Of a stretch of DNA of 64,000 nucleotides, positions 1-64,000 are shown in pieces. Source of the DNA: Vibrio sp. 05-20-BW147 (GTDB lineage: Bacteria; Pseudomonadota; Gammaproteobacteria; Enterobacterales; Vibrionaceae); NCBI RefSeq assembly GCF_013369385.1, contig NZ_SZTO01000001.1, positions 1 through 64,000 of the forward strand. Reading direction: 5' to 3'. A model generated the notes under the pieces. The model made no database searches. It worked only from the letters and a program-made list of their open reading frames with translations, and had not been told where the DNA came from. Positions within the stretch are counted from its first letter, which is position 1. Each line of letters opens with the position of its first letter. Position numbers and translations under genes: made by a program.

Positions 1-144
1 GCTGTTGAAAACATCGCGTTGTTTAGACGTTTTGTCATGAATATGCTCAAGCAATGCGACTGTGGTGCTCCGAGCCAAAAAGTGAAGATGAAGAAAGCGG
101 GTTGGAACGATGATTATAGGGCAAGAGTCTTCTTGGGGTTATAA
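1..144 (+). CDS. Transposase, ISAs1 family, C-terminal fragment (cut by window edge)
   Basis: An open frame from the first base to a TAA at 142-144 encodes 47 residues. The segments ENIALFRRFVMNMLKQ and KKAGWNDDYRARVF match the conserved C-terminal pattern of ISAs1-family transposases (E-N-x-A-x-x-R-R, N-x-L-K, then K-x-x-A-x-W-x-x-D/E-Y). The DDE catalytic residues lie upstream, outside the window, so it cannot be said whether the element is intact. Its 3' end overlaps the antisense frame of the truncated regulator next door, whose last 18 codons are read from the IS end. Confidence 0.85.
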   Translation, partial: AVENIALFRRFVMNMLKQCDCGAPSQKVKMKKAGWNDDYRARVFLGL

Positions 145-170
145 ATCCACCAAAGTATGCTCCCGCCCTG
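1..170 (+). mobile_element. Right end of an ISAs1-family insertion sequence
   Basis: The left edge of the window lies inside an insertion sequence. A transposase reading frame ends at 144, and 26 bases later the sequence ...CCCGCCCTG (ending at 170) gives way to host DNA. Read from outside, the end begins CAGGGCGGGAGC, matching the CAGGG-type ends of ISAs1-family elements. At 171 the sequence becomes that of an HxlR-type regulator gene, so the element sits in that gene. The left end and the target duplication are outside the window. Family assignment rests on the transposase C-terminus and the terminal bases; the exact element was not identified. Confidence 0.75.
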
Positions 171-431
171 ATAATTAACCGTAACGGGGATGGTATCTTC
201 TTGCTTTCGCCATACGAAACCATGCTCTTGCAGTAGTTTTAAACGTTCAGTCAAGACTTTGCTGGAAACCAAAGCTAACTGTTTACGTATTTGGCCAAAA
301 CGCATAGTTTCTTGTTGCCCTAGCAGCCAGACAATATGAGCTGTCCACTTAGTGGAGATAAGCGTTAAATATTTATCAACACTACAGTAGCCATCAGGTT
401 GTAATTGGTGGGGCATGGGGAATTTTTCCAT
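114..431 (-). pseudogene. HxlR-type transcriptional regulator, 3' end replaced by IS sequence
   Basis: The host-coded part (171-431, 87 codons) is a winged-helix HxlR-family domain: LISTKWTAHIVWLL, then MRFGQIRKQL, then SSKVLTERLKLLQEHGFV, then the first wing strand. At the point where the family continues with a Y-x-L-T-x-x-G segment and a C-terminal dimerisation helix, the frame crosses into the IS end and adds 18 foreign residues before a stop. The dimerisation helix is therefore lost and the protein is probably inactive. An ATG at 431 is chosen; a GTG at 482 in the same frame would add 17 residues. The gene is divergent from the SnoaL-like gene at 629, its likely target. Confidence 0.75.
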
Positions 432-492
432 TTTCAATAATCGATCATTGTCGCTTGATAGACTAATCAACAAGTCTAACACAGCCTAGTCA

Positions 493-543
493 GTTACCCT
501 CAGGTTACTAGTTACTTTTGGGTCCCTAATTTTAAAAAGTAAC
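493..543. promoter_or_regulatory. Cluster of GTTAC elements, probable HxlR operator
   Basis: The gap between the divergent HxlR-type gene and the secreted-protein gene holds three direct GTTAC units (493-497, 504-508, 511-515) and an inverted pair, GTTACTTTT at 511-519 with AAAAGTAAC at 535-543, separated by 15 bases. Inverted arms in a divergent promoter are typical of autoregulated operators. No binding data are available, and assignment to the adjacent regulator is by position only. Confidence 0.5.
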
Positions 544-628
544 CAGCTTCATTATTGTTATTGGCAACGAAAAGAGGCGAAATCAAAGCCGCTTTTCATT
601 CTGAAAAATTGTAATGGAGTGTTCAGTT

Positions 629-1039
629 ATGCGTTTATTGCTATTGGTTATTGGCTTAATGTCTTTTTCCCTTCACGCTTCGGTGGATTACCGAAAACCA
701 CAAAGTCCTTCTGAGCTGCATGCTCTATTTGGTGAGTATTTCATTCAGAAAGATTTGACAGGTTTAACGTCATTGTTTGATGAGAATGCAGTCTTAGTGT
801 TGGATGCTTCAGGGAAGCAGGCTATAGGGCGAAAGGAAATCGGACAGGCGTTAAAAGGGTATATGTCCGGTGATGTAGAGATGGTGACCAAAAGTGTTTC
901 TATTCACATTAACGGTACGCTTGCACAGGTCCGTTCTGAGTGGGAGATCCCTAACGTTACCTCTGGTGTCGCGCTTGAAGTGATGCACTATGTCGATGGT
1001 GGCTGGCTTTATATCATCGACAATCCAAATGGTTTTTGA
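629..1039 (+). CDS. Secreted SnoaL/NTF2-like (DUF4440-type) protein
   Basis: This 136-residue protein has an N-terminal signal peptide (MRLLLLVIGLMSFSLHA) followed by a single compact domain. The pattern SELHALFGEYFIQKDLTGLTS, LFDENAVLVLD, AIGRKEIGQAL and a terminal DGGWLYIIDNP is that of SnoaL-like/DUF4440 members of the NTF2 fold, which are small ligand-binding or isomerase-like domains. The start at 629 has GGAG ten bases upstream; the ATG at 614 lacks one. It faces the disrupted HxlR-type gene across a GTTAC-rich gap and may now be constitutively expressed. Substrate unknown. Confidence 0.75.
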   Translation: MRLLLLVIGLMSFSLHASVDYRKPQSPSELHALFGEYFIQKDLTGLTSLFDENAVLVLDASGKQAIGRKEIGQALKGYMSGDVEMVTKSVSIHINGTLAQVRSEWEIPNVTSGVALEVMHYVDGGWLYIIDNPNGF

Positions 1040-1079
1040 TACTAAGGTTTGGCATAAGCTCTTTGAGATAAGTGAAAAA

Positions 1080-1105
1080 AGCGAGCCGAGGCTCGCTTTG
1101 GTTTG
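1080..1105. terminator. Intrinsic terminator between convergent genes
   Basis: AGCGAGCC (1080-1087) and GGCTCGCT (1090-1097) form an 8-bp stem with a 2-base loop. A-rich sequence lies before it and a T-rich tract after it, so it can serve both the SnoaL-like gene and the minus-strand transporter gene. Confidence 0.8.
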
Positions 1106-1140
1106 TCTTAAAGTGACGGATTCAAAGAGGGGGAACCCGA

Positions 1141-2046
1141 TCAGTTATCCCGAGTCGAGGTGACAATCACACTAAACAGGATGAGTGCGCCACCGAGCAA
1201 TTGCAGCGCGGTGAGGGATTCTTGTAACCACACCATCGCGAAAATGGCGCCGAACAGAGGTTCACTGCCCATTAGGAGTGAAACGCGAGTCGGTGAGGTT
1301 CTGCGCACGGCGTAGTTTTGCACGTAGAAAGCAAACAGCGTACAAAACAGCACGAGGTATGCCACTGTGAGCCAAAATTCGAGCGAGACGGGCAGTACAA
1401 TCTCTGCGGCTGGTACATACACCAACACGCCGACGATTGCACAACTGGCCACCACGAAAGATTGCAGAGAGGTGAGCGTTGAGGTGGTGATGGCTTTGCC
1501 TTCGGTGAAACGTTTGGTCATGGTGACCATTAAGGCACGCAGCAGTGCTGCGGTTAAAATAAAGTAGTCACCAGTGTTGAGCGAAAGCTCGATGCCTTGA
1601 TCGCTGGTGAGCAAGAGTACGCCGATGACACTGCACACAGTGAGAGCCAATAAAGTATTACTGATGCGCTTTTTATTGATCACCAGTTCGGCAAACGCCG
1701 TTAGGATAACGGTGAGGCTGATCAAAAATGCGGCATTGGATGCAGAGGTTTGTGAAACCCCAAACACTTCGCAGAAAAAAATCGCCGAGAGGATAAAGCC
1801 GGTCGGTATGGCAATCTTCCAGTCCTTATTGAGTCCTTGGCGAAAGTCTCGAATCACGACAGGTAGCATACACAGGAAAGTGATCGAGAAACGAATCGAG
1901 ATGAAGAGCAAAACGCTGGTATACACTAGAGCGCTTTTTGTGAGCCCGTAACTGGTTCCCCAAAATACGGCCACTAACAGCAGCAGTGTTTCAGTGAGGG
2001 GAAACTTAAAACTTCCTTTTTTTAACGAACTCGTCGCTGTAGTCAT
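1141..2046 (-). CDS. EamA/DMT-superfamily transporter, probable amino-acid exporter
   Basis: The protein has 301 residues and about ten hydrophobic helices in two EamA repeats (FWGTSYGLTKSALVYTS near residue 25; the second begins near 160). The ATG at 2046 is preceded by GGAGAAATAAC, and this ribosome-binding site overlaps the stop of the upstream hydroxylase gene, with one base between the two reading frames. DMT transporters next to 2-oxoglutarate amino-acid hydroxylase genes are known as exporters in Bacillus isoleucine-4-hydroxylase operons. Export of the product of the two upstream enzymes is inferred. It is the last gene of the operon and ends at a bidirectional terminator. Confidence 0.85.
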   Translation of the reverse strand: MTTATSSLKKGSFKFPLTETLLLLVAVFWGTSYGLTKSALVYTSVLLFISIRFSITFLCMLPVVIRDFRQGLNKDWKIAIPTGFILSAIFFCEVFGVSQTSASNAAFLISLTVILTAFAELVINKKRISNTLLALTVCSVIGVLLLTSDQGIELSLNTGDYFILTAALLRALMVTMTKRFTEGKAITTSTLTSLQSFVVASCAIVGVLVYVPAAEIVLPVSLEFWLTVAYLVLFCTLFAFYVQNYAVRRTSPTRVSLLMGSEPLFGAIFAMVWLQESLTALQLLGGALILFSVIVTSTRDN

Positions 2047-2047
2047 G

Positions 2048-2800
2048 TTATTTCTCCATTTTTGTAAAAGCGATGACGAGTACATCCCTAGATGCTGAGG
2101 TCTCACTGCTCGCGGGAGTAATGGTCGAGACTTCGTGCATCGTAGCGGCATCGTCCGCCATGACGATGTCGAAGGTTTTATCGAGCGTGATGCGCTCGAG
2201 CTCGTTTTGATTGGCATCGGTGAGGCGGGTTTCGCCACCGGATACATTGATCTTGTTGATCATCATCGAGGCGATATACGTCACGCCATCACGATGTAAC
2301 CCTTCAGGCGTTGGTTCGCCCGCTTCTGCTTCCGTTGCGGTAATGCGATAAGGGTGCAAGCGGATATTCCAGTTTTGCGGTTCGCCTTCGACGTCGTCAT
2401 AGATTTCGCTCATCATATTGAGCAACTTTTCCAAAACAGGTGAGGTGACGAAGCGATCCGTCAGCGGTTCAAAATACCTTTCCACGCCACCGTTGAGCGT
2501 GTTGATGTAAGAGGGCTGAACATACGGTTCATGCGGCATCATCACGATCTCTTTGCTGCGTGCGAGCTTGGTAAATTGACCATAGCGGCGGTAGCGATAC
2601 GTCCCTCCATCCGCCATATAGCGATCGCGTTCTAACTGGTTCCAGCAGTTTTTGAATCGAATCACTTCGCCAACATGAGTGCTGAGCAATAACGTCATTT
2701 GTCGTCCATTGATAAAGACGTATTTGTACTTTTTCAGCTGTTGCGAAATGGGAAGAACGCTCTGTTTGGTTTTATGAGTCGTGCTTTCTGTCATTGTCAT
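2048..2800 (-). CDS. 2-oxoglutarate/Fe(II)-dependent dioxygenase, free amino-acid hydroxylase family
   Basis: The protein has 250 residues and resembles the 2OG-Fe dioxygenase family (PF10014) that includes the L-isoleucine 4-hydroxylase of Bacillus thuringiensis. The motif GLHRDGVTYIASMMINK gives the H-x-D iron ligands. A later H in ATMHEVSTI and the R in SASRDVLVIAF supply the third ligand and the 2-oxoglutarate-binding arginine. The family consensus is visible in GGETRLTD and FDIVMADD. GGAGGCGCAG sits directly before the ATG at 2800; an ATG two codons later is also possible. It is the middle gene of a packed operon, 11 bases after the ArgG-like gene. Substrate unknown; a free aliphatic amino acid is the family expectation. 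Confidence 0.85.
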   Translation of the reverse strand: MTMTESTTHKTKQSVLPISQQLKKYKYVFINGRQMTLLLSTHVGEVIRFKNCWNQLERDRYMADGGTYRYRRYGQFTKLARSKEIVMMPHEPYVQPSYINTLNGGVERYFEPLTDRFVTSPVLEKLLNMMSEIYDDVEGEPQNWNIRLHPYRITATEAEAGEPTPEGLHRDGVTYIASMMINKINVSGGETRLTDANQNELERITLDKTFDIVMADDAATMHEVSTITPASSETSASRDVLVIAFTKMEK

Positions 2801-2811
2801 CTGCGCCTCCG

Positions 2812-4026
2812 TTACGCGACTTGATGCTGTTTATCAGATGTCGGTTCAAGTTGAACCGAGCGCATACTGCGGGTATGCGCCACGTTTATCTCCCAATTGT
2901 CGCGATCACGTAGGTATCGTGCATTATCTGCAACAATACTGGTGGCGATTGCATTACCTCGGGAAAGTTTAAAGAGGACACTGCCAGAGACATGCTCGGC
3001 AGTGTGAGCGATGAACGCATAGCTGGCATTTTGCAACAGACTGCCGAAGCGACCTTCGACCGCTTCTTGAGTCCACGTTTCGTTGTGCCATGCTTTGGCT
3101 TTGAGAACATCGGTAGGTAAAGTGGCCGTTTCCAGCAACTTATAAGCCTTCATCAAGAGCATAGCAGCGGGTGCTTCGCGCACCTCTAACACTTTTTCGT
3201 CTTGATCGAGATGGTCGAACCCTACATAACGACCTATCTCATACGCGCCAACGTGGTTGTTAATAAACGCTATTAACTCGAGTAGGGTTATCGGTTTGTC
3301 ATTTAAGGTAACCGGATAACCTTGTTTGAAACCGATCTTGATGCTGTCGCCTTCAAGGTGGTGCTCTGGTTGCCAACGCGACCAGGTAAAAAGCGCATCG
3401 GCGAGGGTGAAATTTTCCGGATCGTCCAAGATGCCGGATTCAAACTCGCGACACCATAAATTGGAATCGCCACTGACATTACGAGATTTAAAGCCAACTA
3501 AACCGGAGTGAAACAGCGTCTGAGCTTTTTCTTCGCGGCTGATGGCGGAATATTCATAAGGTGAACCGTAGAACCCTTGGTAGCCTGAGCGTTCAATCGC
3601 GCCATTGAGACGGCGTAAGCTATTTTGCGACTGATTCGCGGTGTGGATGATGGCGTCACAACCGAGGATCTGCGCCAGATCGACCGCTTTTTTAACAATG
3701 ATTGGTCGAGAGAGTGAAGAACTTACCGGATAGTCACCTAGGTAAAGCGCTTGTGCTTGTATGGCAGAAAAGAGGCTGTGTTCAACAAATTCCTGTTTTG
3801 CATCGAGGATTTTTAAATCGAAGCCGTAATGATCGGTGATGAGCTTGAGTTTGGATTCTTCGATGTCATCGCCAAGATCGATGGCCACCGCCGTGACTTT
3901 TGCGCGGCTGTTTTTGAGAATCTCGAGCAAGTAAGAGCTATCTAAGCCGCCGCTAAAGAGCGTCAACACATGTTTGGCTTGGCTCGCGACGTTTTGCACA
4001 TCCTCAATACTTCTGATTTTCTTCAT
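2812..4026 (-). CDS. Argininosuccinate-synthase-related ligase (not canonical ArgG)
   Basis: The protein has 404 residues and aligns with ArgG along its whole length. The PP-loop is LFSGGLDSSYLLEIL (about residues 23-37). ALYLGDYPVSSSLSRP corresponds to the ArgG A-L-Y-x-G-x-Y-P segment, and SNLWCREFESGILDDP to its N-L-W-G-R-S-x-E-x-G-x-L-E-D-P segment. The loop that in ArgG reads H-G-x-T-G-K-G-N-D-Q and holds ATP and aspartate reads IIHTANQSQNSLRR here, so the G-K-G and the N-D pair are lost. ATP-dependent ligation with altered substrates is the likely chemistry. First gene of the operon, divergent from the LysR gene at 4131. Product unknown. Confidence 0.8.
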   Translation of the reverse strand: MKKIRSIEDVQNVASQAKHVLTLFSGGLDSSYLLEILKNSRAKVTAVAIDLGDDIEESKLKLITDHYGFDLKILDAKQEFVEHSLFSAIQAQALYLGDYPVSSSLSRPIIVKKAVDLAQILGCDAIIHTANQSQNSLRRLNGAIERSGYQGFYGSPYEYSAISREEKAQTLFHSGLVGFKSRNVSGDSNLWCREFESGILDDPENFTLADALFTWSRWQPEHHLEGDSIKIGFKQGYPVTLNDKPITLLELIAFINNHVGAYEIGRYVGFDHLDQDEKVLEVREAPAAMLLMKAYKLLETATLPTDVLKAKAWHNETWTQEAVEGRFGSLLQNASYAFIAHTAEHVSGSVLFKLSRGNAIATSIVADNARYLRDRDNWEINVAHTRSMRSVQLEPTSDKQHQVA

Positions 4027-4055
4027 CTCTCTGTCCTTGATGTTGTCTGACCAAT

Positions 4056-4065
4056 GTCAATTGAC
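4056..4065. promoter_or_regulatory. Palindrome in divergent LysR/operon promoter
   Basis: GTCAATTGAC is a perfect 10-base palindrome in the 104-base gap between the ArgG-like operon and the LysR gene. It is a plausible LysR-type operator core; binding is inferred from position only. Confidence 0.4.
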
Positions 4066-4130
4066 TTAATTAGTATCTATAAGTAACTTCAACGGAACAA
4101 TATAGTGAAAATGCAAAGGATAATTGCGCC

Positions 4131-5042
4131 ATGGACACAAATAGGCTCATTCCACTGCTTTCAGAGATGGCTATTTTCGTGAATGTCGTCGAAACCGGTA
4201 GTTTTTCAAAAACCGCGCAAAAACTCGGTGTGTCGCCTTCTTCGGTGAGCCGCTCGATTACGCGTTTGGAAAGCGTGCTAGAGAAAAAGCTCTTGGAGCG
4301 CACGACCCGACAAATGCGCTTGAGTGCGACAGGGCAAGAAGTGTACAGCCTGTGCAGTGACATGATGAATGCCGCCAAAATGGCGGTTTCAGCGGCGCAA
4401 ACCGACATGAGTGAGGTGTCGGGTTCGCTTCGTGTCGCGGCACCAAAAGCGCTCGCTCGCCAAGTGTTGATGCCGCTAGTGCTCGACTTTCTTGCTGAGT
4501 ACCCCAAGATTTCGCTGCAACTTAAGGTGGCCGATCACTATATTGATCCGATTGGTGATGAGGTGGATGTGATTATTCAAATCACCGACAAACCGACGGA
4601 AGGGCTAGTGGCGCGAAATTTGGGCCAATGCCGTCTGGTGTTGTGCGCCAGCGAAAGCTATTTGCAGCAGCAAGGCACGCCGAATCACCCAGACGATTTA
4701 GCAGGACACAACTGCTTATGTTTAGGGGAAAACCCCCGTGATAGGTTGTGGGATTTTACCCTTGGTAGCCGCAAGATCTCGATCAATGTGAAAGGGTCGT
4801 TTGCGGTCAACCACAGTGAAATTCGCCGCGAAGCGGTGTTACGAGGCTTTGGGATCTCTGTTTTTCCAGAATTTACGATTCGCCAATACATCGAATCCGG
4901 TCAGTTAATCCAACTACTTAGTGATTGGCATGTGGGCGGCAACTATCAAGGGCAGATTCTGGCACAATACGCGCAGTCGAAATATGTACCGCAGCAGATC
5001 AAAACCTTTGTTGAGTTTCTACAACAACGTATGTTGGTGTAG
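4131..5042 (+). CDS. LysR-family transcriptional regulator
   Basis: The protein has 303 residues. The N-terminal winged helix (residues 10-70) shows VVETGSFSKTAQKLGVSPSSVSRSI, and a linker leads to a periplasmic-binding-like co-inducer domain. The sequence is of the CrgA/DsdC-like subgroup (SGSLRVAAPKALARQVLMP, then AVLRGFGISVFPEF). It is transcribed away from the ArgG-like/hydroxylase/exporter operon, the usual arrangement for a LysR regulator and its target, so it probably senses the substrate or product of that operon. An intrinsic terminator follows the gene. Confidence 0.88.
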   Translation: MDTNRLIPLLSEMAIFVNVVETGSFSKTAQKLGVSPSSVSRSITRLESVLEKKLLERTTRQMRLSATGQEVYSLCSDMMNAAKMAVSAAQTDMSEVSGSLRVAAPKALARQVLMPLVLDFLAEYPKISLQLKVADHYIDPIGDEVDVIIQITDKPTEGLVARNLGQCRLVLCASESYLQQQGTPNHPDDLAGHNCLCLGENPRDRLWDFTLGSRKISINVKGSFAVNHSEIRREAVLRGFGISVFPEFTIRQYIESGQLIQLLSDWHVGGNYQGQILAQYAQSKYVPQQIKTFVEFLQQRMLV

Positions 5043-5083
5043 CGATGAATTTGCAAAAGCAAACTATTTGGCCTGAAAAGAGA

Positions 5084-5121
5084 AACCTCGCGATGAATGG
5101 ATCATCGCGGGGTTCGTTTTC
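5084..5121. terminator. Intrinsic terminator after LysR gene
   Basis: AACCTCGCGATGA (5084-5096) pairs with TCATCGCGGGGTT (5102-5114) with one mismatch and a 5-base loop, followed by CGTTTT. The convergent symporter gene ends at 5145, so it may work in both directions. Confidence 0.8.
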
Positions 5122-5144
5122 ATCTTAATGCGAGTAATGATTCA

Positions 5145-6449
5145 TTAAGCGTCAGCACGTTTTAGGTGTACTTCTTCTTCTTTCTCACCTGCTTTCGGAT
5201 CGGCAAAGCGGTCAAGATCTAAGGCACCTTCTGATTTCGCAACAATTACAGAAACACACGCGTCACCAGTGATGTTTACGGCGGTGCGGATCATATCCAG
5301 CAGACGGTCGACACCCATGATCAGCGCGATACCTTCCAGTGGCAGACCCACTTGGTTGAGTACCATCGCCAGCATGACCAGACCAACGCCCGGAACACCA
5401 GCAGTACCGATAGACGCCAATGTTGCGGTGAGTATCACCATCACATAGTCACCCATGCTGAGGTCGATGTTGAATGCTTGAGCGATAAACGCGGTCGCCA
5501 CACCTTGCATGATGGCCGTACCATCCATGTTGACGGTTGCGCCCAACGGAACCGTGAACGAGGCGATTTTGTTGTCTACGCCTAGGCGGTTTTTAACCGT
5601 TTCCATGGTGGCTGGAATGGTGGCATTCGAGGAGGCCGTTGAGAAGGCAAACATAATGGCATCTTCCATTTTCTTCAAGAAAGTCAATGGATTTAGGCCA
5701 GTGAAGCCTTTTAGCATCAAGCTGTAAGTGACCAAACCGTGGATGAGCAGCGTTGCCGTCAACACTAGGAAGTATTCACCTAGATTGATGATTGCGCCCA
5801 AACCTAGGCCAGTAAACAGTTTCGCCATCAAGAAGAACACGCCGTAAGGGGCTAGGTTCATCAGTAGCGCAACCAGCTTCATAATCACTTCGTTAAGATC
5901 AGAGAAGATCGCCGCAATGCGTTCGCCCGGTTTACCAGCTGCACTGATGGCAATACCAAACAGCAGTGCGAAGACGATCACTTGAAGCGTTTTGCCTTCG
6001 GCCATCGCACTGATTGGGTTGGTCGGGAACATATCGATGATCACTTGACCCAATGACGGTGCTTCTGCCGATTTGAACGAGCTTGCTGCGGTGAGATCTG
6101 CTCCTGCTCCAGGTTGGAATACCGTGCCCATGGTCAGAGCGAGTGTGATAGCAACGGCGGTGGTGGTGATGTAAAACGCCAAGGTTTTACCGCCCATGCG
6201 ACCTAGGGTCGAGATATCTTTCAGTGAGCTGGTACCACAAACAAGCGAAACAAAAATCAGTGGTACAACAAGCATTTTTAAGCTGGCAATAAAGATTTTA
6301 CCGCCGACTTCAAAAAGTCCATTTACGATGTATGCGTCAACAAATCCATTGTCAGCAAATAGCGCGCGAATTGCGAATCCTGTCAAGATACCCGTAACCA
6401 TGCCAAGTATTACACGGCCGGTTAGCGACATCGGTTTCTTGGTATTCAT
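5145..6449 (-). CDS. Dicarboxylate/amino-acid:cation symporter (DAACS family)
   Basis: The protein has 434 residues and the GltP/DctA/SstT architecture: eight membrane helices plus two re-entrant hairpins. Diagnostic motifs are the serine-rich hairpin AFSTASSNATIP (about residue 270), VPLGATVNMDGTAIMQG with the NMDGT cation-site motif, and the substrate-site helix RTAVNITGDACVSVIVA. Family members carry glutamate, aspartate or C4-dicarboxylates with Na+ or H+. Which one cannot be told here. A CRP-like site lies about 110 bases upstream, suggesting catabolite control. Single-gene unit. Confidence 0.9.
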   Translation of the reverse strand: MNTKKPMSLTGRVILGMVTGILTGFAIRALFADNGFVDAYIVNGLFEVGGKIFIASLKMLVVPLIFVSLVCGTSSLKDISTLGRMGGKTLAFYITTTAVAITLALTMGTVFQPGAGADLTAASSFKSAEAPSLGQVIIDMFPTNPISAMAEGKTLQVIVFALLFGIAISAAGKPGERIAAIFSDLNEVIMKLVALLMNLAPYGVFFLMAKLFTGLGLGAIINLGEYFLVLTATLLIHGLVTYSLMLKGFTGLNPLTFLKKMEDAIMFAFSTASSNATIPATMETVKNRLGVDNKIASFTVPLGATVNMDGTAIMQGVATAFIAQAFNIDLSMGDYVMVILTATLASIGTAGVPGVGLVMLAMVLNQVGLPLEGIALIMGVDRLLDMIRTAVNITGDACVSVIVAKSEGALDLDRFADPKAGEKEEEVHLKRADA

Positions 6450-6556
6450 ATGAACACTCCTTATAGTTATGCACCTTGAGTTCAGTTCAAGGGGAGCAGC
6501 AGGGTAGCAGTGTCCACTAAAAATAAAAAAGTAAATTGATGAATTGGATTAATAGA

Positions 6557-6572
6557 TGTGATCTATATCACC
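6557..6572. promoter_or_regulatory. CRP (cAMP receptor protein)-like site
   Basis: TGTGATCTATATCACC matches the TGTGA-N6-TCACA consensus at nine of ten core bases. It lies about 110 bases upstream of the symporter start on the minus strand, suitable for an activator of a carbon-source uptake gene. Confidence 0.6.
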
Positions 6573-6634
6573 TGAAAATTTAGTATATTCACAAGGTGAT
6601 AACAAAGTAAGCCAGAATATTTATCTGTTGAATT

Positions 6635-6672
6635 AGGTTGTTTATCTTTTTTATCGATAGATAAACAAACCT
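6635..6672. repeat. Inverted repeat, AT-rich
   Basis: AGGTTGTTTATCT (6635-6647) faces AGATAAACAAACCT (6659-6672), pairing over 13 bases with one bulge. It lies downstream of the DUF4056 operon read-out direction's start side and upstream of the symporter gene. It could be an operator or a weak terminator; no U-tract follows on either strand. Confidence 0.5.
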
Positions 6673-6749
6673 ATCAATTCTTACCAGATGATAATCGCTA
6701 TGCATATGCCTCTTGATTTTGCATAAACAAACGCAAGTTATGCACTTGC

Positions 6750-7850
6750 TTACTCTTCACCCACCTGAGGAGAGAATGACTTAGGGTGATGACGAGAATC
6801 TTGCTGATAAGCAAAATCGGCCAAACTCGCAAAGTTCTGATGCGTCCAGACTTGCTCTTTTTTCAGGGTGTCAGGCAAGGCTGAAAAGTGTTTCTCCTCG
6901 TTGCTGGCAATCAGTTTCAGACTGATCCAATCGGAAATCGGACTACCATCAGAAAAGTACTCATTGAGCGACAGAGTATGCTCGCTTCCCGGGTAATTAG
7001 GCTGAAGGGTGTAACCTAGATGGTAGTCACGCTTGAGCAGCAGCCATTTGTCAGGCAAACGACGTGCGCTGTCCCACCACAGCCCATCGAGCGCTTCAAT
7101 CTTCTGTTGAGTGATCTTTTTCGATTGCGCTTTGAGTTCGCTCAGGCGTTCTTGCAGGGCGCGATCGACGTTTTTAGAGAAGGTTTTCTTATCCAAGGTT
7201 GGGTTGGTAAGAATCACCTGTTTCGCCAGTTGAGCGCCAAGCATGTTGGAGTAGAGATCTTCTGGGGAGAAGGCCGACGCTAACTCGTCGAAGCCGCCGA
7301 CGGACATCAAACCAAACCACTGGGCAATTTCATGCCATTGCGCTAATTGAAAGGCGATGAACGCAGCCGCTTCAGCACTGCGTTGCACTTTTTCGGCTTG
7401 ACTGAGAGACTCAGCCTGAAACTGAGGCTGCCAATGGATCTGCCGCACACGCAGCTCTTGTTTGAGCTCAACCTGATATTCCTGACCAAGATGGGCGAGA
7501 TTTTCTTGATAGAGATAGAAGGTGTAATCCGCGGTATCTCGAACGTGGGCGGTATCAATAAAGCCTGCTTGTTGGGTAAAAATTAGGCCGTTGCTTTCAT
7601 CGCCCAGACCGAGCAAATTGCCCGACACGGATTGTGAGCCATCGTTGTAGCGGTGCTGGCCAATTTTGTCGGCGTCCACCACGTTACCCACCGAAAAGAA
7701 CGGGACGGGAATGCCCCCCAACTGAGCTTTTAAGTCGTAACCAAAGGCGCAACACGGTCGCACGCCCACGGGGGCATCAACTTCGGCAAACGCCGAGGAA
7801 GAGACGCTGGCGAGTAATAGAAGAAGAGTTGTTTTGTTCATTTTCATCAT
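6750..7850 (-). CDS. DUF4056 family exported protein
   Basis: The protein has 366 residues with a signal peptide (TTLLLLLASVSSSAFA) and mature sequence starting EVDAPVGVRPCCAFGYDLK. The RPCCAFG motif with adjacent cysteines is the hallmark I associate with DUF4056. The interior is mostly helical and polar (SAEAAAFIAFQLAQWHEIAQWFG), with no recognisable catalytic motif. It is the last of three tightly spaced envelope genes (6 bases after the barrel gene) facing a TetR regulator. Function unknown; an enzyme or chaperone acting with the two outer-membrane barrels is plausible from context. The start is one of three nearby ATGs. Confidence 0.7.
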   Translation of the reverse strand: MMKMNKTTLLLLLASVSSSAFAEVDAPVGVRPCCAFGYDLKAQLGGIPVPFFSVGNVVDADKIGQHRYNDGSQSVSGNLLGLGDESNGLIFTQQAGFIDTAHVRDTADYTFYLYQENLAHLGQEYQVELKQELRVRQIHWQPQFQAESLSQAEKVQRSAEAAAFIAFQLAQWHEIAQWFGLMSVGGFDELASAFSPEDLYSNMLGAQLAKQVILTNPTLDKKTFSKNVDRALQERLSELKAQSKKITQQKIEALDGLWWDSARRLPDKWLLLKRDYHLGYTLQPNYPGSEHTLSLNEYFSDGSPISDWISLKLIASNEEKHFSALPDTLKKEQVWTHQNFASLADFAYQQDSRHHPKSFSPQVGEE

Positions 7851-7856
7851 GATTTT

Positions 7857-8972
7857 CTAAAACGCCTCATTGACATGAAAATAGAAACCGCTGCTCTCTT
7901 TGCCAAATCCCATATCGACGCGGACATTGATACGCGCTTTGAAGGCAAAACGATAACCGATGCCAACGGTGGGGAGCCAAGATTGTTCGAGCAACTCGTT
8001 GTAGTGAGGGGCAATGGTGCCTGCGCCGACCCAAGCCACCATCCCATGACGTTGATTAAAACTATGGCGCACCTCCACTTGGGTGGAGAGCTGATTGCGA
8101 TCGCGATATTGGCCTTGATAGTAGCCGCGCATCCGTTGGTCATCGCCCAGCATGGCTTGATCGTACCAAGGCACGTCACCGGTAAACGCTTGGCTATAGA
8201 GTTCCATCGCCACAATGGTTTGCGAAGAAACTCGCAGATAATGGCGTACATTCATCAACCATTGTTGGTAGTTGGTATCACTGCCGTACTGATGGCGAAA
8301 GTCACTCCATTCAAGATTCCAATAGCTGCCCATTTCCGGATTGGGTTCAAAATCGCGGCTGTCGTATTCCATACCCAGCAACATGCCGCTGCTTCTGCCA
8401 TTACTCAGCGCTTTGGCTACGGGTGTCTCATCGTCAACGGTCACCCCTTGGTAGGTTTGCCAGTGCCATCCCGCTTTGAGATAGACGCTTGGCGCAATCT
8501 CATAAGCGATTTTTGGGTTGAATTGGTAACGTTGCGCATTGTACTGAGTTTTGTTGCTGTCGGTCTGCGCCGCGCTTTCGCCTTGGCCCCAGTAATAACC
8601 GGGTGTATGACTCACCCAACCATCGATCAGTAATCGAATGCGATCGCCACAAAGATAGGTGCGATTTTCAACCCCTAACCCGTAAGAGCCTGAAGTCGAA
8701 GCATAGGAAGTCAGCGTTAAGGTGGAATAAGGGTCGGCAGATTGCCAGCCCGTTGGTGTATACAATCCCACGGCCGCGATGCCGATACCGAGCCCTTGCT
8801 CTGGGTTGACAAAGGGGCCCGGTAACACGCCCCAATCGATCAGTTTGCTGGTATCGACGGTGTCGCTAGAACCCAGTTTCTCCAGTAGGTTATCTACCCA
8901 ACTGCTTTGTGGTTTTGCAAAGGCACTGACACTGGTGAGAGCCAGCAGAGCGCAACACCCAACTTTGCTCAT
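7857..8972 (-). CDS. BamA/TamA-like (Omp85 surface-antigen) outer-membrane barrel without POTRA domains
   Basis: The protein has 371 residues with a signal peptide ending in AFA. After a short N-terminal helix (SSWVDNLLEKL) come alternating amphipathic strands to the end, with the terminal aromatic pattern GFYFHVNEAF. The segment GDDQRMRGYYQGQYRDRNQ resembles the V/I-R-G-Y/F motif of the Omp85 lid loop, and LGMEYDSRDFEPNPEMGSYW is typical of D15-type barrels. POTRA repeats are absent, as in several short surface-antigen paralogues. It lies 3 bases after the upstream barrel gene. Role in assembly or secretion is not established. Confidence 0.75.
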   Translation of the reverse strand: MSKVGCCALLALTSVSAFAKPQSSWVDNLLEKLGSSDTVDTSKLIDWGVLPGPFVNPEQGLGIGIAAVGLYTPTGWQSADPYSTLTLTSYASTSGSYGLGVENRTYLCGDRIRLLIDGWVSHTPGYYWGQGESAAQTDSNKTQYNAQRYQFNPKIAYEIAPSVYLKAGWHWQTYQGVTVDDETPVAKALSNGRSSGMLLGMEYDSRDFEPNPEMGSYWNLEWSDFRHQYGSDTNYQQWLMNVRHYLRVSSQTIVAMELYSQAFTGDVPWYDQAMLGDDQRMRGYYQGQYRDRNQLSTQVEVRHSFNQRHGMVAWVGAGTIAPHYNELLEQSWLPTVGIGYRFAFKARINVRVDMGFGKESSGFYFHVNEAF

Positions 8973-8975
8973 GGG

Positions 8976-9776
8976 TTAGAATCTCCGATCGACTGAGAAG
9001 AACATGCTCTGGCGGTCACCAAAACCAAACTCACCGAGCAGATACCAACTCTCATTGATTTGATACTGCATGCCCACAATGGGGTTCCATGGGGTTTGCA
9101 AGTGTTGCTGTACCTCAAAACGGAGGTCGGAAGTGACAAACGGAGGTAAGTCAAGAGAGCCTTTTAAGGTTTGCTCCACATCTTGGTACATGGCGCCTGC
9201 CCACAAACGCAGTGGAATACCGTTGCTGTTGAAGTCGTAACCGACGCGAGGTGACACCACAATCGCATCGATTGTCCCGTCGATCACCGTCAAACGGCTC
9301 TGTGTAATACTAGCATCCATCAAGGCAAACCAGTTTTCGTAACCGCCGACCAGTACAAAGCCAAATCCGGTGGTATAGCCATCCAGATCCAAGCGAAAGT
9401 CTTGGATTTTTTTACTGGGAAATGGGCCAATAGTTAAGGTGACATCGGTTGTTGAATAGCCATCGAGTTTGCCGACTAAGCCATAGATGTTTAAAAAGGG
9501 AAACAGCCAAACATCGGCACGTAGAGTCAGCACCTCGGTGTACTGTTTACCAGGATCTGCGTTGAGTTGAATAAAATCTAACCCTTGTAGATCGATGGAG
9601 TCGACATTGATGCCTTGCTCCATCGTCATGTAACTCAAGTTAAAACCGATCGGTTTTGGCAAGGTGTAACCAAGCGCTTCTGCGTCTTCTTTCCAGATAG
9701 GCAGTGAAAAGGAGTCTGCTACGGTTGGGGTGGAGCAAGCAGCAAACAGTAAGGAGAGCAGAACGGCTTTTTTCAT
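8976..9776 (-). CDS. Outer-membrane beta-barrel protein of unknown function
   Basis: The protein has 266 residues with a signal peptide (MKKAVLLSLLFAACSTPTVA) and then repeated amphipathic strands (LTLRADVWLFPFLNIYGLVG, GFGFVLVGGYENWFALMDA, PLRLWAGAMYQ). The C-terminus is strand-like (SWYLLGEFGFGDRQ, then ending RRF), and a terminal phenylalanine is usual for barrels inserted by the Bam machinery. It is first in the operon, 207 bases from the divergent TetR gene. The cysteine in AACS is not in a good lipobox, so a soluble signal is preferred. Porin, receptor or autotransport roles cannot be told apart. Confidence 0.65.
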   Translation of the reverse strand: MKKAVLLSLLFAACSTPTVADSFSLPIWKEDAEALGYTLPKPIGFNLSYMTMEQGINVDSIDLQGLDFIQLNADPGKQYTEVLTLRADVWLFPFLNIYGLVGKLDGYSTTDVTLTIGPFPSKKIQDFRLDLDGYTTGFGFVLVGGYENWFALMDASITQSRLTVIDGTIDAIVVSPRVGYDFNSNGIPLRLWAGAMYQDVEQTLKGSLDLPPFVTSDLRFEVQQHLQTPWNPIVGMQYQINESWYLLGEFGFGDRQSMFFSVDRRF

Positions 9777-9914
9777 TCGTTAAACATCAATAAATAGAGC
9801 AAAACCGACATAAGTGGTTCAGCCATTGTTGTACATCGCCTTGGTTTAGGCACCGGTCAATGGTCTCTCATCCGTTGAACGCCATTTTGTGACGATCATA
9901 CACCTAATTTTTTA

Positions 9915-9938
9915 CAAGTAAACTTGAAAGTATACTTT
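9915..9938. promoter_or_regulatory. Two abutting palindromes, probable TetR operator
   Basis: CAAGTAAACTTG (9915-9926; arms CAAGT/ACTTG) is followed directly by the perfect palindrome AAAGTATACTTT (9927-9938). Both share an AAGT-N2-4-ACTT core. They lie between the TetR gene and its divergent envelope operon, where occupancy would block both promoters. Confidence 0.6.
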
Positions 9939-9983
9939 TGTCATTTTTGCTCTATACTAAGCGGCAATGGAAAGAGGATGGCT

Positions 9984-10580
9984 ATGAAAGTTACCGAGCA
10001 AAAACGGCTTGCCCTTATTGAGGCCGCCAAAGATGAATTTATAGAATTTGGTTTTAATGCCGCCAACATGGATCGTGTATGCGAAAAAGCATCCACTTCA
10101 AAACGCACTCTTTATCGACACTTTGAAAGCAAAGAGTTGCTGTTCACTGCAGCCATTAATGCCATGGTGGAAAAGCAAAAAGAGCACACCACTTTTGTAT
10201 ATCAAGCTCATGTGGCGCTGGACTCGCAGCTCAAAGCGTACTTGCAGCGCAAAGTGACCGGTCTCTACAGTGAAGTGGGTTTGCCTGTGGTGCGTATGAT
10301 CGTGGGTGAATTCATTCGAGAGCCCGAGCTGGCACAGCGATACCTAGCCTTGATGGGAGGCAAAGATGTAGAACTCAAACAATGGATAGAAAATGCCATC
10401 AGTGACGGAAGACTCATCTCTGGCGATAGCCAACAAATCATGGCCACCTTGTTAAATTTGTTTCACGGTCAATTTTTATGGCCGCAATTGGTGGCGAACC
10501 TTTCGCAGCCCAATGAGCAAGAGCAACAGGCGCACATCAATGAAATTGTGCGTATCTTTCTTTGCGCGTATAGCAGTTAA
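9984..10580 (+). CDS. TetR/AcrR-family transcriptional regulator
   Basis: The protein has 198 residues. The N-terminal helix-turn-helix spans residues 5-50 (ALIEAAKDEFIEFGFNAANM, then TSKRTLYRHFESKELLF). The C-terminal half (RMIVGEFIREPELAQRY, LLNLFHGQFLWPQL) resembles the AefR-type ligand domain. The ATG at 9984 has AAAGAGG at proper spacing; the ATG at 9978 abuts that sequence and is less likely. It is divergent from the three envelope genes and probably represses them and itself through the paired palindromes in between. Confidence 0.85.
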   Translation: MKVTEQKRLALIEAAKDEFIEFGFNAANMDRVCEKASTSKRTLYRHFESKELLFTAAINAMVEKQKEHTTFVYQAHVALDSQLKAYLQRKVTGLYSEVGLPVVRMIVGEFIREPELAQRYLALMGGKDVELKQWIENAISDGRLISGDSQQIMATLLNLFHGQFLWPQLVANLSQPNEQEQQAHINEIVRIFLCAYSS

Positions 10581-10633
10581 CGAAAAAGTGCGATTCATGT
10601 TCTAAGAACGGACGCTGTTAGGCTAAACGACAA

Positions 10634-10659
10634 AAGCAGAGCGAAACTGAGCTCTGCTT
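10634..10659. terminator. Intrinsic terminator between tetR-like and nfsA genes
   Basis: AAGCAGAGC (10634-10642) and GCTCTGCTT (10651-10659) form a perfect 9-bp stem with an 8-base loop between two convergent genes. Confidence 0.75.
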
Positions 10660-10688
10660 CTCGTCATGTCATCAGTGTTTGATAATCA

Positions 10689-11411
10689 CTATTTGGTCGC
10701 TAAGCCTTTGCTGTGTAAATAGGGCAAGATGTGAGGGCGAGACTCCCCCGCTAGTTTCCCTGTTACTTGTTCAGACCAACTGGCCTGTTTTTGGTTTGAT
10801 GAACGCTTGCCATAGTAGTCGAGCATGATTTGATCGTATTGCTCTACTTTACTGAGATCGAGCGGCTGATAGTGGTTCTCGTGGAGAATGACCTCCGCGG
10901 GCAGCCGTGGTTTGAGCTCAGGGTCTTGGTCAGGATGGCCTAAGCACATACCAAACAAGACGGCACTGAACGGAGGTAGTTCGAGAAGCGCATCCACCTC
11001 GGCGGCTTTGTTTCTCAGCCCACCGATGTAAACGCCACCTAACCCCATTGACTCTGCGGCCAATAAGCAGTTTTGCGCCATGATGCCGGCATCCACCGCG
11101 CCGATCAATGTCAGCTCGGTAAAGCCCGCTTGTACTTCTGAGTTGAGCGTGGCATGGCGTTGATAATCAATGCAAAACACGAGAAATTCAGCTGCCGTTT
11201 CGACATAGTGTTGTGGCCCAGCGAGTTCGGCAAGCTGCTGACGTTTGGCTGGATCGGTAATGCGAATGATTGAGACCACTTGCAGCAAACTGGAAGAAGA
11301 AGCGGCGAGTCCCGCTTGAATGATGGTGTTGAGTTGCTCTGGCGTTATCGCTTGGTCGGTAAATTTGCGAATAGAACGGTGGGAAAGCAGAGTGTCAATA
11401 ACAGCGTTCAT
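10689..11411 (-). CDS. nfsA: NADPH-dependent flavin reductase / oxygen-insensitive nitroreductase (NfsA/FRP)
   Basis: The protein has 240 residues, the exact length of E. coli NfsA and V. harveyi FRP. Segments such as HRSIRKF, AGLAASSSSLLQVVSIIRI, AAEFLVFCIDYQRHATLN, FTELTLIGAVDAGIMAQNCLLAAESMGLGG and GKLAGESRPHILPYL match FRP almost word for word. SSSSLLQ and the AESMGLGGVYIGGLR stretch bind FMN. The enzyme reduces free flavin or nitroaromatics and quinones with NADPH in the cytosol. In luminous vibrios FRP feeds luciferase, but no lux structural genes are in this window. The start has the usual family N-terminus. Confidence 0.93.
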   Translation of the reverse strand: MNAVIDTLLSHRSIRKFTDQAITPEQLNTIIQAGLAASSSSLLQVVSIIRITDPAKRQQLAELAGPQHYVETAAEFLVFCIDYQRHATLNSEVQAGFTELTLIGAVDAGIMAQNCLLAAESMGLGGVYIGGLRNKAAEVDALLELPPFSAVLFGMCLGHPDQDPELKPRLPAEVILHENHYQPLDLSKVEQYDQIMLDYYGKRSSNQKQASWSEQVTGKLAGESRPHILPYLHSKGLATK

Positions 11412-11573
11412 AGCTCAATCCTTAGCAGTAAATGTGCACAAACTTTATCCGCTCTGATGAAGAATGTCGAATCTCTTGTTATTGGTCCTATTAATCGTAA
11501 TGACAAATAATTGGAATGGTCAATTGCTGGCAGAAGAATAGACTGCCGTTTTCTTTTTTTGGTTGCGATTGCC

Positions 11574-12704
11574 ATGTCCTGTCCTTATTTTGAGCAAAAG
11601 AGCTGCACTTCTTGCACACACATGAATACCCCTTACTCTCAGCAACTTGAAACTAAAGACAACGCGTTACGTACCTTGTTTTCTGATGTTGCACAAAGTG
11701 CGTGGTTGGCTCCGGTTCAAAGTGACTCAATGCATTGCCGCAACAAAGCGAAAATGGTCGCGCTTGGTGCCGCGCATCAACCCACGTTGGGGATCGAAAG
11801 TGTCCAAGACGGCACGCCCATCTCCTTAGTCCATTGCCCGCTCTATACCCAAGACAGCCAAGAAATACTTGCCTATCTGCAAGAATGGATACGCACATCA
11901 GGTATTCCACCGTACAACAAAGTGAAGAAAAAAGGTGAGCTTAAGTTTGTTCTGCTGACACGCAGTCAGGCTCGTGGCGAGTTCATGTTGCGTTTTGTGG
12001 TGAAAAGTGAGGCCGCACTTGAACGCATTCGCCACAACTTGCCGAGGTTGCAACAGGCGTTTCCTGCTGTTCGCGTCATCAGCGCGAATATTCAGCCGAT
12101 CCACATGGCTCGCTTGGAAGGGGAGCAAGAGATCTTTCTCACCGATGCGCATTACTTGTTGGAAGAATTTAACGGTGTACCGATGGTGGTGAGACCAAAA
12201 AGCTTTTTCCAAACCAATCCGCATGTGGCGGCCCAGCTTTACGCCACCGCGCGCGATTGGGTGGCCGAGCTCAAACCACGCCAAATGTGGGATCTTTTCT
12301 GCGGCGTTGGTGGCTTTGCGCTTCACTGCGCACCGCACGCAGAGCAAGTGATCGGCATCGAAATTGAAGAAGAAGCGATCAACAGTGCGAAGCTGTCCGC
12401 TCAACAACTCGGCATTGATAACTTACGTTTTTCGGCGTTGGATTCGGCGGCTTATTCTCAAGCGCAAACGCAAGCCGCGGATCTTATTTTGGTTAACCCA
12501 CCACGTCGCGGCTTGGGGCAAGCGCTGAGTGAACAGTTGGAGCAACTTGCGCCACAATATTTGATTTACTCCAGTTGTAACCCAGTAACGATGCAGCAAG
12601 ATCTGGCGCATCTGTCCAGCTACCGAGTCGAACGTGCTCAGTGGTTCGATATGTTCCCGCATACTGATCACGCTGAAGTGATGATGCTGTTGGTGCGCCA
12701 ATAA
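11574..12704 (+). CDS. rlmC: 23S rRNA (uracil-747-C5)-methyltransferase RlmC
   Basis: The protein has 376 residues, against about 375 for E. coli RlmC (RumB). The N-terminus carries the cysteines of the iron-sulfur cluster ([12 protein letters not shown], with a further cysteine in LVHCPLY). The SAM-binding motif is [16 protein letters not shown], and the catalytic loop is [21 protein letters not shown] is the family active-site motif. It methylates U747 of 23S rRNA using S-adenosylmethionine. The ATG at 11574 is chosen because it gives the family N-terminus MSCPYFEQ; upstream in-frame codons are not conserved. Single-gene unit. Confidence 0.95.
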
Positions 12705-12972
12705 GCGATTAGCCTTAACTGAGTTCAGCTTACTTAAGTTGCGTTGCTTGTGGTGCACAAGGGTTACAATCGGTCACAGCACAGTGTTAGGCTCCATTTT
12801 CATTCATAGTCCTCATTTTTCGTGGTCAATAGCGCAACAAATGTGCGTCAGATCATTGGTTTGGTTTTTGTTACTTTGGTTGAGTATTTGTTCGACTAAT
12901 ATTTCATATGAAAATATGAGGTCGTTCACTGGCAGCATGGCCTAAACAAGCAACGAAAAGCTGACGGGGCAA

Positions 12973-13731
12973 ATGATGAAATCAGATTTTCCCACTTCAC
13001 ACGATTTTACTCATTTCAATATATCGCCTATTGAGTTGGAAGAGATCGTATTGCGCGAGTTGTCTCTCGCAGGCATCGAAAATGTGGTGTTTATGATTTT
13101 GGATCCGTATCAGGTGCCGCAGTTGCAATTTGATTTTGGCTTTTCTACGCAACAACTTGAGATATACCAACAGCATCAAGGCCATGATTCATTTTTACAG
13201 CATTACCTGCGCAAGGGATTGATTGGGCAGTATCTCTATATGCAGGAAATGTTGCCCGTTAAGCAGATCCGCAATCCGATTTTTCGTGAAGTGCTGATCC
13301 CGACCATGCAACTTCATCACTCATACTGTGGCCTATTTCGATTGGTCGAGCACCACTACTTGATGCTGAGTTGCCACAGTTTTAGTACTTTACAGCCTAA
13401 GCATCGTGATCATTTGGATCGATTGTGGTGGTTTTTGATCTCTTGGGGCAACTACTGGGTCGCTCAGCAATCCATGGCTAAACGTCTGTCCCAGTTGAAT
13501 CCAGTGCGCACCCACATTCGAGAAGGCGAATCGCTGACGGATGCCGAACTGGAAGTGCTAAGCTTGTTGGCTCAGGGGATGGATGGCAGTGAAGTTGCCC
13601 GATATCGCTCTGTGTCAAAAGAGACGGTTCGTAGTCAGATAAAACGAATTTTGCACAAGACTGGGTGTCGTCATCAAAATCAATTGATCTCACGCTATTA
13701 CCGTATCGGTTCCCATTCTTTGGCTGTATAG
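12973..13731 (+). CDS. LuxR-type HTH transcriptional regulator
   Basis: The protein has 252 residues. The C-terminal 65 carry a LuxR/GerE helix-turn-helix: LTDAELEVLSLLAQGMDGSEVARYRSVSKETVRSQI, then HKTGCRHQNQL. The N-terminal 170 residues (LYMQEMLPVKQIRNPIF, LHHSYCGLFRLVEHHYLML) look like an autoinducer-type or PAS-like sensor fold but lack the W/Y/D set of acyl-homoserine-lactone receptors as far as I can see. No luxI-type synthase is nearby. It lies upstream of the giant lipoprotein gene on the same strand, 176 bases away, which could be a target. Ligand unknown. Confidence 0.8.
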   Translation: MMKSDFPTSHDFTHFNISPIELEEIVLRELSLAGIENVVFMILDPYQVPQLQFDFGFSTQQLEIYQQHQGHDSFLQHYLRKGLIGQYLYMQEMLPVKQIRNPIFREVLIPTMQLHHSYCGLFRLVEHHYLMLSCHSFSTLQPKHRDHLDRLWWFLISWGNYWVAQQSMAKRLSQLNPVRTHIREGESLTDAELEVLSLLAQGMDGSEVARYRSVSKETVRSQIKRILHKTGCRHQNQLISRYYRIGSHSLAV

Positions 13732-13793
13732 ATAGGTTCTTATTATTAATTCTATTGATGCAAATCAAACCCCGCTCAATTGCTCGTGCTGCG

Positions 13794-13809
13794 TCACCCA
13801 CATGGGTGA
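13794..13809. promoter_or_regulatory. 16-base inverted repeat upstream of lipoprotein gene
   Basis: TCACCCACATGGGTGA has 7-base arms with a 2-base centre, about 100 bases before the lipoprotein start and 63 after the LuxR-type gene stop. It is a possible LuxR-type operator by shape and position only. Confidence 0.4.
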
Positions 13810-13907
13810 TGAAGTGGCCGAGTTCCCTTTTTAAGCTCCATGTAACCGTTGCGTAACTGCGCAACATTGCGATGTGAGAAAGAATAAAAAGGAATTCGGA
13901 GGGAATC

Positions 13908-16900
13908 ATGAGAGCCAATAAAATCGTCATAGCACTTAGCATGGCGGGGATGGTCAGTTTGGTTGGATGTGGTAGTGACTCAGCGGACAGCAGCGCACCT
14001 GTGGCGGCTAAACCCTACAGCGTCACTGCCATTGATGGCTATCTTCACAATGCGAAGGTGTGGTTGGACACTACCCCAAACTGGGTTCACGATGAAGGTG
14101 AGCCCATCGCGTACACAAATCAGCAGGGCATTGCGCAATTGGATGTCAGTGGTGTTGCTAACCACCGAAATTTCCCCGTTATTGTGCAAGCGATAGCCGG
14201 TGAAACCATCGATACGGAAGGCGGAAATGTAGAGCCCATCACCGCGGGATACGTTATGTCTGCTCCCGCAGGAGAGGCAGAAGTCACACCACTGTCTACG
14301 CTTGTTCATATCGATATGGTGAATCACCTCGATGGTGAAACGGATGCACAATTAGTGGCGGCTCAGCAACAGAAATCAGTGGAGAACATTGCCACACAAT
14401 TAGGCTTAACGCCTGAACAAGTCTTGGGTGACTTTCTTAAGGAGAAACATCAGCGAGCGGCGTTTGCTGCGCGCAGTTTGGTCACCTCTGGGGTGGTGTT
14501 AGCAGAAACACCAGAGCAATATCAAACCACGATGGATGATCCTGCGGCGAGCCAAAAAATGGCACACACTACGGAACTGGTCAATAAGGACATTAAACAG
14601 ACCATCGAGAATACCACGGCAGAAGATCTGGCCGATAAGAAGCCTGAGTTTAATTATGATGCCGACAACGACGGCAACATGGACGATGATGGCGATGGCG
14701 TTCCAGATTTACTTGATGAATACCCAGACGATGCCACCGAATATCGCGATTTTGATGGTGACGAGCTGGGAGATAACGCCGACCTTGATGATGACAATGA
14801 TGGTGTCAACGATGTCGATGATCTTTTCCCATTCGACCACACACAAGCAGGTGACCCAGACCAAGATGGCTATGACACCATTTTGGATGAGTTCCCACAG
14901 GATGCCACCAAAGCAGGCGACCATGATCACGATGGTGTGGACAGCCTCGTTGATGCCTACCCCGACAATGCGGACAAATCAACCCAAGACCAAAGCACAG
15001 AGCTAAGCTATCGCTGGCCAACGGTGACCCACCTCGGCAAAGAAGCCAAAGTTCTTGATGTGACCTACCACACAAGCGTCGAGACCTTTAACAGTGGCTT
15101 GGTCACCACGGAAATTGAACGGACTTTCCGTACCGTAGAGGGGGATCTGCTGGGCGAAGAACACAGCATTGAACAGACGCAAAAAGATGGCAGCTTTAGC
15201 CGCATTAGCGAATGGCGTTATGACTTTAATTTAGACGGTGAGATTCTGTTTGTTGGTCAGTCCTTGGATATCGGGAACAAAACCGCGCAGGGTGAGCAGT
15301 ATTGGCGATATATTGATGAAGCCGATGCTGCCCTAGAAGGGACTGACAATGGTGGAGGCCGCACGTTTGATGAGGTTAACTTTGCCAGCCGCCAGCATCC
15401 ACAATCGTTGCTTGGCATCGATACCATACAATATCTCACCGTTACTCGAGGGGCTGATGGCGAGTTAGATACCATCACCACTCAACTTGATCAATTTACC
15501 GTCAACGGCTTTGACGTTGGTGACGACGCTACCCACGTGCAGGATTACGCTTATCGCGGAGTGGAAAAACGTCGTGAACAAATTCCAATCTGGTTGGAAG
15601 AACATCGAGATTGGCAAGCCAATGGCTCGACAAACCAATACCGCTTGTTCGTTGCTGACAGCGAAAACAGCTATCGCTTAACAGAGCATCAGCCTATTTG
15701 GTCGAGCCCAACAGACAGTAGCTACGAAGAGTACGCTGACTATAACTACAACTACCTCAAATGGGAGAATCGCACCGCGTATTGGGTAGAAAGAACCACC
15801 GAGTTGTTGGCCGACAGCAGTACGAAAGTGTCTGGTTCACGCTACTTGCTTGCTGATTCGGACGCCATAAAACGCACGTCGGCAGAGAAGCCAGATGGTG
15901 AGAAATTCAGTGAGTTCTCACTCCATGAACGCACTATCTCTAGCACGGAAAAACGTGCCTACGAGACTTGGCATCATATTGCACTCGAAGGGTACGATTT
16001 TACCGCGACCGCAAATGTATTTGGCCATCAATACACGGTGTTTAATCTGTATGACGATATCTGGATGGGTTACAGCTATACCCAGTGGTTTGATCGCGAT
16101 ATTGATTTGATCACCGAAGTCGATGGCTTACTAGAGCAAGGCGTACCGGTTGACCAAATCACGCCAGAAATGATCCCAAATTTGAATCTTTACGCCAAAC
16201 CTGCGTTTACACCATCATTCCGTTATCACGACAGCGGCGAACCACGCGAGTGGTATTTGGTCACCGATGATCCTTTCTATGGCGCATCAGGTCATGAGTT
16301 GCAAACGGTTACCTTTACACCGGGAGGGCTTGCCGATGCGTATGATGTGTTCGATGTGGTGAACGGTATTTATTTACTGAAAGGCAAAGTTGAGCAGCCA
16401 CAGCAGTGGCAGGACATCATTCCTCGAGCGATCTTTATGCTCAATGCGCAAGCAGACAGCAGCGGCATTTCGTTTATGACTGAACGAGGCGATGAGTACT
16501 TTGCCAGCCGTGAAAAAGCGCAGCAGCGTTTGAAAGTGCTGCAAGCACAGCAATCACTCTGCGTAGATGGCGACACCGCATGGGATGAACAAAATGATCG
16601 CCCTGCCGGGTCGCCAACCGAAGCGGATTTCTATCAAGTGTTAGAAACGTGTTTGTATCTACCGCTGACGGCTGAGCAGCTAGTGAAAATGCAATGGCAC
16701 TACTATGATGCCGAAGATCGTGTCCACGAAAGTTACCTCTTCCTGGAAGGCGGCACTGGAGTGATGCTCGAAAATAGCATTTATCTCAAGGATCTGACCT
16801 GGACAATCAATGACAAAGGGATTGTGATAATTCAGTACCCACAAACCGATGATGTCGACATGTTTGCCCTTACCGGCGAGTATCAAACGGGTTACTACCT

Positions 16901-17510
16901 CAAAGGCTACTTCCAGTGGGACGAAGTGGTTGCGGGAGGAGAAAGTGAAAGACTCTCCGAAATCGCCGCCGTTGAATACATGAAATTTCTACCACAACTC
17001 GAGCTCGCGATGAGCTGTGATACGGGCAACACCCCTTGGGATGAGCCCAATGACAAACCCGTTTACTACGAAAGCTTTGAAGCTTATCAAACCGCGGTTG
17101 CGCAATGTAAAGCCCAAATGGGGGATGGAAGTGTGTTGACTGCCGAGCTCATGGCTGGAACAGACAGCGGTAGAAGCGCTTATTGGGCGGTGGGCTATTA
17201 CGAGTATATTGATCAGCAACGCGCGTTTACCGCTGACGAATGGCTTTACTTTAATCCGCAGGGCACTGGGGCGTTTGTCGATGCTGAGGATGGAGAGTTT
17301 CCGTTTAACTGGGCGATAGAAAACGGTCAGTTGAGGATTGACGTTACGCATGCCGATTATGTCGGTTCTTACGAAATCAGTGAACTGATCAATTCAGATA
17401 CCACCGATCTGTCCTTAAAAAGCTTTTGGCACAGTACGGAGTGGAGCGATGTGAACGCGGGAGAAGGCGAAATCCTCGATCAAGTTTATCGTTTTGATGG
17501 TTTCCGCTAA
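13908..17510 (+). CDS. Giant lipoprotein with thrombospondin type-3-like calcium repeats
   Basis: The protein has 1200 residues. The signal peptide ends in the lipobox LVGC with the lipidated cysteine at residue 21. Residues about 35-130 look like a carboxypeptidase-regulatory or Ig-like domain (AIDGYLHNAKVWLD). About residues 245-345 hold aspartate-rich repeats of the D-x-D-x-D-G-x-x-D type (DNDGNMDDDGDGVPDLLDEY, DPDQDGYDTILDEFP), which bind calcium in thrombospondin type-3 repeats. The remaining 850 residues are rich in W, Y and acidic residues. Near the C-terminus a module beginning W-D-E-x-N-D-x-P occurs twice. The RBS GGAGGGAATC precedes the ATG. Likely a cell-surface protein; function unknown. 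Confidence 0.8.
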   Translation: MRANKIVIALSMAGMVSLVGCGSDSADSSAPVAAKPYSVTAIDGYLHNAKVWLDTTPNWVHDEGEPIAYTNQQGIAQLDVSGVANHRNFPVIVQAIAGETIDTEGGNVEPITAGYVMSAPAGEAEVTPLSTLVHIDMVNHLDGETDAQLVAAQQQKSVENIATQLGLTPEQVLGDFLKEKHQRAAFAARSLVTSGVVLAETPEQYQTTMDDPAASQKMAHTTELVNKDIKQTIENTTAEDLADKKPEFNYDADNDGNMDDDGDGVPDLLDEYPDDATEYRDFDGDELGDNADLDDDNDGVNDVDDLFPFDHTQAGDPDQDGYDTILDEFPQDATKAGDHDHDGVDSLVDAYPDNADKSTQDQSTELSYRWPTVTHLGKEAKVLDVTYHTSVETFNSGLVTTEIERTFRTVEGDLLGEEHSIEQTQKDGSFSRISEWRYDFNLDGEILFVGQSLDIGNKTAQGEQYWRYIDEADAALEGTDNGGGRTFDEVNFASRQHPQSLLGIDTIQYLTVTRGADGELDTITTQLDQFTVNGFDVGDDATHVQDYAYRGVEKRREQIPIWLEEHRDWQANGSTNQYRLFVADSENSYRLTEHQPIWSSPTDSSYEEYADYNYNYLKWENRTAYWVERTTELLADSSTKVSGSRYLLADSDAIKRTSAEKPDGEKFSEFSLHERTISSTEKRAYETWHHIALEGYDFTATANVFGHQYTVFNLYDDIWMGYSYTQWFDRDIDLITEVDGLLEQGVPVDQITPEMIPNLNLYAKPAFTPSFRYHDSGEPREWYLVTDDPFYGASGHELQTVTFTPGGLADAYDVFDVVNGIYLLKGKVEQPQQWQDIIPRAIFMLNAQADSSGISFMTERGDEYFASREKAQQRLKVLQAQQSLCVDGDTAWDEQNDRPAGSPTEADFYQVLETCLYLPLTAEQLVKMQWHYYDAEDRVHESYLFLEGGTGVMLENSIYLKDLTWTINDKGIVIIQYPQTDDVDMFALTGEYQTGYYLKGYFQWDEVVAGGESERLSEIAAVEYMKFLPQLELAMSCDTGNTPWDEPNDKPVYYESFEAYQTAVAQCKAQMGDGSVLTAELMAGTDSGRSAYWAVGYYEYIDQQRAFTADEWLYFNPQGTGAFVDAEDGEFPFNWAIENGQLRIDVTHADYVGSYEISELINSDTTDLSLKSFWHSTEWSDVNAGEGEILDQVYRFDGFR

Positions 17511-17546
17511 CCCTTTGTGTTTAGAAGATAATCACCAAGAGTGTCG

Positions 17547-17575
17547 AATGGGCTGTTTTTTCAGCCCATTTTTAT
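17547..17575 (+). terminator. Intrinsic terminator after lipoprotein gene
   Basis: AATGGGCTG and CAGCCCATT form a 9-bp stem around a T6 loop, followed by TTTATT. Confidence 0.85.
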
Positions 17576-17714
17576 TATCTCTATGGCTCAATACATTGCG
17601 CCGCGAAAACAGGATTCTGGTTGTAATGCCTCGCTTGTTTATAACACCTTCGCATTATCACTCCTTCTACTGATATATCTATAATTAACTCGGTGCGATT
17701 TAAAGGAGAAAGCG

Positions 17715-17924
17715 ATGAAGGTTGTTGTTGAGTTCCTCGAATCAGGACGCTTCAGGGATAACTTTTGGGATGGCGAATTCAGAGTGGAAAAAGGTGAGCA
17801 CAGGGCGGTAAGCCCTTCGTTAGCAGCTCAACTTATTCACAACCGACAAGCCTCTCTTTATCATACTGATGATCCTGAACAGACGGCGTTTATCAACCCA
17901 GCTGACGGTACGCCAATGAAGTAA
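17715..17924 (+). CDS. Small conserved-looking protein of unknown function
   Basis: The protein has 69 residues and no signal or membrane segment. The sequence is polar and compact (VVVEFLESGRFRDNFWDGEF, then HRAVSPSLAAQLIHNR). AAAGGAGAAAGCG before the ATG is a strong ribosome-binding site, and a strong terminator follows 18 bases after the stop. This single-gene unit with clean signals supports a real gene. I do not recognise the family. Confidence 0.65.
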   Translation: MKVVVEFLESGRFRDNFWDGEFRVEKGEHRAVSPSLAAQLIHNRQASLYHTDDPEQTAFINPADGTPMK

Positions 17925-17941
17925 ACCCAAATCGAATAGGT

Positions 17942-17986
17942 AAACGGCCACCAACGAACTTTGCTTTCTTTGGTGGCCGTTTTGTT
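17942..17986 (+). terminator. Intrinsic terminator after small gene
   Basis: AAACGGCCACCAA and TTGGTGGCCGTTT form a 13-bp stem, followed by TGTTTG. Confidence 0.85.
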
Positions 17987-18128
17987 TGTGCTGGTATGCC
18001 AGTAAAATGCGTTGGCCCCGCCGAATTTGACTGCTCCGTGATGTGCAGAGTTAAACAATCCCAAGTGAGGGAGCGTCATTTGACGGCTTTCTATCATCTG
18101 TTGGCGCGCAAAAATAGCCGGGAATAGA

Positions 18129-18149
18129 AAAGGGACCAATGGTCCCTTT
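18129..18149 (-). terminator. Intrinsic terminator for the 18176-19918 gene
   Basis: Read on the minus strand, AAAGGGACC-ATT-GGTCCCTTT is followed by TCTATT. It lies 27 bases after the minus-strand stop. Confidence 0.75.
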
Positions 18150-18175
18150 GGATAAACGCGTCATCGTGAAAGTGA

Positions 18176-19918
18176 CTATTGGTTGGCAACATTCATTGAG
18201 GACTTATCAATGCGGTAGTCGTAACGCATTTCTAGGCCTTTATCATTCACATCAAAAACAAAATTGAGCGTTGAATCCAGCGCTAAGGCTTCACTGATTT
18301 CAGTTGGAATGGGCTCACCGCTGAGCTCAGAAGCCATTGTTGCGAACTCGAGTATGCGTGAGGTGTTGATATAGGTTTGCCACAAACCCCCTGCTTCTAA
18401 CGGCTGCTTGAGCACGACTTCTGACCCTGCTGCGGCTTTATCACCAGCATAGAGCGTGAGGTGTTTGTCGTTCATGCGTGCAAAGAGTGGCGTTTTCATT
18501 CCCGTTTGCGCTTCAACCAGTGCACTGAGATCCACGGCTTGACCATTGGGTTCAATGTTCACTTCTGCCAGTTGTGGAACAAACATTTTTGCCGTTTGCA
18601 CCAGCATTGACGGATCCTCTGCCGAAAGGCTGAATAGGAAATCCAGTTTTTCAAATTCAGGTCCATACTGGCCTTGTAAGTTCATCGTAATATCATTCAG
18701 GCTAAACTGAATGCCTTTTACGCCATTTACCATGCCTGCGCCCATGCTCACGGCCGCCGCTGGGTTTTCACCTCGAACCTCTCGTTGGACTTCTGCGAGG
18801 AGTTCACAAGAGTAACTTGGTTGCGTTAAATCATTCCAAATATTGCTGATCGCTGGCGCTAATTTGGCGACATCTAAGCCAAAGCTGATACCAAAGATGC
18901 TGTCACGGTTAATTTCATCACTAGGAATAAAGCCGCGTACGGTTTTGAGTGCATTGATCAGAACTTGGTTGTTGCTCTCGACGACAATGCTACCATCCAT
19001 AACCAGTTGTTTGTCTTTAGATTGGTAACTCGCGACAGACACAACACGAGGCCAATTGCTGGCGATGGCCGTCAGTTCAGTATGACAAGTCGGCTGACGC
19101 AGCACGTCAATTTGATCTTCTGGAGAGATCTGTTGCAGCACATCAATTTGACGAGCCAACTGGTTGCTGCCTTTGAGCGTGATCCCTTTGATCACTTCTT
19201 GGTTATCAAGGTAGGCGTAAAATTGGTAATTTTGGCCATATTTAGTTTGAAGCGCGGCTAACTTGCCGCTATCTGCAAACGAGTATTGAGGTTTTTCTGC
19301 CCCAAGTGCCATTTTCAATGTGTTCTCAGCGCCAAACATCGGGACATCGAGCGTGAAGGTGACTACCTTGCCTTCAAGGGCGATCACAAAACCAAGGTTT
19401 TGTTCTGCGCTTGGCTCTGTCGCGAGAACATAGCGGCGGTAATCGGCTTGGCCAAGTTTACCGACTTCATGCATCGCGCCTGTCTCTTTTTCCTTTTTAT
19501 CGATGGTGGCCCAGAACGCCGTTGGGTTTTCAATCTCGAATTTGTAAACCGGTACCATGCCTAAGGTGTAGAGCAGTGGTTTCACGTTGTCGCCCGTACC
19601 GAGGTAGTTCTTGAGGCTTTGTTCATTGCTGGCGCTGTTAAGATAGCCATCAAAGTAGGTGAGAAGAAAGGCTTGCTCTGGGGTGAGCTCATTCAGATCG
19701 AACGCATCGGCGAAGCTTTCATTCTGATAACCCATAGAGGTTAAGTATTCGTAATGATTAATGGCGTTGGTCTGCAAAGAGATCAGCGGGGTATCCGCGG
19801 GTACATAAGCCAAGAAGTCATCGCCTGCTTGAGTATTGAGTCCTACTTTATAGAAATACGCGCCACTAACGGCAGCCGCTGCAACTGCAGAGGCAAGGAT
19901 AAGTTTTTTCACGGCCAA
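18176..19918 (-). CDS. Membrane-anchored exported protein of unknown function
   Basis: The protein has 580 residues. A hydrophobic N-terminal segment (KLILASAVAAAAVSGAYFY) is a signal anchor or signal peptide. The rest is soluble and periplasmic in character, with alternating short strands (FAYLDNQEVIKG-type, LNFVFDVNDKGLEMRYDYRI) suggesting a repeated alpha/beta fold. The N-terminal part begins FLAYVPADTPLISLQT, a pattern seen in DUF3352-like proteins of Gram-negative bacteria, but I am not sure of that family. Two cysteines (PTCHTEL and YSCELL) could form a disulfide. It is monocistronic, with its own terminator. An 84-base inverted repeat lies upstream. Confidence 0.6.
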   Translation of the reverse strand: MAVKKLILASAVAAAAVSGAYFYKVGLNTQAGDDFLAYVPADTPLISLQTNAINHYEYLTSMGYQNESFADAFDLNELTPEQAFLLTYFDGYLNSASNEQSLKNYLGTGDNVKPLLYTLGMVPVYKFEIENPTAFWATIDKKEKETGAMHEVGKLGQADYRRYVLATEPSAEQNLGFVIALEGKVVTFTLDVPMFGAENTLKMALGAEKPQYSFADSGKLAALQTKYGQNYQFYAYLDNQEVIKGITLKGSNQLARQIDVLQQISPEDQIDVLRQPTCHTELTAIASNWPRVVSVASYQSKDKQLVMDGSIVVESNNQVLINALKTVRGFIPSDEINRDSIFGISFGLDVAKLAPAISNIWNDLTQPSYSCELLAEVQREVRGENPAAAVSMGAGMVNGVKGIQFSLNDITMNLQGQYGPEFEKLDFLFSLSAEDPSMLVQTAKMFVPQLAEVNIEPNGQAVDLSALVEAQTGMKTPLFARMNDKHLTLYAGDKAAAGSEVVLKQPLEAGGLWQTYINTSRILEFATMASELSGEPIPTEISEALALDSTLNFVFDVNDKGLEMRYDYRIDKSSMNVANQ

Positions 19919-19982
19919 CTCCGTTGTCTGTTATTGACTCTCTCATTTCTCGCTCTATGCAAACGAGTGGGAGAATTTTGAA

Positions 19983-20066
19983 CATTGATAATAAAACAAA
20001 ACACCATGCTATATATGCAATTGGTTTTGTAGTTTCATCATATATAAGTTGTTTTATTATTCAATG
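19983..20066. repeat. 84-base nested AT-rich inverted repeat
   Basis: The outer arm CATTGATAATAAAACAA (19983-19999) pairs with TTGTTTTATTATTCAATG (20049-20066), differing by one extra T. Inside it TATATATG (20010-20017) pairs with CATATATA (20039-20046). The structure lies between the unknown anchored-protein gene and the oligopeptidase gene, in the presumed promoter region of the former. Confidence 0.65.
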
Positions 20067-20170
20067 CGTTATTTGTTGAGACGAGTGTTGTGTCTCTGCT
20101 TTTGGAATCGAGCAGACATTCAACGATGGCGTCGAGGTGAAGAAGAAGGTGGAGGAAGAGGGGACTAGGA

Positions 20171-20202
20171 AAAAAGCAGAGCCAGCACGTGGCTGGCTCT
20201 GG
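20171..20202 (-). terminator. Intrinsic terminator for the oligopeptidase gene
   Basis: CAGAGCCAGC and GCTGGCTCTG form a perfect 10-bp stem. On the minus strand it is followed by CTTTTTTCC. Confidence 0.85.
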
Positions 20203-20213
20203 ATATCGATCAT

Positions 20214-22061
20214 TTATCGACCATAGGTTTTGACGATGTACGCTTCAAATTGATCGCACATATCGGCGTCAGAGATGGCGTTCGAAGCCAACACCTTACT
20301 GCCATCGACGATGGTGATGGTTGCGTTAAGGCTAGCAGGAGCGTGAACCTCTCGTTCGGCAAGGGCGGCGATTTTCTGCTGCTCTTTTTCCCACGCTTGC
20401 TGTGCAGTTTGGTTACAGGCGTCAGCGAGATATTTCGCATTAAACCCTTCACCCGTCAGGCGCTTAATTGACTCAGAATGAGACACACTGTTGCCTGCAT
20501 GCCAGTAATGCTCTGCCAACAGAGGGCCAATCTCTGGGTTATCACATAGGTAACCAAACTTCTCGGTGAAGTAGGCGCGAGTTTGGTACACCGCCATATG
20601 AGCCAGCAAGTAACCTTGGTAGGCGCAAGAGGCTTCATCCGACAGCAGGTGTGGAATGGCCATCAGTGGGCGCGGGCTGCACGCCAAACCCAGAATGCGC
20701 ATTTCGGTATCACGGGCCAGCTGGGTGACACTTTCTGCAGTGAGTTGCTCGTCACTCATTTGATAAAGCGCACGCTCAAAGTACGGCACAACGAGAATGC
20801 TGCGTTCTGCATAAGCCTTGAACGGCTGACGGTTATTGACCATTGCTTGAATGATCGAGTCTGGCACTGGATTGCCAGCGTCATCCAATGCATAACGCTT
20901 CAACCAATCTGCGTCGTCAAGCAGGCTATCGCAGAACATAGATTGTGTTTCAGCGTAAGCCATGGAGGTTGGTGCAAATTCTTGCGAGAAACAAGGCGCG
21001 TTGAGCTTCACATTGGCAAAGTGAGCGGCGTGGCCTCCTTCGTGGAACAAGGTATTCATGCCATCGTAGCCACAACCGACTTGGTCTGGTTTGGCATTGG
21101 AAGTGAAATTCACTTTAGCGGCGATCCACTCTCCTTGGTTATAGAAAGAAGGGATCGGGCCATGACAGAAGCCGTTCGGGTATTTGCCTTTGCGATCCAA
21201 CAGATCGAGTGTGAGTTCCGCTCCGGAGTAATCAATATTGAGGCGACCAAACGATTCTACCCAACGACGTAGCGATTTAGAAAACGGCACATAGGGGTCC
21301 AAGTCACGCATGACATCGCCGGAGAAAGAGTAAACAAAGTTATGCCCTTTTAAGGCATCGTTGCCTTTCTCTTGCGCCAATGCATCCAGGCTATTTTGAT
21401 GACTTTGACGAGTGCGCTGTTCGAAATCCTCCAAAATCACAAACAGTTCATCACTGGTCATGTGTTCGGTTTTCACCACGGAATAATCGAAGAAGTTGGC
21501 GTAGCCCATGGTGCGGGCAAAGGCGTTACGCTTTTTCACCAGCTCAAGGAAACCGTTTTGCAGTAACCACTGTTCGAGATCCAATAACGCTTGATGCGCA
21601 GATTGGCGGACGGATTCCTGGTTGTTGGCGCGGATTGCTGAGCTCAGGATCGGCAGGCTGCCTTCAACCGTTTCACCCTTCTCGTTCACGTAAGTCAGAA
21701 CGTGCTTTTGCTTCTTCTCAAAAATCTCTGCTTCAAACTGAATCAGATCATTCTTAAGCTCGCCCGCTTCGGGGGATTCAATGGCGTGCGATTGGAACAT
21801 GGCTAACCAGCCATTGAGTCCTTGAATCGTCTGCGCTTTCTCGCTTGAGTCTGCGATGGTTTCTGCGGCTTCAAGTTGTTGTCTAATTTCGTTAATTTTT
21901 GAAGCTTGAGAAAGGAAGTTGGTCCACTCGGTCTGTGCTTTGGTTGAGCCTTGATGATCGTCGCTGATCCCCATGTAGGTTTCCCAGAAGAAATCTTCTT
22001 TGGTGCGATGAATCGTCAGATATTGCTGGTTTAGCTTATTAAGATAGGCAGTTGCAGTCAT
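20214..22061 (-). CDS. M3-family zinc oligopeptidase (PepF/thimet type)
   Basis: The protein has 615 residues. The zinc-binding motif is NTLFHEGGHAAHFANV (H-E-x-x-H, about residue 345), with the downstream glutamate in EFAPTSMAYAETQSMFCDSL. The surrounding pattern GYDGMNTLFHEGGH and the helical N-terminal half fit M3 peptidases, which cut short peptides in the cytosol. There is no signal peptide. The F usually seen at position three of HEFGH is G here. Single gene ending in a strong terminator. Confidence 0.88.
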   Translation of the reverse strand: MTATAYLNKLNQQYLTIHRTKEDFFWETYMGISDDHQGSTKAQTEWTNFLSQASKINEIRQQLEAAETIADSSEKAQTIQGLNGWLAMFQSHAIESPEAGELKNDLIQFEAEIFEKKQKHVLTYVNEKGETVEGSLPILSSAIRANNQESVRQSAHQALLDLEQWLLQNGFLELVKKRNAFARTMGYANFFDYSVVKTEHMTSDELFVILEDFEQRTRQSHQNSLDALAQEKGNDALKGHNFVYSFSGDVMRDLDPYVPFSKSLRRWVESFGRLNIDYSGAELTLDLLDRKGKYPNGFCHGPIPSFYNQGEWIAAKVNFTSNAKPDQVGCGYDGMNTLFHEGGHAAHFANVKLNAPCFSQEFAPTSMAYAETQSMFCDSLLDDADWLKRYALDDAGNPVPDSIIQAMVNNRQPFKAYAERSILVVPYFERALYQMSDEQLTAESVTQLARDTEMRILGLACSPRPLMAIPHLLSDEASCAYQGYLLAHMAVYQTRAYFTEKFGYLCDNPEIGPLLAEHYWHAGNSVSHSESIKRLTGEGFNAKYLADACNQTAQQAWEKEQQKIAALAEREVHAPASLNATITIVDGSKVLASNAISDADMCDQFEAYIVKTYGR

Positions 22062-22192
22062 TTTTGTCCTTTAAAATGGTTGCCTGAAGAATCGGCGATT
22101 ATGTCATGATGAAGCGAGAATGACGAATGTCCACATTGTACGGTTAATCAAACCCGCGTAAACGGAAATGTACTTAGCGTTTACAGGGAATA

Positions 22193-23626
22193 TCAAAGAT
22201 GACGAGCGATGAGACGAACCAAGGTATTGATGGCAGGCTGCCAATCGTGATCACTCGTAAAGTTCGCGACACAAAAACGCACGCAATGTTGATATTGGTT
22301 GTGTGTGCCAAATACCGTCCCCGGCAATAGGCTAATTTTTTCTTTGCGACAATCGAGATACAACGCATGGCTATCCACCCCTTCAGGCAGGATTAACCAC
22401 AGCAAAAACGATCCTTGATTGAGATGTAATTGATAGCGATTTTCCAGCGCGGGAATCTGATTTAATGCCTTGCTAAGCATGGTGTGGAAGCGCTTACTGT
22501 GGCACTGGTATTGTCGACGCATTCTGGCGGTGTGAGCACGGTATTTGCCCGTAGTGAGAAACGACGCGACCGCACTTTGCATCAGGTTCAAACTGCCCAT
22601 GCTATCGCAGAGCAGCCGCTTTTCCACTTGGTCATGATAACGTCCGGCCAACAGCCAACCGATCCGCAAACGAGAGTCGAGTGTTTTTGAAAGGGAGTTG
22701 ACGTAGATGACTCGCCCTTTGCTATCAAGAGATTTCAAGCTTGGCAGTGAGGCATCAAAGCTCAATGCACCAAATACGTCGTCTTCAATGATCGGCACAT
22801 CATGGCTGACTTGCAAAAGGGCCAGACGTTTTTCCAACGTCATGGTGGCGCCAGTGGGGTTGGTAAAATTCGGTGTGACTAAAATCGCTTTGATCGGCCA
22901 CTCTTCCATCGCTTTTTCGAGCGCGTCGATTTCCATCCCCGTTTTAGGACAACTTGGGATCTCCAACACATTCAACCCTAGGGATTCCAGTAAAAGGAGG
23001 TTGCCAAAATAACAAGGGGATTCAACGGCAACAATGTCACCAGTCACTGTTGTGGCGCGCAGTGCCAAACTGATGGCTTGTTGCGCGCCGTGGGTCGTGA
23101 TGATCTCGGAGAGCTGGACAGGGACACCAAGATCGGCGGTGATTTTGGCCAGTTGTTTGACTAAAAGGGTATCACCCGGTGGTAACTGGTAGTGGCTAGG
23201 AAGCTGACTTTGTCGTCGGCTATGGCGCCCAATTTCCGCATACAAACTTTTGATGGCAGGGGCATCGATGTTGGGGTGTGCAGAACCCGTTGGCAGTTGT
23301 TCTTTTTCGTGCGGATAGGTGAGGAATTCTTTACAGACAGAAAGCAGATCGACCTTGGTGGGTTTAGCATGAGCGTGCTCTGGAGCGATCGCGACGGGTT
23401 TCACACGATAGCCTGAGCGTTCAACAGAATAGACCCAACCTTGTGCTTCCAGCTCTTGATAGGCACGAATCACGGTGTTTTTACTCACTGACAGCTCCTG
23501 CTGGAGACGACGAATCGAAGGCAGTCTTTCATCATGTTGGAACAAGCCGGATTGGATGGCCGAGCGCACATATTGCTCGACTACTAAGTACTTGTTGTGT
23601 GTGATATCACGCTCATCTGTACCCAT
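22193..23626 (-). CDS. MocR-type regulator (GntR HTH fused to PLP aminotransferase-like domain)
   Basis: The protein has 477 residues. A GntR winged helix covers residues 10-80 (RLPSIRRLQQELSVSKNTVIRAYQELEAQGWVY). A fold-type-I aminotransferase domain follows, with the PLP lysine in VNSLSKTLDSRLRIGWLL and the substrate-arginine region near HCVRFCVANF. MocR regulators sense amino-acid or vitamin B6 metabolites. It is divergent from a DMT transporter gene 87 bases away, which is probably its target. A TCTGTACCCA direct repeat lies at the gene start and in the gap. Confidence 0.9.
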   Translation of the reverse strand: MGTDERDITHNKYLVVEQYVRSAIQSGLFQHDERLPSIRRLQQELSVSKNTVIRAYQELEAQGWVYSVERSGYRVKPVAIAPEHAHAKPTKVDLLSVCKEFLTYPHEKEQLPTGSAHPNIDAPAIKSLYAEIGRHSRRQSQLPSHYQLPPGDTLLVKQLAKITADLGVPVQLSEIITTHGAQQAISLALRATTVTGDIVAVESPCYFGNLLLLESLGLNVLEIPSCPKTGMEIDALEKAMEEWPIKAILVTPNFTNPTGATMTLEKRLALLQVSHDVPIIEDDVFGALSFDASLPSLKSLDSKGRVIYVNSLSKTLDSRLRIGWLLAGRYHDQVEKRLLCDSMGSLNLMQSAVASFLTTGKYRAHTARMRRQYQCHSKRFHTMLSKALNQIPALENRYQLHLNQGSFLLWLILPEGVDSHALYLDCRKEKISLLPGTVFGTHNQYQHCVRFCVANFTSDHDWQPAINTLVRLIARHL

Positions 23627-23668
23627 AAATTCCCTTCAAACTGTCTCTTATTTTCATTTCTGTACCCA
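23616..23668. promoter_or_regulatory. Direct repeat TCTGTACCCA, possible MocR operator
   Basis: TCTGTACCCA occurs at 23616-23625 (overlapping the MocR start codon) and again at 23659-23668, 43 bases apart, i.e. four helical turns. MocR regulators commonly bind direct repeats in divergent promoters. Assignment is by position. Confidence 0.45.
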
Positions 23669-23713
23669 ATTACAGTAACAGCAAGTTGATAATAATAGCC
23701 ACAAGGAATTTTC

Positions 23714-24619
23714 ATGCTGCTCCGTTCGATCCCCTTTTTGTTTGTCCTGCTTTGGGCTTCAGGTTTTGTTGGGGCCAGATTGGGCCTGCAATACGCAGAA
23801 CCCGCGACCTTGCTGGCGATCCGTATGTTGGCAAACATCGCGCTGTTTTTGTTGCTGATCGTGTTGCTGCGCCGCCGAGTGCCGACAGGGGCCGCCTTCT
23901 GGCACTCATGGGTTGTGGGGTTGGGCATTCATGGGTTTTACCTCGGCGGAACTTATTGGGCCATTTCATTGGGGATGCCGGCTGGATTGAGTTCCTTATT
24001 GGTGGGGATTCAACCGATTTTAACCGCGCTGATTTTGGTGGTCACGGTTCAAGAGCGCTTTCGGTTTTCGCAGTGGTTGGGTTTAGCACTTGGATTGCTA
24101 GGTATCAGCTTGGTGCTTTCTGGCAAGATGGATTGGCAAACCGAAGCGCACAAAACGCTTGCGATTTCGCTGTGCCTAATGGCGCTGGTGGGTATTACAT
24201 TGGGCACCTTGTACCAAAAACGTTTCTGCCATGGGGTGGATATGGTGGGTGGTGCTATGGTGCAGTATCTCGCCGCAGCATGCCTGTTCCTGCCTTTTGC
24301 GTGGCAGTTTGAAACCATGCAAGTGCAATGGACAACAACCTTTATTCTGACACTGGTTTGGCTAGTGGTTGTGCTGTCGTGTGCGGCCATACTGCTGTTG
24401 CTCTATATGGTGAAAAATGGCGCTGCGTCGAGTGTGGCATCGGTTTTTTATCTTGTCCCTCCCGTCACCGCGTTGCAAGCCTGGTTGATGTTTGGCGAGT
24501 CGTTTGATACCAAAGCCATGGTGGGTTTTCTATTGGCTGCGGTGGCGGTGTATTTGGTGGTAAGAAAGCCGAAATTGGCCGTCGAGCCCGTTAGATCAGA
24601 GACATGTCAGATAAAATGA
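23714..24619 (+). CDS. EamA/DMT-superfamily transporter
   Basis: The protein has 301 residues and ten predicted helices in two EamA repeats (FLFVLLWASGFVGARLGLQY at the start; LYQKRFCHGVDMVGGAMVQY at the second half). GGAATTTTC precedes the ATG. It is divergent from the MocR regulator, an arrangement often used for amino-acid or amine exporters under metabolite control. Its last 29 bases overlap the end of the convergent diguanylate cyclase gene. Substrate unknown. Confidence 0.85.
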   Translation: MLLRSIPFLFVLLWASGFVGARLGLQYAEPATLLAIRMLANIALFLLLIVLLRRRVPTGAAFWHSWVVGLGIHGFYLGGTYWAISLGMPAGLSSLLVGIQPILTALILVVTVQERFRFSQWLGLALGLLGISLVLSGKMDWQTEAHKTLAISLCLMALVGITLGTLYQKRFCHGVDMVGGAMVQYLAAACLFLPFAWQFETMQVQWTTTFILTLVWLVVVLSCAAILLLLYMVKNGAASSVASVFYLVPPVTALQAWLMFGESFDTKAMVGFLLAAVAVYLVVRKPKLAVEPVRSETCQIK

Positions 24620-25664
24620 TTTGGTTTCTACCGGATCGTTTCGCGACATAGAGTGCGTTATCGGCGAGTTGCATCAATTCTTCAAAGCCTTGATTAGGAG
24701 AACTGGGCAGGGCAATACCAATGCTTACTGTGCACTGAATCCGATGCTGGTGATGTTCAATGGTGAGTTGTTCTACCGTCACGCGTAGAGTCTCAGCAAG
24801 GGTCATGGCTTCTTCGGCATTGACATGATGCAGCAATATGGCGAACTCTTCGCCGCCAAAGCGTGCGAGGAGATCATCAGAGCGGATCTGTTTTTTTAAG
24901 GTCGCTGCGATTTGCATCAGTACCTTGTCACCCGCAGGATGGCCAAATTGGTCGTTGATCTCTTTGAACTTGTCCAAATCGATCATTAACAGTGCGGTAT
25001 GGTGATCGTAATGCCTTGGTTTGTCATTGATAAAGTAAGTCGCTTCAACAAACGCACGCCGATTGAGCGCGCCAGTGAGTGGGTCAATGTGCGCAAGCTC
25101 AATCATCTTGTTGATTTGTTGATGCTTATGTACTTGTGCAGCAACCCAGTTGGCGAGAGTTTCAAGCACTCGAGCATCCAGCTCGCTATAGGCATCAAGC
25201 TGTTTATGGGCAATGTTGAGCGTGCCATAGCATTCGCCTTTGTGCTTTAGAGGAGCAATCATAAAGGTGGTGAGGCCAGCGGCGGAGAGCCTTTTGCAAT
25301 AGCTTGGCACTTCAGAACGATCATGGCTCGACATCACCACTTTTTGTTGTGTAAAAGCTTCGCCAACCAAGGTACCTCCAATTGGAATCAAACATTCTTG
25401 CGGTTGAACATCATTACCATCAAATGCATAAAGCCGCATTTCTCGCTCATTTTCGTCGAGGGTAATACTGGCGCGATCGGCCTGAAAGATCTCTCGCACC
25501 CAGTACGAGGTGCACAGTAAGACATCTTCCAAAGAGGAAGATTGCGCCAGCTCATCCAGAAAACCCAATGGCAAGGCAGCGAAGCCATCATTGTGTTCTC
25601 TTCGGTGATGAGATTTGGCGTCATTTTCTGGCGGTTTTCTTCCTTTACCTAAATATGATTCCAT
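24591..25664 (-). CDS. Diguanylate cyclase with GAF sensor domain
   Basis: The protein has 357 residues from the ATG at 25664 (an upstream GTG at 25733 would add 23). A GAF-like domain spans about residues 40-185 (FQADRASITLDENEREMRLY, FMIAPLKHKGECYGTLNIAH). The GGDEF domain follows, with DLDKFKEINDQFGH and the active-site motif GGEEF. RSDD lies five residues before GGEEF and forms the RxxD product-inhibition site. It should make cyclic di-GMP in the cytosol in response to a small ligand. There are no membrane segments. The start is uncertain because neither candidate has a strong ribosome-binding site. Confidence 0.9.
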   Translation of the reverse strand: MESYLGKGRKPPENDAKSHHRREHNDGFAALPLGFLDELAQSSSLEDVLLCTSYWVREIFQADRASITLDENEREMRLYAFDGNDVQPQECLIPIGGTLVGEAFTQQKVVMSSHDRSEVPSYCKRLSAAGLTTFMIAPLKHKGECYGTLNIAHKQLDAYSELDARVLETLANWVAAQVHKHQQINKMIELAHIDPLTGALNRRAFVEATYFINDKPRHYDHHTALLMIDLDKFKEINDQFGHPAGDKVLMQIAATLKKQIRSDDLLARFGGEEFAILLHHVNAEEAMTLAETLRVTVEQLTIEHHQHRIQCTVSIGIALPSSPNQGFEELMQLADNALYVAKRSGRNQIILSDMSLI

Positions 25665-25851
25665 CGTTAGCCAACTGTAATAATTTATAAAACGAACAAA
25701 GTTTAGGATGGGGTGAGTTGAATATCTAATCACATTCTTGAGACGTCATATAATTTATTAATAGTTTTCGTTATACGTGATCCGTATGACAATCTGTGCA
25801 GATTTTTCATCTAACGCTATACTCTGGCTTTTTTTTGCAAGCGTGCGACCG

Positions 25852-26136
25852 ATGACTAAAAAACCTGATAGACAAACTGCGATGCGCAATATCATTGACG
25901 CGGTGAAAAAAGAATTACCATTGTACGAATCAGAGACGTTTGTCTGTGGTCCGAAAGGAGAGTGTGTAGGCTGCCCGAAAAAACTGCTAGAGATGGTGGA
26001 TGGTGAACTGAGCTATTGGGAACATGCAATGAACCGTGGTGTGATTCCCCATTTTGATGAAATTCGACGTTTTGGTAAGTTATGCAGCAGTGTGCGCAAG
26101 GGCTTGGCGAGAAATAACCTGATTTCAAACACCTAA
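25852..26136 (+). CDS. Small protein with C-x5-C-x2-C motif, unknown function
   Basis: The protein has 94 residues from the ATG at 25852 (a GTG at 25777 would add 25). The centre reads VCGPKGECVGCPKKLLEMVD, giving cysteines spaced C-x6-C-x2-C, a possible metal or iron-sulfur site, with a further cysteine in GKLCSSV. The rest is helical and basic. Single gene between a diguanylate cyclase and a solute-binding protein gene. I do not recognise a named family. Confidence 0.6.
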   Translation: MTKKPDRQTAMRNIIDAVKKELPLYESETFVCGPKGECVGCPKKLLEMVDGELSYWEHAMNRGVIPHFDEIRRFGKLCSSVRKGLARNNLISNT

Positions 26137-26255
26137 CTTTTTGCTCTGTCCACAATTTTGCCAAGTAAAAACGGCGTTTGTGATGATTTGGCCCTAGACG
26201 GTCATGTGATCTTTGACTAGTTTTTTAACAGGACCAAACGATTGACGGAGCGATC

Positions 26256-27041
26256 ATGAATGGCTTTCAAAAAAGCGGCTTGGCACTTTGCGGAATACTT
26301 GCATTCACCTTTTCCGTCAGTGCAGCAACATCACCAGTCACCTCATTACAGCAACTGGCATTTTATTCAGAGTCTTACCCGCCGGCCAACTTCTTGGAAG
26401 GTAACACACCAAAAGGGTATTCCATCGACATATTGCGTCAAGCCGCAAGCATGGTCGGAGAAAACGTTGGTGATGGGCAGATTGTTATTCAGCCTTGGCC
26501 TCGTTCGTACCGAGCTGCGCTGACAAATGAGAACGCGGTGCTTTTTTCAACCACACGAACAGAGCATAGAGAGCACTTGTTTCAATGGGCGGGGCCGATT
26601 GCAGGAATTAAAGCTGTTGTGATGGCAAGAATCGACGCAGATATCGAAATCATGGAACCGATCGATATGGCCAATTATCGCATTGGGGTAATTCGCGATG
26701 ATGTCGGAGAACAGATGTTGCTCGAGTTAGGCGTACCACGTGAAGCGATGCAAGAAGCCAATTACGTCACTCAATTGGCTGAACAGCTAATGAAAAGACG
26801 GATAGATTTGTTGGCGTATGATGAGAGTGCGGCATTATGGTTTACTTCACAAGCGGGTCTTGATCCTAAGTTATTTAAGACAGTTTATGTTTTGAAAGAA
26901 GGAGAACTGTACTTTGCGTTTAACAAGCACGTGCCCAAAAACCTCGTTGAAAAACTGCAACAGGGCATTGATGCACTAAAAACAGAGAAAAACGCGCAAG
27001 GCGTGACCTATCATCAAGCGATATTGAATCAGTATCGATGA
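26256..27041 (+). CDS. Periplasmic solute-binding protein, family 3 (amino-acid type)
   Basis: The protein has 261 residues with a signal peptide (LALCGILAFTFSVSAA). The SBP_bac_3 pattern is visible: LAFYSESYPPANFLEGNTPKGYSIDILRQ at the N-lobe and VGVIRDD-like YRIGVIRDDVGEQMLLE at the hinge. ACGGAGCGATC precedes the ATG. No permease or ATPase genes are adjacent, so it may be a stand-alone binding protein, as is common for such orphan vibrio copies. Ligand unknown. Confidence 0.8.
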   Translation: MNGFQKSGLALCGILAFTFSVSAATSPVTSLQQLAFYSESYPPANFLEGNTPKGYSIDILRQAASMVGENVGDGQIVIQPWPRSYRAALTNENAVLFSTTRTEHREHLFQWAGPIAGIKAVVMARIDADIEIMEPIDMANYRIGVIRDDVGEQMLLELGVPREAMQEANYVTQLAEQLMKRRIDLLAYDESAALWFTSQAGLDPKLFKTVYVLKEGELYFAFNKHVPKNLVEKLQQGIDALKTEKNAQGVTYHQAILNQYR

Positions 27042-27350
27042 CGAGTTGGCTGCCAGTAAGGTGGGTGAAAGTCGTTTGGTTTTCTTTTGGCATAAAGATT
27101 GTATGTTTTTAAATCGTCAGCCAAGTGGAACAAATTTGCCATTTTTCTGTCATAAGCAGAGGATAGAGTAGTCGATGCAACAAAAATTAACGGGATCAGT
27201 TGTTCAAAAACTAACTGTAACCATGTTGTTTTTGTAGTTAATTTGTGAAAACGATCACTGTTAAACTTCATTATCCTCGCTATGTTGTTGATGCAAAAAA
27301 ATCAACCGAACAACCCAATAGATTGGGATTAATAACTAACTATAAGGAAG

Positions 27351-27440
27351 ATGGCTATGAAAAAAACGAGAAAAGCTCAGCTTCATCGCATTCGAATTCA
27401 ATACTGGAAAGACAGCAAAGAAGCAACTAAGCAAGCGTAA
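27351..27440 (+). CDS. Basic micro-protein (27-29 residues)
   Basis: The frame starts ATGGCTATGAAA and encodes a very basic peptide containing KKTRKAQLHRIRIQYWKDSK, ending TAA at 27438-27440. AAGGAAG lies directly before the first ATG and at ideal distance (AAGGAAG-ATGGCT-ATG) from the second, so the 27-residue form starting at 27357 is the better choice. Ten of 29 residues are K or R. A nested hairpin follows 30 bases later. Too short for family recognition; could be a leader peptide, toxin-like or nucleic-acid-binding peptide. Confidence 0.5.
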   Translation: MAMKKTRKAQLHRIRIQYWKDSKEATKQA

Positions 27441-27469
27441 TTGTTCATTCATTTCATTTAGACGAAAGA

Positions 27470-27510
27470 GAGCTGGTGCCGTTTGACAACAACGGTTTGA
27501 ATACCAGCTC
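27470..27510. repeat. Nested two-stem hairpin after micro-ORF
   Basis: The outer arms GAGCTGGT (27470-27477) and ACCAGCTC (27503-27510) enclose inner arms CCGTT (27479-27483) and AACGG (27491-27495). There is no U-tract, so it is not a standard terminator. Confidence 0.65.
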
Positions 27511-27512
27511 GT

Positions 27513-27544
27513 TAAACCCCTAAACCCCTAAACCCCTAAACCCC
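27513..27544. repeat. Four tandem TAAACCCC units
   Basis: Four perfect copies of the 8-mer run head to tail. The minus strand reads GGGGTTTA repeated, which meets the four-run pattern for an intramolecular G-quadruplex with 4-base loops. No spacers, so it is not a CRISPR array. Confidence 0.9.
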
Positions 27545-27777
27545 TCAAATACTCACGGCTATCTAAACACTTTAAACATTCTTCGCTTAACCTCCATGTG
27601 CCTGGTGCTATCCGTGGCTAACATACCTTTATCCGTAATGTCTCTCAGCCCGGAAACAACAACATGATTCAGCGCTGTTGTCTCAATGATAGATACGACA
27701 CTCTTGGCAATCAGAGCCTCTTCTCTTTGCAATTCATACAGAACTCAGCCGATATTCACCCAATCGATAATTTAAAT

Positions 27778-27796
27778 GGTAATTATTTGCATTATC
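27778..27796. promoter_or_regulatory. Fur-box-like site upstream of TonB receptor
   Basis: GGTAATTATTTGCATTATC (minus strand GATAATGCAAATAATTACC) matches the GATAATGATAATCATTATC consensus at about 14 of 19 positions. It lies 275 bases before the receptor start. Iron repression of the receptor is inferred. Confidence 0.6.
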
Positions 27797-28071
27797 ATCT
27801 TGTTTGGTTACAATGCGCTAGGAAATACGTTTTATATCATCTGGATTTTCGGTATCTGGCTTTCTGTCTAACCAGTGGCCTTTTGAACGTATGTCACCCG
27901 CAATAATTGCAAAAAAAACATGGTCTCTAACCGCCGGTAGGTGGAAAACCACTTTTTGACTTTCTATTCTCGATTTTGCCTTGTTAATCAAAAGGGGAGG
28001 AGAAAAGTGTGCAGTGGCCATGGAATAGGAACACAACTCAGTTGTTGATTTAGAGTTAAGGAGAAATTCAA

Positions 28072-30129
28072 ATGGCAGCTTTACGCCCAGCGCGAGCAAA
28101 CGTTGCAGATAAAAAAACCTTTAAACTGCATGCTTTGTCCGCAGTCGTGATGGGGCTTTGTGCCAATGGTCAGGCATATGCACAAACAGAGAACAACAAA
28201 ACGGACAAATCAGAGCAGATGCCGGTTGTCGTTGTTATCGGTGAGAAAACAGAAAGAACGATTTATGACACGAGTGCCAGTGTTCAGGTATATGATCAAG
28301 AAACGATCAACAGCACCCCAGGTGCAACAGAAGTTGGCGACCTTCTGCAGTTAACACCAAACCTTGTCGATTCGGGCAATGGCAACAGTTTGCCCTCTGT
28401 ACGTGGTATCGACGGTTCAGGCCCGTCGGTGGGAGGCTTGGCTTCCTTTGCCGGCACGACGACTCGTTTAAACTTGTCAATTGATGGCCGCTCACTCAAC
28501 TATGCAGAAATTGCTTTTGGTCCTCGCTCCCTTTGGGACATGAAGCAAGTGGAAGTTTATCTGGGGCCACAAAGTTACATCCAAGGCAGCAACGCTTCTG
28601 CAGGTGCTATTGTGATGAAAACCAACGATCCTACTCACTACTTTGAAAGTGCGGTAAAGGCAGGTATGGGAGAGCGAAATTACTCGCAGACCGCAGCAAT
28701 GATTTCCGCTCCGATAGTTCAAGATGAGCTCGCTTTTCGTCTCAGTTTTGATCAGCAAAAGAAAGAAAGCTATGTTGATCTCGCCGCTTATGAACCTGCT
28801 GGTAATACAAAGCAGATTGAAATGAACTCCGTCAGAGGCAAGTTGCTCTATGAGCCTTCATCGGTGGCAGGTTTTAAAACGACGTTGGGTGTTGCCTATA
28901 TGGATTCACGTGCTCCACAATCTGAGAGCACAAACCTTGAGGGGCTAAACGCCTATCGAGCCGTATTTGAAACGAAATCGTTGAGTACAAGTTGGGATGT
29001 GTCATGGCAATTGAATGACCAGTTAACCTTTGAAAGCAACGTTGTTTACGCCAAATTTAGCAACGATCGCATCACTTATCCTTTGGATTTGTTTGATTTC
29101 ACTACCGACGGTTCAGAGTTCCATATCGAACCGGTTTTAAAATATCTTTCTCATGATGGTCGTATCAGTGCCTTGATGGGGGCTCGTTATTACACTTCTG
29201 AGCAAGATGAGTCATTTACCAATGCGGGAGGGACGAAACCGATGGAGGGCAGCAAAGAGACACAATCGCTTTTTGCTGAAATGACGTATGCGATTACCCA
29301 ATCGATCGATGTCACGCTTGCTGGTCGTTTTGAAAAACAGCAAGTGACACGTAAGGTTGATGCATTCAACATTGACTATGATGAAACGCTAGGTGTCTTC
29401 TTACCGAAGTTTGATATAGCGTATAAGCCTGCCGCGGACCAAACCATTGGTTTTAAAGTGGCAAAAGGCTACAACGCTGGCGGTGCTGGCTTAGGTTTCA
29501 AATTGTTTCAACGTGGACTTCATCCGTACGAGTTTGACGAAGAGCTCTTGTGGAACTACGAGCTCTACACTCGTCACAGCCTAGGCCATTCTCTAGAGCT
29601 ATTGTCGAATGTCTTCTATAACGATTTTGATGGCATGCAGATGACTCAACAGCGAGCAAATGGCGATATGTTTGTTACCAATTTGGACGAGGCAAAAACC
29701 TATGGTGCTGAATTGGGGACACGTTGGTATCCGACAAACGCGCTTGAACTCTTCGCTAATCTGGGTTTGTTGAAGACGGAGTACAAAGAAGTTAATGGCA
29801 CTTCGAGGGAACTTGCACGAGCTCCAAGTATGACAGGTAATGTTGGTGCACTCTACAGCTTCTTTGATGGCTTTGAAGTGAGTGCCAATGCTGCTTACAC
29901 GGGTGATTACTACTCCGACAGAAGCAACACAAAAATTGCCATGATTGATGCATATTGGGTTGCCAACGCTCAATTGGCCTATGTCTTTGAACACGGCCGT
30001 GCTGCATTGTTTGCAACTAACTTGTTTGATTCGGATAAGACAACGCATTACCCGTTTGAAAACAACGTCGTTGATCAGCTAAAACAGCAGCCTCGTATGA
30101 TCGGTGCTTCGTTACAGTTGAACTTCTAA
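28072..30129 (+). CDS. TonB-dependent outer-membrane siderophore receptor
   Basis: The protein has 685 residues. A long signal peptide ends near AYAQ (residue 38), followed by a TonB-box-like stretch (MPVVVVIGEK). The plug domain spans about residues 60-175 (VQVYDQETINSTPGATEVGD, LPSVRGIDGSG, VEVYLGPQSYIQGSNASAGA). A 22-strand barrel ends in the terminal SLQLNF with C-terminal phenylalanine. AAGGAGAAATTCAA precedes the ATG. It imports a ferric siderophore using TonB energy. The flanking binding protein and siderophore reductase, and the Fur-like site upstream, agree. Ligand not determined. Confidence 0.92.
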   Translation: MAALRPARANVADKKTFKLHALSAVVMGLCANGQAYAQTENNKTDKSEQMPVVVVIGEKTERTIYDTSASVQVYDQETINSTPGATEVGDLLQLTPNLVDSGNGNSLPSVRGIDGSGPSVGGLASFAGTTTRLNLSIDGRSLNYAEIAFGPRSLWDMKQVEVYLGPQSYIQGSNASAGAIVMKTNDPTHYFESAVKAGMGERNYSQTAAMISAPIVQDELAFRLSFDQQKKESYVDLAAYEPAGNTKQIEMNSVRGKLLYEPSSVAGFKTTLGVAYMDSRAPQSESTNLEGLNAYRAVFETKSLSTSWDVSWQLNDQLTFESNVVYAKFSNDRITYPLDLFDFTTDGSEFHIEPVLKYLSHDGRISALMGARYYTSEQDESFTNAGGTKPMEGSKETQSLFAEMTYAITQSIDVTLAGRFEKQQVTRKVDAFNIDYDETLGVFLPKFDIAYKPAADQTIGFKVAKGYNAGGAGLGFKLFQRGLHPYEFDEELLWNYELYTRHSLGHSLELLSNVFYNDFDGMQMTQQRANGDMFVTNLDEAKTYGAELGTRWYPTNALELFANLGLLKTEYKEVNGTSRELARAPSMTGNVGALYSFFDGFEVSANAAYTGDYYSDRSNTKIAMIDAYWVANAQLAYVFEHGRAALFATNLFDSDKTTHYPFENNVVDQLKQQPRMIGASLQLNF

Positions 30130-30149
30130 CTCGTTTAGTATGTAAAAGC

Positions 30150-30183
30150 AAAACGCCTCTGATTTGCATCAGAGGCGTTTTTA
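30150..30183. terminator. Bidirectional intrinsic terminator
   Basis: AAAACGCCTCTGA and TCAGAGGCGTTTT form a 13-bp stem with flanking A and T tracts. It lies between the convergent receptor and binding-protein genes. Confidence 0.9.
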
Positions 30184-30194
30184 TTGAAGTGTGA

Positions 30195-31112
30195 CTAAAG
30201 TTCGATGGTTCCTTTGATATCGGCAATCATTTTTTCAGTGGCAGAGACCCCCGAGATTGAGAGATACCAAGCATCGAGGTCGAGTAAGGTGATTCGCTGG
30301 TTTTTGTACGCGTTGGTGGACTTGACCAAGTCATTGTCAAGGTAGGGCATATCGACGTCATTAATCTTGCCGGAAAGTTTGTCTGCATCGATGACAAGCA
30401 GCGTACTTGGATTTGTCTTGCTGATGAATTCGTAGGAAATAACATCGCCATGGCTATTGTTTTTCAGATTCGATGCGCTTTCTTTAAAACCAAAATCTTC
30501 ATAAATAGCAGAGAAGCGTGACTGAGAGCCAAAAGTCGTCACCTTGTTGCTTGATGCCATAATGGTCAGTGCGTCCACTTGCTTCTGCTGGTTATGGTGT
30601 TTTATGGTGTCGAACTCTTGACTCAACTGGTTTATTTTTTGTTCTACTTTGTTCTCTGAGTTGAAAATTTTGCCCAGGTTACGCCATTGATTCTGAGTGC
30701 TTTCCCAATACCCTTGATTCATGTCCGTTGTGAAAACAACGGTAGGAGCAATTTCGGATAGCTCTTTGTATTTCGGCGCCGCACGTGGACCGATCACAAT
30801 CAAGTCCGGTTTCTGTGAGTATATTGCTTCAAAATCAGGCTCAAACAGGCTGCCTGCCGAGACGTACTTACTGTCCTGAAACTTATCGAGATATTTGGGC
30901 ATAATAGGCGCTTTGGCCACAGCGACAGGCTCCACACCCAAATAGGCGAGTGCGTCGAGAGCACCGTGCCCAATCACCACAACACGTTGGGGTGACGCAG
31001 GGACGGTTGTTGTTCCCATATAGTGCTCAATGACAACATCTTTTGCCCATGCACCGTTTGCGAATAGTACGCTAATCAGCATTACACTTTGTTTAATTTT
31101 CACGTGGTTCAT
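30195..31112 (-). CDS. Periplasmic ferric-siderophore binding protein (FecB/CeuE-type)
   Basis: The protein has 305 residues with a signal peptide (MLISVLFANGAWA). It has the type-III binding-protein fold: RVVVIGHGALDALAYLGVEPVAVAK in the N-lobe, EAIYSQKPDLIVIGPR, a long connecting helix, and a C-lobe. It resembles the VctP/CeuE catecholate-siderophore group. It should hand ferric siderophore to an inner-membrane ABC transporter, but no permease or ATPase gene is in the window. Divergent from the siderophore-interacting protein gene, with a Fur-box-like site between them. Confidence 0.88.
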   Translation of the reverse strand: MNHVKIKQSVMLISVLFANGAWAKDVVIEHYMGTTTVPASPQRVVVIGHGALDALAYLGVEPVAVAKAPIMPKYLDKFQDSKYVSAGSLFEPDFEAIYSQKPDLIVIGPRAAPKYKELSEIAPTVVFTTDMNQGYWESTQNQWRNLGKIFNSENKVEQKINQLSQEFDTIKHHNQQKQVDALTIMASSNKVTTFGSQSRFSAIYEDFGFKESASNLKNNSHGDVISYEFISKTNPSTLLVIDADKLSGKINDVDMPYLDNDLVKSTNAYKNQRITLLDLDAWYLSISGVSATEKMIADIKGTIEL

Positions 31113-31208
31113 CCTAGTCTAACGTGGTTTATACCATTTGTTGTCTTGTGCCTGTATTGCAGCTAAGAGTCACAATAGTCGATATATGGCTGCATATTAT
31201 ATACAAAT

Positions 31209-31227
31209 GATTACTATTATCATTATT
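31209..31227. promoter_or_regulatory. Fur-box-like site in divergent promoter
   Basis: GATTACTATTATCATTATT, read with the adjoining ATTATT, gives the minus-strand match AATAATGATAATAGTAATC to the Fur consensus (about 15 of 19). It lies between the binding-protein and SIP genes and could control both. Confidence 0.65.
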
Positions 31228-31351
31228 ATTTTGCGTATGTTCTCAATCATTTCTATGAGAGTTAGCGTGTGAGCTCAACTGTTCAGTATTCTCGAGTTCA
31301 TTATTGGATGAGCCGGGTTGGTGATATTTTTAGTCATTGGTTTAAGTGAAA

Positions 31352-32176
31352 ATGGAAGAAAAAAAAACAACGGTGGAACGGGTAACTCCGATGCGTTTGG
31401 AGTTTGTTCGTAAGGCGTGGATTTGCAAAAATTTACTGAGAGTGACACTCACCGGGGAAGATTTGAAAGGGTTTCCTGACGATCAAAATGGGTCGCACAT
31501 CAAGGTGTTTTTCCCCAATCAGCAGAGTGGCATTCTTCAGTTGCCTGTGCGTCATGGCGAAGAAATTATCTGGCCTGAACATAAACCTGTGGCACGGGCC
31601 TATTCAGTGAGGCAGTACCGAAAAGCTGATAATGAGCTTGATATTGATTTTGTCACGCACGGCGTCGTTACCCCTGGTGGTGGCTGGGCACTAAAAGCAA
31701 CCTTAGGTTCGACTATCGGATTAATCGGCCCGAGTGGGCCTGAACCACTATTGGCACCAGCCGATTGGCACGTTTTGGCAGGCGATCTCTCAGCGGTTCC
31801 TGCAATAAGTGCAATTCTAGAGAAACTCCCCTCTGATTCCATTGGATATGTCTATCTTGAAGTAGATGACGAAGCGGACATACACCCCATTCAAGCCCCT
31901 GTAGGCCTGGAGATTTCCTGGTTTGTTCGTCAGGCTGATGCAGAAACACCAGTGTTGGCAAGCGCGATTGAAGCACTCTCGAATCGGCCGAAGTTAGGTA
32001 CGCTTTCTGTGTTTGTTGCAGGCGAAAATGAAAGTGTTGTCGCATGTCGCAAGATACTTAAGAATCAATTCAACTTAGAAAAGAAAGCCATTTATGCCAT
32101 ACCTTATTGGAAAAGGGGCAAAACAGAAGAAGCCTACCACGCAGAGCGCCATGAAGTGATGGATAGTGAGTACTAA
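31352..32176 (+). CDS. Siderophore-interacting protein (SIP), NAD(P)H-dependent ferric-siderophore reductase
   Basis: The protein has 274 residues. The FAD-binding domain shows RAYSVRQYRKADNELDIDFV (the R-x-Y-S/T motif, about residue 86), with HGVVTPGGGWAL and GLIGPSGP. The NAD(P) domain is HVLAGDLSAVPAISAILEKL, ending in AIPYWKRG as in ViuB-type proteins. It reduces ferric siderophore in the cytosol to release iron. The start at 31352 (ATG) is preferred over a GTG two codons earlier; neither has a strong ribosome-binding site. Third member of the iron island, followed by its own terminator. Confidence 0.9.
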   Translation: MEEKKTTVERVTPMRLEFVRKAWICKNLLRVTLTGEDLKGFPDDQNGSHIKVFFPNQQSGILQLPVRHGEEIIWPEHKPVARAYSVRQYRKADNELDIDFVTHGVVTPGGGWALKATLGSTIGLIGPSGPEPLLAPADWHVLAGDLSAVPAISAILEKLPSDSIGYVYLEVDDEADIHPIQAPVGLEISWFVRQADAETPVLASAIEALSNRPKLGTLSVFVAGENESVVACRKILKNQFNLEKKAIYAIPYWKRGKTEEAYHAERHEVMDSEY

Positions 32177-32187
32177 TCGTCGAAAAC

Positions 32188-32217
32188 GAAAACCCGACAC
32201 ACATTGCCGGGTTTTCC
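32188..32217. terminator. Intrinsic terminator between SIP and purA-like genes
   Basis: GAAAACCCG (32188-32196) and CGGGTTTTC (32208-32216) form a 9-bp stem between two convergent genes. Confidence 0.85.
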
Positions 32218-32241
32218 TGTTCTGCGTTAGCTAACTAGGGC

Positions 32242-33498
32242 TTAGCGAAGGATCATTTGCTCACGACCAGGGCCAACAGAGACCATAGTCACTGGAACGC
32301 CCATCAGTTCTTCAATGCGCAACACATATCGCTGAGCGGCTTGAGGCAGATCTTCAAAACGACGGCAGGCGGTGATGTCTTCGCTCCAGCTTGGCATTTT
32401 CTCGTAAACTGGTGCTAATGCTGCGGTTTGAGGCCAAATTGGGTTCTCACTGTGATCGCCTTGGTAAGCCACACAGATTTTCAGATCGTCAAGGCCAGTC
32501 AAACAATCCAGTTTGGTTAGAGCGATCTCGGTTGCCGCTTGTAGCTCAACCCCATTTTGGGTGGCTACGGCATCAAAGTAACCCATATCGCGAGGGCGAC
32601 CGGTTGTTGCACCGAACTCGTTCGCCGCTTCACGGAAGGCGTCTTGTTCTTCCATTGCTGTGATCAGCGTACCTGTACCAACAGATGAGCTGAAGGCTTT
32701 AGCGACAGCGATAACGCGCTCTGGGCGAAGGGCTGGTAAACCACTGCCAATGCCTGCGTACGCAGAAACCACGTTGGAAGAGGTTGTCCAAGGGTATTCA
32801 CCATAGACGAGATCACGGCCAGCACCCAGTTGCGCTTCAAAAAGTAGGTTTTGCTTTTCTACTTGCAGTGCTTTTAAAGGAACAGACACGTTACAAATCG
32901 CATCACGCCAAGGGGCAGATACCTCAAGTAGCCAATCGGCCATCTCTTGCGCCGTTTGTTCAAACTTGAACTCAGGGTAGAGTGCACGTAGTTGTGGCAG
33001 TTTCCAATCCAACATAAATTGCAGACGCTCGACCAACACTTCAGGTTGTTTTAGCCAGCCTAGCAGAATGCCTTTTTTCATCACGCGATCACCGTAAGCA
33101 GGAGCAATACCTTGGCGAGTGGAACCGTAAGCCTTGTCGCCTAGGCGCTGTTCTTCTAGGGTATCTTCTAGTGCGTGAAGCGGTAGACACAGCGTTGCAC
33201 GATCAGAAATACACAGATTCACTTTCACGCCAGATTGTTCAACTTCCGCAAGTTCCTGAGAAAGCAGAGCTGGGCTAATTACCATGCCAGGGCCAAGCAC
33301 CGCGAGGCAACCTGGGTTGAAGACACCACTAGGCAGTTGATGAAGTTTGAATGTACCAAAATGGTTCACCACGGTATGACCTGCGTTGTTTCCTCCTTGG
33401 AAACGTACGCTAGCCGCTGCGTTTTCTGCTAGAAAATCAACGATGCGGCCTTTGCCTTCATCACCCCAGTTTGCACCCACAACAACGATAGACGTCAT
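32242..33498 (-). CDS. purA: Adenylosuccinate synthetase, divergent paralogue
   Basis: The protein has 418 residues. The start ATG at 33498 has GGAGGAATTGTC before it; an upstream start at 33528 is unlikely. GANWGDEGKGRIVDFLAE carries the GTP P-loop-like motif and catalytic aspartate. GGNNAGHTVV has the catalytic histidine. GSTRQGIAPAY and EFGATTGRPRDMGYFDAVA are IMP- and aspartate-site motifs. In usual PurA the last reads T-T-G-R-x-R-R-x-G-W. Here the second arginine is D and W is Y. Probably makes adenylosuccinate or a related product from IMP, Asp and GTP, but the change hints at altered use. Divergent from a LysR gene, unusual for housekeeping purA. Confidence 0.85.
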   Translation of the reverse strand: MTSIVVVGANWGDEGKGRIVDFLAENAAASVRFQGGNNAGHTVVNHFGTFKLHQLPSGVFNPGCLAVLGPGMVISPALLSQELAEVEQSGVKVNLCISDRATLCLPLHALEDTLEEQRLGDKAYGSTRQGIAPAYGDRVMKKGILLGWLKQPEVLVERLQFMLDWKLPQLRALYPEFKFEQTAQEMADWLLEVSAPWRDAICNVSVPLKALQVEKQNLLFEAQLGAGRDLVYGEYPWTTSSNVVSAYAGIGSGLPALRPERVIAVAKAFSSSVGTGTLITAMEEQDAFREAANEFGATTGRPRDMGYFDAVATQNGVELQAATEIALTKLDCLTGLDDLKICVAYQGDHSENPIWPQTAALAPVYEKMPSWSEDITACRRFEDLPQAAQRYVLRIEELMGVPVTMVSVGPGREQMILR

Positions 33499-33541
33499 GA
33501 CAATTCCTCCGAAATAAGACCAAAGCATCTTAGGGTGATAG

Positions 33542-33552
33542 TCTTAATAAGA
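33542..33552. promoter_or_regulatory. Palindrome in purA/LysR divergent promoter
   Basis: TCTTAATAAGA is a perfect palindrome (5-base arms, 1-base centre) in the 92-base gap. A second half-site AATAAGA follows near 33577. Possible LysR operator. Confidence 0.4.
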
Positions 33553-33590
33553 GAAATTAATTATACTCATCAAGTCAATAAGAAACTCAT

Positions 33591-34475
33591 ATGGAGTCTG
33601 CGGTGTTGGATCTGAATTGGTTGAAGACGTTTATTACCTTGGCGGAAGTGAAACATTTTGGCAAAACCGCCAACGAGCTGCACATGACACAACCCAACGT
33701 CAGCCTGCATATCAAACAGCTAGAGCAGACAACCAAAGCCAAATTGATCGAACGAAACCCGGTTCAGTTAACGCCGGCGGGGCGTCGATTGTTAAAGTCT
33801 GCTAAGTTGATGCTCAATGAGCTGCAAATTTGCCAGTCCGATCTCAATGCCATTAATGAATTAACACAAGGGACACTCTCTATTGCAGCCAGTGACATTG
33901 TTTCGCGTTTGCTGCTGATTGAACCTTTTCAACGCTTCAAAAATGACTATCCGGGTATCGATTTGGCTTTGTTCAATACCACCTCTTCTCAAGCTGTCGA
34001 ATTGGTCAAAAGTGCCCGTGCTGATATTGGTTTTGTGATCGCACAAAAAGAGAGTCAACCACTGCACTTCACGCCTTTGACTCAGATTAAATGGTGTGCA
34101 TTTGGTGATGATTTATTGGAGAAAGCGTGGGAGGCGCAAGACAAGCCGACACTCATCTTGCTCGGGCACGATACTCGTACTCGGGAGCTGATTGATGCCT
34201 CTTTGCCGAAATTGAATCTGCCTCGTTTTCGAGTGATGGAAGTGGGGAGTGTCGAAGCTCAAATCGATTGGGCGGAGGCTGGATTTGGCACCGCGATTGT
34301 GCCGGATTTTTCTTTGCATACCAAAACCACGTTAAGCAGGAAAGTCACGCATTTAGAGGATTTTCCTGCAACCGATTTTGGCTATATTGTTCGACAAAAC
34401 CAAGTTCTGTCGAAAGCGGCGAAGCAATTACTTGGGTGGGTTGAAGAGTATGCACAATCGACCGATTGGCATTAA
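33591..34475 (+). CDS. LysR-family transcriptional regulator
   Basis: The protein has 294 residues from the ATG at 33591. A GTG at 33603 (GTG-TTG-GAT) has GGAG six bases upstream and would give the typical LysR N-terminus LDLNWLKTFITLAE, so the protein may start there. The HTH is HFGKTANELHMTQPNVSLHIKQLEQ. The effector domain shows LSIAASDIVSRLLLIEPF and EAGFGTAIVPDFSL. It is divergent from the purA-like gene and likely controls it. Its stop overlaps the convergent small membrane protein gene by four bases. Confidence 0.88.
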   Translation: MESAVLDLNWLKTFITLAEVKHFGKTANELHMTQPNVSLHIKQLEQTTKAKLIERNPVQLTPAGRRLLKSAKLMLNELQICQSDLNAINELTQGTLSIAASDIVSRLLLIEPFQRFKNDYPGIDLALFNTTSSQAVELVKSARADIGFVIAQKESQPLHFTPLTQIKWCAFGDDLLEKAWEAQDKPTLILLGHDTRTRELIDASLPKLNLPRFRVMEVGSVEAQIDWAEAGFGTAIVPDFSLHTKTTLSRKVTHLEDFPATDFGYIVRQNQVLSKAAKQLLGWVEEYAQSTDWH

Positions 34476-34699
34476 CGTGAGACTTCTTCGAACTCACCAT
34501 CGATGACTCGATGCTGCTGGCCGTCATCGTGTTGTGTGCGTTGTGCTTGCGCTTGTTGTGCGGCTTGTTTTAGCTGCTTTTCGATTCTTTTACCAGTGAT
34601 CAGCGCGACGATGGTCAACGGAATTGCCAAGAGCAAGCTGAACATGAGCGTGAACAGAGCGGTAATCGCAGTCAATGCAGTCATAATAATGCGGTTCAT
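34472..34699 (-). CDS. Small single-span membrane protein
   Basis: The protein has 75 residues. One or two hydrophobic stretches (TALTAITALFTLMFSLLLAIPLTIVALITG) form a membrane hairpin or single span. A basic Q-rich helix (KRIEKQLKQAAQQAQAQR) and an acidic tail (VIDGEFEEV) follow. AGAGGCAATATTT precedes the ATG. It ends in a four-base convergent overlap with the LysR gene. The acidic VIDGEFEEV end recurs in many small bacterial membrane proteins. Function unknown. Confidence 0.65.
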   Translation of the reverse strand: MNRIIMTALTAITALFTLMFSLLLAIPLTIVALITGKRIEKQLKQAAQQAQAQRTQHDDGQQHRVIDGEFEEVSR

Positions 34700-34883
34700 A
34701 AATATTGCCTCTTTGGTGGTTCTATGGAGTCATACTGCGGTGGTGAAGATGAACGAAATATGAATATGATTCAAAAAGTACAAAGCGCTGACATTTGATC
34801 AAGTTGGTAGGTGGATGAGGAAAGCCGATGTGTGCTTCGACGGTCACAAGGTAAGATAAATACAACGATATGATGGTTAAAAG

Positions 34884-34908
34884 GCGCCTGTATCAGGGGT
34901 ACAGGCGC
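34884..34908 (-). terminator. Intrinsic terminator for GAPDH-like gene
   Basis: GCGCCTGTA and TACAGGCGC form a perfect 9-bp stem. On the minus strand it is followed by CTTTTAACC. Confidence 0.7.
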
Positions 34909-34955
34909 AATGGGGGAGAGATTATTATTGTCGTTATAAGAGAACAAATATTTGA

Positions 34956-34992
34956 ACCAGCGGCTTTGCCGTAGGTAAACAAACCCGCTGGT
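34956..34992. repeat. Second inverted repeat downstream of GAPDH-like gene
   Basis: ACCAGCGG (34956-34963) and CCGCTGGT (34985-34992) can pair around a 21-base loop. It lies 40 bases after the minus-strand stop and could stabilise the mRNA 3' end. Confidence 0.5.
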
Positions 34993-35033
34993 GGCTTCGT
35001 TATCAAGGTGTCGTTAGTTGTGGAGCAAGCTAA

Positions 35034-36470
35034 TTACACACGAGGGAAAGTCTGATAACGAACACCCATCATTTGTTCCATACAGTGAACAACTTGGCAG
35101 CTATAGCCAAACTCGTTGTCATACCATATATACAGCACTGCGCGGTTATCTTGTGCAATCGTCGCTTGACCATCCACAACCCCCGCATGACGTGAGCCGA
35201 CCAGATCGCTAGAAACAATCTCTGTCGAATCGGTATAGTCTATTTGTGCAGAAAGTGGTGAAGCCAGCGCCATTTCACGTAGATACTCGTTAAGTTCTTC
35301 TTTTGTTGTACCTTTTTCAAGGTTGAGATTAGCGACGGCCATCGACACGTTCGGGGTTGGAACGCGAATCGCATTGCCAGTTAAACGCCCAGCCAGCTCA
35401 GGCAGTGCCTTCGCTACTGCTTTGGCTGCACCCGTTGAGGTCAATACCATGTTCAGTGCCGCGCCACGACCTCGACGATCACCCTTGTGGAAGTTGTCGA
35501 TTAAGTTTTGATCGTTAGTGTAAGAGTGCACTGTTTCGATGTGACCTGAGATGACGCCATATTTGTCGTTAATCACTTTCAGCACCGGTGTGATGGCGTT
35601 GGTGGTACAACTTGCGGCAGAGATGATGGTGTCGTCCGACTTAATTACATCTTCGTTCACACCAAATACCACGTTTTTGATATCGCCTTTACCTGGTGCA
35701 GTCAGTAGGACTTTCGCAGCGCCTTGGCATTGCAAATGTTGGCCTAAGCCTTCTGCATCACGCCACACGCCAGTATTGTCGACCACTAGCGCGTTTTGAA
35801 TGCCATATGCGGTGTAGTCGACCTCTTCAGGTTTGTTCGCATAAATGATCTGAACGAAGTTGCCGTTGATCACCAATGCGCTGTTTGCTTCATCAATGAC
35901 GATACTGCCGTTGAATTGGCCGTGTACAGAGTCACGACGAAGCAAACTTGCGCGTTTTTGCAAATCACCATCTCGTCCACCACGGACAACAATGGCACGC
36001 AGTTTTAGTGGATAGCCAGGGCCACTCTTTTCAATAAGAAGGCGGGTTAATAGACGGCCAATTCGGCCAAAACCGTACAACACAACATCTCGTGATGCGA
36101 GCGAAGAGCCTGCATCCAATGCACCAATTAACGCGGTTTGTAAGTAGTCATCCAGTGCAGACGCATCGTCGTGGCTTTCCCAATATTGATGAGCAAGTTG
36201 GCCAACATCAACACGGCAAGCAGAAATGCTCATTTCACACACTTTTTCAATAATGGGGAGGGTTTGCTCAAGCGAAAGTGGTGTACCGGTGTAGTGTCGA
36301 GCGACACGGTGAGTTTTGAGAATGTCGATAGTGGTTGCATTAATCAGGGTTTTACCAAAAAGAATGATTTCGACACCTTTTTGGCGGTACAGCTTGCCGA
36401 TGAGTGGAGTGATGGATTCCGCAATCGTTTGGCTGGTTTGCCAGTCTTGGAGATATTTCTCTGGACTCAT
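35034..36470 (-). CDS. Glyceraldehyde-3-phosphate dehydrogenase with N-terminal extension
   Basis: The protein has 478 residues, about 140 longer than classical GAPDH. The NAD-binding Rossmann motif DVVLYGFGRIGRLLTRLL starts near residue 127. The catalytic cysteine is in IISAASCTTNAITPVLK, and the substrate-binding histidine in ETVHSYTNDQNLID with RGRGAALNMVLTSTGAAKAV. WYDNEFGYS is the C-terminal signature. The first 125 residues form a helical region with no known role to me. This long form is a distinct GAPDH class found in gamma-proteobacteria beside the short one; it may act in gluconeogenesis or with NADP. A hairpin lies in its leader. Confidence 0.88.
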   Translation of the reverse strand: MSPEKYLQDWQTSQTIAESITPLIGKLYRQKGVEIILFGKTLINATTIDILKTHRVARHYTGTPLSLEQTLPIIEKVCEMSISACRVDVGQLAHQYWESHDDASALDDYLQTALIGALDAGSSLASRDVVLYGFGRIGRLLTRLLIEKSGPGYPLKLRAIVVRGGRDGDLQKRASLLRRDSVHGQFNGSIVIDEANSALVINGNFVQIIYANKPEEVDYTAYGIQNALVVDNTGVWRDAEGLGQHLQCQGAAKVLLTAPGKGDIKNVVFGVNEDVIKSDDTIISAASCTTNAITPVLKVINDKYGVISGHIETVHSYTNDQNLIDNFHKGDRRGRGAALNMVLTSTGAAKAVAKALPELAGRLTGNAIRVPTPNVSMAVANLNLEKGTTKEELNEYLREMALASPLSAQIDYTDSTEIVSSDLVGSRHAGVVDGQATIAQDNRAVLYIWYDNEFGYSCQVVHCMEQMMGVRYQTFPRV

Positions 36471-36804
36471 GTTTGTATTAGACCTTTCACGTTTTTGGGG
36501 CTGACCTTACTTTCTGAATGTAGGGGGAACAGAAAGTAGGGATAAGGGTTGTAATAGTCTTGTAATATTTATGTGGCGGGATTTTACAGTTCAAGTCGTT
36601 ATTCTGCTAGGAAAAATAAAGTCAGTGAAAAATACTTTAAAGTGGGAAAATTGTTGGCATTGATAGGTTTTTTGATGTCCAACGACCTATTGACTTTTTT
36701 ATTTTTGCGAACTTATTTTGTGCGAATAATGTTTATTAGCACTCTATAAATGAAAATAGATCATCGATTTGCGCTTTAAATTTGGAATTCGTCACGTTTA
36801 AAAC
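36471..36804. other. Intergenic region between GAPDH-like and porin-like genes
   Basis: This is an AT-rich stretch upstream of the GAPDH gene holding a hairpin (36508-36538) and a weaker ATAGGT/ACCTAT pair near 36665-36692. It contains the presumed GAPDH promoter and the read-out of the porin-like gene. No gene seen. Confidence 0.5.
36508..36538. repeat. Hairpin in the leader of the GAPDH-like gene
   Basis: TACTTTCTG (36508-36516) and CAGAAAGTA (36530-36538) form a perfect 9-bp stem with a 13-base loop, 38 bases upstream of the start codon. It may regulate translation or be an operator. Confidence 0.55.
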
Positions 36805-37857
36805 TCAAAACGTAAACGAAATTCCTAAACTAAAGAGATCCACTTCCCCTATCGCTTGGTCGGGCGGCAATTGTGGTTGTGTAAAGTGGCCGCTAATCAC
36901 ACTTTTAGGGCTTTGTATGTAAAGCCATTCGCCATAAAGACTCAAATTAGGTAACAGTGAGTATTTCAAGCCCACGCTGTATGTTTCGTTTTCGACGGAT
37001 TTTCTCCTTTGACTGTACGTGACGTAGGGAGTGATATCGTTCCATTGGTAGTTGAGGCTGACATACCAATGGGCGTGATAGCGATTACTGGTCAGCAACT
37101 CAGCAATAAATTGCCATTGCTGCCAGTTGTATATTGTGCCCAAACTGAACAAGGTTAACGATTGTTCCCCTCCGGGAATAATGGTGGTTGCAGCATATGT
37201 TTGTTCAAATATCGTGTGTATGAGCGCTGCACGAACAAGATTCTCATCAAAGTCGATTTCGGTGGTGATGCCATAAGAAATATCGGTATCGATGGTCAGG
37301 GGTTGTCCATATAAGGAGTAATCGTCGCTGCTCGATTTGGCAACAAAAGTAGCGAATCGCACTGGAATATCAGAGGTTATCCACTTCTGTACATCGAGAG
37401 AAAGCCCATCGTAGTTTGAAATACCTAACACGCTTTCATAGACATCGATGGGAGGTCGCAGCCATGGGTAGGCTTGTGAGACAAATAAGTACTCAGACAT
37501 AAGAAAAAGTGGAATTCTCTGACGGCCTACTTTTGTGCTCCAATCATCCCAGCGATATTCGACAAAAGCCCATGCGAGCGCAGGATCTGAAAACTCATCG
37601 TGCGGTTGTTTGACGACTTGTAGTGATGCTCGCCAGTTTTCGTTCATTGACCAATCCAATTGCAAACCGAGGGTTGTTTCACAGTCGTAACACCATTCTT
37701 CGGTGAACTCTTTTTGTTGGATGATAGGGATAGATTGGTTAGATTTGCTTGCCGATGCTGAGCCAAAACCACTAAGCGAAAGTGTGTCTGATAGTGCCCA
37801 CTCTCCATATGTGGGGGGGCAGAGTATTAACAGGGGTAAAATAAATTTAAGCCTCAT
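36805..37857 (-). CDS. Porin-like outer-membrane beta-barrel protein
   Basis: The protein has 350 residues with a signal peptide (LKFILPLLILCPPTYG). Barrel strands recur throughout (LQLDWSMNENWRASLQVV, ALAWAFVEYRWDDWSTKVGR, YSVGLKYSLLPNLSLYGEWLY), and the C-terminus is LGISFTF with terminal phenylalanine. The KVGRQRIPLFLMSEYLFV segment recalls the R-x-P-x-x-x-x-S-E motif of alginate- or phosphate-type porins. The start codon directly abuts the stop of the upstream small binding-protein gene, so the two are cotranscribed. Ligand unknown. Confidence 0.7.
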   Translation of the reverse strand: MRLKFILPLLILCPPTYGEWALSDTLSLSGFGSASASKSNQSIPIIQQKEFTEEWCYDCETTLGLQLDWSMNENWRASLQVVKQPHDEFSDPALAWAFVEYRWDDWSTKVGRQRIPLFLMSEYLFVSQAYPWLRPPIDVYESVLGISNYDGLSLDVQKWITSDIPVRFATFVAKSSSDDYSLYGQPLTIDTDISYGITTEIDFDENLVRAALIHTIFEQTYAATTIIPGGEQSLTLFSLGTIYNWQQWQFIAELLTSNRYHAHWYVSLNYQWNDITPYVTYSQRRKSVENETYSVGLKYSLLPNLSLYGEWLYIQSPKSVISGHFTQPQLPPDQAIGEVDLFSLGISFTF

Positions 37858-38304
37858 TTATTCTTCCTCGATAGTGAATTGATAGAGCACATGCACGTCA
37901 CTGGGTACCTCATTCGCTGGAAAATAAGCAATACCTGAAGGTGTAATGGCTAGCCATTCCATTACCTCTTTAATGCTTTGTTCGGAGAGCTGAAAAGGTT
38001 GTTTTGTGCGTCCTGAAAAGGTTTGCTTTGCCCAAATAGCGGCCATTTGGGAAGGGTTTTTGTTGAGTAAGTGCTGGTAAAACAAATGACGATTCTCTGA
38101 ATCGGAAGGCAGATCAACTAACTCAATTGGAGTGCCTTCGATTTGAGTCATTTTTCCTCTATAGATCATCTTAACTTGACTGGTGCTTAGTGTAGGTATC
38201 TGTTTATTTAGTGAAAAAATGACAAACTGTTCACTTGCTCTGACACTGTGTGGAAAGAGCATAATAAGCACAATTATTAAAGCCACGCGACGAAATTTAG
38301 GCAT
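37858..38304 (-). CDS. Small exported phosphate-binding-protein-like (PstS-like) protein
   Basis: The protein has 148 residues with a signal peptide (VALIIVLIMLFPHSVRA). LSTSQVKMIYRGKMTQIEGTP matches the segment of PstS-like proteins in which the I-Y/F-x-G-K-x-x-x-W region lies. It is much shorter than a full PstS (over 300) and covers one lobe. Such short proteins occur beside histidine kinases as sensory partners. It forms an operon with the porin-like gene and is divergent from the hybrid kinase 118 bases away. Confidence 0.65.
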   Translation of the reverse strand: MPKFRRVALIIVLIMLFPHSVRASEQFVIFSLNKQIPTLSTSQVKMIYRGKMTQIEGTPIELVDLPSDSENRHLFYQHLLNKNPSQMAAIWAKQTFSGRTKQPFQLSEQSIKEVMEWLAITPSGIAYFPANEVPSDVHVLYQFTIEEE

Positions 38305-38422
38305 TAACCTCTCACTGTTAAACTCGTTATCTGCGACGTCAAAGAAGTTTTGTTTGGTTGTTATGAAATTGGTCTAGTATTAAGGATAGGCTAGGTCCCG
38401 ATGCTTGCAAGGACGAAATAAC

Positions 38423-41053
38423 ATGATGAAATTCTCTATAAAAACTCGTCTCGCCCTGCTTTCACTATTACCCGCTATTTTTATCACGGGTTTTACGGTG
38501 CAGGAGTTAGTGAATAATCGACGTCAATTGGAGTCTCTTGATAAAACCATCAGCCGTATTCACATTCAAAATGGGATTACGGAGACCGCATTCAAAATCT
38601 ACCAAGGTGTTGAAGGGGACATGCATTATCTGGACGAGCTCTCGAGCAGTGATTCCTTTAACCAGTTTATGGCCTCTTTGTCGCAAACCCCCGAGTTGGC
38701 GAGTTTACAGACAGAGTTGATCGAATCGCTTTCAGAGATAAAAAGCCAACCTAACGCGGAAAAGCTGATCTCCGCAGAATGGGGCTTTGATGTTCTGCAA
38801 GAGATTCTGGAGCAAGTACATAACGAACATACCCATCTTTACTCCGATCGTGCCGATACCACCGAAATGTTGATATCTCAGCTAATCTCACTCTCTTTTT
38901 GGGCGCAGAAAGAGGCATTACTAACCTACAAACGTCAACAGGATGACAGCAACCCTTTTGATTCAGGGGCGTTTTATCAAGCAATTGTTCGCCAGCAGCA
39001 AGCTCTGGAACGTTTTCTTGATACGGGAGCTAGTCACCTGCAAGTGGAAAAGTTATTAGAGTTTTTCTCTTCAGAGCGGTATCAATCGAGCGTGCAAGAG
39101 CGTGATGCGATTGCTGCAGGTAAACTTTCCAAAGAAGATCTTAGTGTCTATAACGTCGAGCTGAACTACCGTTTGCAAACGCTACTGCTACTGATCAACA
39201 GTTTTTCCATTCAGGCGGAAGCGGAGCTTAAAAAAGAAATCGAACGCCAACAGTGGTACTTCACTGCGATGACGGGAGCGGTGTTTGCGGTGCTGTTTTT
39301 TCTATTCACTTTGGGCACATCAACTTGGTTGAGAGTGTATAGCAAACTCAATGCGATACTAAGTGCGCTTCAAGGGTTAACCAAAGATGACGAGTTTAAC
39401 CAACACTCCCGCATTGTGACGGATGGTAATGATGAGTTTACACTCTTTGCTAAGCAGATTAATCAAATCATTGAAGAAAAGCAGCAGCAGATGCTGGAAA
39501 TTATTCATGCGAAAGAGTCGGCCATTTCTGCAAATCGAGCCAAATCGGTATTTTTGGCCAACATGTCTCATGAAATACGCACACCGCTCAATGGCATCAT
39601 AGGTATGACGGAGATCTTATCTCAGAGCGATTTAACCGTGCCACAAAAAGAGATTTTGGGCGATATCGATACCTCTTCTCAATCGCTATTGATTCTATTG
39701 AACGATATTCTTGATCTCTCAAAAATTGAGTCGGGAAATTTGAACATTTCTCTCCAAGAGTCAGATATTCGTGAAACAGCGTACCAAGCGATGACGCTGT
39801 TTCAATCCAAAGCGACCAGCAAGAATATTGAGTTGCACATCACGTTAGGTGAAGACATCCCCGCTAAAGTGATGGCCGACGATCATCGGATAAAGCAAGT
39901 GCTCACTAATCTGATTGGCAACGCGATCAAATTTACTAAAGAAGGCTATATTTCGACGTTTGCCAATTTCCAAGCAGATGAATCGGGCCGTCACGGGCAT
40001 CTAACGTTCAAAGTGACAGATACGGGAATTGGTATTGAGCAAGAGAAGCTGGAAACCATTTTTGAGCCGTTTACTCAGGAAGACGACAGTATCACAAGGC
40101 AGTTTGGTGGTACTGGGCTGGGACTGGCCATTTGTCGACAACTTGTTGCCATGATGGGCGGGGAATTAACCGCTACATCAACCAAAGGGTTAGGCAGTTG
40201 TTTCTCGTTCACCATCCCAGTCGAGAGATTAGCAGGGGAAGTTTGGCGCTCTGAAGTAATAAGAAAGGGCCTGTTGATTGCACAAAACTATGGCTACACC
40301 AGTCAACTAGTGAACGAATGTCGATTAGCGGGAATTGAGCTTACGATGGCCGAAGATGTTGAACAAATCAGCATGCTGAACAAAGACTTTGATGTGGTTT
40401 TCTACTGTCACAGTTTGCATCAGAATGCATCGAATGATTTGGAGGTGTTGGAGCAGAGTTTATCCCTGCAACGCGTGATTGTTTGTCAACACCACTTGTT
40501 TGTTAGCCATGTTAATACTGAGCGAGTACATGCCGTTCTCACCCAACCTTTTTTAGGGCAACGTTTCAAAGCGAGCATTGAAGCGTTAGAACAGAAAAAT
40601 AGGCAGAGTAATAGGGCGTCTGAAAGTGTGTTCCCAAGGCAAACAGCGCGAGTCGTTCAAGGTTATGGTCGTAATCATCGACGTATACTCATCGCAGAAG
40701 ACAACCTAATGAATCAGAAGATTGCTAGCTTCTTCCTCGAAAAAGCGGGCTTCGACTATTTAATTACCAGCAATGGACAGGAGGCATTGGATGCCATTAC
40801 TCAAGGTGGTAAGTTTGATGCAGTTTTAATGGACTGCATGATGCCCGTGATGGATGGCATTACCGCCACCAGAGAAATTCGACGTTGGGAAAATGAGCAG
40901 GGTAGTGGAAAGACACCGATTATTGCGCTAACCGCTAGCGTGCTTGAAGAAGATATTCAAAGTTGTTTTGAAGCGGGTATGGATGCCTATTTACCCAAAC
41001 CTTATAAATCCAACCAGCTTTACGACTTGTTCAGTGAGTTGAAAATCGCTTAG
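38423..41053 (+). CDS. Hybrid sensor histidine kinase with receiver domain
   Basis: The protein has 876 residues from the ATG at 38423 (AAGGACGAAATAAC before it). The membrane helix at the N-terminus is followed by a long helical periplasmic domain (residues 30-285; FQVEGDM-like, [20 protein letters not shown]) resembling nitrate/nitrite-sensing NIT domains, though this is unsure. A second membrane helix precedes a HAMP-like linker. The H-box is [18 protein letters not shown] with His383. ATPase motifs are [25 protein letters not shown] and [10 protein letters not shown]. The C-terminal receiver has Asp804 in [13 protein letters not shown]. Divergent from the porin-like/PstS-like pair. Signal and output unknown. 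Confidence 0.88.
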
Positions 41054-41126
41054 TTAATATCTGTTTGCCGCGTCACTTGCATGTAGTGTAGATGAAGTGT
41101 GTCGAGCTGATCTGCTATGAAGACAA

Positions 41127-41157
41127 AAACAACCGAGAAAAGAATCTCGGTTGTTTG
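41127..41157. terminator. Bidirectional intrinsic terminator
   Basis: ACAACCGAGA (41129-41138) and TCTCGGTTGT (41145-41154) form a 10-bp stem with A and T tracts on both sides, between the convergent kinase and MATE genes. Confidence 0.85.
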
Positions 41158-41171
41158 TGGTTATTGGTTGT

Positions 41172-42515
41172 TTAAGATTTCGATGTGCTATTTTCACTCG
41201 TACTTAACTCGGTGAGCTGATGAATTACAGAGCGATAAGTTAACCAAGCGGCAACTCCGGCTAATAGATTACCCACAGCAGCCCCTATCAGCAGTCCTTG
41301 AATACCACCAATTATTGAACCCATCCACAATGCTGGCAAGAAAAAGGCAAACAAACGTAAAGCAGAAATGCGTAGCGCAGTGTACGCACGTCCTAATGCG
41401 TTACAGATCGAAACCATCAACATACAAATGCCCAATCCACCCAAACTAATGGGAACAATCAATAAGTGCATGTGCAAAATTTGCTCAACGGCTTGCTCGC
41501 TGGTCATCAAGGCAGATAAGGCGCCAGCTGCGAACATACTCATGATCGCGAGAAGTGTTTGAAACACTATAATGAAACGGCAAGCAATGGAAACGAGCGT
41601 TCGAATATCCGTAAAGTTTTTTGCTCCTAACAGTCTTCCTATCATGGGAGGCATTGACATGGTTAGAGCCAGTACCGAAACAAGGGTAAAGAACTCAAAA
41701 CGTGAGCCCAACGCCCAAGAGGCAACCGCTGCCGTACCAAAGCCAGCAATCAGCTTGGTGGCAAGCATCGATGACAGAGGGGGCAACAACTGACTGATCA
41801 TCGCAGGCCCCATAATATGCCCAATCGCTTTGACACTTTCAGCTACATCTAGTCCTTCTTTGTCGAAGCTAACCCACGAATGGCGGTGCACTTTGGGTGC
41901 GACAATCACGATGCCAAACCCGAAGGCGACGATTGTTGCAATAGCTGCGCCATTAATGCCTAAATCAAAGGTGAAAATGAAGAGTGGGTCGAGCAGCAAG
42001 TTGAGTCCACTGGTTAGCATCATCATAGTACCCGGTAACATCGTGTTTCCGTTTGAACGACAGATACTGTAAAAAAAGTAGAGCATCGCGCCTACCCAAG
42101 CGCTGACTAGCCAATAAGGCCAGTAGCTATCAATTACTGCATAAACGGATTCGGGTGCGCCAAGCAGAAACAAAATCAGATGTCGACTCAACCAAATCAG
42201 CAAGCAGACCAAAGACACACCGATTGCGCCTATGACGAGAATCAGTCCAGCGAGTTGACGGGCATATTGTTCGTTTTGTGCACCTAGCGCTTTGGATATC
42301 ACCGCTGTCGTTGCAATACCAAGCCCGACTTGAATACCAATGATTACCATCTGCAGAGGTAAAGTAAAACCTTGAGCAGCAAGCGGAAGTATACCAAGTT
42401 GGCCGATGAAGGCACTGTCAACCAACTGAAAACTCATCAGTGACAGTACCCCAAATAGCATTGGCCAAGTCATTGAGAAAAGTTGGCGTGCTAATGGAGA
42501 AAAGGAGTTTGTCAT
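41172..42515 (-). CDS. MATE-family multidrug efflux protein
   Basis: The protein has 447 residues and twelve predicted helices in two MATE repeats. QLVDSAFIGQLGILPLAAQGFTLP at helix 1-2 and SMPPMIGRLLGAKNF in the second half match the DinF/NorM group, which exports cationic drugs using Na+ or H+ gradients. Single gene. The 5' side opens onto the tmaR gene, also on the minus strand, with a terminator between. Confidence 0.88.
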   Translation of the reverse strand: MTNSFSPLARQLFSMTWPMLFGVLSLMSFQLVDSAFIGQLGILPLAAQGFTLPLQMVIIGIQVGLGIATTAVISKALGAQNEQYARQLAGLILVIGAIGVSLVCLLIWLSRHLILFLLGAPESVYAVIDSYWPYWLVSAWVGAMLYFFYSICRSNGNTMLPGTMMMLTSGLNLLLDPLFIFTFDLGINGAAIATIVAFGFGIVIVAPKVHRHSWVSFDKEGLDVAESVKAIGHIMGPAMISQLLPPLSSMLATKLIAGFGTAAVASWALGSRFEFFTLVSVLALTMSMPPMIGRLLGAKNFTDIRTLVSIACRFIIVFQTLLAIMSMFAAGALSALMTSEQAVEQILHMHLLIVPISLGGLGICMLMVSICNALGRAYTALRISALRLFAFFLPALWMGSIIGGIQGLLIGAAVGNLLAGVAAWLTYRSVIHQLTELSTSENSTSKS

Positions 42516-42624
42516 AGTGTATTAGTATTGTGGAAACTGCTGGTAGTCTATCGTAATAAAAATTAATAACCTAATAGTTAGGAATGGTAATGTCTTTTCA
42601 TCTGGTAGAGAAAAGAGTGATAAC

Positions 42625-42649
42625 AAAAAGCCTCGCATGGCGAGGCTTT
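42625..42649 (-). terminator. Intrinsic terminator for tmaR
   Basis: AAAGCCTCGC and GCGAGGCTTT form a 10-bp stem with a 3-base loop. On the minus strand it is followed by TTGTTATC. Confidence 0.85.
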
Positions 42650-42675
42650 GAAACTTGGCAAATGTGTCATCGAAA

Positions 42676-42990
42676 TTATTTTTTGCCACTTGTTTGTTTG
42701 TCTTCTTCCGTTAGTTCACGGATACGGCGGCTGATGTCGCGACGAGCTTTAGAAATTTCTGCGCTCTTGATAATGTGGTCATCAACGCGATCTTCGTAAT
42801 CTGCTTTCATGTTTTTGATGATGGTCATGATCTCATCTTGAGACATGTTTGGCTTAATGTAGTCCAGTAGGTTTTCAAGCAGTTCAACACGTTTACGGTT
42901 GTCGCGAACTTTCTTTTCGTTGTCTAGTAGTTCGCGTTGTAGTTTGTTCTTACGGCGTGCCTGAGCAACAATTTCAAATACGGTATTCAT
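42676..42990 (-). CDS. tmaR: DUF496/YeeX family protein TmaR
   Basis: The protein has 104 residues and is almost entirely charged coiled coil ([56 protein letters not shown]). This is the DUF496 (YeeX) family. E. coli YeeX was renamed TmaR, a pole-localised protein that captures PTS enzyme I. The cytosolic coiled coil and length (E. coli about 109) agree. GGTAAGGGACCTAT precedes the ATG. An inverted repeat lies in its leader. Confidence 0.9.
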
Positions 42991-43035
42991 AGGTCCCTTA
43001 CCTTCAATAAAAGTGAATGATAACTCTCAAAAATG

Positions 43036-43089
43036 ACTTCAAGATGTGTATTTCACTGCTGTTAGAAACATCTTGAAGTGACTTTTACC
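43036..43089. repeat. Inverted repeat with 12-base arms upstream of tmaR
   Basis: ACTTCAAGATGT (43036-43047) and ACATCTTGAAGT (43078-43089) pair perfectly across a 30-base spacer. It lies between the divergent tmaR and the 43227 gene. Similar CATCTTGAAGT units recur in Vibrio intergenic DNA as I recall, but that was not checked. Confidence 0.6.
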
Positions 43090-43226
43090 AACCACGCTGA
43101 GATTAAAGCACATCACACATATTCATAACAGTCTTTAGATCAATCGATTGTCTGTCTGGTTAAGAAAAATACACTTCCCAGCGATGCAATTGTGTTTGTG
43201 TACCATAACAAGATATTATCAGCACC

Positions 43227-43466
43227 ATGAACGAAATCTCTCTCAAAGACAGTAGCATGAAGTCCGATGGTTCCGATCTTGATTCACCAAATAGTGAGAA
43301 TCAAGAGCCAGCAAAGTGTTCCAAAACCAGCTTAAAGCTCAAGTCCGCTTATATAGATGAAAGAGTGAAAATGGAAACCGTTGAGGTTGAACTAAACCGT
43401 TCAAAGATCGTCTTCATGGACGAAAACGGAAAATTGACCAAATTCACTCTCATTTCAGAACACTAA
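43227..43466 (+). CDS. Small acidic protein of unknown function
   Basis: The protein has 79 residues. The N-terminal 35 are low-complexity and polar (SSMKSDGSDLDSPNSENQEP). The C-terminal half is compact (VEVELNRSKIVFMDENGKLTKFTLI) and may be a short beta hairpin. There is no signal peptide and no recognisable family. The ribosome-binding site is weak. Followed 68 bases later by yceH on the same strand. Confidence 0.5.
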   Translation: MNEISLKDSSMKSDGSDLDSPNSENQEPAKCSKTSLKLKSAYIDERVKMETVEVELNRSKIVFMDENGKLTKFTLISEH

Positions 43467-43534
43467 CCTTTTGTCTCATCTGGATAGAAACATGCTAAGG
43501 TGAAGCAAAGAAACGAATAAAAAGGAGAAGCAAC

Positions 43535-44194
43535 ATGAGAACTGAGTTGACCCCCATTGAAGCCCGTGTCATTGGTTGTTTAATCGAAAAAGAAGTCACA
43601 ACGCCAGACCAATATCCATTGAGCTTAAATGCACTGACCAATGCGTGTAATCAGAAGAGTAATCGCGAGCCTGTGATGTCCTTGTCGGAATCTGAGGTTC
43701 TTGATGCTGTCGACCAACTGATTTCACGTCGTCTAGTCAGTGATGAAAGTGGCTTTAATAGCCGTGTGAGCAAATATCAACATCGATTCTGCAATACGGA
43801 ATTTGGTGATCTCAAGTTGTCTGCGCAAGAAAAAGGCATTGTTTGTTGTATGCTGCTGCGGGGGCCACAAACACCGGGAGAGTTGAGAACGCGCACCAAT
43901 CGTTTGGCGACTTTCGCAGATGTTAAAGAAGTCGAAACCGTATTAGATAAGTTGGCGAGTGAAGAGCGTGGCCAGCTTGTGGTTAAGTTATCGATTGAGC
44001 CTGGTAAACGTGAATCACGCTATATGCACCAGTTTTGTGGCGATGTCGATGTGGCCTCTTATCAATCCTCATCGCCTGTGAACATGGCGACTGCTTCTCT
44101 AAATGACGAGCGTATCGTGCATCTTGAGGAGGAAGTCGAAACCTTGAAACAAGAGTTGTCAGACCTCAAAGCACTGGTTCAATCTCTTCTATAA
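43535..44194 (+). CDS. yceH: DUF480 family protein YceH
   Basis: The protein has 219 residues, the usual length of Yce[43 protein letters not shown] is the family signature, here read as shorter pieces: [20 protein letters not shown] and [12 protein letters not shown]. Two winged-helix domains and a C-terminal coiled coil ([20 protein letters not shown]) make up the fold. AAAAAGGAGAAGCAAC before the ATG is a strong site. The stop overlaps the start of the next gene by one base. The function of YceH is not established. Confidence 0.92.
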
Positions 44195-44505
44195 TGACAA
44201 CGTCCAAGTCGTGTCCTGATTGGTCTGTGTACTTGATCAGAACGCGCCATAATGCTTTGTACTGCGGTGTCACCAACAATTTGGAACGCCGCTTTTCTGC
44301 CCATCAGCAGGGTAAAGGGGCAAAAGCGCTACGCGGTAAAGGTCCTTTAGAGCTGGTATGGGTCTTTGCTGTTGGCGACCACAGCACTGCCTTGAAAGTC
44401 GAGCACCACATCAAATCTCTACGCAAACTAGACAAAGAGCGCTTAGTAAAAGGTGATCTGATTCTTCAAATGGATAAAATTTTGCGACATACATCAGTTG
44501 ACTGA
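44194..44505 (+). CDS. GIY-YIG domain protein (UPF0213/YhbQ-like)
   Basis: The protein has 103 residues. The GIY-YIG core is WSVYLIRTRHNALYCGVTNNLERR (first part WSVYLIRTRHNALYCGVTNN), and the expected arginine and glutamate follow in RRFSAHQQGKGAKALRG and LKVEHHIKSLRKLDKE. This is the stand-alone UPF0213 group related to the nuclease domains of UvrC and homing endonucleases. Translationally coupled to yceH (TAATG overlap). Nuclease activity is not demonstrated in the family. Confidence 0.88.
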   Translation: MTTSKSCPDWSVYLIRTRHNALYCGVTNNLERRFSAHQQGKGAKALRGKGPLELVWVFAVGDHSTALKVEHHIKSLRKLDKERLVKGDLILQMDKILRHTSVD

Positions 44506-44567
44506 ATGCAATAATGTTTCGTTTTTACTAACATTAAGAGCAATGTTAATCAAATGGATCTTATAAA

Positions 44568-45731
44568 ATGAAACAGTGGAACAAAGTGGCTTTTTGTGTC
44601 GGTGTGGCTCTTACTTCGTGTTCGGCTTTGGCTGCAAATCATGTTGCAGATGGGCGCAGTAATGGTATGGGCAACACGGGCGTTTCGTCTGCAGACTATC
44701 TGAGCGCTGCCTTCTTCAACCCAGCATTAGTTGCAAACTATAAAAATGAAGACGACTTCGCACTGCTATTACCAGCGATTGGCGTTAATGTGCGAGACAG
44801 CGATGAAAGCTTGCAAACGATATCCGATTTGCAGGATTCCATTGATGAGTTCGAATCTGTAATGACTCCTAGCCAAGAAAACATTGATGAGTTGAACCAG
44901 TACTTAGATGATTTGCAAGGCAACTCTCCATTAACCGTGAGCAGCTCTTTAGGCTTAGCATTGGCTATTCCAACCAAGTGGGTATCGGCAAATCTGTTTG
45001 CTAGAGGTTATGTCGAAGTGATTGCTGCACCCGATGTCGCGGATTATAAAGGAGATACGGCGCAAAACGTTGAAGACCGTTTCAATGAGACCGAAGTTGC
45101 GGTAGCTGCGTTTGGGTATACGGAGTTTGGCTTAGCGCTGGCAAGAGAGTTTGTTTTATATGAAGAGCGCGTTTCTTTTGGTGTAACACCGAAGATTCAA
45201 CAGCTGACAACTTACTACATGAAACCAACGGTAAAGGACTTTGATGTTGAAGATTACGATCAAAGTGAAAACTCACAAAGTGCCTTTAACTTGGATCTCG
45301 GTGCCGTTTGGTACAAAAACAATTTTCAAGTTGGCCTAGCGGTCAAAGACCTACTAAGTCAAGAAATCGATTTAAATGATACCATGGGTGTTAAAAGAGA
45401 CGTTTATGAACTGAACACTCAAGTGTCAGCTGGCGTTTCCTACCATTCCGAGTTTGTGACGGTTGCATTCGATGCGGATTTAACAAAGCAAGAACGTTTC
45501 AAATCGCTCAATGATGAAACACAATTTGTTCGTGTCGGTGTTGAAGGTAACGCATGGGGTTGGGCTCAACTACGAGCAGGTTATGAAATTGATTTGGAAG
45601 ACACGGTAGAAAATGCGTTTACAGCAGGTATTGGTATCAGCCCATTCGATGTGGTGAGCTTAGATATTGCGGGCAATTATGCTGGAGATAATCAGTTTGG
45701 CGTTTCGGGCAACTTAGCGTTTACTTTTTAA
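44568..45731 (+). CDS. TraF-like (PF13729) outer-membrane protein
   Basis: The protein has 387 residues with a signal peptide ending in SALAAN. NGMGNTGVSSADYLSAAFFNPAL is the N-terminal hatch-like segment shared by FadL-type and TraF_2 proteins. Amphipathic strands follow to the terminal GVSGNLAFTF with phenylalanine at the end. Automatic pipelines call such proteins conjugal transfer TraF, but there is no conjugation gene nearby, and an outer-membrane barrel is the better description. Single gene with a terminator. Confidence 0.75.
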   Translation: MKQWNKVAFCVGVALTSCSALAANHVADGRSNGMGNTGVSSADYLSAAFFNPALVANYKNEDDFALLLPAIGVNVRDSDESLQTISDLQDSIDEFESVMTPSQENIDELNQYLDDLQGNSPLTVSSSLGLALAIPTKWVSANLFARGYVEVIAAPDVADYKGDTAQNVEDRFNETEVAVAAFGYTEFGLALAREFVLYEERVSFGVTPKIQQLTTYYMKPTVKDFDVEDYDQSENSQSAFNLDLGAVWYKNNFQVGLAVKDLLSQEIDLNDTMGVKRDVYELNTQVSAGVSYHSEFVTVAFDADLTKQERFKSLNDETQFVRVGVEGNAWGWAQLRAGYEIDLEDTVENAFTAGIGISPFDVVSLDIAGNYAGDNQFGVSGNLAFTF

Positions 45732-45761
45732 TCTCGGGTTTAGTGACGTATCAATGTATTA

Positions 45762-45787
45762 AAGCCGCCGATCTCGGCGGTTTTGTT
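45762..45787 (+). terminator. Intrinsic terminator after TraF-like gene
   Basis: CCGCCGA (45766-45772) and TCGGCGG (45775-45781) form a short GC stem followed by TTTTGTTTATTTTT. Confidence 0.85.
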
Positions 45788-45915
45788 TATTTTTAATCAC
45801 CCAAAAGAAAGCGACGCTTCAAAAGCAATTGATGTGGAATCAGGTGAAGATTCACGGTACTCTTTACCACAGTCAGGCTTAATGTTTGTTAAAAGAAAAA
45901 CAAAAAGATAATTAA

Positions 45916-49586
<3,671 letters not shown>

Positions 49587-49595
49587 CCTCCTAGG

Positions 49596-50252
49596 TCAAA
49601 CTAAACCTGCATGAAAAGAGAGTTCAAGTAACTCTCTTTTGAGCTCTTTACTTAGCAGAACGGGCTTCTCGTATTTAATGCCCACAGACCACCCATTAGC
49701 GAGTTTACGGATACTGGCGACTTTCGCGGGATTATCCGCGGACAAAAAGCGATTTAAAGGTGTCTCTACTTTGACGATTTCACCTTTATGAAACTCCGGC
49801 TGAGCCAAGGTAATAAACCCACAGCCCGACAGGGAAAAGTCGCTCATCCTTCCTTCATACAAATTTCCATCGTGATTGAGCGTTCCTTGTAGATCAATCT
49901 TATAGCGCTCATGTTCGCGTATCGGTTTTGTTGCCAAAGCAGTAGGAAAACGTAAAAAGAGCAGAAAATCTGGCTTAGTGATCACAGATAGTACGCTGGT
50001 TTTAAAGGCGACGACGTGCCCTAGTTCCGTGTCGGCGATCCCACGTAAAATAACATCGGCGTTTTCAAGTTTTCTCAAGACGAAATCTTCTTTATCCACG
50101 ACTTCAATAATCAAGTATTGAGCATGTTTCAAACCAACAAAGAAAGCAGGTAAGGTGAGAGAGTCTTGAGGCCCAAATTCAAAGGTGGCGTTTAGCCTCA
50201 TCCCTGGTTTTACAAAGCGTGGGATATCCTCTTTGGTGTACGTCGCCGGCAT
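49596..50252 (-). CDS. PilZ-domain cyclic di-GMP-binding protein, YcgR-type
   Basis: The protein has 218 residues. The N-terminal 105 form a YcgR-like barrel (RLNATFEFGPQDSLTLPAFF). The PilZ domain has the R-x-x-x-R motif in IREHERYKIDLQG (about residues 111-115) and D-x-S-x-x-G in MSDFSLSGCGFIT, the two elements that clamp cyclic di-GMP. It probably affects motility, secretion or biofilm. Convergent with luxQ, nine bases apart. An inverted repeat in its last codons can act as a terminator for luxQ. Confidence 0.88.
   Translation of the reverse strand: MPATYTKEDIPRFVKPGMRLNATFEFGPQDSLTLPAFFVGLKHAQYLIIEVVDKEDFVLRKLENADVILRGIADTELGHVVAFKTSVLSVITKPDFLLFLRFPTALATKPIREHERYKIDLQGTLNHDGNLYEGRMSDFSLSGCGFITLAQPEFHKGEIVKVETPLNRFLSADNPAKVASIRKLANGWSVGIKYEKPVLLSKELKRELLELSFHAGLV
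49614..49640. terminator. Stem-loop inside the 3' end of the PilZ gene
   Basis: AAAAGAGAGTT (49614-49624) and AACTCTCTTTT (49630-49640) form a perfect 11-bp stem with a 5-base loop. It is inside the final PilZ codons and 28 bases beyond the luxQ stop, so it may end luxPQ transcription. Confidence 0.65.
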
Positions 50253-50376
50253 GGTTATTCACTTTTAAAATCAACTCCCTAAACTATAAACCGCCCAGCC
50301 TAATATACAAACCGTGGTGCTGCGTAGATTGGAGATTTTGTTTGGTTTCGTGAACTATCCCGAGTGACGTGATTAG

Positions 50377-51333
50377 CTAAACTTTCGATTCATCCGAGGA
50401 GGAGGCGACAGCATGACTCGGAGGTTGATAGTTCAGAGAAGCATCATGTCGCAGAAATACATTACTCGCGACCAAACTGCCAGCACTCACGAGAAAAAGC
50501 GCCGCCCAAGTTATGGTGTTTGGCATCTCAGAGAAAATGGGAATAGCGAGTAATGTGGCAATCACGGGGGTGGCGCTGCCAAAAGCAGCACTTCTTTCTG
50601 CACCAAGTGTTTTTACCGCGTAGAGATAACTAAAAGCGGCGATCAGACCCGCACCCAAGCCTTGAGTGAGCAAATGCCCAATTAGGTCATTTGTCGGCCA
50701 ATTGGATATGGGTGTGACAGCAAGATAACTCGGTAGCCAGCCAAATCCAATAGCGATGACAAGAGTAACCAGAGAAGCAAGCGCTATCGTTGCTGATGTC
50801 AGTAGAGGATTCAGATTGGCCACTCGGGCACAAATGGTAAATACTGCCCACATCAAGCTACCAAGGAGGAAAAGTAAGTGACCTTGTGTCTCGGTAGAGT
50901 TGCCAGATGAACCTAAGTTCGGCACTACAAACAGTGCGATACCAACAAGCACTAAAGCCAGCCCCGCGATACGATGAGTGCTGAGTGGTTGCTTAAACAA
51001 GATAACGGCAATACTTGTCACAAACAGAGGAAGCGTGCCAGGGACGAGTGCGCTGCCATGTGATACAGGAACATAGTGCATCGCACTACTTGCAACCAGA
51101 AGATAGGGTAGGCCACTGCCGACAAACATCCCGAGCCAATAGCGAAGGGGGACAGCGTTCACTTCTGAGTGTGATTTCATCAACATAGGTAACAGCAATA
51201 AAGCAGGAATGAGAAATCGACAGAGCGCGATATCCGCTGGTTGCAGTAATGAGTTTGCACCACCTTTCAACGAGAGAAAGAAGCCAGACCAAAGTAATAG
51301 TGTGGTTCCGATGGCTAAGTATCCTTGCAGCAT
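50377..51333 (-). CDS. EamA/DMT-superfamily transporter
   Basis: The protein has 318 residues from the ATG at 51333 (a GTG at 51348 would add five). Ten helices lie in two EamA repeats (LLLWSGFFLSLKGGANSLL; LLFLLGSLMWAVFTICARV). A polar C-terminal tail (YQPPSHAVASSSDE) ends the protein. Divergent from an Lrp/AsnC regulator, an arrangement typical of amino-acid exporters under Lrp-type control. Substrate unknown. Confidence 0.85.
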   Translation of the reverse strand: MLQGYLAIGTTLLLWSGFFLSLKGGANSLLQPADIALCRFLIPALLLLPMLMKSHSEVNAVPLRYWLGMFVGSGLPYLLVASSAMHYVPVSHGSALVPGTLPLFVTSIAVILFKQPLSTHRIAGLALVLVGIALFVVPNLGSSGNSTETQGHLLFLLGSLMWAVFTICARVANLNPLLTSATIALASLVTLVIAIGFGWLPSYLAVTPISNWPTNDLIGHLLTQGLGAGLIAAFSYLYAVKTLGAERSAAFGSATPVIATLLAIPIFSEMPNTITWAALFLVSAGSLVASNVFLRHDASLNYQPPSHAVASSSDESKV

Positions 51334-51487
51334 AATTCTAACACCCAAAGGTTAGTTAATTGTTATTCACTAGGTGCTAATTGTTAACTATCTTTGAAGG
51401 TAATAATTGGCAATAATGATCCTGATTGAAGGCATATTTGCCAAAAATAATTAATTTACACTCGTGATTAAGGGAAGGTTGGCAAGC

Positions 51488-51955
51488 ATGGATCGCGTGG
51501 ATAAAAAAATATTAGAGCTGTTGCAAAAAAATGCTCACATTACAGCGGCTGAAATTGCAGATGCAGTAGGGCTTTCTCCATCACCTTGCGCCCGTCGAAT
51601 TAAGCGACTCGAGCAGAATGGCGTGATTGCGGGTTACCATGCGTTGATTGCTCGGGAGCGCGTCGGTATTGCGATGACAGTATTTGTAGAGGTGAGCTTA
51701 AACAATCATCAAGTGAAATCGATCGATGACTTTGAACAGTCGATTTTAGCGATGGATGAAGTTGTGAGCTGCCATGTGGTTTCGGGTGCTTATGACTATC
51801 TGTTAGAGGTGGTTGCAAATGATCTTGTTGGCTATGAATCTTTTACTCGGCAATTACAGAGATTACAGAACGTCAAAGACATTCATACCCACTTAGCCAT
51901 TCGGAAAGTAAAAAACTCACACCAAGTGCCGATTTATGGTCTGAATCAGAAATGA
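51488..51955 (+). CDS. Lrp/AsnC-family transcriptional regulator
   Basis: The protein has 155 residues from the ATG at 51488, which is preceded by AAGGTTGGCAAGC; an ORF start at 51464 adds eight residues. The HTH is ITAAEIADAVGLSPSPCARRIKRLEQNGVI. The RAM ligand domain shows VVSCHVVSGAYDYLLEVVAND. It probably responds to an amino acid and controls the divergent DMT transporter gene 154 bases away. Confidence 0.92.
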   Translation: MDRVDKKILELLQKNAHITAAEIADAVGLSPSPCARRIKRLEQNGVIAGYHALIARERVGIAMTVFVEVSLNNHQVKSIDDFEQSILAMDEVVSCHVVSGAYDYLLEVVANDLVGYESFTRQLQRLQNVKDIHTHLAIRKVKNSHQVPIYGLNQK

Positions 51956-51983
51956 AAAAACGGAGCTTATCTGCTCCGTTTTA
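51956..51983 (+). terminator. Intrinsic terminator after Lrp-type gene
   Basis: AAAACGGAGC and GCTCCGTTTT form a 10-bp stem with a 6-base loop, just beyond the stop. The convergent small gene ends at 51991. Confidence 0.85.
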
Positions 51984-51990
51984 GTATTCG

Positions 51991-52233
51991 TCAACAGCTA
52001 CGAATCTGCGAAATTTCGCAGCTTCCTGTTTGTTTATCAATTTTGAAGGAGAATGCTGCGGAATGATACTCACCACCATCGCTCCAAATGGTTTCACCAA
52101 AGATCTTACAAAGTTCGAGATCGTTGATTGAACCATACTCTTTCACGTGCCTAACTACTGAGAGAAACTTGTTTTTCGTAACGCTTTGACTATCCATGTG
52201 ACTCAACCACTTGAAAACCATGTCGTTTTGCAT
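51991..52233 (-). CDS. Small cytosolic protein of unknown function
   Basis: The protein has 80 residues from the ATG at 52233 (a GTG at 52239 would add two). The sequence is mixed and compact (FKWLSHMDSQSVTKNKFLSV, then DLELCKIFGETIWSDGGEYH), with a C-terminal CEISQIRSC. No signal peptide or membrane segment. It has its own gap on both sides and no recognised family. Confidence 0.5.
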   Translation of the reverse strand: MQNDMVFKWLSHMDSQSVTKNKFLSVVRHVKEYGSINDLELCKIFGETIWSDGGEYHSAAFSFKIDKQTGSCEISQIRSC

Positions 52234-52384
52234 TTTCACCAGCCAATTGTTATGTTTTATGAAAACTTATGAATAGTAAATTACTCAAAATTCGAACATA
52301 AGTAAAGCATTATTGTGATGTGTGTCGCTATTTTTAGTTTGATTGGTCGGGTTTTGTTCAGTTATTAAGGTGAAATAATCTGAG

Positions 52385-52948
52385 CTAGTTTGTTTGCCCA
52401 GAATAGAGTTGTGCACTCTCTAATTGTGTTGCTTCTTTCTCATAGATGTGACCAAGCAAGGTGAATTTTTGTTCTAATTTTGCGAGTTCTTGAGCAAGAT
52501 CTTTTGAAGAACGGCTATACCACAACGCAGAGTTGAAATTGGCGGTGTGTTTTTGTTGTTTGCATTCATCTGCCATGGCAAACCAACTTTGGGCCATCGT
52601 TTTTGCTTCTTGCTGCTTATCGACAAGCTGCTGTTTGAGCGATGTAACGGCATTAGCATATTGACGTGCGCTGCGAATTTGCTGCTCGAAATCTCGATGA
52701 TAAATAGGATCGGCATGTTGCCAAAGCTGAACCAGTTCTTCAAAGGTAAACTGCTGAGAAAGCAAACGCCGTTGCTTATGAATACCTAACAGTGCGTTGT
52801 ATTGTGTTGCACGAGTATTGTAGTAGGACTCGAGCTCCAATTGATAAGATTGAAGTTTTTTCCAGCCTCGCTGACTACACTGAGCGGCTTCAACGAAAGG
52901 AGTCGTCAGTATAAACATGAGCAGTGTTGTCAGTGCGCGTTTCACCAT
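52385..52948 (-). CDS. Exported helical protein of unknown function
   Basis: The protein has 187 residues with a signal peptide (ALTTLLMFILTTPFVEA). The mature part is a long helical, Q-rich coiled coil (LESYYNTRATQYNALLGIHK, VTSLKQQLVDKQQEAKTMAQ) with one pair of cysteines (AAQCSQRG and ADECKQQ) that could form a disulfide. No membrane anchor is seen. Single gene. I do not recognise the family. Confidence 0.6.
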   Translation of the reverse strand: MVKRALTTLLMFILTTPFVEAAQCSQRGWKKLQSYQLELESYYNTRATQYNALLGIHKQRRLLSQQFTFEELVQLWQHADPIYHRDFEQQIRSARQYANAVTSLKQQLVDKQQEAKTMAQSWFAMADECKQQKHTANFNSALWYSRSSKDLAQELAKLEQKFTLLGHIYEKEATQLESAQLYSGQTN

Positions 52949-53191
52949 GAGCGTTAGTCATTACAGGGCTATGCTTACAGTATATGTGATTTTGTGAGAA
53001 CTATTGGCGTCCGTAATTAGAGAAAAATGCCTTGAGCTGGCAGAATAGACGCCAGTGGCTTGAAGATCTGAGATTCAGAGCATCGCTTATCATGCATGCT
53101 GAGAGGAATGTGTTGTTTCAATAACTCACTTGCAAAATGAACATCTCATTTGTCCTGCTGGCACAAGAGATAAAGATGGTGGTACTTATTC

Positions 53192-53851
53192 ATGAAAAAA
53201 ATCATGATCATACTGATTATTGTTTTGCTGCTGATTGGTGGTGGCGCGGGGTATTACGTCTTCTTCATGCAGAGTGAACAGGAAGAGGTCGTTAAAGCAT
53301 TACCTCAGGAAGCCCCTGAGATGGCGACAAAGCCCATAATGGAGCTCTCTAAAGCTGAGCCAGAAATCGTCGAATATTACGTGATCGAGCGACGTGTCGA
53401 GGTGAGAAACAAAGCGGAATCGCAAGCGCTGATTGTTGATGCGTTATACAAAGGTGAAAAAGTGACGATCCTTGAAAAACAAGATGGTTGGGGGAGGATC
53501 ACCGATTATATTGTTTACGAAGAGGGTGGTGAAGAGAGAGGCGAATGGGTTGAAATGGCCAAACTCTCTGCGGAAAAGCCTGTGATTGAAGAGATGGAAC
53601 GATTGGAAATTCTGGATGGCTATTTGGTCAAATCCGATGATTTAAAAGAGCATCGAGATATTTTTCGCAAGTACACTCAGAACTTGCTAAACGACGGTAC
53701 CTGCAAACCCGAGGACTTTGAGGAGCTAGGTGGTTGGGTGCGATCGGTGACGTTTCAGAATAGGGATGTCTATTTCATCTACTGCGGGGGGTTAGCCCAA
53801 GAAAACAAGATTTATCTCGATGTACAAACGGGCGAGATTTTTTATCGATAA
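53192..53851 (+). CDS. Membrane-anchored protein with SH3-like domain
   Basis: The protein has 219 residues. One N-terminal membrane helix (MIILIIVLLLIGGGAGYYVF) precedes an acidic linker and a bacterial SH3-like domain (about residues 60-125; RRVEVRNKAESQALIVDALY, VTILEKQDGWGRIT). The C-terminal part has two cysteines (DGTCKPEDF and FIYCGGLAQ). Bacterial SH3 domains often bind peptidoglycan or wall peptides in the periplasm. Single gene; the terminator-like hairpin at 53941 may end its transcription. Confidence 0.65.
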   Translation: MKKIMIILIIVLLLIGGGAGYYVFFMQSEQEEVVKALPQEAPEMATKPIMELSKAEPEIVEYYVIERRVEVRNKAESQALIVDALYKGEKVTILEKQDGWGRITDYIVYEEGGEERGEWVEMAKLSAEKPVIEEMERLEILDGYLVKSDDLKEHRDIFRKYTQNLLNDGTCKPEDFEELGGWVRSVTFQNRDVYFIYCGGLAQENKIYLDVQTGEIFYR

Positions 53852-53940
53852 TCAACGTACCTTATTGGTCGGTCGGCTTTTATAGGGTTAACTTTTAGAA
53901 CTTTTTAGTTGAGCTAAATCACATCCGGGCATACTATGCG

Positions 53941-53969
53941 AGAGCAGGCAAACTTGCCTGCTCTTTTTG
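53941..53969 (+). terminator. Intrinsic terminator just upstream of vemP
   Basis: AGAGCAGGCAA (53941-53951) and TTGCCTGCTCT (53954-53964) form an 11-bp stem with a 2-base loop, followed by TTTTGA. It lies 18 bases before the vemP start, so it either ends the upstream gene or attenuates vemP transcription. Confidence 0.8.
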
Positions 53970-53986
53970 ATCTTCAGAGAAGAGTT

Positions 53987-54463
53987 ATGCACAACAGCTT
54001 ACTGCGATTATTTGCTTTACTGCTTACATTGGTGATGATGCCAGTGGAAGTGATTGCATCTATTGCAGAGAGCAATCAGCGTAATCATGCATCAAATGGT
54101 CAATTTACGGTGCTCAAACACCAAATCGACCACACGACACAAGAAACAACGAAGAGCGAAGAATCAGACTCTTCACCACTGCCAGTATCAGAATCCCACT
54201 TCAAAACAGACGCAGCAGGTATTCTCAACGCAGGTCGCTGGAACGTATCTCAGCGAGAAGAAAACGCATCCGACACAACGCCTTTGATGTTTGGCGATGG
54301 GCACGCAAGCTCAGATGCGCTACCAAACGTTCATGCCGATGTTTTCTGTGCCATTGCTCGTAAAGCGCTTCAGACTCAGTATCACTACGTCGCCAATCAT
54401 CGCTTAGCGGGTTGGAAAGAAACCAATGCCATGTATGTGGCACTCAATAGTCAGTTCTCGTAA
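53987..54463 (+). CDS. vemP: VemP, Sec-monitoring arrest peptide upstream of secD2-secF2
   Basis: The protein has 158 residues from the ATG at 53987 (AGAGAAGAG before it). A signal peptide (LLRLFALLLTLVMMPVEVIA) leads a polar exported chain. The C-terminus HRLAGWKETNAMYVALNSQF matches the arrest segment of V. alginolyticus VemP. With this start, Trp is residue 143 and the arrest-site Gln is residue 156, both the published numbers. VemP stalls the ribosome when its export is slow (low Na+ or poor SecDF1) and so turns on secDF2. The last codons can pair with the secD2 ribosome-binding site. Confidence 0.95.
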   Translation: MHNSLLRLFALLLTLVMMPVEVIASIAESNQRNHASNGQFTVLKHQIDHTTQETTKSEESDSSPLPVSESHFKTDAAGILNAGRWNVSQREENASDTTPLMFGDGHASSDALPNVHADVFCAIARKALQTQYHYVANHRLAGWKETNAMYVALNSQFS

Positions 54464-54530
54464 CTCAGTCCAACAAAAACACATTTTATTTTGACTGTAT
54501 TAACTCTGTCTTTTGCGACGGAGGGGAACT
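54453..54530 (+). promoter_or_regulatory. vemP-secD2 RNA pairing that hides the secD2 ribosome-binding site
   Basis: AGTTCTC (54453-54459), within the last vemP codons that include the arrest site, can pair with GGGAACT (54524-54530), part of the GGAGGGGAACT ribosome-binding site of secD2, with one G-U pair. A ribosome stalled at Gln156 would cover the vemP side and free the site. This matches the published VemP mechanism; the exact pairing here is my reading. Confidence 0.7.
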
Positions 54531-54532
54531 CT

Positions 54533-56377
54533 ATGACAAAAAAACATAAAGCAGCGCAGAAGTTGCTTAACCACTATTCCGCTTGGAAATACGTGGTGTT
54601 GATTACGACACTGGTTATTTTAACGTTAAGCGCCATTCCAACATGGTTTGGTGAACAGCCTTCTATCCAAATTTCTTATCAAAATAACGCCAAAGGGCCG
54701 ACAACCGAGCATTACGACGTTGTACAGCTAAAAGGCTTGCTTGAGCATCAATCGGTTTCAGTCGACAAAGTGACGGAAAAAGAAGGCGTGACGACCTTAG
54801 TTTTCTCTGATGAAAATGCGCAAAGCCAAGCGAGAAAAATTTTAGACAACACTCTTGGTGATGATGCCAACATCAGCTTTTCTTATGTTTCTGTGGCACC
54901 GCAATGGCTTTCTGATATGGGATTCAACCCTATCAAGTTGGGCCTAGACTTACGCGGCGGTGTGCAATTTTTACTTAATGTCGATGTAGATAAAGCGTTC
55001 GATGAACAACGTGATGTTTTATCGGATGAAATTCGTGCTATGTTGCGCACGGAAAAACTTCGTGGTGTTCAGGTTCGCAATACAGGCACTGCCCAACTGA
55101 CCGTACAAAGCGACAACGCGGTGGCGTTGGAAAAAGTGAGCAACTATCTACGCAGCAACTATCCTAACTGGCAAGTTCGCACCCATTCCGACTCATTGGA
55201 AGTGAAACCTTCGGACGCTTATGCTGCGGAGTTTCAAACCACAACCCTCCAGCAAAACTTGAAGATCATGCGTGGTCGAATTGAAGAGCTTGGTATTACT
55301 GAAGCGTTGGTTCAACGTCAAGGCGCTCACAGCATTCGTATTGAGTTACCAGGTGTACAAGATCCAGCGCAAGCGAAGAACGTGATTGGTGCAACGGCGA
55401 GCCTAGCATTCTATTCCGTCAAATCACCAAGTGATGCCAGAAGTGGTGATGATTTGGTGCTGCAAGACGCCGATGGCCGTTCTGTCGTGCTTGAAAAGAG
55501 ACCAGTGTTAACGGGTGAGCATATTGTCAATGCACGAGCGGGTGTTGACAAGATGGGCATGTCGGAAGTCAACATCTCTTTGGATCACGCTGGTGGTAAG
55601 AAGATGAGCGATTTTTCCGCCACTCACATTGGTAAGCCAATGGCTACCGTTTATCGTGAATACACCACTCAAGAAAATGGTGATATTGCTCGTAGTGAGC
55701 GCGTGATTAGCGTTGCCACCATTCAGTCACAATTAGGCAGCCAGTTCCGCATTACTGGCGCAGGCAGCATGGATGAAGCGCAACAACTTGCGTTATTGCT
55801 TCGTGCTGGTTCGTTGACTGCACCGGTTTCGATTGTTGAAGAGCGCACCATTGGCGCGTCATTGGGGGCTGAAAACATCCAAAATGGCTTTGCGGCACTT
55901 GCTCTCGGTATGGGCTTAACACTGACGTTTATGGCGCTGTGGTATCGCCGTTTAGGCTGGGTTGCAAACGTTGCACTTGTTGCAAACATGCTTTGTTTGC
56001 TTGGCCTAATCGCCCTGCTACCGGGGGCCGTATTAACCTTACCTGGGATCGCGGGTTTGGTGTTGACCGTTGGTATGGCCGTGGATACGAACGTGATTAT
56101 TTTTGAGCGAATCAAAGACAAGATGCGAGAAGGGCGCAGTTTAGCCCAGGCCATCGATAGCGGCTTTGACAGCGCGTTTGCCACCATTCTTGATGCCAAC
56201 ATTACGACCATGATTACTGCTGTTGTGCTGTATGCCATCGGTAACGGGCCGATCCAAGGTTTTGCCTTAACGTTAGGTCTAGGGCTTTTAACCAGTATGT
56301 TTACTGGAGTGTTTGCCTCTCGCGCCATGATCAATTTGGTGTGGGGTAAAGATAGTCGTCGTAATGTGAGGGTATAA
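54533..56377 (+). CDS. secD2: Protein-export membrane protein SecD2
   Basis: The protein has 614 residues from the ATG at 54533 (GGAGGGGAACTCT before it; an in-frame ATG at 54491 has no such site). It has an N-terminal membrane helix, the P1 periplasmic domain with GLDLRGGVQFLLNVDV, and five C-terminal helices holding GMAVDTNVIIFERIKDKMREG, the conserved proton- or sodium-coupling region. With SecF it uses an ion gradient to pull exported proteins. Translation should depend on VemP stalling. Confidence 0.95.
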   Translation: MTKKHKAAQKLLNHYSAWKYVVLITTLVILTLSAIPTWFGEQPSIQISYQNNAKGPTTEHYDVVQLKGLLEHQSVSVDKVTEKEGVTTLVFSDENAQSQARKILDNTLGDDANISFSYVSVAPQWLSDMGFNPIKLGLDLRGGVQFLLNVDVDKAFDEQRDVLSDEIRAMLRTEKLRGVQVRNTGTAQLTVQSDNAVALEKVSNYLRSNYPNWQVRTHSDSLEVKPSDAYAAEFQTTTLQQNLKIMRGRIEELGITEALVQRQGAHSIRIELPGVQDPAQAKNVIGATASLAFYSVKSPSDARSGDDLVLQDADGRSVVLEKRPVLTGEHIVNARAGVDKMGMSEVNISLDHAGGKKMSDFSATHIGKPMATVYREYTTQENGDIARSERVISVATIQSQLGSQFRITGAGSMDEAQQLALLLRAGSLTAPVSIVEERTIGASLGAENIQNGFAALALGMGLTLTFMALWYRRLGWVANVALVANMLCLLGLIALLPGAVLTLPGIAGLVLTVGMAVDTNVIIFERIKDKMREGRSLAQAIDSGFDSAFATILDANITTMITAVVLYAIGNGPIQGFALTLGLGLLTSMFTGVFASRAMINLVWGKDSRRNVRV

Positions 56378-56379
56378 CC

Positions 56380-57282
56380 ATGGTTGAATTTATGAAAAAA
56401 CACATCCGCGCTATCCGCTACCTAACCAGCGTGATTTCCTTGGCGTTGATGGTGGTCTCTTTAGTGGCATTGGGCCTGCGTGGCTTAAATTTAGGTTTGG
56501 ACTTTACTGGAGGGATGGTGACCGAAGTGAAGTTGGACGCAGGGTTAACCAATCACCAACTTCTGGATCAATTAAAACCCGTATTAGGTGAGTCAACAAC
56601 GGTCACTAAATCGGGTGAAGAGGGGAGATGGATTATTCGTTACTCTCTTCCTGAAGGGGAAACTCAAGCACCAAACATTCAGCAAGTGTTAGATGGTGTG
56701 TCCCACCATGTCACCACCATCAGCAACAGCGTAGTCGGCTCGCAAGTTGGCCAAGATCTTGTTGATCAAGGTGGTATGGCGTTGTTGATCAGTATCTTGT
56801 GTATTCTCGGGTATCTTTGCTTCCGTTTTGAATGGCGCTTAGCGAGTGGTTCTCTACTCGCACTGCTTCACGATGTGGTGCTTGTGTTGGGTTTTTTTGC
56901 GATCACACAAATGGAGTTCAACCTAACGGTATTTGCCGCCATACTCGCTATCCTTGGTTATTCATTGAACGACTCAATTATCATTGCGGACCGGATACGA
57001 GAATTGCTGATTGCCAAACAAAATGAAACCACGGAAAACATTAACGACCAAGCGGTACTAGGAACCTTTTCGCGCACAATGGTGACATCGGGAACTACCT
57101 TAATTACGATTGCCGCACTATGGTTTATGGGCGGTAATGCATTGGAAGGCTTCTCGACCGCGATGTTTATTGGTGTGCTATCGGGTACATGGTCGTCGAT
57201 CTCGATCGGTACCGTGTTGCCAGAATGGTTGCATTTAAAACCGGAGCACTATTTACCAGTACAAGTGGACACTGCACCATAG
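56380..57282 (+). CDS. secF2: Protein-export membrane protein SecF2
   Basis: The protein has 300 residues. Its six helices and P1-like domain show LNLGLDFTGGMVTEVKL and the signature ILGYSLNDSIIIADRIRE, with SRTMVTSGTTLITIAALWFM. Starts two bases after the secD2 stop, with GAGGG in the secD2 end as ribosome-binding site, so the two are translationally coupled. Partner of SecD2 in the SecDF2 complex, which in V. alginolyticus is reported to run on protons while SecDF1 uses sodium. Confidence 0.95.
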   Translation: MVEFMKKHIRAIRYLTSVISLALMVVSLVALGLRGLNLGLDFTGGMVTEVKLDAGLTNHQLLDQLKPVLGESTTVTKSGEEGRWIIRYSLPEGETQAPNIQQVLDGVSHHVTTISNSVVGSQVGQDLVDQGGMALLISILCILGYLCFRFEWRLASGSLLALLHDVVLVLGFFAITQMEFNLTVFAAILAILGYSLNDSIIIADRIRELLIAKQNETTENINDQAVLGTFSRTMVTSGTTLITIAALWFMGGNALEGFSTAMFIGVLSGTWSSISIGTVLPEWLHLKPEHYLPVQVDTAP

Positions 57283-57339
57283 AAGAGCAGCATCTTTATT
57301 CGAAGTTAATAATAACTTTGGAATAAACCAACAAGACTA

Positions 57340-57375
57340 AAAATAAAAGCCACAGATAATTGTGGTTTTTATTTT
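57340..57375 (+). terminator. Intrinsic terminator after secF2
   Basis: AAAATAAAAGCCACA and TGTGGTTTTTATTTT pair over 15 positions with one mismatch, giving a U-rich 3' side. Confidence 0.8.
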
Positions 57376-57698
57376 ATGCGAGCAAAAAAATGGAAATATA
57401 TATATGTTCCGTTGGTATGAAAGAGAACTTACTTTTGCTATTTATCATTAGATAGCAGTGTGTTTATTGATTTATTTATACTTAAGTATAATGTCTGAGT
57501 TTCTGTTCATATCTGTTATGTAACACGCAAAAAAGAGAAAATTCCTTTCCTAACAAATGCTTACAATTGCATATCTCAAAAGTGAGTCTCTGTAAGTTGA
57601 TGTTTTTAAAAGTTTATTCCCATGGTTAACCTTTTTATAACATTTCATTCCTTATGGGATCTAGCTCAACCTTATGCGCAATTTTTCAAATTTTATTT

Positions 57699-57713
57699 GA
57701 AATGTCACATTTC
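57699..57713. promoter_or_regulatory. Inverted repeat upstream of phaB
   Basis: GAAATGTCACATTTC has 6-base arms around TCA, about 127 bases before phaB. Possible operator for a pha regulator; no factor assigned. Confidence 0.35.
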
Positions 57714-57839
57714 TAAGTTAGCTTAAATATATAGATAAGTGTCAGTGAAAACACGATTAATAATATTTAAATTGTCAGTTGGTGATTATTTGCCAAAGGA
57801 TGTGCGCTAATTTTTTGCTGTTAAGAATGGAGTTCTTAG

Positions 57840-58580
57840 ATGAAAAAGGTCGCTTTGATCACAGGATCAAAAGGCGGGATAGGCTCTGCTATCTCTTCTC
57901 AACTTGTCGAAGATGGTTATCGTTTAATTGCCACCTATTATACGGGTAATCATCAATGTGCATTAGACTGGTTTAATGAAAAAGGCTTTACTGAAGAGCA
58001 AGTTCGTCTGTTTGAGTTGGATGTTACTAACACAGAAGAATGTGCAGAAAAACTCAGTCAGCTGCTAGAAGAAGAGGGTACGGTTGACGTTGTTGTCAAC
58101 AATGCAGGCATCACCCGCGATGGAGTCTTTAAGAAAATGACGCCTCAATCCTGGTTCGATGTTATCAATACAAATCTCAATAGTGTTTTTAATGTTACTC
58201 AACCGCTCTTTGCCGCCATGTGCGAAAAAGGGGGGGGGCGGGTGATCAATATATCTTCTGTAAATGGCCTTAAAGGTCAGTTTGGCCAAGCTAACTATTC
58301 TGCGGCTAAAGCTGGCATGATCGGCTTTTCCAAAGCCCTCGCTTACGAAGGTGCCCGCAGTGGTGTGACGGTCAATGTCGTTGCTCCAGGTTATACCGCT
58401 ACGCCGATGGTCGAGCAAATGCGCGATGAAGTACTCGAAGGCATCAAATCTCAAATTCCTATGCAAAGACTGGCAACACCAGAAGAAATCGCCAAAGCGG
58501 TTGCTTTCTTGGTGAGCGATGCAGGCGCATACATTACTGGTGAAACGCTGTCGGTAAACGGCGGCTTATACATGCATTAA
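57840..58580 (+). CDS. phaB: Acetoacetyl-CoA reductase PhaB
   Basis: The protein has 246 residues in the short-chain dehydrogenase fold. The NADPH-binding motif is ALITGSKGGIGSAIS; NNAGITRDG is the structural motif; ISSVNGLKGQFGQANYSAAK carries the catalytic Ser, Tyr and Lys. VVAPGYTATPM and the end TGETLSVNGGLYMH are typical of PhaB. It reduces acetoacetyl-CoA to (R)-3-hydroxybutyryl-CoA. A run of nine Gs (58230-58238) falls in the coding sequence. First gene of the pha operon. Confidence 0.95.
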   Translation: MKKVALITGSKGGIGSAISSQLVEDGYRLIATYYTGNHQCALDWFNEKGFTEEQVRLFELDVTNTEECAEKLSQLLEEEGTVDVVVNNAGITRDGVFKKMTPQSWFDVINTNLNSVFNVTQPLFAAMCEKGGGRVINISSVNGLKGQFGQANYSAAKAGMIGFSKALAYEGARSGVTVNVVAPGYTATPMVEQMRDEVLEGIKSQIPMQRLATPEEIAKAVAFLVSDAGAYITGETLSVNGGLYMH

Positions 58581-58592
58581 AAGGGTGTTGAG

Positions 58593-59801
58593 ATGGAAAA
58601 AGTGTTTATTGTTGCGGCCAAACGTACCCCGATTGGCGCTTTTGGTGGCTCGTTGAAAACGGTAGCAGCAGGAGAATTGGCATCTGTTGCCATCAAAGGT
58701 GCAATTGAACAAGCCAAAGTGGATGCTTCACTGATTGATGAAGTGATCGTGGGTAATGTGGTGAGTGCTGCGCAAGGTATGGGCATTGGCCGTCAAGCCG
58801 CAATCCTAGCCGGTATCCCAGCAGAAGTCCCGGCTTACACCCTCAATATGGTGTGTGGTAGCGGCATGAAAACCGTTATGGACGGTGTATCGCATATTCG
58901 TAGTGGTGACGCAAAAGTTGTTGTGGCTGCTGGCGTAGAAGCGATGTCGCAGATTCCATTCACGGTGCCTTCTTCCGTGCGTGATGGCAACAAAATGGGC
59001 CACATGGCGCTGCAAGATTTGTTGATCGCAGATGGTTTAACCGATGTGTTCAATCAATACCACATGGGCGTCACGGCGGAAAATGTTGCGAGAGAGGTAG
59101 GCATCACTCGTGAACAGCAAGACGAATATGCGTTGGCGAGCCAACAAAAAGCGGTAGCAGCGATTGAAGCAGGTAAATTTAAAGCCGAAATCGTACCGGT
59201 TGAAGTGATCGAGCGCCGTCAAACCGTCACGTTCGATACTGATGAGTATCCAAAAGCCAATGCCACTCTTGAAGCGTTGAAAGGACTTCGTCCAGCGTTT
59301 GATAAAGAAGGCTCCGTGACAGCGGGCAATGCGTCAGGGATCAATGATGGCGCGAGTGCAATCGTTCTTGCCTCAGAACAGGCCGTTAAAGAATACGGAC
59401 TACAACCTATTGCTGAAGTGGTGAGTTACGCACAGTCTGGCCTTGACCCAAAAATCATGGGATTAGGTCCTGTTGAGGCGGTAAGCAAAGCGCTAGCAAA
59501 AGCACAACTGACGACAGCGGATATCGATGTTTATGAACTTAATGAAGCGTTTGCGGCACAAGCGCTTGGTGTGATTCACAAGCTGGCAGAAAAACATCAA
59601 GTTTCTGTTGCTTCTATTCAAGATAAAGCCAATCCGAATGGCGGTGCGATTGCCTTAGGTCATCCTCTTGGTGCGTCAGGGAACCGAATTCTCGTGACTT
59701 TGATTCATGAACTTGAAAAACAAAACGCTCAGTATGGCGTAGCTTCACTCTGTGTCGGTGGAGGTATGGGTACGGCAGTGATTGTGAAAGCAGTTAATTA
59801 A
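58593..59801 (+). CDS. phaA: Acetyl-CoA acetyltransferase (beta-ketothiolase) PhaA
   Basis: The protein has 402 residues in the thiolase fold. The acyl-accepting cysteine is Cys88 in NMVCGSGMKTV. The active-site histidine is in NPNGGAIALGHPLGASG, and the second cysteine in SLCVGGGMGTA. It condenses two acetyl-CoA into acetoacetyl-CoA, the first step of polyhydroxybutyrate synthesis. Twelve bases after phaB, with GGGTGTTGAG as ribosome-binding site. Confidence 0.95.
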   Translation: MEKVFIVAAKRTPIGAFGGSLKTVAAGELASVAIKGAIEQAKVDASLIDEVIVGNVVSAAQGMGIGRQAAILAGIPAEVPAYTLNMVCGSGMKTVMDGVSHIRSGDAKVVVAAGVEAMSQIPFTVPSSVRDGNKMGHMALQDLLIADGLTDVFNQYHMGVTAENVAREVGITREQQDEYALASQQKAVAAIEAGKFKAEIVPVEVIERRQTVTFDTDEYPKANATLEALKGLRPAFDKEGSVTAGNASGINDGASAIVLASEQAVKEYGLQPIAEVVSYAQSGLDPKIMGLGPVEAVSKALAKAQLTTADIDVYELNEAFAAQALGVIHKLAEKHQVSVASIQDKANPNGGAIALGHPLGASGNRILVTLIHELEKQNAQYGVASLCVGGGMGTAVIVKAVN

Positions 59802-59840
59802 CTCAGATTTAACAACATTTACTTTGTTAGGAGAAACACC

Positions 59841-60188
59841 ATGTACACGGACTTTTTCAAAACTTTTTCTGACCAAACTGAAAAAAATCTTCAACCATAC
59901 TTTAAGTTCAACCAACTTGTGACCAAAAATGTCGAAGTGTTGACTGAGCTTCAGCTAAACGCCATCCGCACATACAGCGAAATGGGCCTAGCACAAATGA
60001 AAGCTGCTTCGGAAGTGAAAGATGTGACTTCACTGGCTTCTTTCAACGGACAACAGCTTAACGTATTGACTAAGCTTTCTCAGCAGATGTTAGACGACAG
60101 CAATAAACTTCAATCGATTGCGAAAGAGTTTAAAGACGACGTTGAGAAACTAACTTCGGAAAACCTTAAGACGGTTACCCCAGCGTAA
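59841..60188 (+). CDS. phaP: Phasin, polyhydroxyalkanoate granule-associated protein
   Basis: The protein has 115 residues, entirely helical and amphipathic (FFKTFSDQTEKNLQPYFKFN, LNVLTKLSQQMLDDSNKLQS). This fits the Phasin_2-type family that coats polyhydroxybutyrate granules. TAGGAGAAACACC precedes the ATG. Between phaA and phaC in the operon. A strong terminator follows directly, which would make its message more abundant than that of phaC. Confidence 0.9.
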   Translation: MYTDFFKTFSDQTEKNLQPYFKFNQLVTKNVEVLTELQLNAIRTYSEMGLAQMKAASEVKDVTSLASFNGQQLNVLTKLSQQMLDDSNKLQSIAKEFKDDVEKLTSENLKTVTPA

Positions 60189-60203
60189 CCAGTCCCACTA
60201 TTA

Positions 60204-60228
60204 CGCCGCCATTAGGCGGCGTTTTTTT
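60204..60228 (+). terminator. Intrinsic terminator between phasin and phaC genes
   Basis: CGCCGCC-ATTA-GGCGGCG is followed by T7. It is a strong hairpin inside the pha gene cluster, 16 bases after the phasin stop and 21 before phaC. Confidence 0.9.
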
Positions 60229-60248
60229 CCGAATCAGGGAGTACCATT

Positions 60249-62024
60249 ATGTTACAGCACTTCTTTTCGGACTATCTTGTTAAGCTCCAAGAGACCAATC
60301 AAAAATGGTGGCAGGATTTTGAAGTTGGCAAGGCAGCCGTCAATTCTCCTTTAAACAAGGCAATGCAAGAAGTGAACTTTGAGGATACCGCGAAATTTTT
60401 TGAAAAAGCGGCGAACCAACCACAAGCCATACTCAAACTGCAAACGCAGTGGTGGGAACAACAACTGCAAATTTGGCAGAATGTTGCGCTTTCTGGCAAT
60501 ACTCAAAGTATCATTGAAGCCGATAAAGGGGACAAGCGTTTTAGCAATGAAGCGTGGCAGTCCGAAGCTATGTATAGCTTTATCAAACAATCTTATCTTT
60601 TATTCAGCAAGACCTACCTAGATACGATTGACTCTATCGAAGGTCTGGATGAAAAAACCAAAGAACGCATTAGTTTTTTCTCTCGTCAGGCAATCAATGC
60701 CCTATCTCCGTCCAATTTCATCGCAACCAACCCCGAGTTGTTAAAGTTGACGATCGAAAAAAATGGAGAAAATCTGCTAGCCGGTATGGAACTACTCAGA
60801 GAGGATGTGGAGTCCAGTGCGGATATTTTAAAAATTCGTATGACAAGCAATAACGCTTTCCGACTGGGTGAAGATATCGCTACGACGGAAGGTGATGTTG
60901 TTTTTCAAAACGAGCTATTTGAGCTTATCCAATATCGCCCTTTAACAGAGCAAGTCAATGCAACGCCTTTGTTGATCGTGCCTCCTTTCATCAACAAATA
61001 CTATATTCTTGATCTTACAGCGAAGAATTCAATGGTTCGCTGGCTCGTTGAGCAAGGACATAGTGTGTTTATGATGTCTTGGCGCAATCCCGGCAAAGCA
61101 CAAGCCCATGTGGAATTTGGGGACTACGTGACGGAAGGGGTAGTAAAAGCGGTTTCTGCTATTGAGGACATTACAGGCCAAGAACAAATCAATGCGGCAG
61201 GATATTGCATCGGTGGTACGGTTCTCGCGTGTACGGTCGGCTACTACGCGGCGAAGCGCATGAAAAAACGCATCAAGTCTGCCACGTTCTTTACGACTCT
61301 TCTGGACTTCTCACAGCCAGGCGAAGTGGGTGCTTACATTAATGACACCATTATCAGTGCCATTGAGCTGCAAAATAACGCCAAAGGTTACATGGATGGT
61401 CGTTCGTTAAGTGTGACGTTCAGTCTGCTACGCGAAAACAGTCTCTACTGGAACTATTACGTCGACAACTACTTAAAAGGCAGCAGCCCTGTTGACTTTG
61501 ATTTGTTGTATTGGAATAGCGACAGTACCAATGTGGCGGCGGCAACCCACAATTTTATGCTGCGTGAGCTGTATTTGAACAACAAACTTGTTCAAGACAA
61601 AGGCGTGAAAATTGGTGGCGTTTGGATTGATCTCGATAAGATCCGTATCCCGAGCTATTTTGTGTCAACGAAAGAAGACCATATCGCGTTGTGGCAAGGT
61701 ACTTACCGAGGCGCACTCAACATGGGTGGCAATAAAACCTTTGTACTAGGTGAATCAGGCCATATTGCGGGTATTGTTAATCCACCAGCCAAGAACAAGT
61801 ATGGCTTCTGGGTGAACGACAATCTTGATGAGTCGGCGGATGAATGGCTTTCCAATGCACAGCATAAAGAAGGTTCTTGGTGGACACATTGGGATCAGTG
61901 GTTAACGCAGTTTAATCCGGCTGAAAAAGTGCTTCCTTACCGTCAAGGCTCTGAAGTCAATCCAGTGATGGATGTTGCGCCAGGTCAGTATGTGAAGCAA
62001 GTGCTCCCCATTGCTGATAGCTAG
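60249..62024 (+). CDS. phaC: Class I poly(3-hydroxyalkanoate) polymerase PhaC
   Basis: The protein has 591 residues, the class I length. The lipase-like box is AAGYCIGGTVLA with catalytic Cys320. The catalytic Asp lies in the KEDHIALWQ region and the catalytic His in GESGHIAGIVNPP. WRNPGKAQAHVEFGDYV is a family signature. It polymerises (R)-3-hydroxybutyryl-CoA on the granule surface. GGGAGTACCATT precedes the ATG. Transcription must pass the terminator after the phasin gene or start within it. Confidence 0.96.
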   Translation: MLQHFFSDYLVKLQETNQKWWQDFEVGKAAVNSPLNKAMQEVNFEDTAKFFEKAANQPQAILKLQTQWWEQQLQIWQNVALSGNTQSIIEADKGDKRFSNEAWQSEAMYSFIKQSYLLFSKTYLDTIDSIEGLDEKTKERISFFSRQAINALSPSNFIATNPELLKLTIEKNGENLLAGMELLREDVESSADILKIRMTSNNAFRLGEDIATTEGDVVFQNELFELIQYRPLTEQVNATPLLIVPPFINKYYILDLTAKNSMVRWLVEQGHSVFMMSWRNPGKAQAHVEFGDYVTEGVVKAVSAIEDITGQEQINAAGYCIGGTVLACTVGYYAAKRMKKRIKSATFFTTLLDFSQPGEVGAYINDTIISAIELQNNAKGYMDGRSLSVTFSLLRENSLYWNYYVDNYLKGSSPVDFDLLYWNSDSTNVAAATHNFMLRELYLNNKLVQDKGVKIGGVWIDLDKIRIPSYFVSTKEDHIALWQGTYRGALNMGGNKTFVLGESGHIAGIVNPPAKNKYGFWVNDNLDESADEWLSNAQHKEGSWWTHWDQWLTQFNPAEKVLPYRQGSEVNPVMDVAPGQYVKQVLPIADS

Positions 62025-62081
62025 TACATCCAGTGCACAGCGATCAGCAGCGTAGTCCTGGTTAAGGTAACACCGCAAAAG

Positions 62082-62113
62082 AAAACCCCAGATGGGAAAC
62101 CATCTGGGGTTTT
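62082..62113. terminator. Intrinsic terminator after phaC
   Basis: AAAACCCCAGATGG and CCATCTGGGGTTTT form a 14-bp stem with a 4-base loop, serving the convergent phaC and nap-side genes. Confidence 0.92.
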
Positions 62114-62149
62114 GTCATCAACAAAATAGGCAAAAGAGTTGACGAATTC

Positions 62150-62284
62150 TTAGATGTCTTTGTCTTTACTCAAAGACAATAACCAAAGTGAGATGGCAGC
62201 AACGCCAGCAAACCCAGATAGAATAATGACAGGCATAGCGCTATAGCCAAGAACATGCCAAATAACCGATTCCAGTGTACTCAT
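62150..62284 (-). CDS. TIGR02808-type small membrane protein linked to nap genes
   Basis: The 44-residue protein, too short for most gene finders, has one membrane span (MPVIILSGFAGVAAISLWLL) and the polar ends MSTLESVIWHVLGY and SLSKDKDI. The ATG at 62284 is preceded by GAGGAGAACAAGC. It matches the small single-span family I know as TIGR02808, found next to periplasmic nitrate reductase genes in Vibrio and Photobacterium. It is 15 bases downstream of napC in the same direction, so it is likely part of the nap operon. Function unknown. Confidence 0.85.
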   Translation of the reverse strand: MSTLESVIWHVLGYSAMPVIILSGFAGVAAISLWLLSLSKDKDI

Positions 62285-62299
62285 GCTTGTTCTCCTCTA

Positions 62300-62872
62300 T
62301 TACCAGCCTTCAACGCCGTGCATGTCAGGCAGTTTGTGGGCGATACCTTTGTGGCAGTCTACACAGGTTTTTTCACCAGTAGCTAAGGCCGTTGAGTGCT
62401 GTTTGGCACTACGCGAACCTTGCTCAGAAAAGTCCATGTATTCAAACTCGTGACAGTTACGACATTCCAATGAGTCGTTCTTTTTCAAGCGAGCCCATTC
62501 ACGCTCAGCAAGGTGAGCACGACGCTCTTGGAACTTTTCAGGTGTATCGATGGTACCGATAAAGTGAGCATAAAGCTCTTTTGACGCCTGTACTTTACGA
62601 ATAATTTTGTCTGTCCATTCATGAGGTACGTGACAATCGGAACAAATTGCGCGTACACCTGAGCGGTTCGAGTAGTGAATCGTTTCCTGGATTTCCGCAA
62701 CAATTGGAGCGTGACAGCCTGAACAAAACTCCTCGGAGTTTGTTGCTTCCATTCCCGTGTTGAACGCGCCCCAGAATAGAAGACCACCAGCAAATCCCAT
62801 GAACAGCAAAATACCCGCTGCTGCTTTACTAGGAGTGCTTAGTCGCTTCCAAAACGCTTTAAGTAATTTCAT
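62300..62872 (-). CDS. napC: Cytochrome c-type protein NapC, quinol oxidase for NapAB
   Basis: The protein has 190 residues. One N-terminal membrane helix (AAAGILLFMGFAGGLLFWGA) anchors a periplasmic domain with four heme-binding C-x-x-C-H motifs: CSGCH, CSDCH, CRNCH and CVDCH. This is the NapC/NirT family, which takes electrons from menaquinol or ubiquinol and passes them to NapB. Downstream of napB (30 bases) on the minus strand. Confidence 0.95.
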   Translation of the reverse strand: MKLLKAFWKRLSTPSKAAAGILLFMGFAGGLLFWGAFNTGMEATNSEEFCSGCHAPIVAEIQETIHYSNRSGVRAICSDCHVPHEWTDKIIRKVQASKELYAHFIGTIDTPEKFQERRAHLAEREWARLKKNDSLECRNCHEFEYMDFSEQGSRSAKQHSTALATGEKTCVDCHKGIAHKLPDMHGVEGW

Positions 62873-62902
62873 AGATAGCCTCTTTGATTCTGTTGTTGGC
62901 TA

Positions 62903-63379
62903 TTACTTGCGCAGTGAGTCAACGCGTTCAAAATCGTTTTCTACAAGCGGTTTTGCGTTCGCTTGAGGAACATGACACTGTAGGCAGAAGTAGCGACGAG
63001 GTGATACGTCAGCCAAAACAGCGTCTTCACGGTTTACAAAGTGAGTTACGCTTATTTTTGTTGCACCCATTTCTTTCGCGTTTTTCCAACTATGGCAAGC
63101 GAGACATTTATTAGCGTTGAGTGACACCTCGTAGCCACGAATGTTGTGTGGAATCAGAGGTGGCTGATAGATGTAATCGCTCTCTAGTACTTGCTCACGA
63201 GGGAACTTTTTAAAATCATCTGCAGGACGAGTGTCTTCTAGGTTGGTTGCACCACGTAGTGACTCTAAACCACCGATACCACCTGGGTTATCCAGCTCAG
63301 CCTGTGCAACGCCAGCAACCAAGGTTGCCAATGAAATTGCGCTGATAGATAGCAGTGCCATTAATCGTTTTTTCATCAT
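62903..63379 (-). CDS. napB: Diheme cytochrome c NapB, periplasmic nitrate reductase small subunit
   Basis: The protein has 158 residues with a signal peptide (LLSISAISLATLVAGVAQA). Two C-x-x-C-H motifs, CLACH and CLQCH, bind the two hemes. YQPPLIPHNIRGYEVSLNAN is the family signature. It transfers electrons from NapC to NapA in the periplasm. GGCGGAGATTAC precedes the start; the ATG one codon later is also possible. Between napA and napC. Confidence 0.95.
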   Translation of the reverse strand: MMKKRLMALLSISAISLATLVAGVAQAELDNPGGIGGLESLRGATNLEDTRPADDFKKFPREQVLESDYIYQPPLIPHNIRGYEVSLNANKCLACHSWKNAKEMGATKISVTHFVNREDAVLADVSPRRYFCLQCHVPQANAKPLVENDFERVDSLRK

Positions 63380-63453
63380 GTAATCTCCGCCTGATGGCTT
63401 AATTCTTTTAAGCTGCTCTATTAGATGAAGAGCAGCTTATGCATGTCGGTCTG

Positions 63454-64000
63454 TTAGGCAATCTTAGTGATCTTGACAGGACACTTCTTAAAGTCTGTTT
63501 GTTTAGACAAAGGGTCTGTTGCGTCTAGGATCAGCTTGTTGATCAGAATTCGTGCATCAAAGAATGGGACAAATACCAAGCCTTGAGGTGGACGGTTACG
63601 ACCACGAGTTTCAACACGAACACGTACTTCGCCACGTTTGTTTGAGATAAGAACCTCATCACCACGGCGCAGATCACGTGCCTTTGCATCTTCTGGGTGG
63701 ATGTAACACACTGCATCGGGTACCGCTTTGTAAAGCTCTGGAACGCGGCGTGTCATAGTACCTGTGTGCCAATGCTCTAAAACACGGCCTGTACATAGCC
63801 ACATGTCGTATTCAGCATCTGGTGCTTCTGGAGGCGCTTCGTAAGGGGCTGAGATAATCCACGCTTTTCCATCTGGCTTGCCATAAAAGTCCCAGCCAGA
63901 GCCTTTCTTCGCATAGGGATCGGTGCCTTCTTTGTAACGCCAAAGCGTTTCTTTGCCATCAACGACAGGCCAACGAAGGCCTCGAACCGCGTGATAGGTG
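63454..64000 (-). CDS. napA: Periplasmic nitrate reductase catalytic subunit NapA, C-terminal part (cut by window edge)
   Basis: The frame is open from the right edge and encodes about 182 residues of the C-terminal region. [20 protein letters not shown] and [20 protein letters not shown] belong to the molybdopterin-dinucleotide-binding domain of NapA, and the end [14 protein letters not shown] is the family terminus. NapA reduces nitrate to nitrite in the periplasm with a Mo-bis-MGD and a 4Fe-4S cluster; those N-terminal motifs lie outside the window. First of napA-napB-napC in this view. Confidence 0.95.

What the first reader, a model, noticed from the sequence alone, without database searches (positions are those of the whole stretch)
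1141..5042. Candidate undescribed pathway: ArgG-like ligase + amino-acid hydroxylase + exporter under a LysR regulator
Three genes read as one unit, with gaps of 11 bases and 1 base, and face a LysR gene. They encode an argininosuccinate-synthase relative, a 2OG/Fe(II) dioxygenase of the isoleucine-hydroxylase family and a DMT exporter. I know of no described system with this set. Hypothesis: the hydroxylase oxidises a free amino acid, the ligase couples it or a ureido compound to another amine using ATP, and the product is exported as a signal, siderophore precursor, osmolyte or antimetabolite. The order of steps and the substrates are inference.
Basis: partly seen in the sequence, partly recalled or inferred. 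Interest (0 to 1): 0.78.

Follow-up and report, generated by a model that had tools for sequence, protein, structure and literature searches.

The report
Probable nitrile amino-acid pathway operon
A small set of bacterial genes, found together in several bacterial phyla, probably turns an amide-bearing amino acid into an oxidised nitrile (cyano) amino acid and pumps it out of the cell; its first enzyme resembles the arginine-pathway enzyme ArgG but carries the active site of a recently described nitrile-making enzyme.

Summary
In a Vibrio, an ArgG-like gene, a PF10014 2OG/Fe(II) dioxygenase gene and an EamA/DMT exporter gene lie head to tail (gaps 11 and 1 bases), divergent from a LysR gene. 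The set is a conserved unit: 53 of 80 related loci from named genomes, in 28 genus-level groups of four phyla, hold all three genes, and in some rhizobia the ArgG-like protein and the dioxygenase are one polypeptide. The 'ligase that couples two amines' reading is probably wrong. The closest solved relative is ArtA, an ATP-dependent nitrile synthetase that dehydrates an amide. The three amide-contacting residues published for ArtA are present, ArgG's aspartate site is lost, and ArtA branches among rhizobial loci that hold the three genes. Best reading: ATP-driven conversion of a Gln/Asn-like side-chain amide to a nitrile, oxidation of the same amino acid, and export, perhaps as an antimetabolite, under LysR control. 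The genome keeps a canonical ArgG between argB and argH. Substrate, oxidation site, order and role are inferred. ArtA (2025) is known; ten searches of open-licence papers found no description of the operon, and the ArtA paper itself could not be read.

The parts
2812..4026 (-). ArgG-like protein, 404 aa: predicted ArtA-type ATP-dependent nitrile synthetase (amide dehydration); NCBIfam argG_rel
   Evidence: NF038212 611.3 bits over cut-off 425; closest PDB 9leh/9lei ArtA; Q134, S185, D187
2048..2800 (-). PF10014 2OG/Fe(II) dioxygenase, 250 aa: predicted oxidation of the same free amino acid
   Evidence: PF10014 205.7 bits; H169, D171, H222, R238 invariant in 21 of 21 aligned; fold match to IDO, HrmJ, BelL, TqaL
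1141..2046 (-). EamA/DMT-family transporter, 301 aa: predicted exporter of the product
   Evidence: PF00892, two stretches, 114.7 bits; next to the dioxygenase in 53 of 56 loci; direction of transport not tested
4131..5042 (+). LysR-type regulator, 303 aa, divergent
   Evidence: PF00126 and PF03466; a LysR hit lies divergently upstream in 39 of the 53 complete loci
4027..4130 (.). shared intergenic region with blocks conserved among 15 Vibrio loci; candidate LysR operator and promoters
   Evidence: alignment; no sigma-70-like site was found here by the consensus scan
1078..1099 (-). terminator-like hairpin after the last gene
   Evidence: consensus match only, also scored on the + strand

Best explanation
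The operon makes and exports an oxidised nitrile amino acid. The ArgG-like protein binds ATP and an amino acid with a side-chain amide (glutamine, asparagine or a close relative) where ArgG binds citrulline, adenylates the amide oxygen and, having no aspartate nucleophile, eliminates AMP to leave a nitrile. The PF10014 dioxygenase hydroxylates (or oxidatively cyclises) the same amino acid, before or after that step. The DMT protein exports the product, which may act as an antimetabolite; the LysR protein controls the unit from the shared intergenic region. Shown by computation: gene set, conservation, fusion, family placement, active-site residues. Inferred: the reaction in this organism, substrate, order, oxidation site, transport direction, regulation, role.
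For: Closest PDB sequence is 9leh, nitrile synthetase (E 3e-97; best true ArgG 1e-35), titled ArtA. A citing preprint says ArtA/NitB catalyse only amide-to-nitrile dehydration and names Q146, S197 and D199 of ArtA as amide-contacting (PMC13060819, passages); the window has Q134, S185, D187 there. In 71 rows with the full gene set Q is kept in 70, S and D in 71; the three ArgGs compared have Gly at the Gln position but the same S and D. ArgG's aspartate-binding Thr and Asp are replaced (N in 69 of 71, S/T in 71 of 71), while P-loop Ser/Asp and citrulline-site Asn and Ser are kept in 71 and Arg in 70 (site roles recalled). ArtA sits in a four-row clade with three rhizobial loci that hold all three genes, support 100/100. 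The three genes lie together in 53 of 80 loci. ArgG-like protein and dioxygenase are one annotated CDS on a Rhizobium sp. 007 plasmid and one 660-aa ORF with both domains in L105, each behind a DMT gene. In 196 Vibrio genomes the 16 with the ArgG-like gene all have the dioxygenase at E < 1e-100. A 17th has a diverged dioxygenase, no ArgG-like gene beside it, and Asn for the iron-binding Asp. A canonical argB-argG-argH set is elsewhere in the genome.
Against: No activity was tested, and ArtA's own paper was not readable: its substrate, organism and gene neighbours are unknown to me. Identity to ArtA is only 44%, and the base of the tree between the ArtA and Vibrio clades is poorly supported. 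L082, ArtA's nearest row, has only a partial dioxygenase match (79 residues). ArgG_rel proteins without the dioxygenase sit in clusters of other chemistry (AMP-binding/carrier domains; a phosphonate cluster with an N-hydroxylase) and yet share the diagnostic residues (29 of 29 rows without the full set have Q), so the residues need not mean one reaction or substrate. Two of 71 rows (Marinobacter L049, L054) keep Thr at the aspartate site and one (L036) has His for the diagnostic Gln. PF10014 includes enzymes recalled to do ring closures. Distances of ArgG-like protein and dioxygenase agree only moderately (rho 0.47).
Confidence: 0.68

Rival explanations
1. One reading: the ArgG-like protein is an ATP-dependent ligase that joins a hydroxylated amino acid or ureido compound to another amine, and the conjugate is exported.
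For: ArgG chemistry joins citrulline to aspartate; P-loop and citrulline-site residues are kept; ArgG_rel occurs in a phosphonate cluster with an ornithine/lysine N-hydroxylase, where an amidine or guanidine product is conceivable.
Against: The aspartate-binding residues are replaced in nearly all rows, the ArtA amide residues are present, and the nearest characterised enzyme does no coupling. No argininosuccinate-lyase-like partner was seen among the seven window genes scanned.
Confidence: 0.13
2. The ArgG-like protein activates a ureido or amide group and hands it to ammonia or water-free ring closure, giving an amidine, guanidine, cyanamide or ring instead of a carbon nitrile; the dioxygenase and exporter act as in the main reading.
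For: Family members in actinobacterial clusters with other chemistry keep the same residues; PF10014 relatives are recalled to close rings (for the fold matches).
Against: ArtA, the only family member with a published reaction known to me, makes a nitrile and groups with loci holding the three genes.
Confidence: 0.12
3. A second housekeeping argininosuccinate synthase that happens to lie in an operon.
For: Fold and Pfam domains of ArgG.
Against: Misses all argG equivalog cut-offs and exceeds the argG_rel cut-off; aspartate site lost; canonical argG between argB and argH in the same genome.
Confidence: 0.01

Closest known systems
ArtA (and NitB) ATP-dependent nitrile synthetases
   Same: ArgG fold, 44% identity and Z 48.2 to ArtA, the three published amide-contacting residues; ArtA groups with rhizobial loci that hold the three genes
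   Different: Substrate of the window protein unknown; ArtA's gene context and product not read (passages of a citing preprint only); NitB was not compared
Argininosuccinate synthase ArgG
   Same: Fold, P-loop, citrulline-site Asn, Arg and Ser
   Different: Aspartate-binding Thr/Asp replaced, Glu194 and Arg283 in place of Ser and Tyr, below the argG cut-offs, not beside argB/argH
PF10014 dioxygenases (IDO, HilB, HrmJ, BelL, TqaL)
   Same: Fold (Z 23-30 to the solved ones) and iron/2OG residues; members hydroxylate free Leu, Ile and Thr at C4 (PMC3684760, passages)
   Different: 19-31% identity to the solved ones; far below the HilB cut-off (34.5 of 350 bits)
IDO and Hil operons (Bacillus thuringiensis; Pantoea and others)
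   Same: PF10014 hydroxylase with an RhtA-family exporter (IDO operon) or with a LysR gene (Hil core), proposed to make an exported amino-acid antimicrobial (PMC3684760, passages); RhtA as a DMT protein is recalled
   Different: They have a dehydrogenase (HilC or AR) and, in some, a carboxylate-amine ligase HilD; no ArgG-like enzyme is mentioned (0 occurrences of argininosuccinate)

Membership tests
ArtA-type nitrile synthetase | ArgG fold, closest to ArtA | tested here: met
   Z 48.2, rmsd 2.2, 380 aligned to 9leh; ArgGs Z 37-41
ArtA-type nitrile synthetase | amide-contacting Gln146, Ser197, Asp199 | tested here: met
   Q134, S185, D187 in the window protein; residues named in PMC13060819. 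Only the Gln separates it from ArgG
ArtA-type nitrile synthetase | groups with ArtA rather than with ArgG | tested here: met
   86 argG_rel rows (ArtA included) split from 3 ArgGs at 100/100
ArtA-type nitrile synthetase | ATP-dependent amide-to-nitrile activity | not testable with these tools
   needs an enzyme assay
Argininosuccinate synthase (ArgG) | aspartate-binding Thr and Asp of TGKGND | tested here: not met
   N131 and S136; site roles recalled from UniProt/HAMAP
Argininosuccinate synthase (ArgG) | NCBIfam argG equivalog score | tested here: not met
   best 187.4 against 268.2 bits; argG_rel 611.3 against 425
PF10014 2OG/Fe(II) dioxygenase | HxD...H iron ligands and 2OG-binding Arg | tested here: met
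   H169, D171, H222, R238 invariant in 21 of 21; roles recalled
PF10014 2OG/Fe(II) dioxygenase | oxidation of a free amino acid | not testable with these tools
   needs an assay
Hil operon | core hilA (PF13640), hilP (PF00497) and hilC (PF00106) with hilB | tested here: not met
   none of these among the seven genes scanned at 114-6449; core as listed in PMC3684760
EamA/DMT transporter | two EamA domains | tested here: met
   PF00892, 2 stretches, 114.7 bits; export direction not tested

The most novel reading that the evidence does not exclude
The exported compound is a new kind of masked toxin. PF10014 enzymes often oxidise C4; on glutamine-derived 2-amino-4-cyanobutanoate that would give the cyanohydrin of aspartate semialdehyde, an exported amino acid that falls apart to hydrogen cyanide and a normal metabolite. 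On asparagine-derived beta-cyanoalanine, C3 oxidation would give a cyano-serine, a Ser/Thr mimic. The second form fits a seryl-tRNA synthetase paralogue lying directly behind the dioxygenase gene in the Salmonella diarizonae NRPS version of the cluster, as a self-resistance gene would; that paralogue was seen in one locus only.
Probability: 0.1. Interest if true: 0.85.

Novelty: new variant of a known kind. Interest (0 to 1): 0.62.

Why it matters
ATP-dependent nitrile formation is known from a handful of enzymes (QueC/ToyM, ArtA/NitB, PesC and CalN are the ones named in PMC13060819, passages). Here an ArtA-like enzyme is tied to a dioxygenase and an exporter, often with a regulator, in a compact unit found in 28 genus-level groups of four phyla among the 80 loci examined, and on plasmids of root-nodule bacteria. 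If right, genes annotated 'argininosuccinate synthase-related' mark a widespread, barely studied class of small nitrile metabolites, and three genes are few enough to reconstitute in one experiment.

Tried and rejected
Ordinary ArgG: rejected. Amine-coupling ligase: kept as a rival, disfavoured. Hil operon membership: rejected on score and gene content. 9dqp as a structure of the partner dioxygenase: it is HrmJ, and a 90% homologue on a S. lavendulae plasmid lies in a PKS region with no argG_rel annotated in the 18.6 kb shown. 3pl0 as partner: its gene context was not seen, and it is at most 42% identical to the 25 best-listed loci here. Other plasmid PF10014 genes outside the unit: an NRPS region, Nostoc, Salinivibrio, Azospirillum; distant PF10014 relatives are common in the genus (156 of 196 genomes at E <= 1e-5), so the co-occurrence claim concerns the close clade only. 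Viral contigs: 46 pattern hits, none a relative. Phage records: 12 matches to the Salmonella ArgG-like protein, all under 60%, the five listed at 30-32%. E. coli genomes: no match to the Salmonella cluster DNA. Seryl-tRNA synthetase as a general self-resistance gene: found only in L064 among the loci held, many of them with short flanks. My first gene caller failed on GC-rich loci (spurious long ORFs); one search replaced it. In one search the labels Y282, E283 and P285 fell on wrong columns; one search gives the right ones.

Papers: PMC13060819 - passages and part 1 of 7 of the text; PMC3684760 - passages. Zeng et al., ACS Catal 2025, and Kishimoto et al., JACS 2025, were seen only as entries of a reference list. 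HrmJ, BelL, TqaL and albomycin chemistry is recalled. That no paper describes the operon rests on ten searches of open-licence PMC papers; subscription journals are mostly not covered.

Rows dropped or doubled: the 80 loci are the best 80 of 149 relatives, so counts lean to close relatives. The 71 full-set rows include L001 and L003-L017, which overlap in species with L018-L029; the tree left L003-L017 out. The 29 rows without the full set include five with a dioxygenase but no DMT hit (L051, L064, L085, L098, L100).

Full report
Observation. The three genes and the facing LysR gene are as described. The unit reads from 4026 to 1141 on the - strand: ArgG-like, PF10014 dioxygenase, EamA/DMT, with gaps of 11 and 1 bases. 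The 104-base region to the LysR gene holds blocks conserved among 15 Vibrio loci, and a terminator-like hairpin follows the last gene. The genus is inferred from the genome search calling the genomes of V. sinaloensis-type loci 'same genus' (G033 has the coordinates of L019).

Conservation. One scan of named genomes kept the best 80 of 149 relatives of the ArgG-like protein. Of these 80, 56 have a dioxygenase hit within 2.5 kb, 53 a DMT hit as well, and 39 of the 53 a LysR hit too, divergent and upstream in 39 of 39. The 53 complete loci fall in 28 of 38 genus-level groups in Pseudomonadota, Actinomycetota, Cyanobacteriota and Myxococcota; in 52 the DMT gene lies downstream, in one (L082) upstream. 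None of the 24 loci without the dioxygenase has a DMT hit, an internal control for a common transporter family. Only 5 of 398 sampled genomes of the phylum, the window's own included, carry argG_rel, so the unit is patchy.

Presence and absence in Vibrio. Of 196 genomes, 16 have the ArgG-like gene at E <= 1e-60. The same 16 have the dioxygenase at E < 1e-100, next to it. One more, G071, has a 53% dioxygenase (E 7e-81); its 3.7-kb locus L134 runs LysR, dioxygenase, DMT with no ArgG-like gene, and the iron-binding HRD reads HRN. Loss of one enzyme thus goes with a changed iron site in the other, in one case. Weaker PF10014 relatives occur in most genomes (156 of 196 at E <= 1e-5). In Photobacterium L030 the dioxygenase has one in-frame stop (a sequencing error is not excluded).

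Fusion. On a Rhizobium sp. 007 plasmid one annotated CDS covers both enzymes, with a DMT gene upstream. In L105 one 660-aa ORF holds the domains of both, again behind a DMT gene. In that genus 8 of 61 genomes have argG_rel, and 7 of the 8 show a 665-codon frame; apart from L105 (G316) these were judged by frame length only.

What the ArgG-like protein is. It exceeds the argG_rel cut-off and misses the argG equivalog cut-offs. The best solved relatives are 9leh and 9lei, titled nitrile synthetase ArtA. A citing preprint says that ArtA/NitB catalyse only amide-to-nitrile dehydration and names Q146, S197 and D199 as amide-contacting (PMC13060819, passages). These map to Q134, S185 and D187 of the window protein. 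Q is found in 70 of 71 full-set rows (some from overlapping species) and in 29 of 29 others; Gly stands there in the three ArgGs compared, which share the Ser and Asp. ArgG's aspartate ligands are replaced (2 of 71 rows keep the Thr) and its P-loop and citrulline contacts largely kept. In the tree ArtA falls with Microvirga lupini (96/64) and two rhizobial plasmid loci (100/100), which hold the three genes (the Microvirga dioxygenase match is partial); the branches between that clade and the Vibrio clade are poorly supported. The window genome has a separate argG between argB and argH.

What the dioxygenase is. A PF10014 protein with intact iron and 2OG residues, closest in fold to 3pl0, 8w8h and IDO and clearly related to HrmJ, BelL and TqaL. 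PF10014 enzymes hydroxylate Leu, Ile and Thr at C4 (PMC3684760); HrmJ, BelL and TqaL are recalled to close rings. The type of oxidation here is open.

Mechanism and its limits. Nitrile formation from a side-chain amide, oxidation of the same molecule and export is the reading that accounts for the parts. Order is open: argG_rel occurs without the dioxygenase in 24 of 80 loci (21 actinobacterial, 3 Burkholderiales), which weakly suggests that the nitrile can be made first. Over 29 loci (one per genus-level group plus the window) pairwise distances of ArgG-like and DMT agree well (rho 0.84; 0 of 2000 permutations as high), those of ArgG-like and dioxygenase (0.47; 1 of 2000) and of dioxygenase and DMT (0.34; 6 of 2000) moderately.

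Other contexts. Without the full set, argG_rel lies beside AMP-binding/carrier genes (L068), in a phosphonate cluster (L093), and in Salmonella diarizonae (L064) between an NRPS gene and a PF10014 dioxygenase, a seryl-tRNA synthetase paralogue and a phosphopantetheinyl transferase. That last cluster hints at a product whose target is seryl-tRNA synthetase, but it is a single case.

Comparison with what is known. The enzyme kind (ArtA) has been known since 2025. The logic, an oxidised free amino acid exported by an RhtA-type pump, resembles the IDO and Hil operons, but with a nitrile synthetase in place of a dehydrogenase. I therefore call it a new variant of a known kind; if the unread ArtA paper describes the same operon, it is a new member.

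Noticed in passing
L064:33-12250: Salmonella enterica subsp. diarizonae: two-module NRPS with thioesterase, ArgG_rel, PF10014 dioxygenase, a seryl-tRNA synthetase paralogue one base later, and a phosphopantetheinyl transferase; looks like a peptide antibiotic cluster with self-resistance.
   Followed up: partly
L134:336-3127: A Vibrio genome (G071) with LysR, dioxygenase and DMT but no ArgG-like gene between them, and HRN in place of the iron-binding HRD.
   Followed up: partly
L105:1459-3441; L110:4639-6603: Single polypeptide fusing the ArgG-like protein and the PF10014 dioxygenase in rhizobia.
   Followed up: yes
L093:2369-9206: ArgG_rel in a phosphonate cluster with PEP mutase, a TPP enzyme and an ornithine/lysine N-hydroxylase; L080 and L095 share some of these genes by clustering.
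   Followed up: no
L068 (similar genes in L071, L096): ArgG_rel beside AMP-binding plus carrier protein, ROK kinase, dCTP deaminase-like and glycosyltransferase genes, possibly a nucleoside-type cluster; only L068 was scanned against Pfam.
   Followed up: no
L030:9256-9981: Photobacterium aquimaris dioxygenase frame has one in-frame stop.
   Followed up: no
G000:C4:69633-70253: A second, distant PF10014 relative (28% identity) in the window's own genome.
   Followed up: no
window 5145-6449: Next to the LysR gene lies a glutamate/dicarboxylate-type symporter gene; in the comparison it was found only in L001, L003 and L004, the window's own and two closest loci.
   Followed up: no
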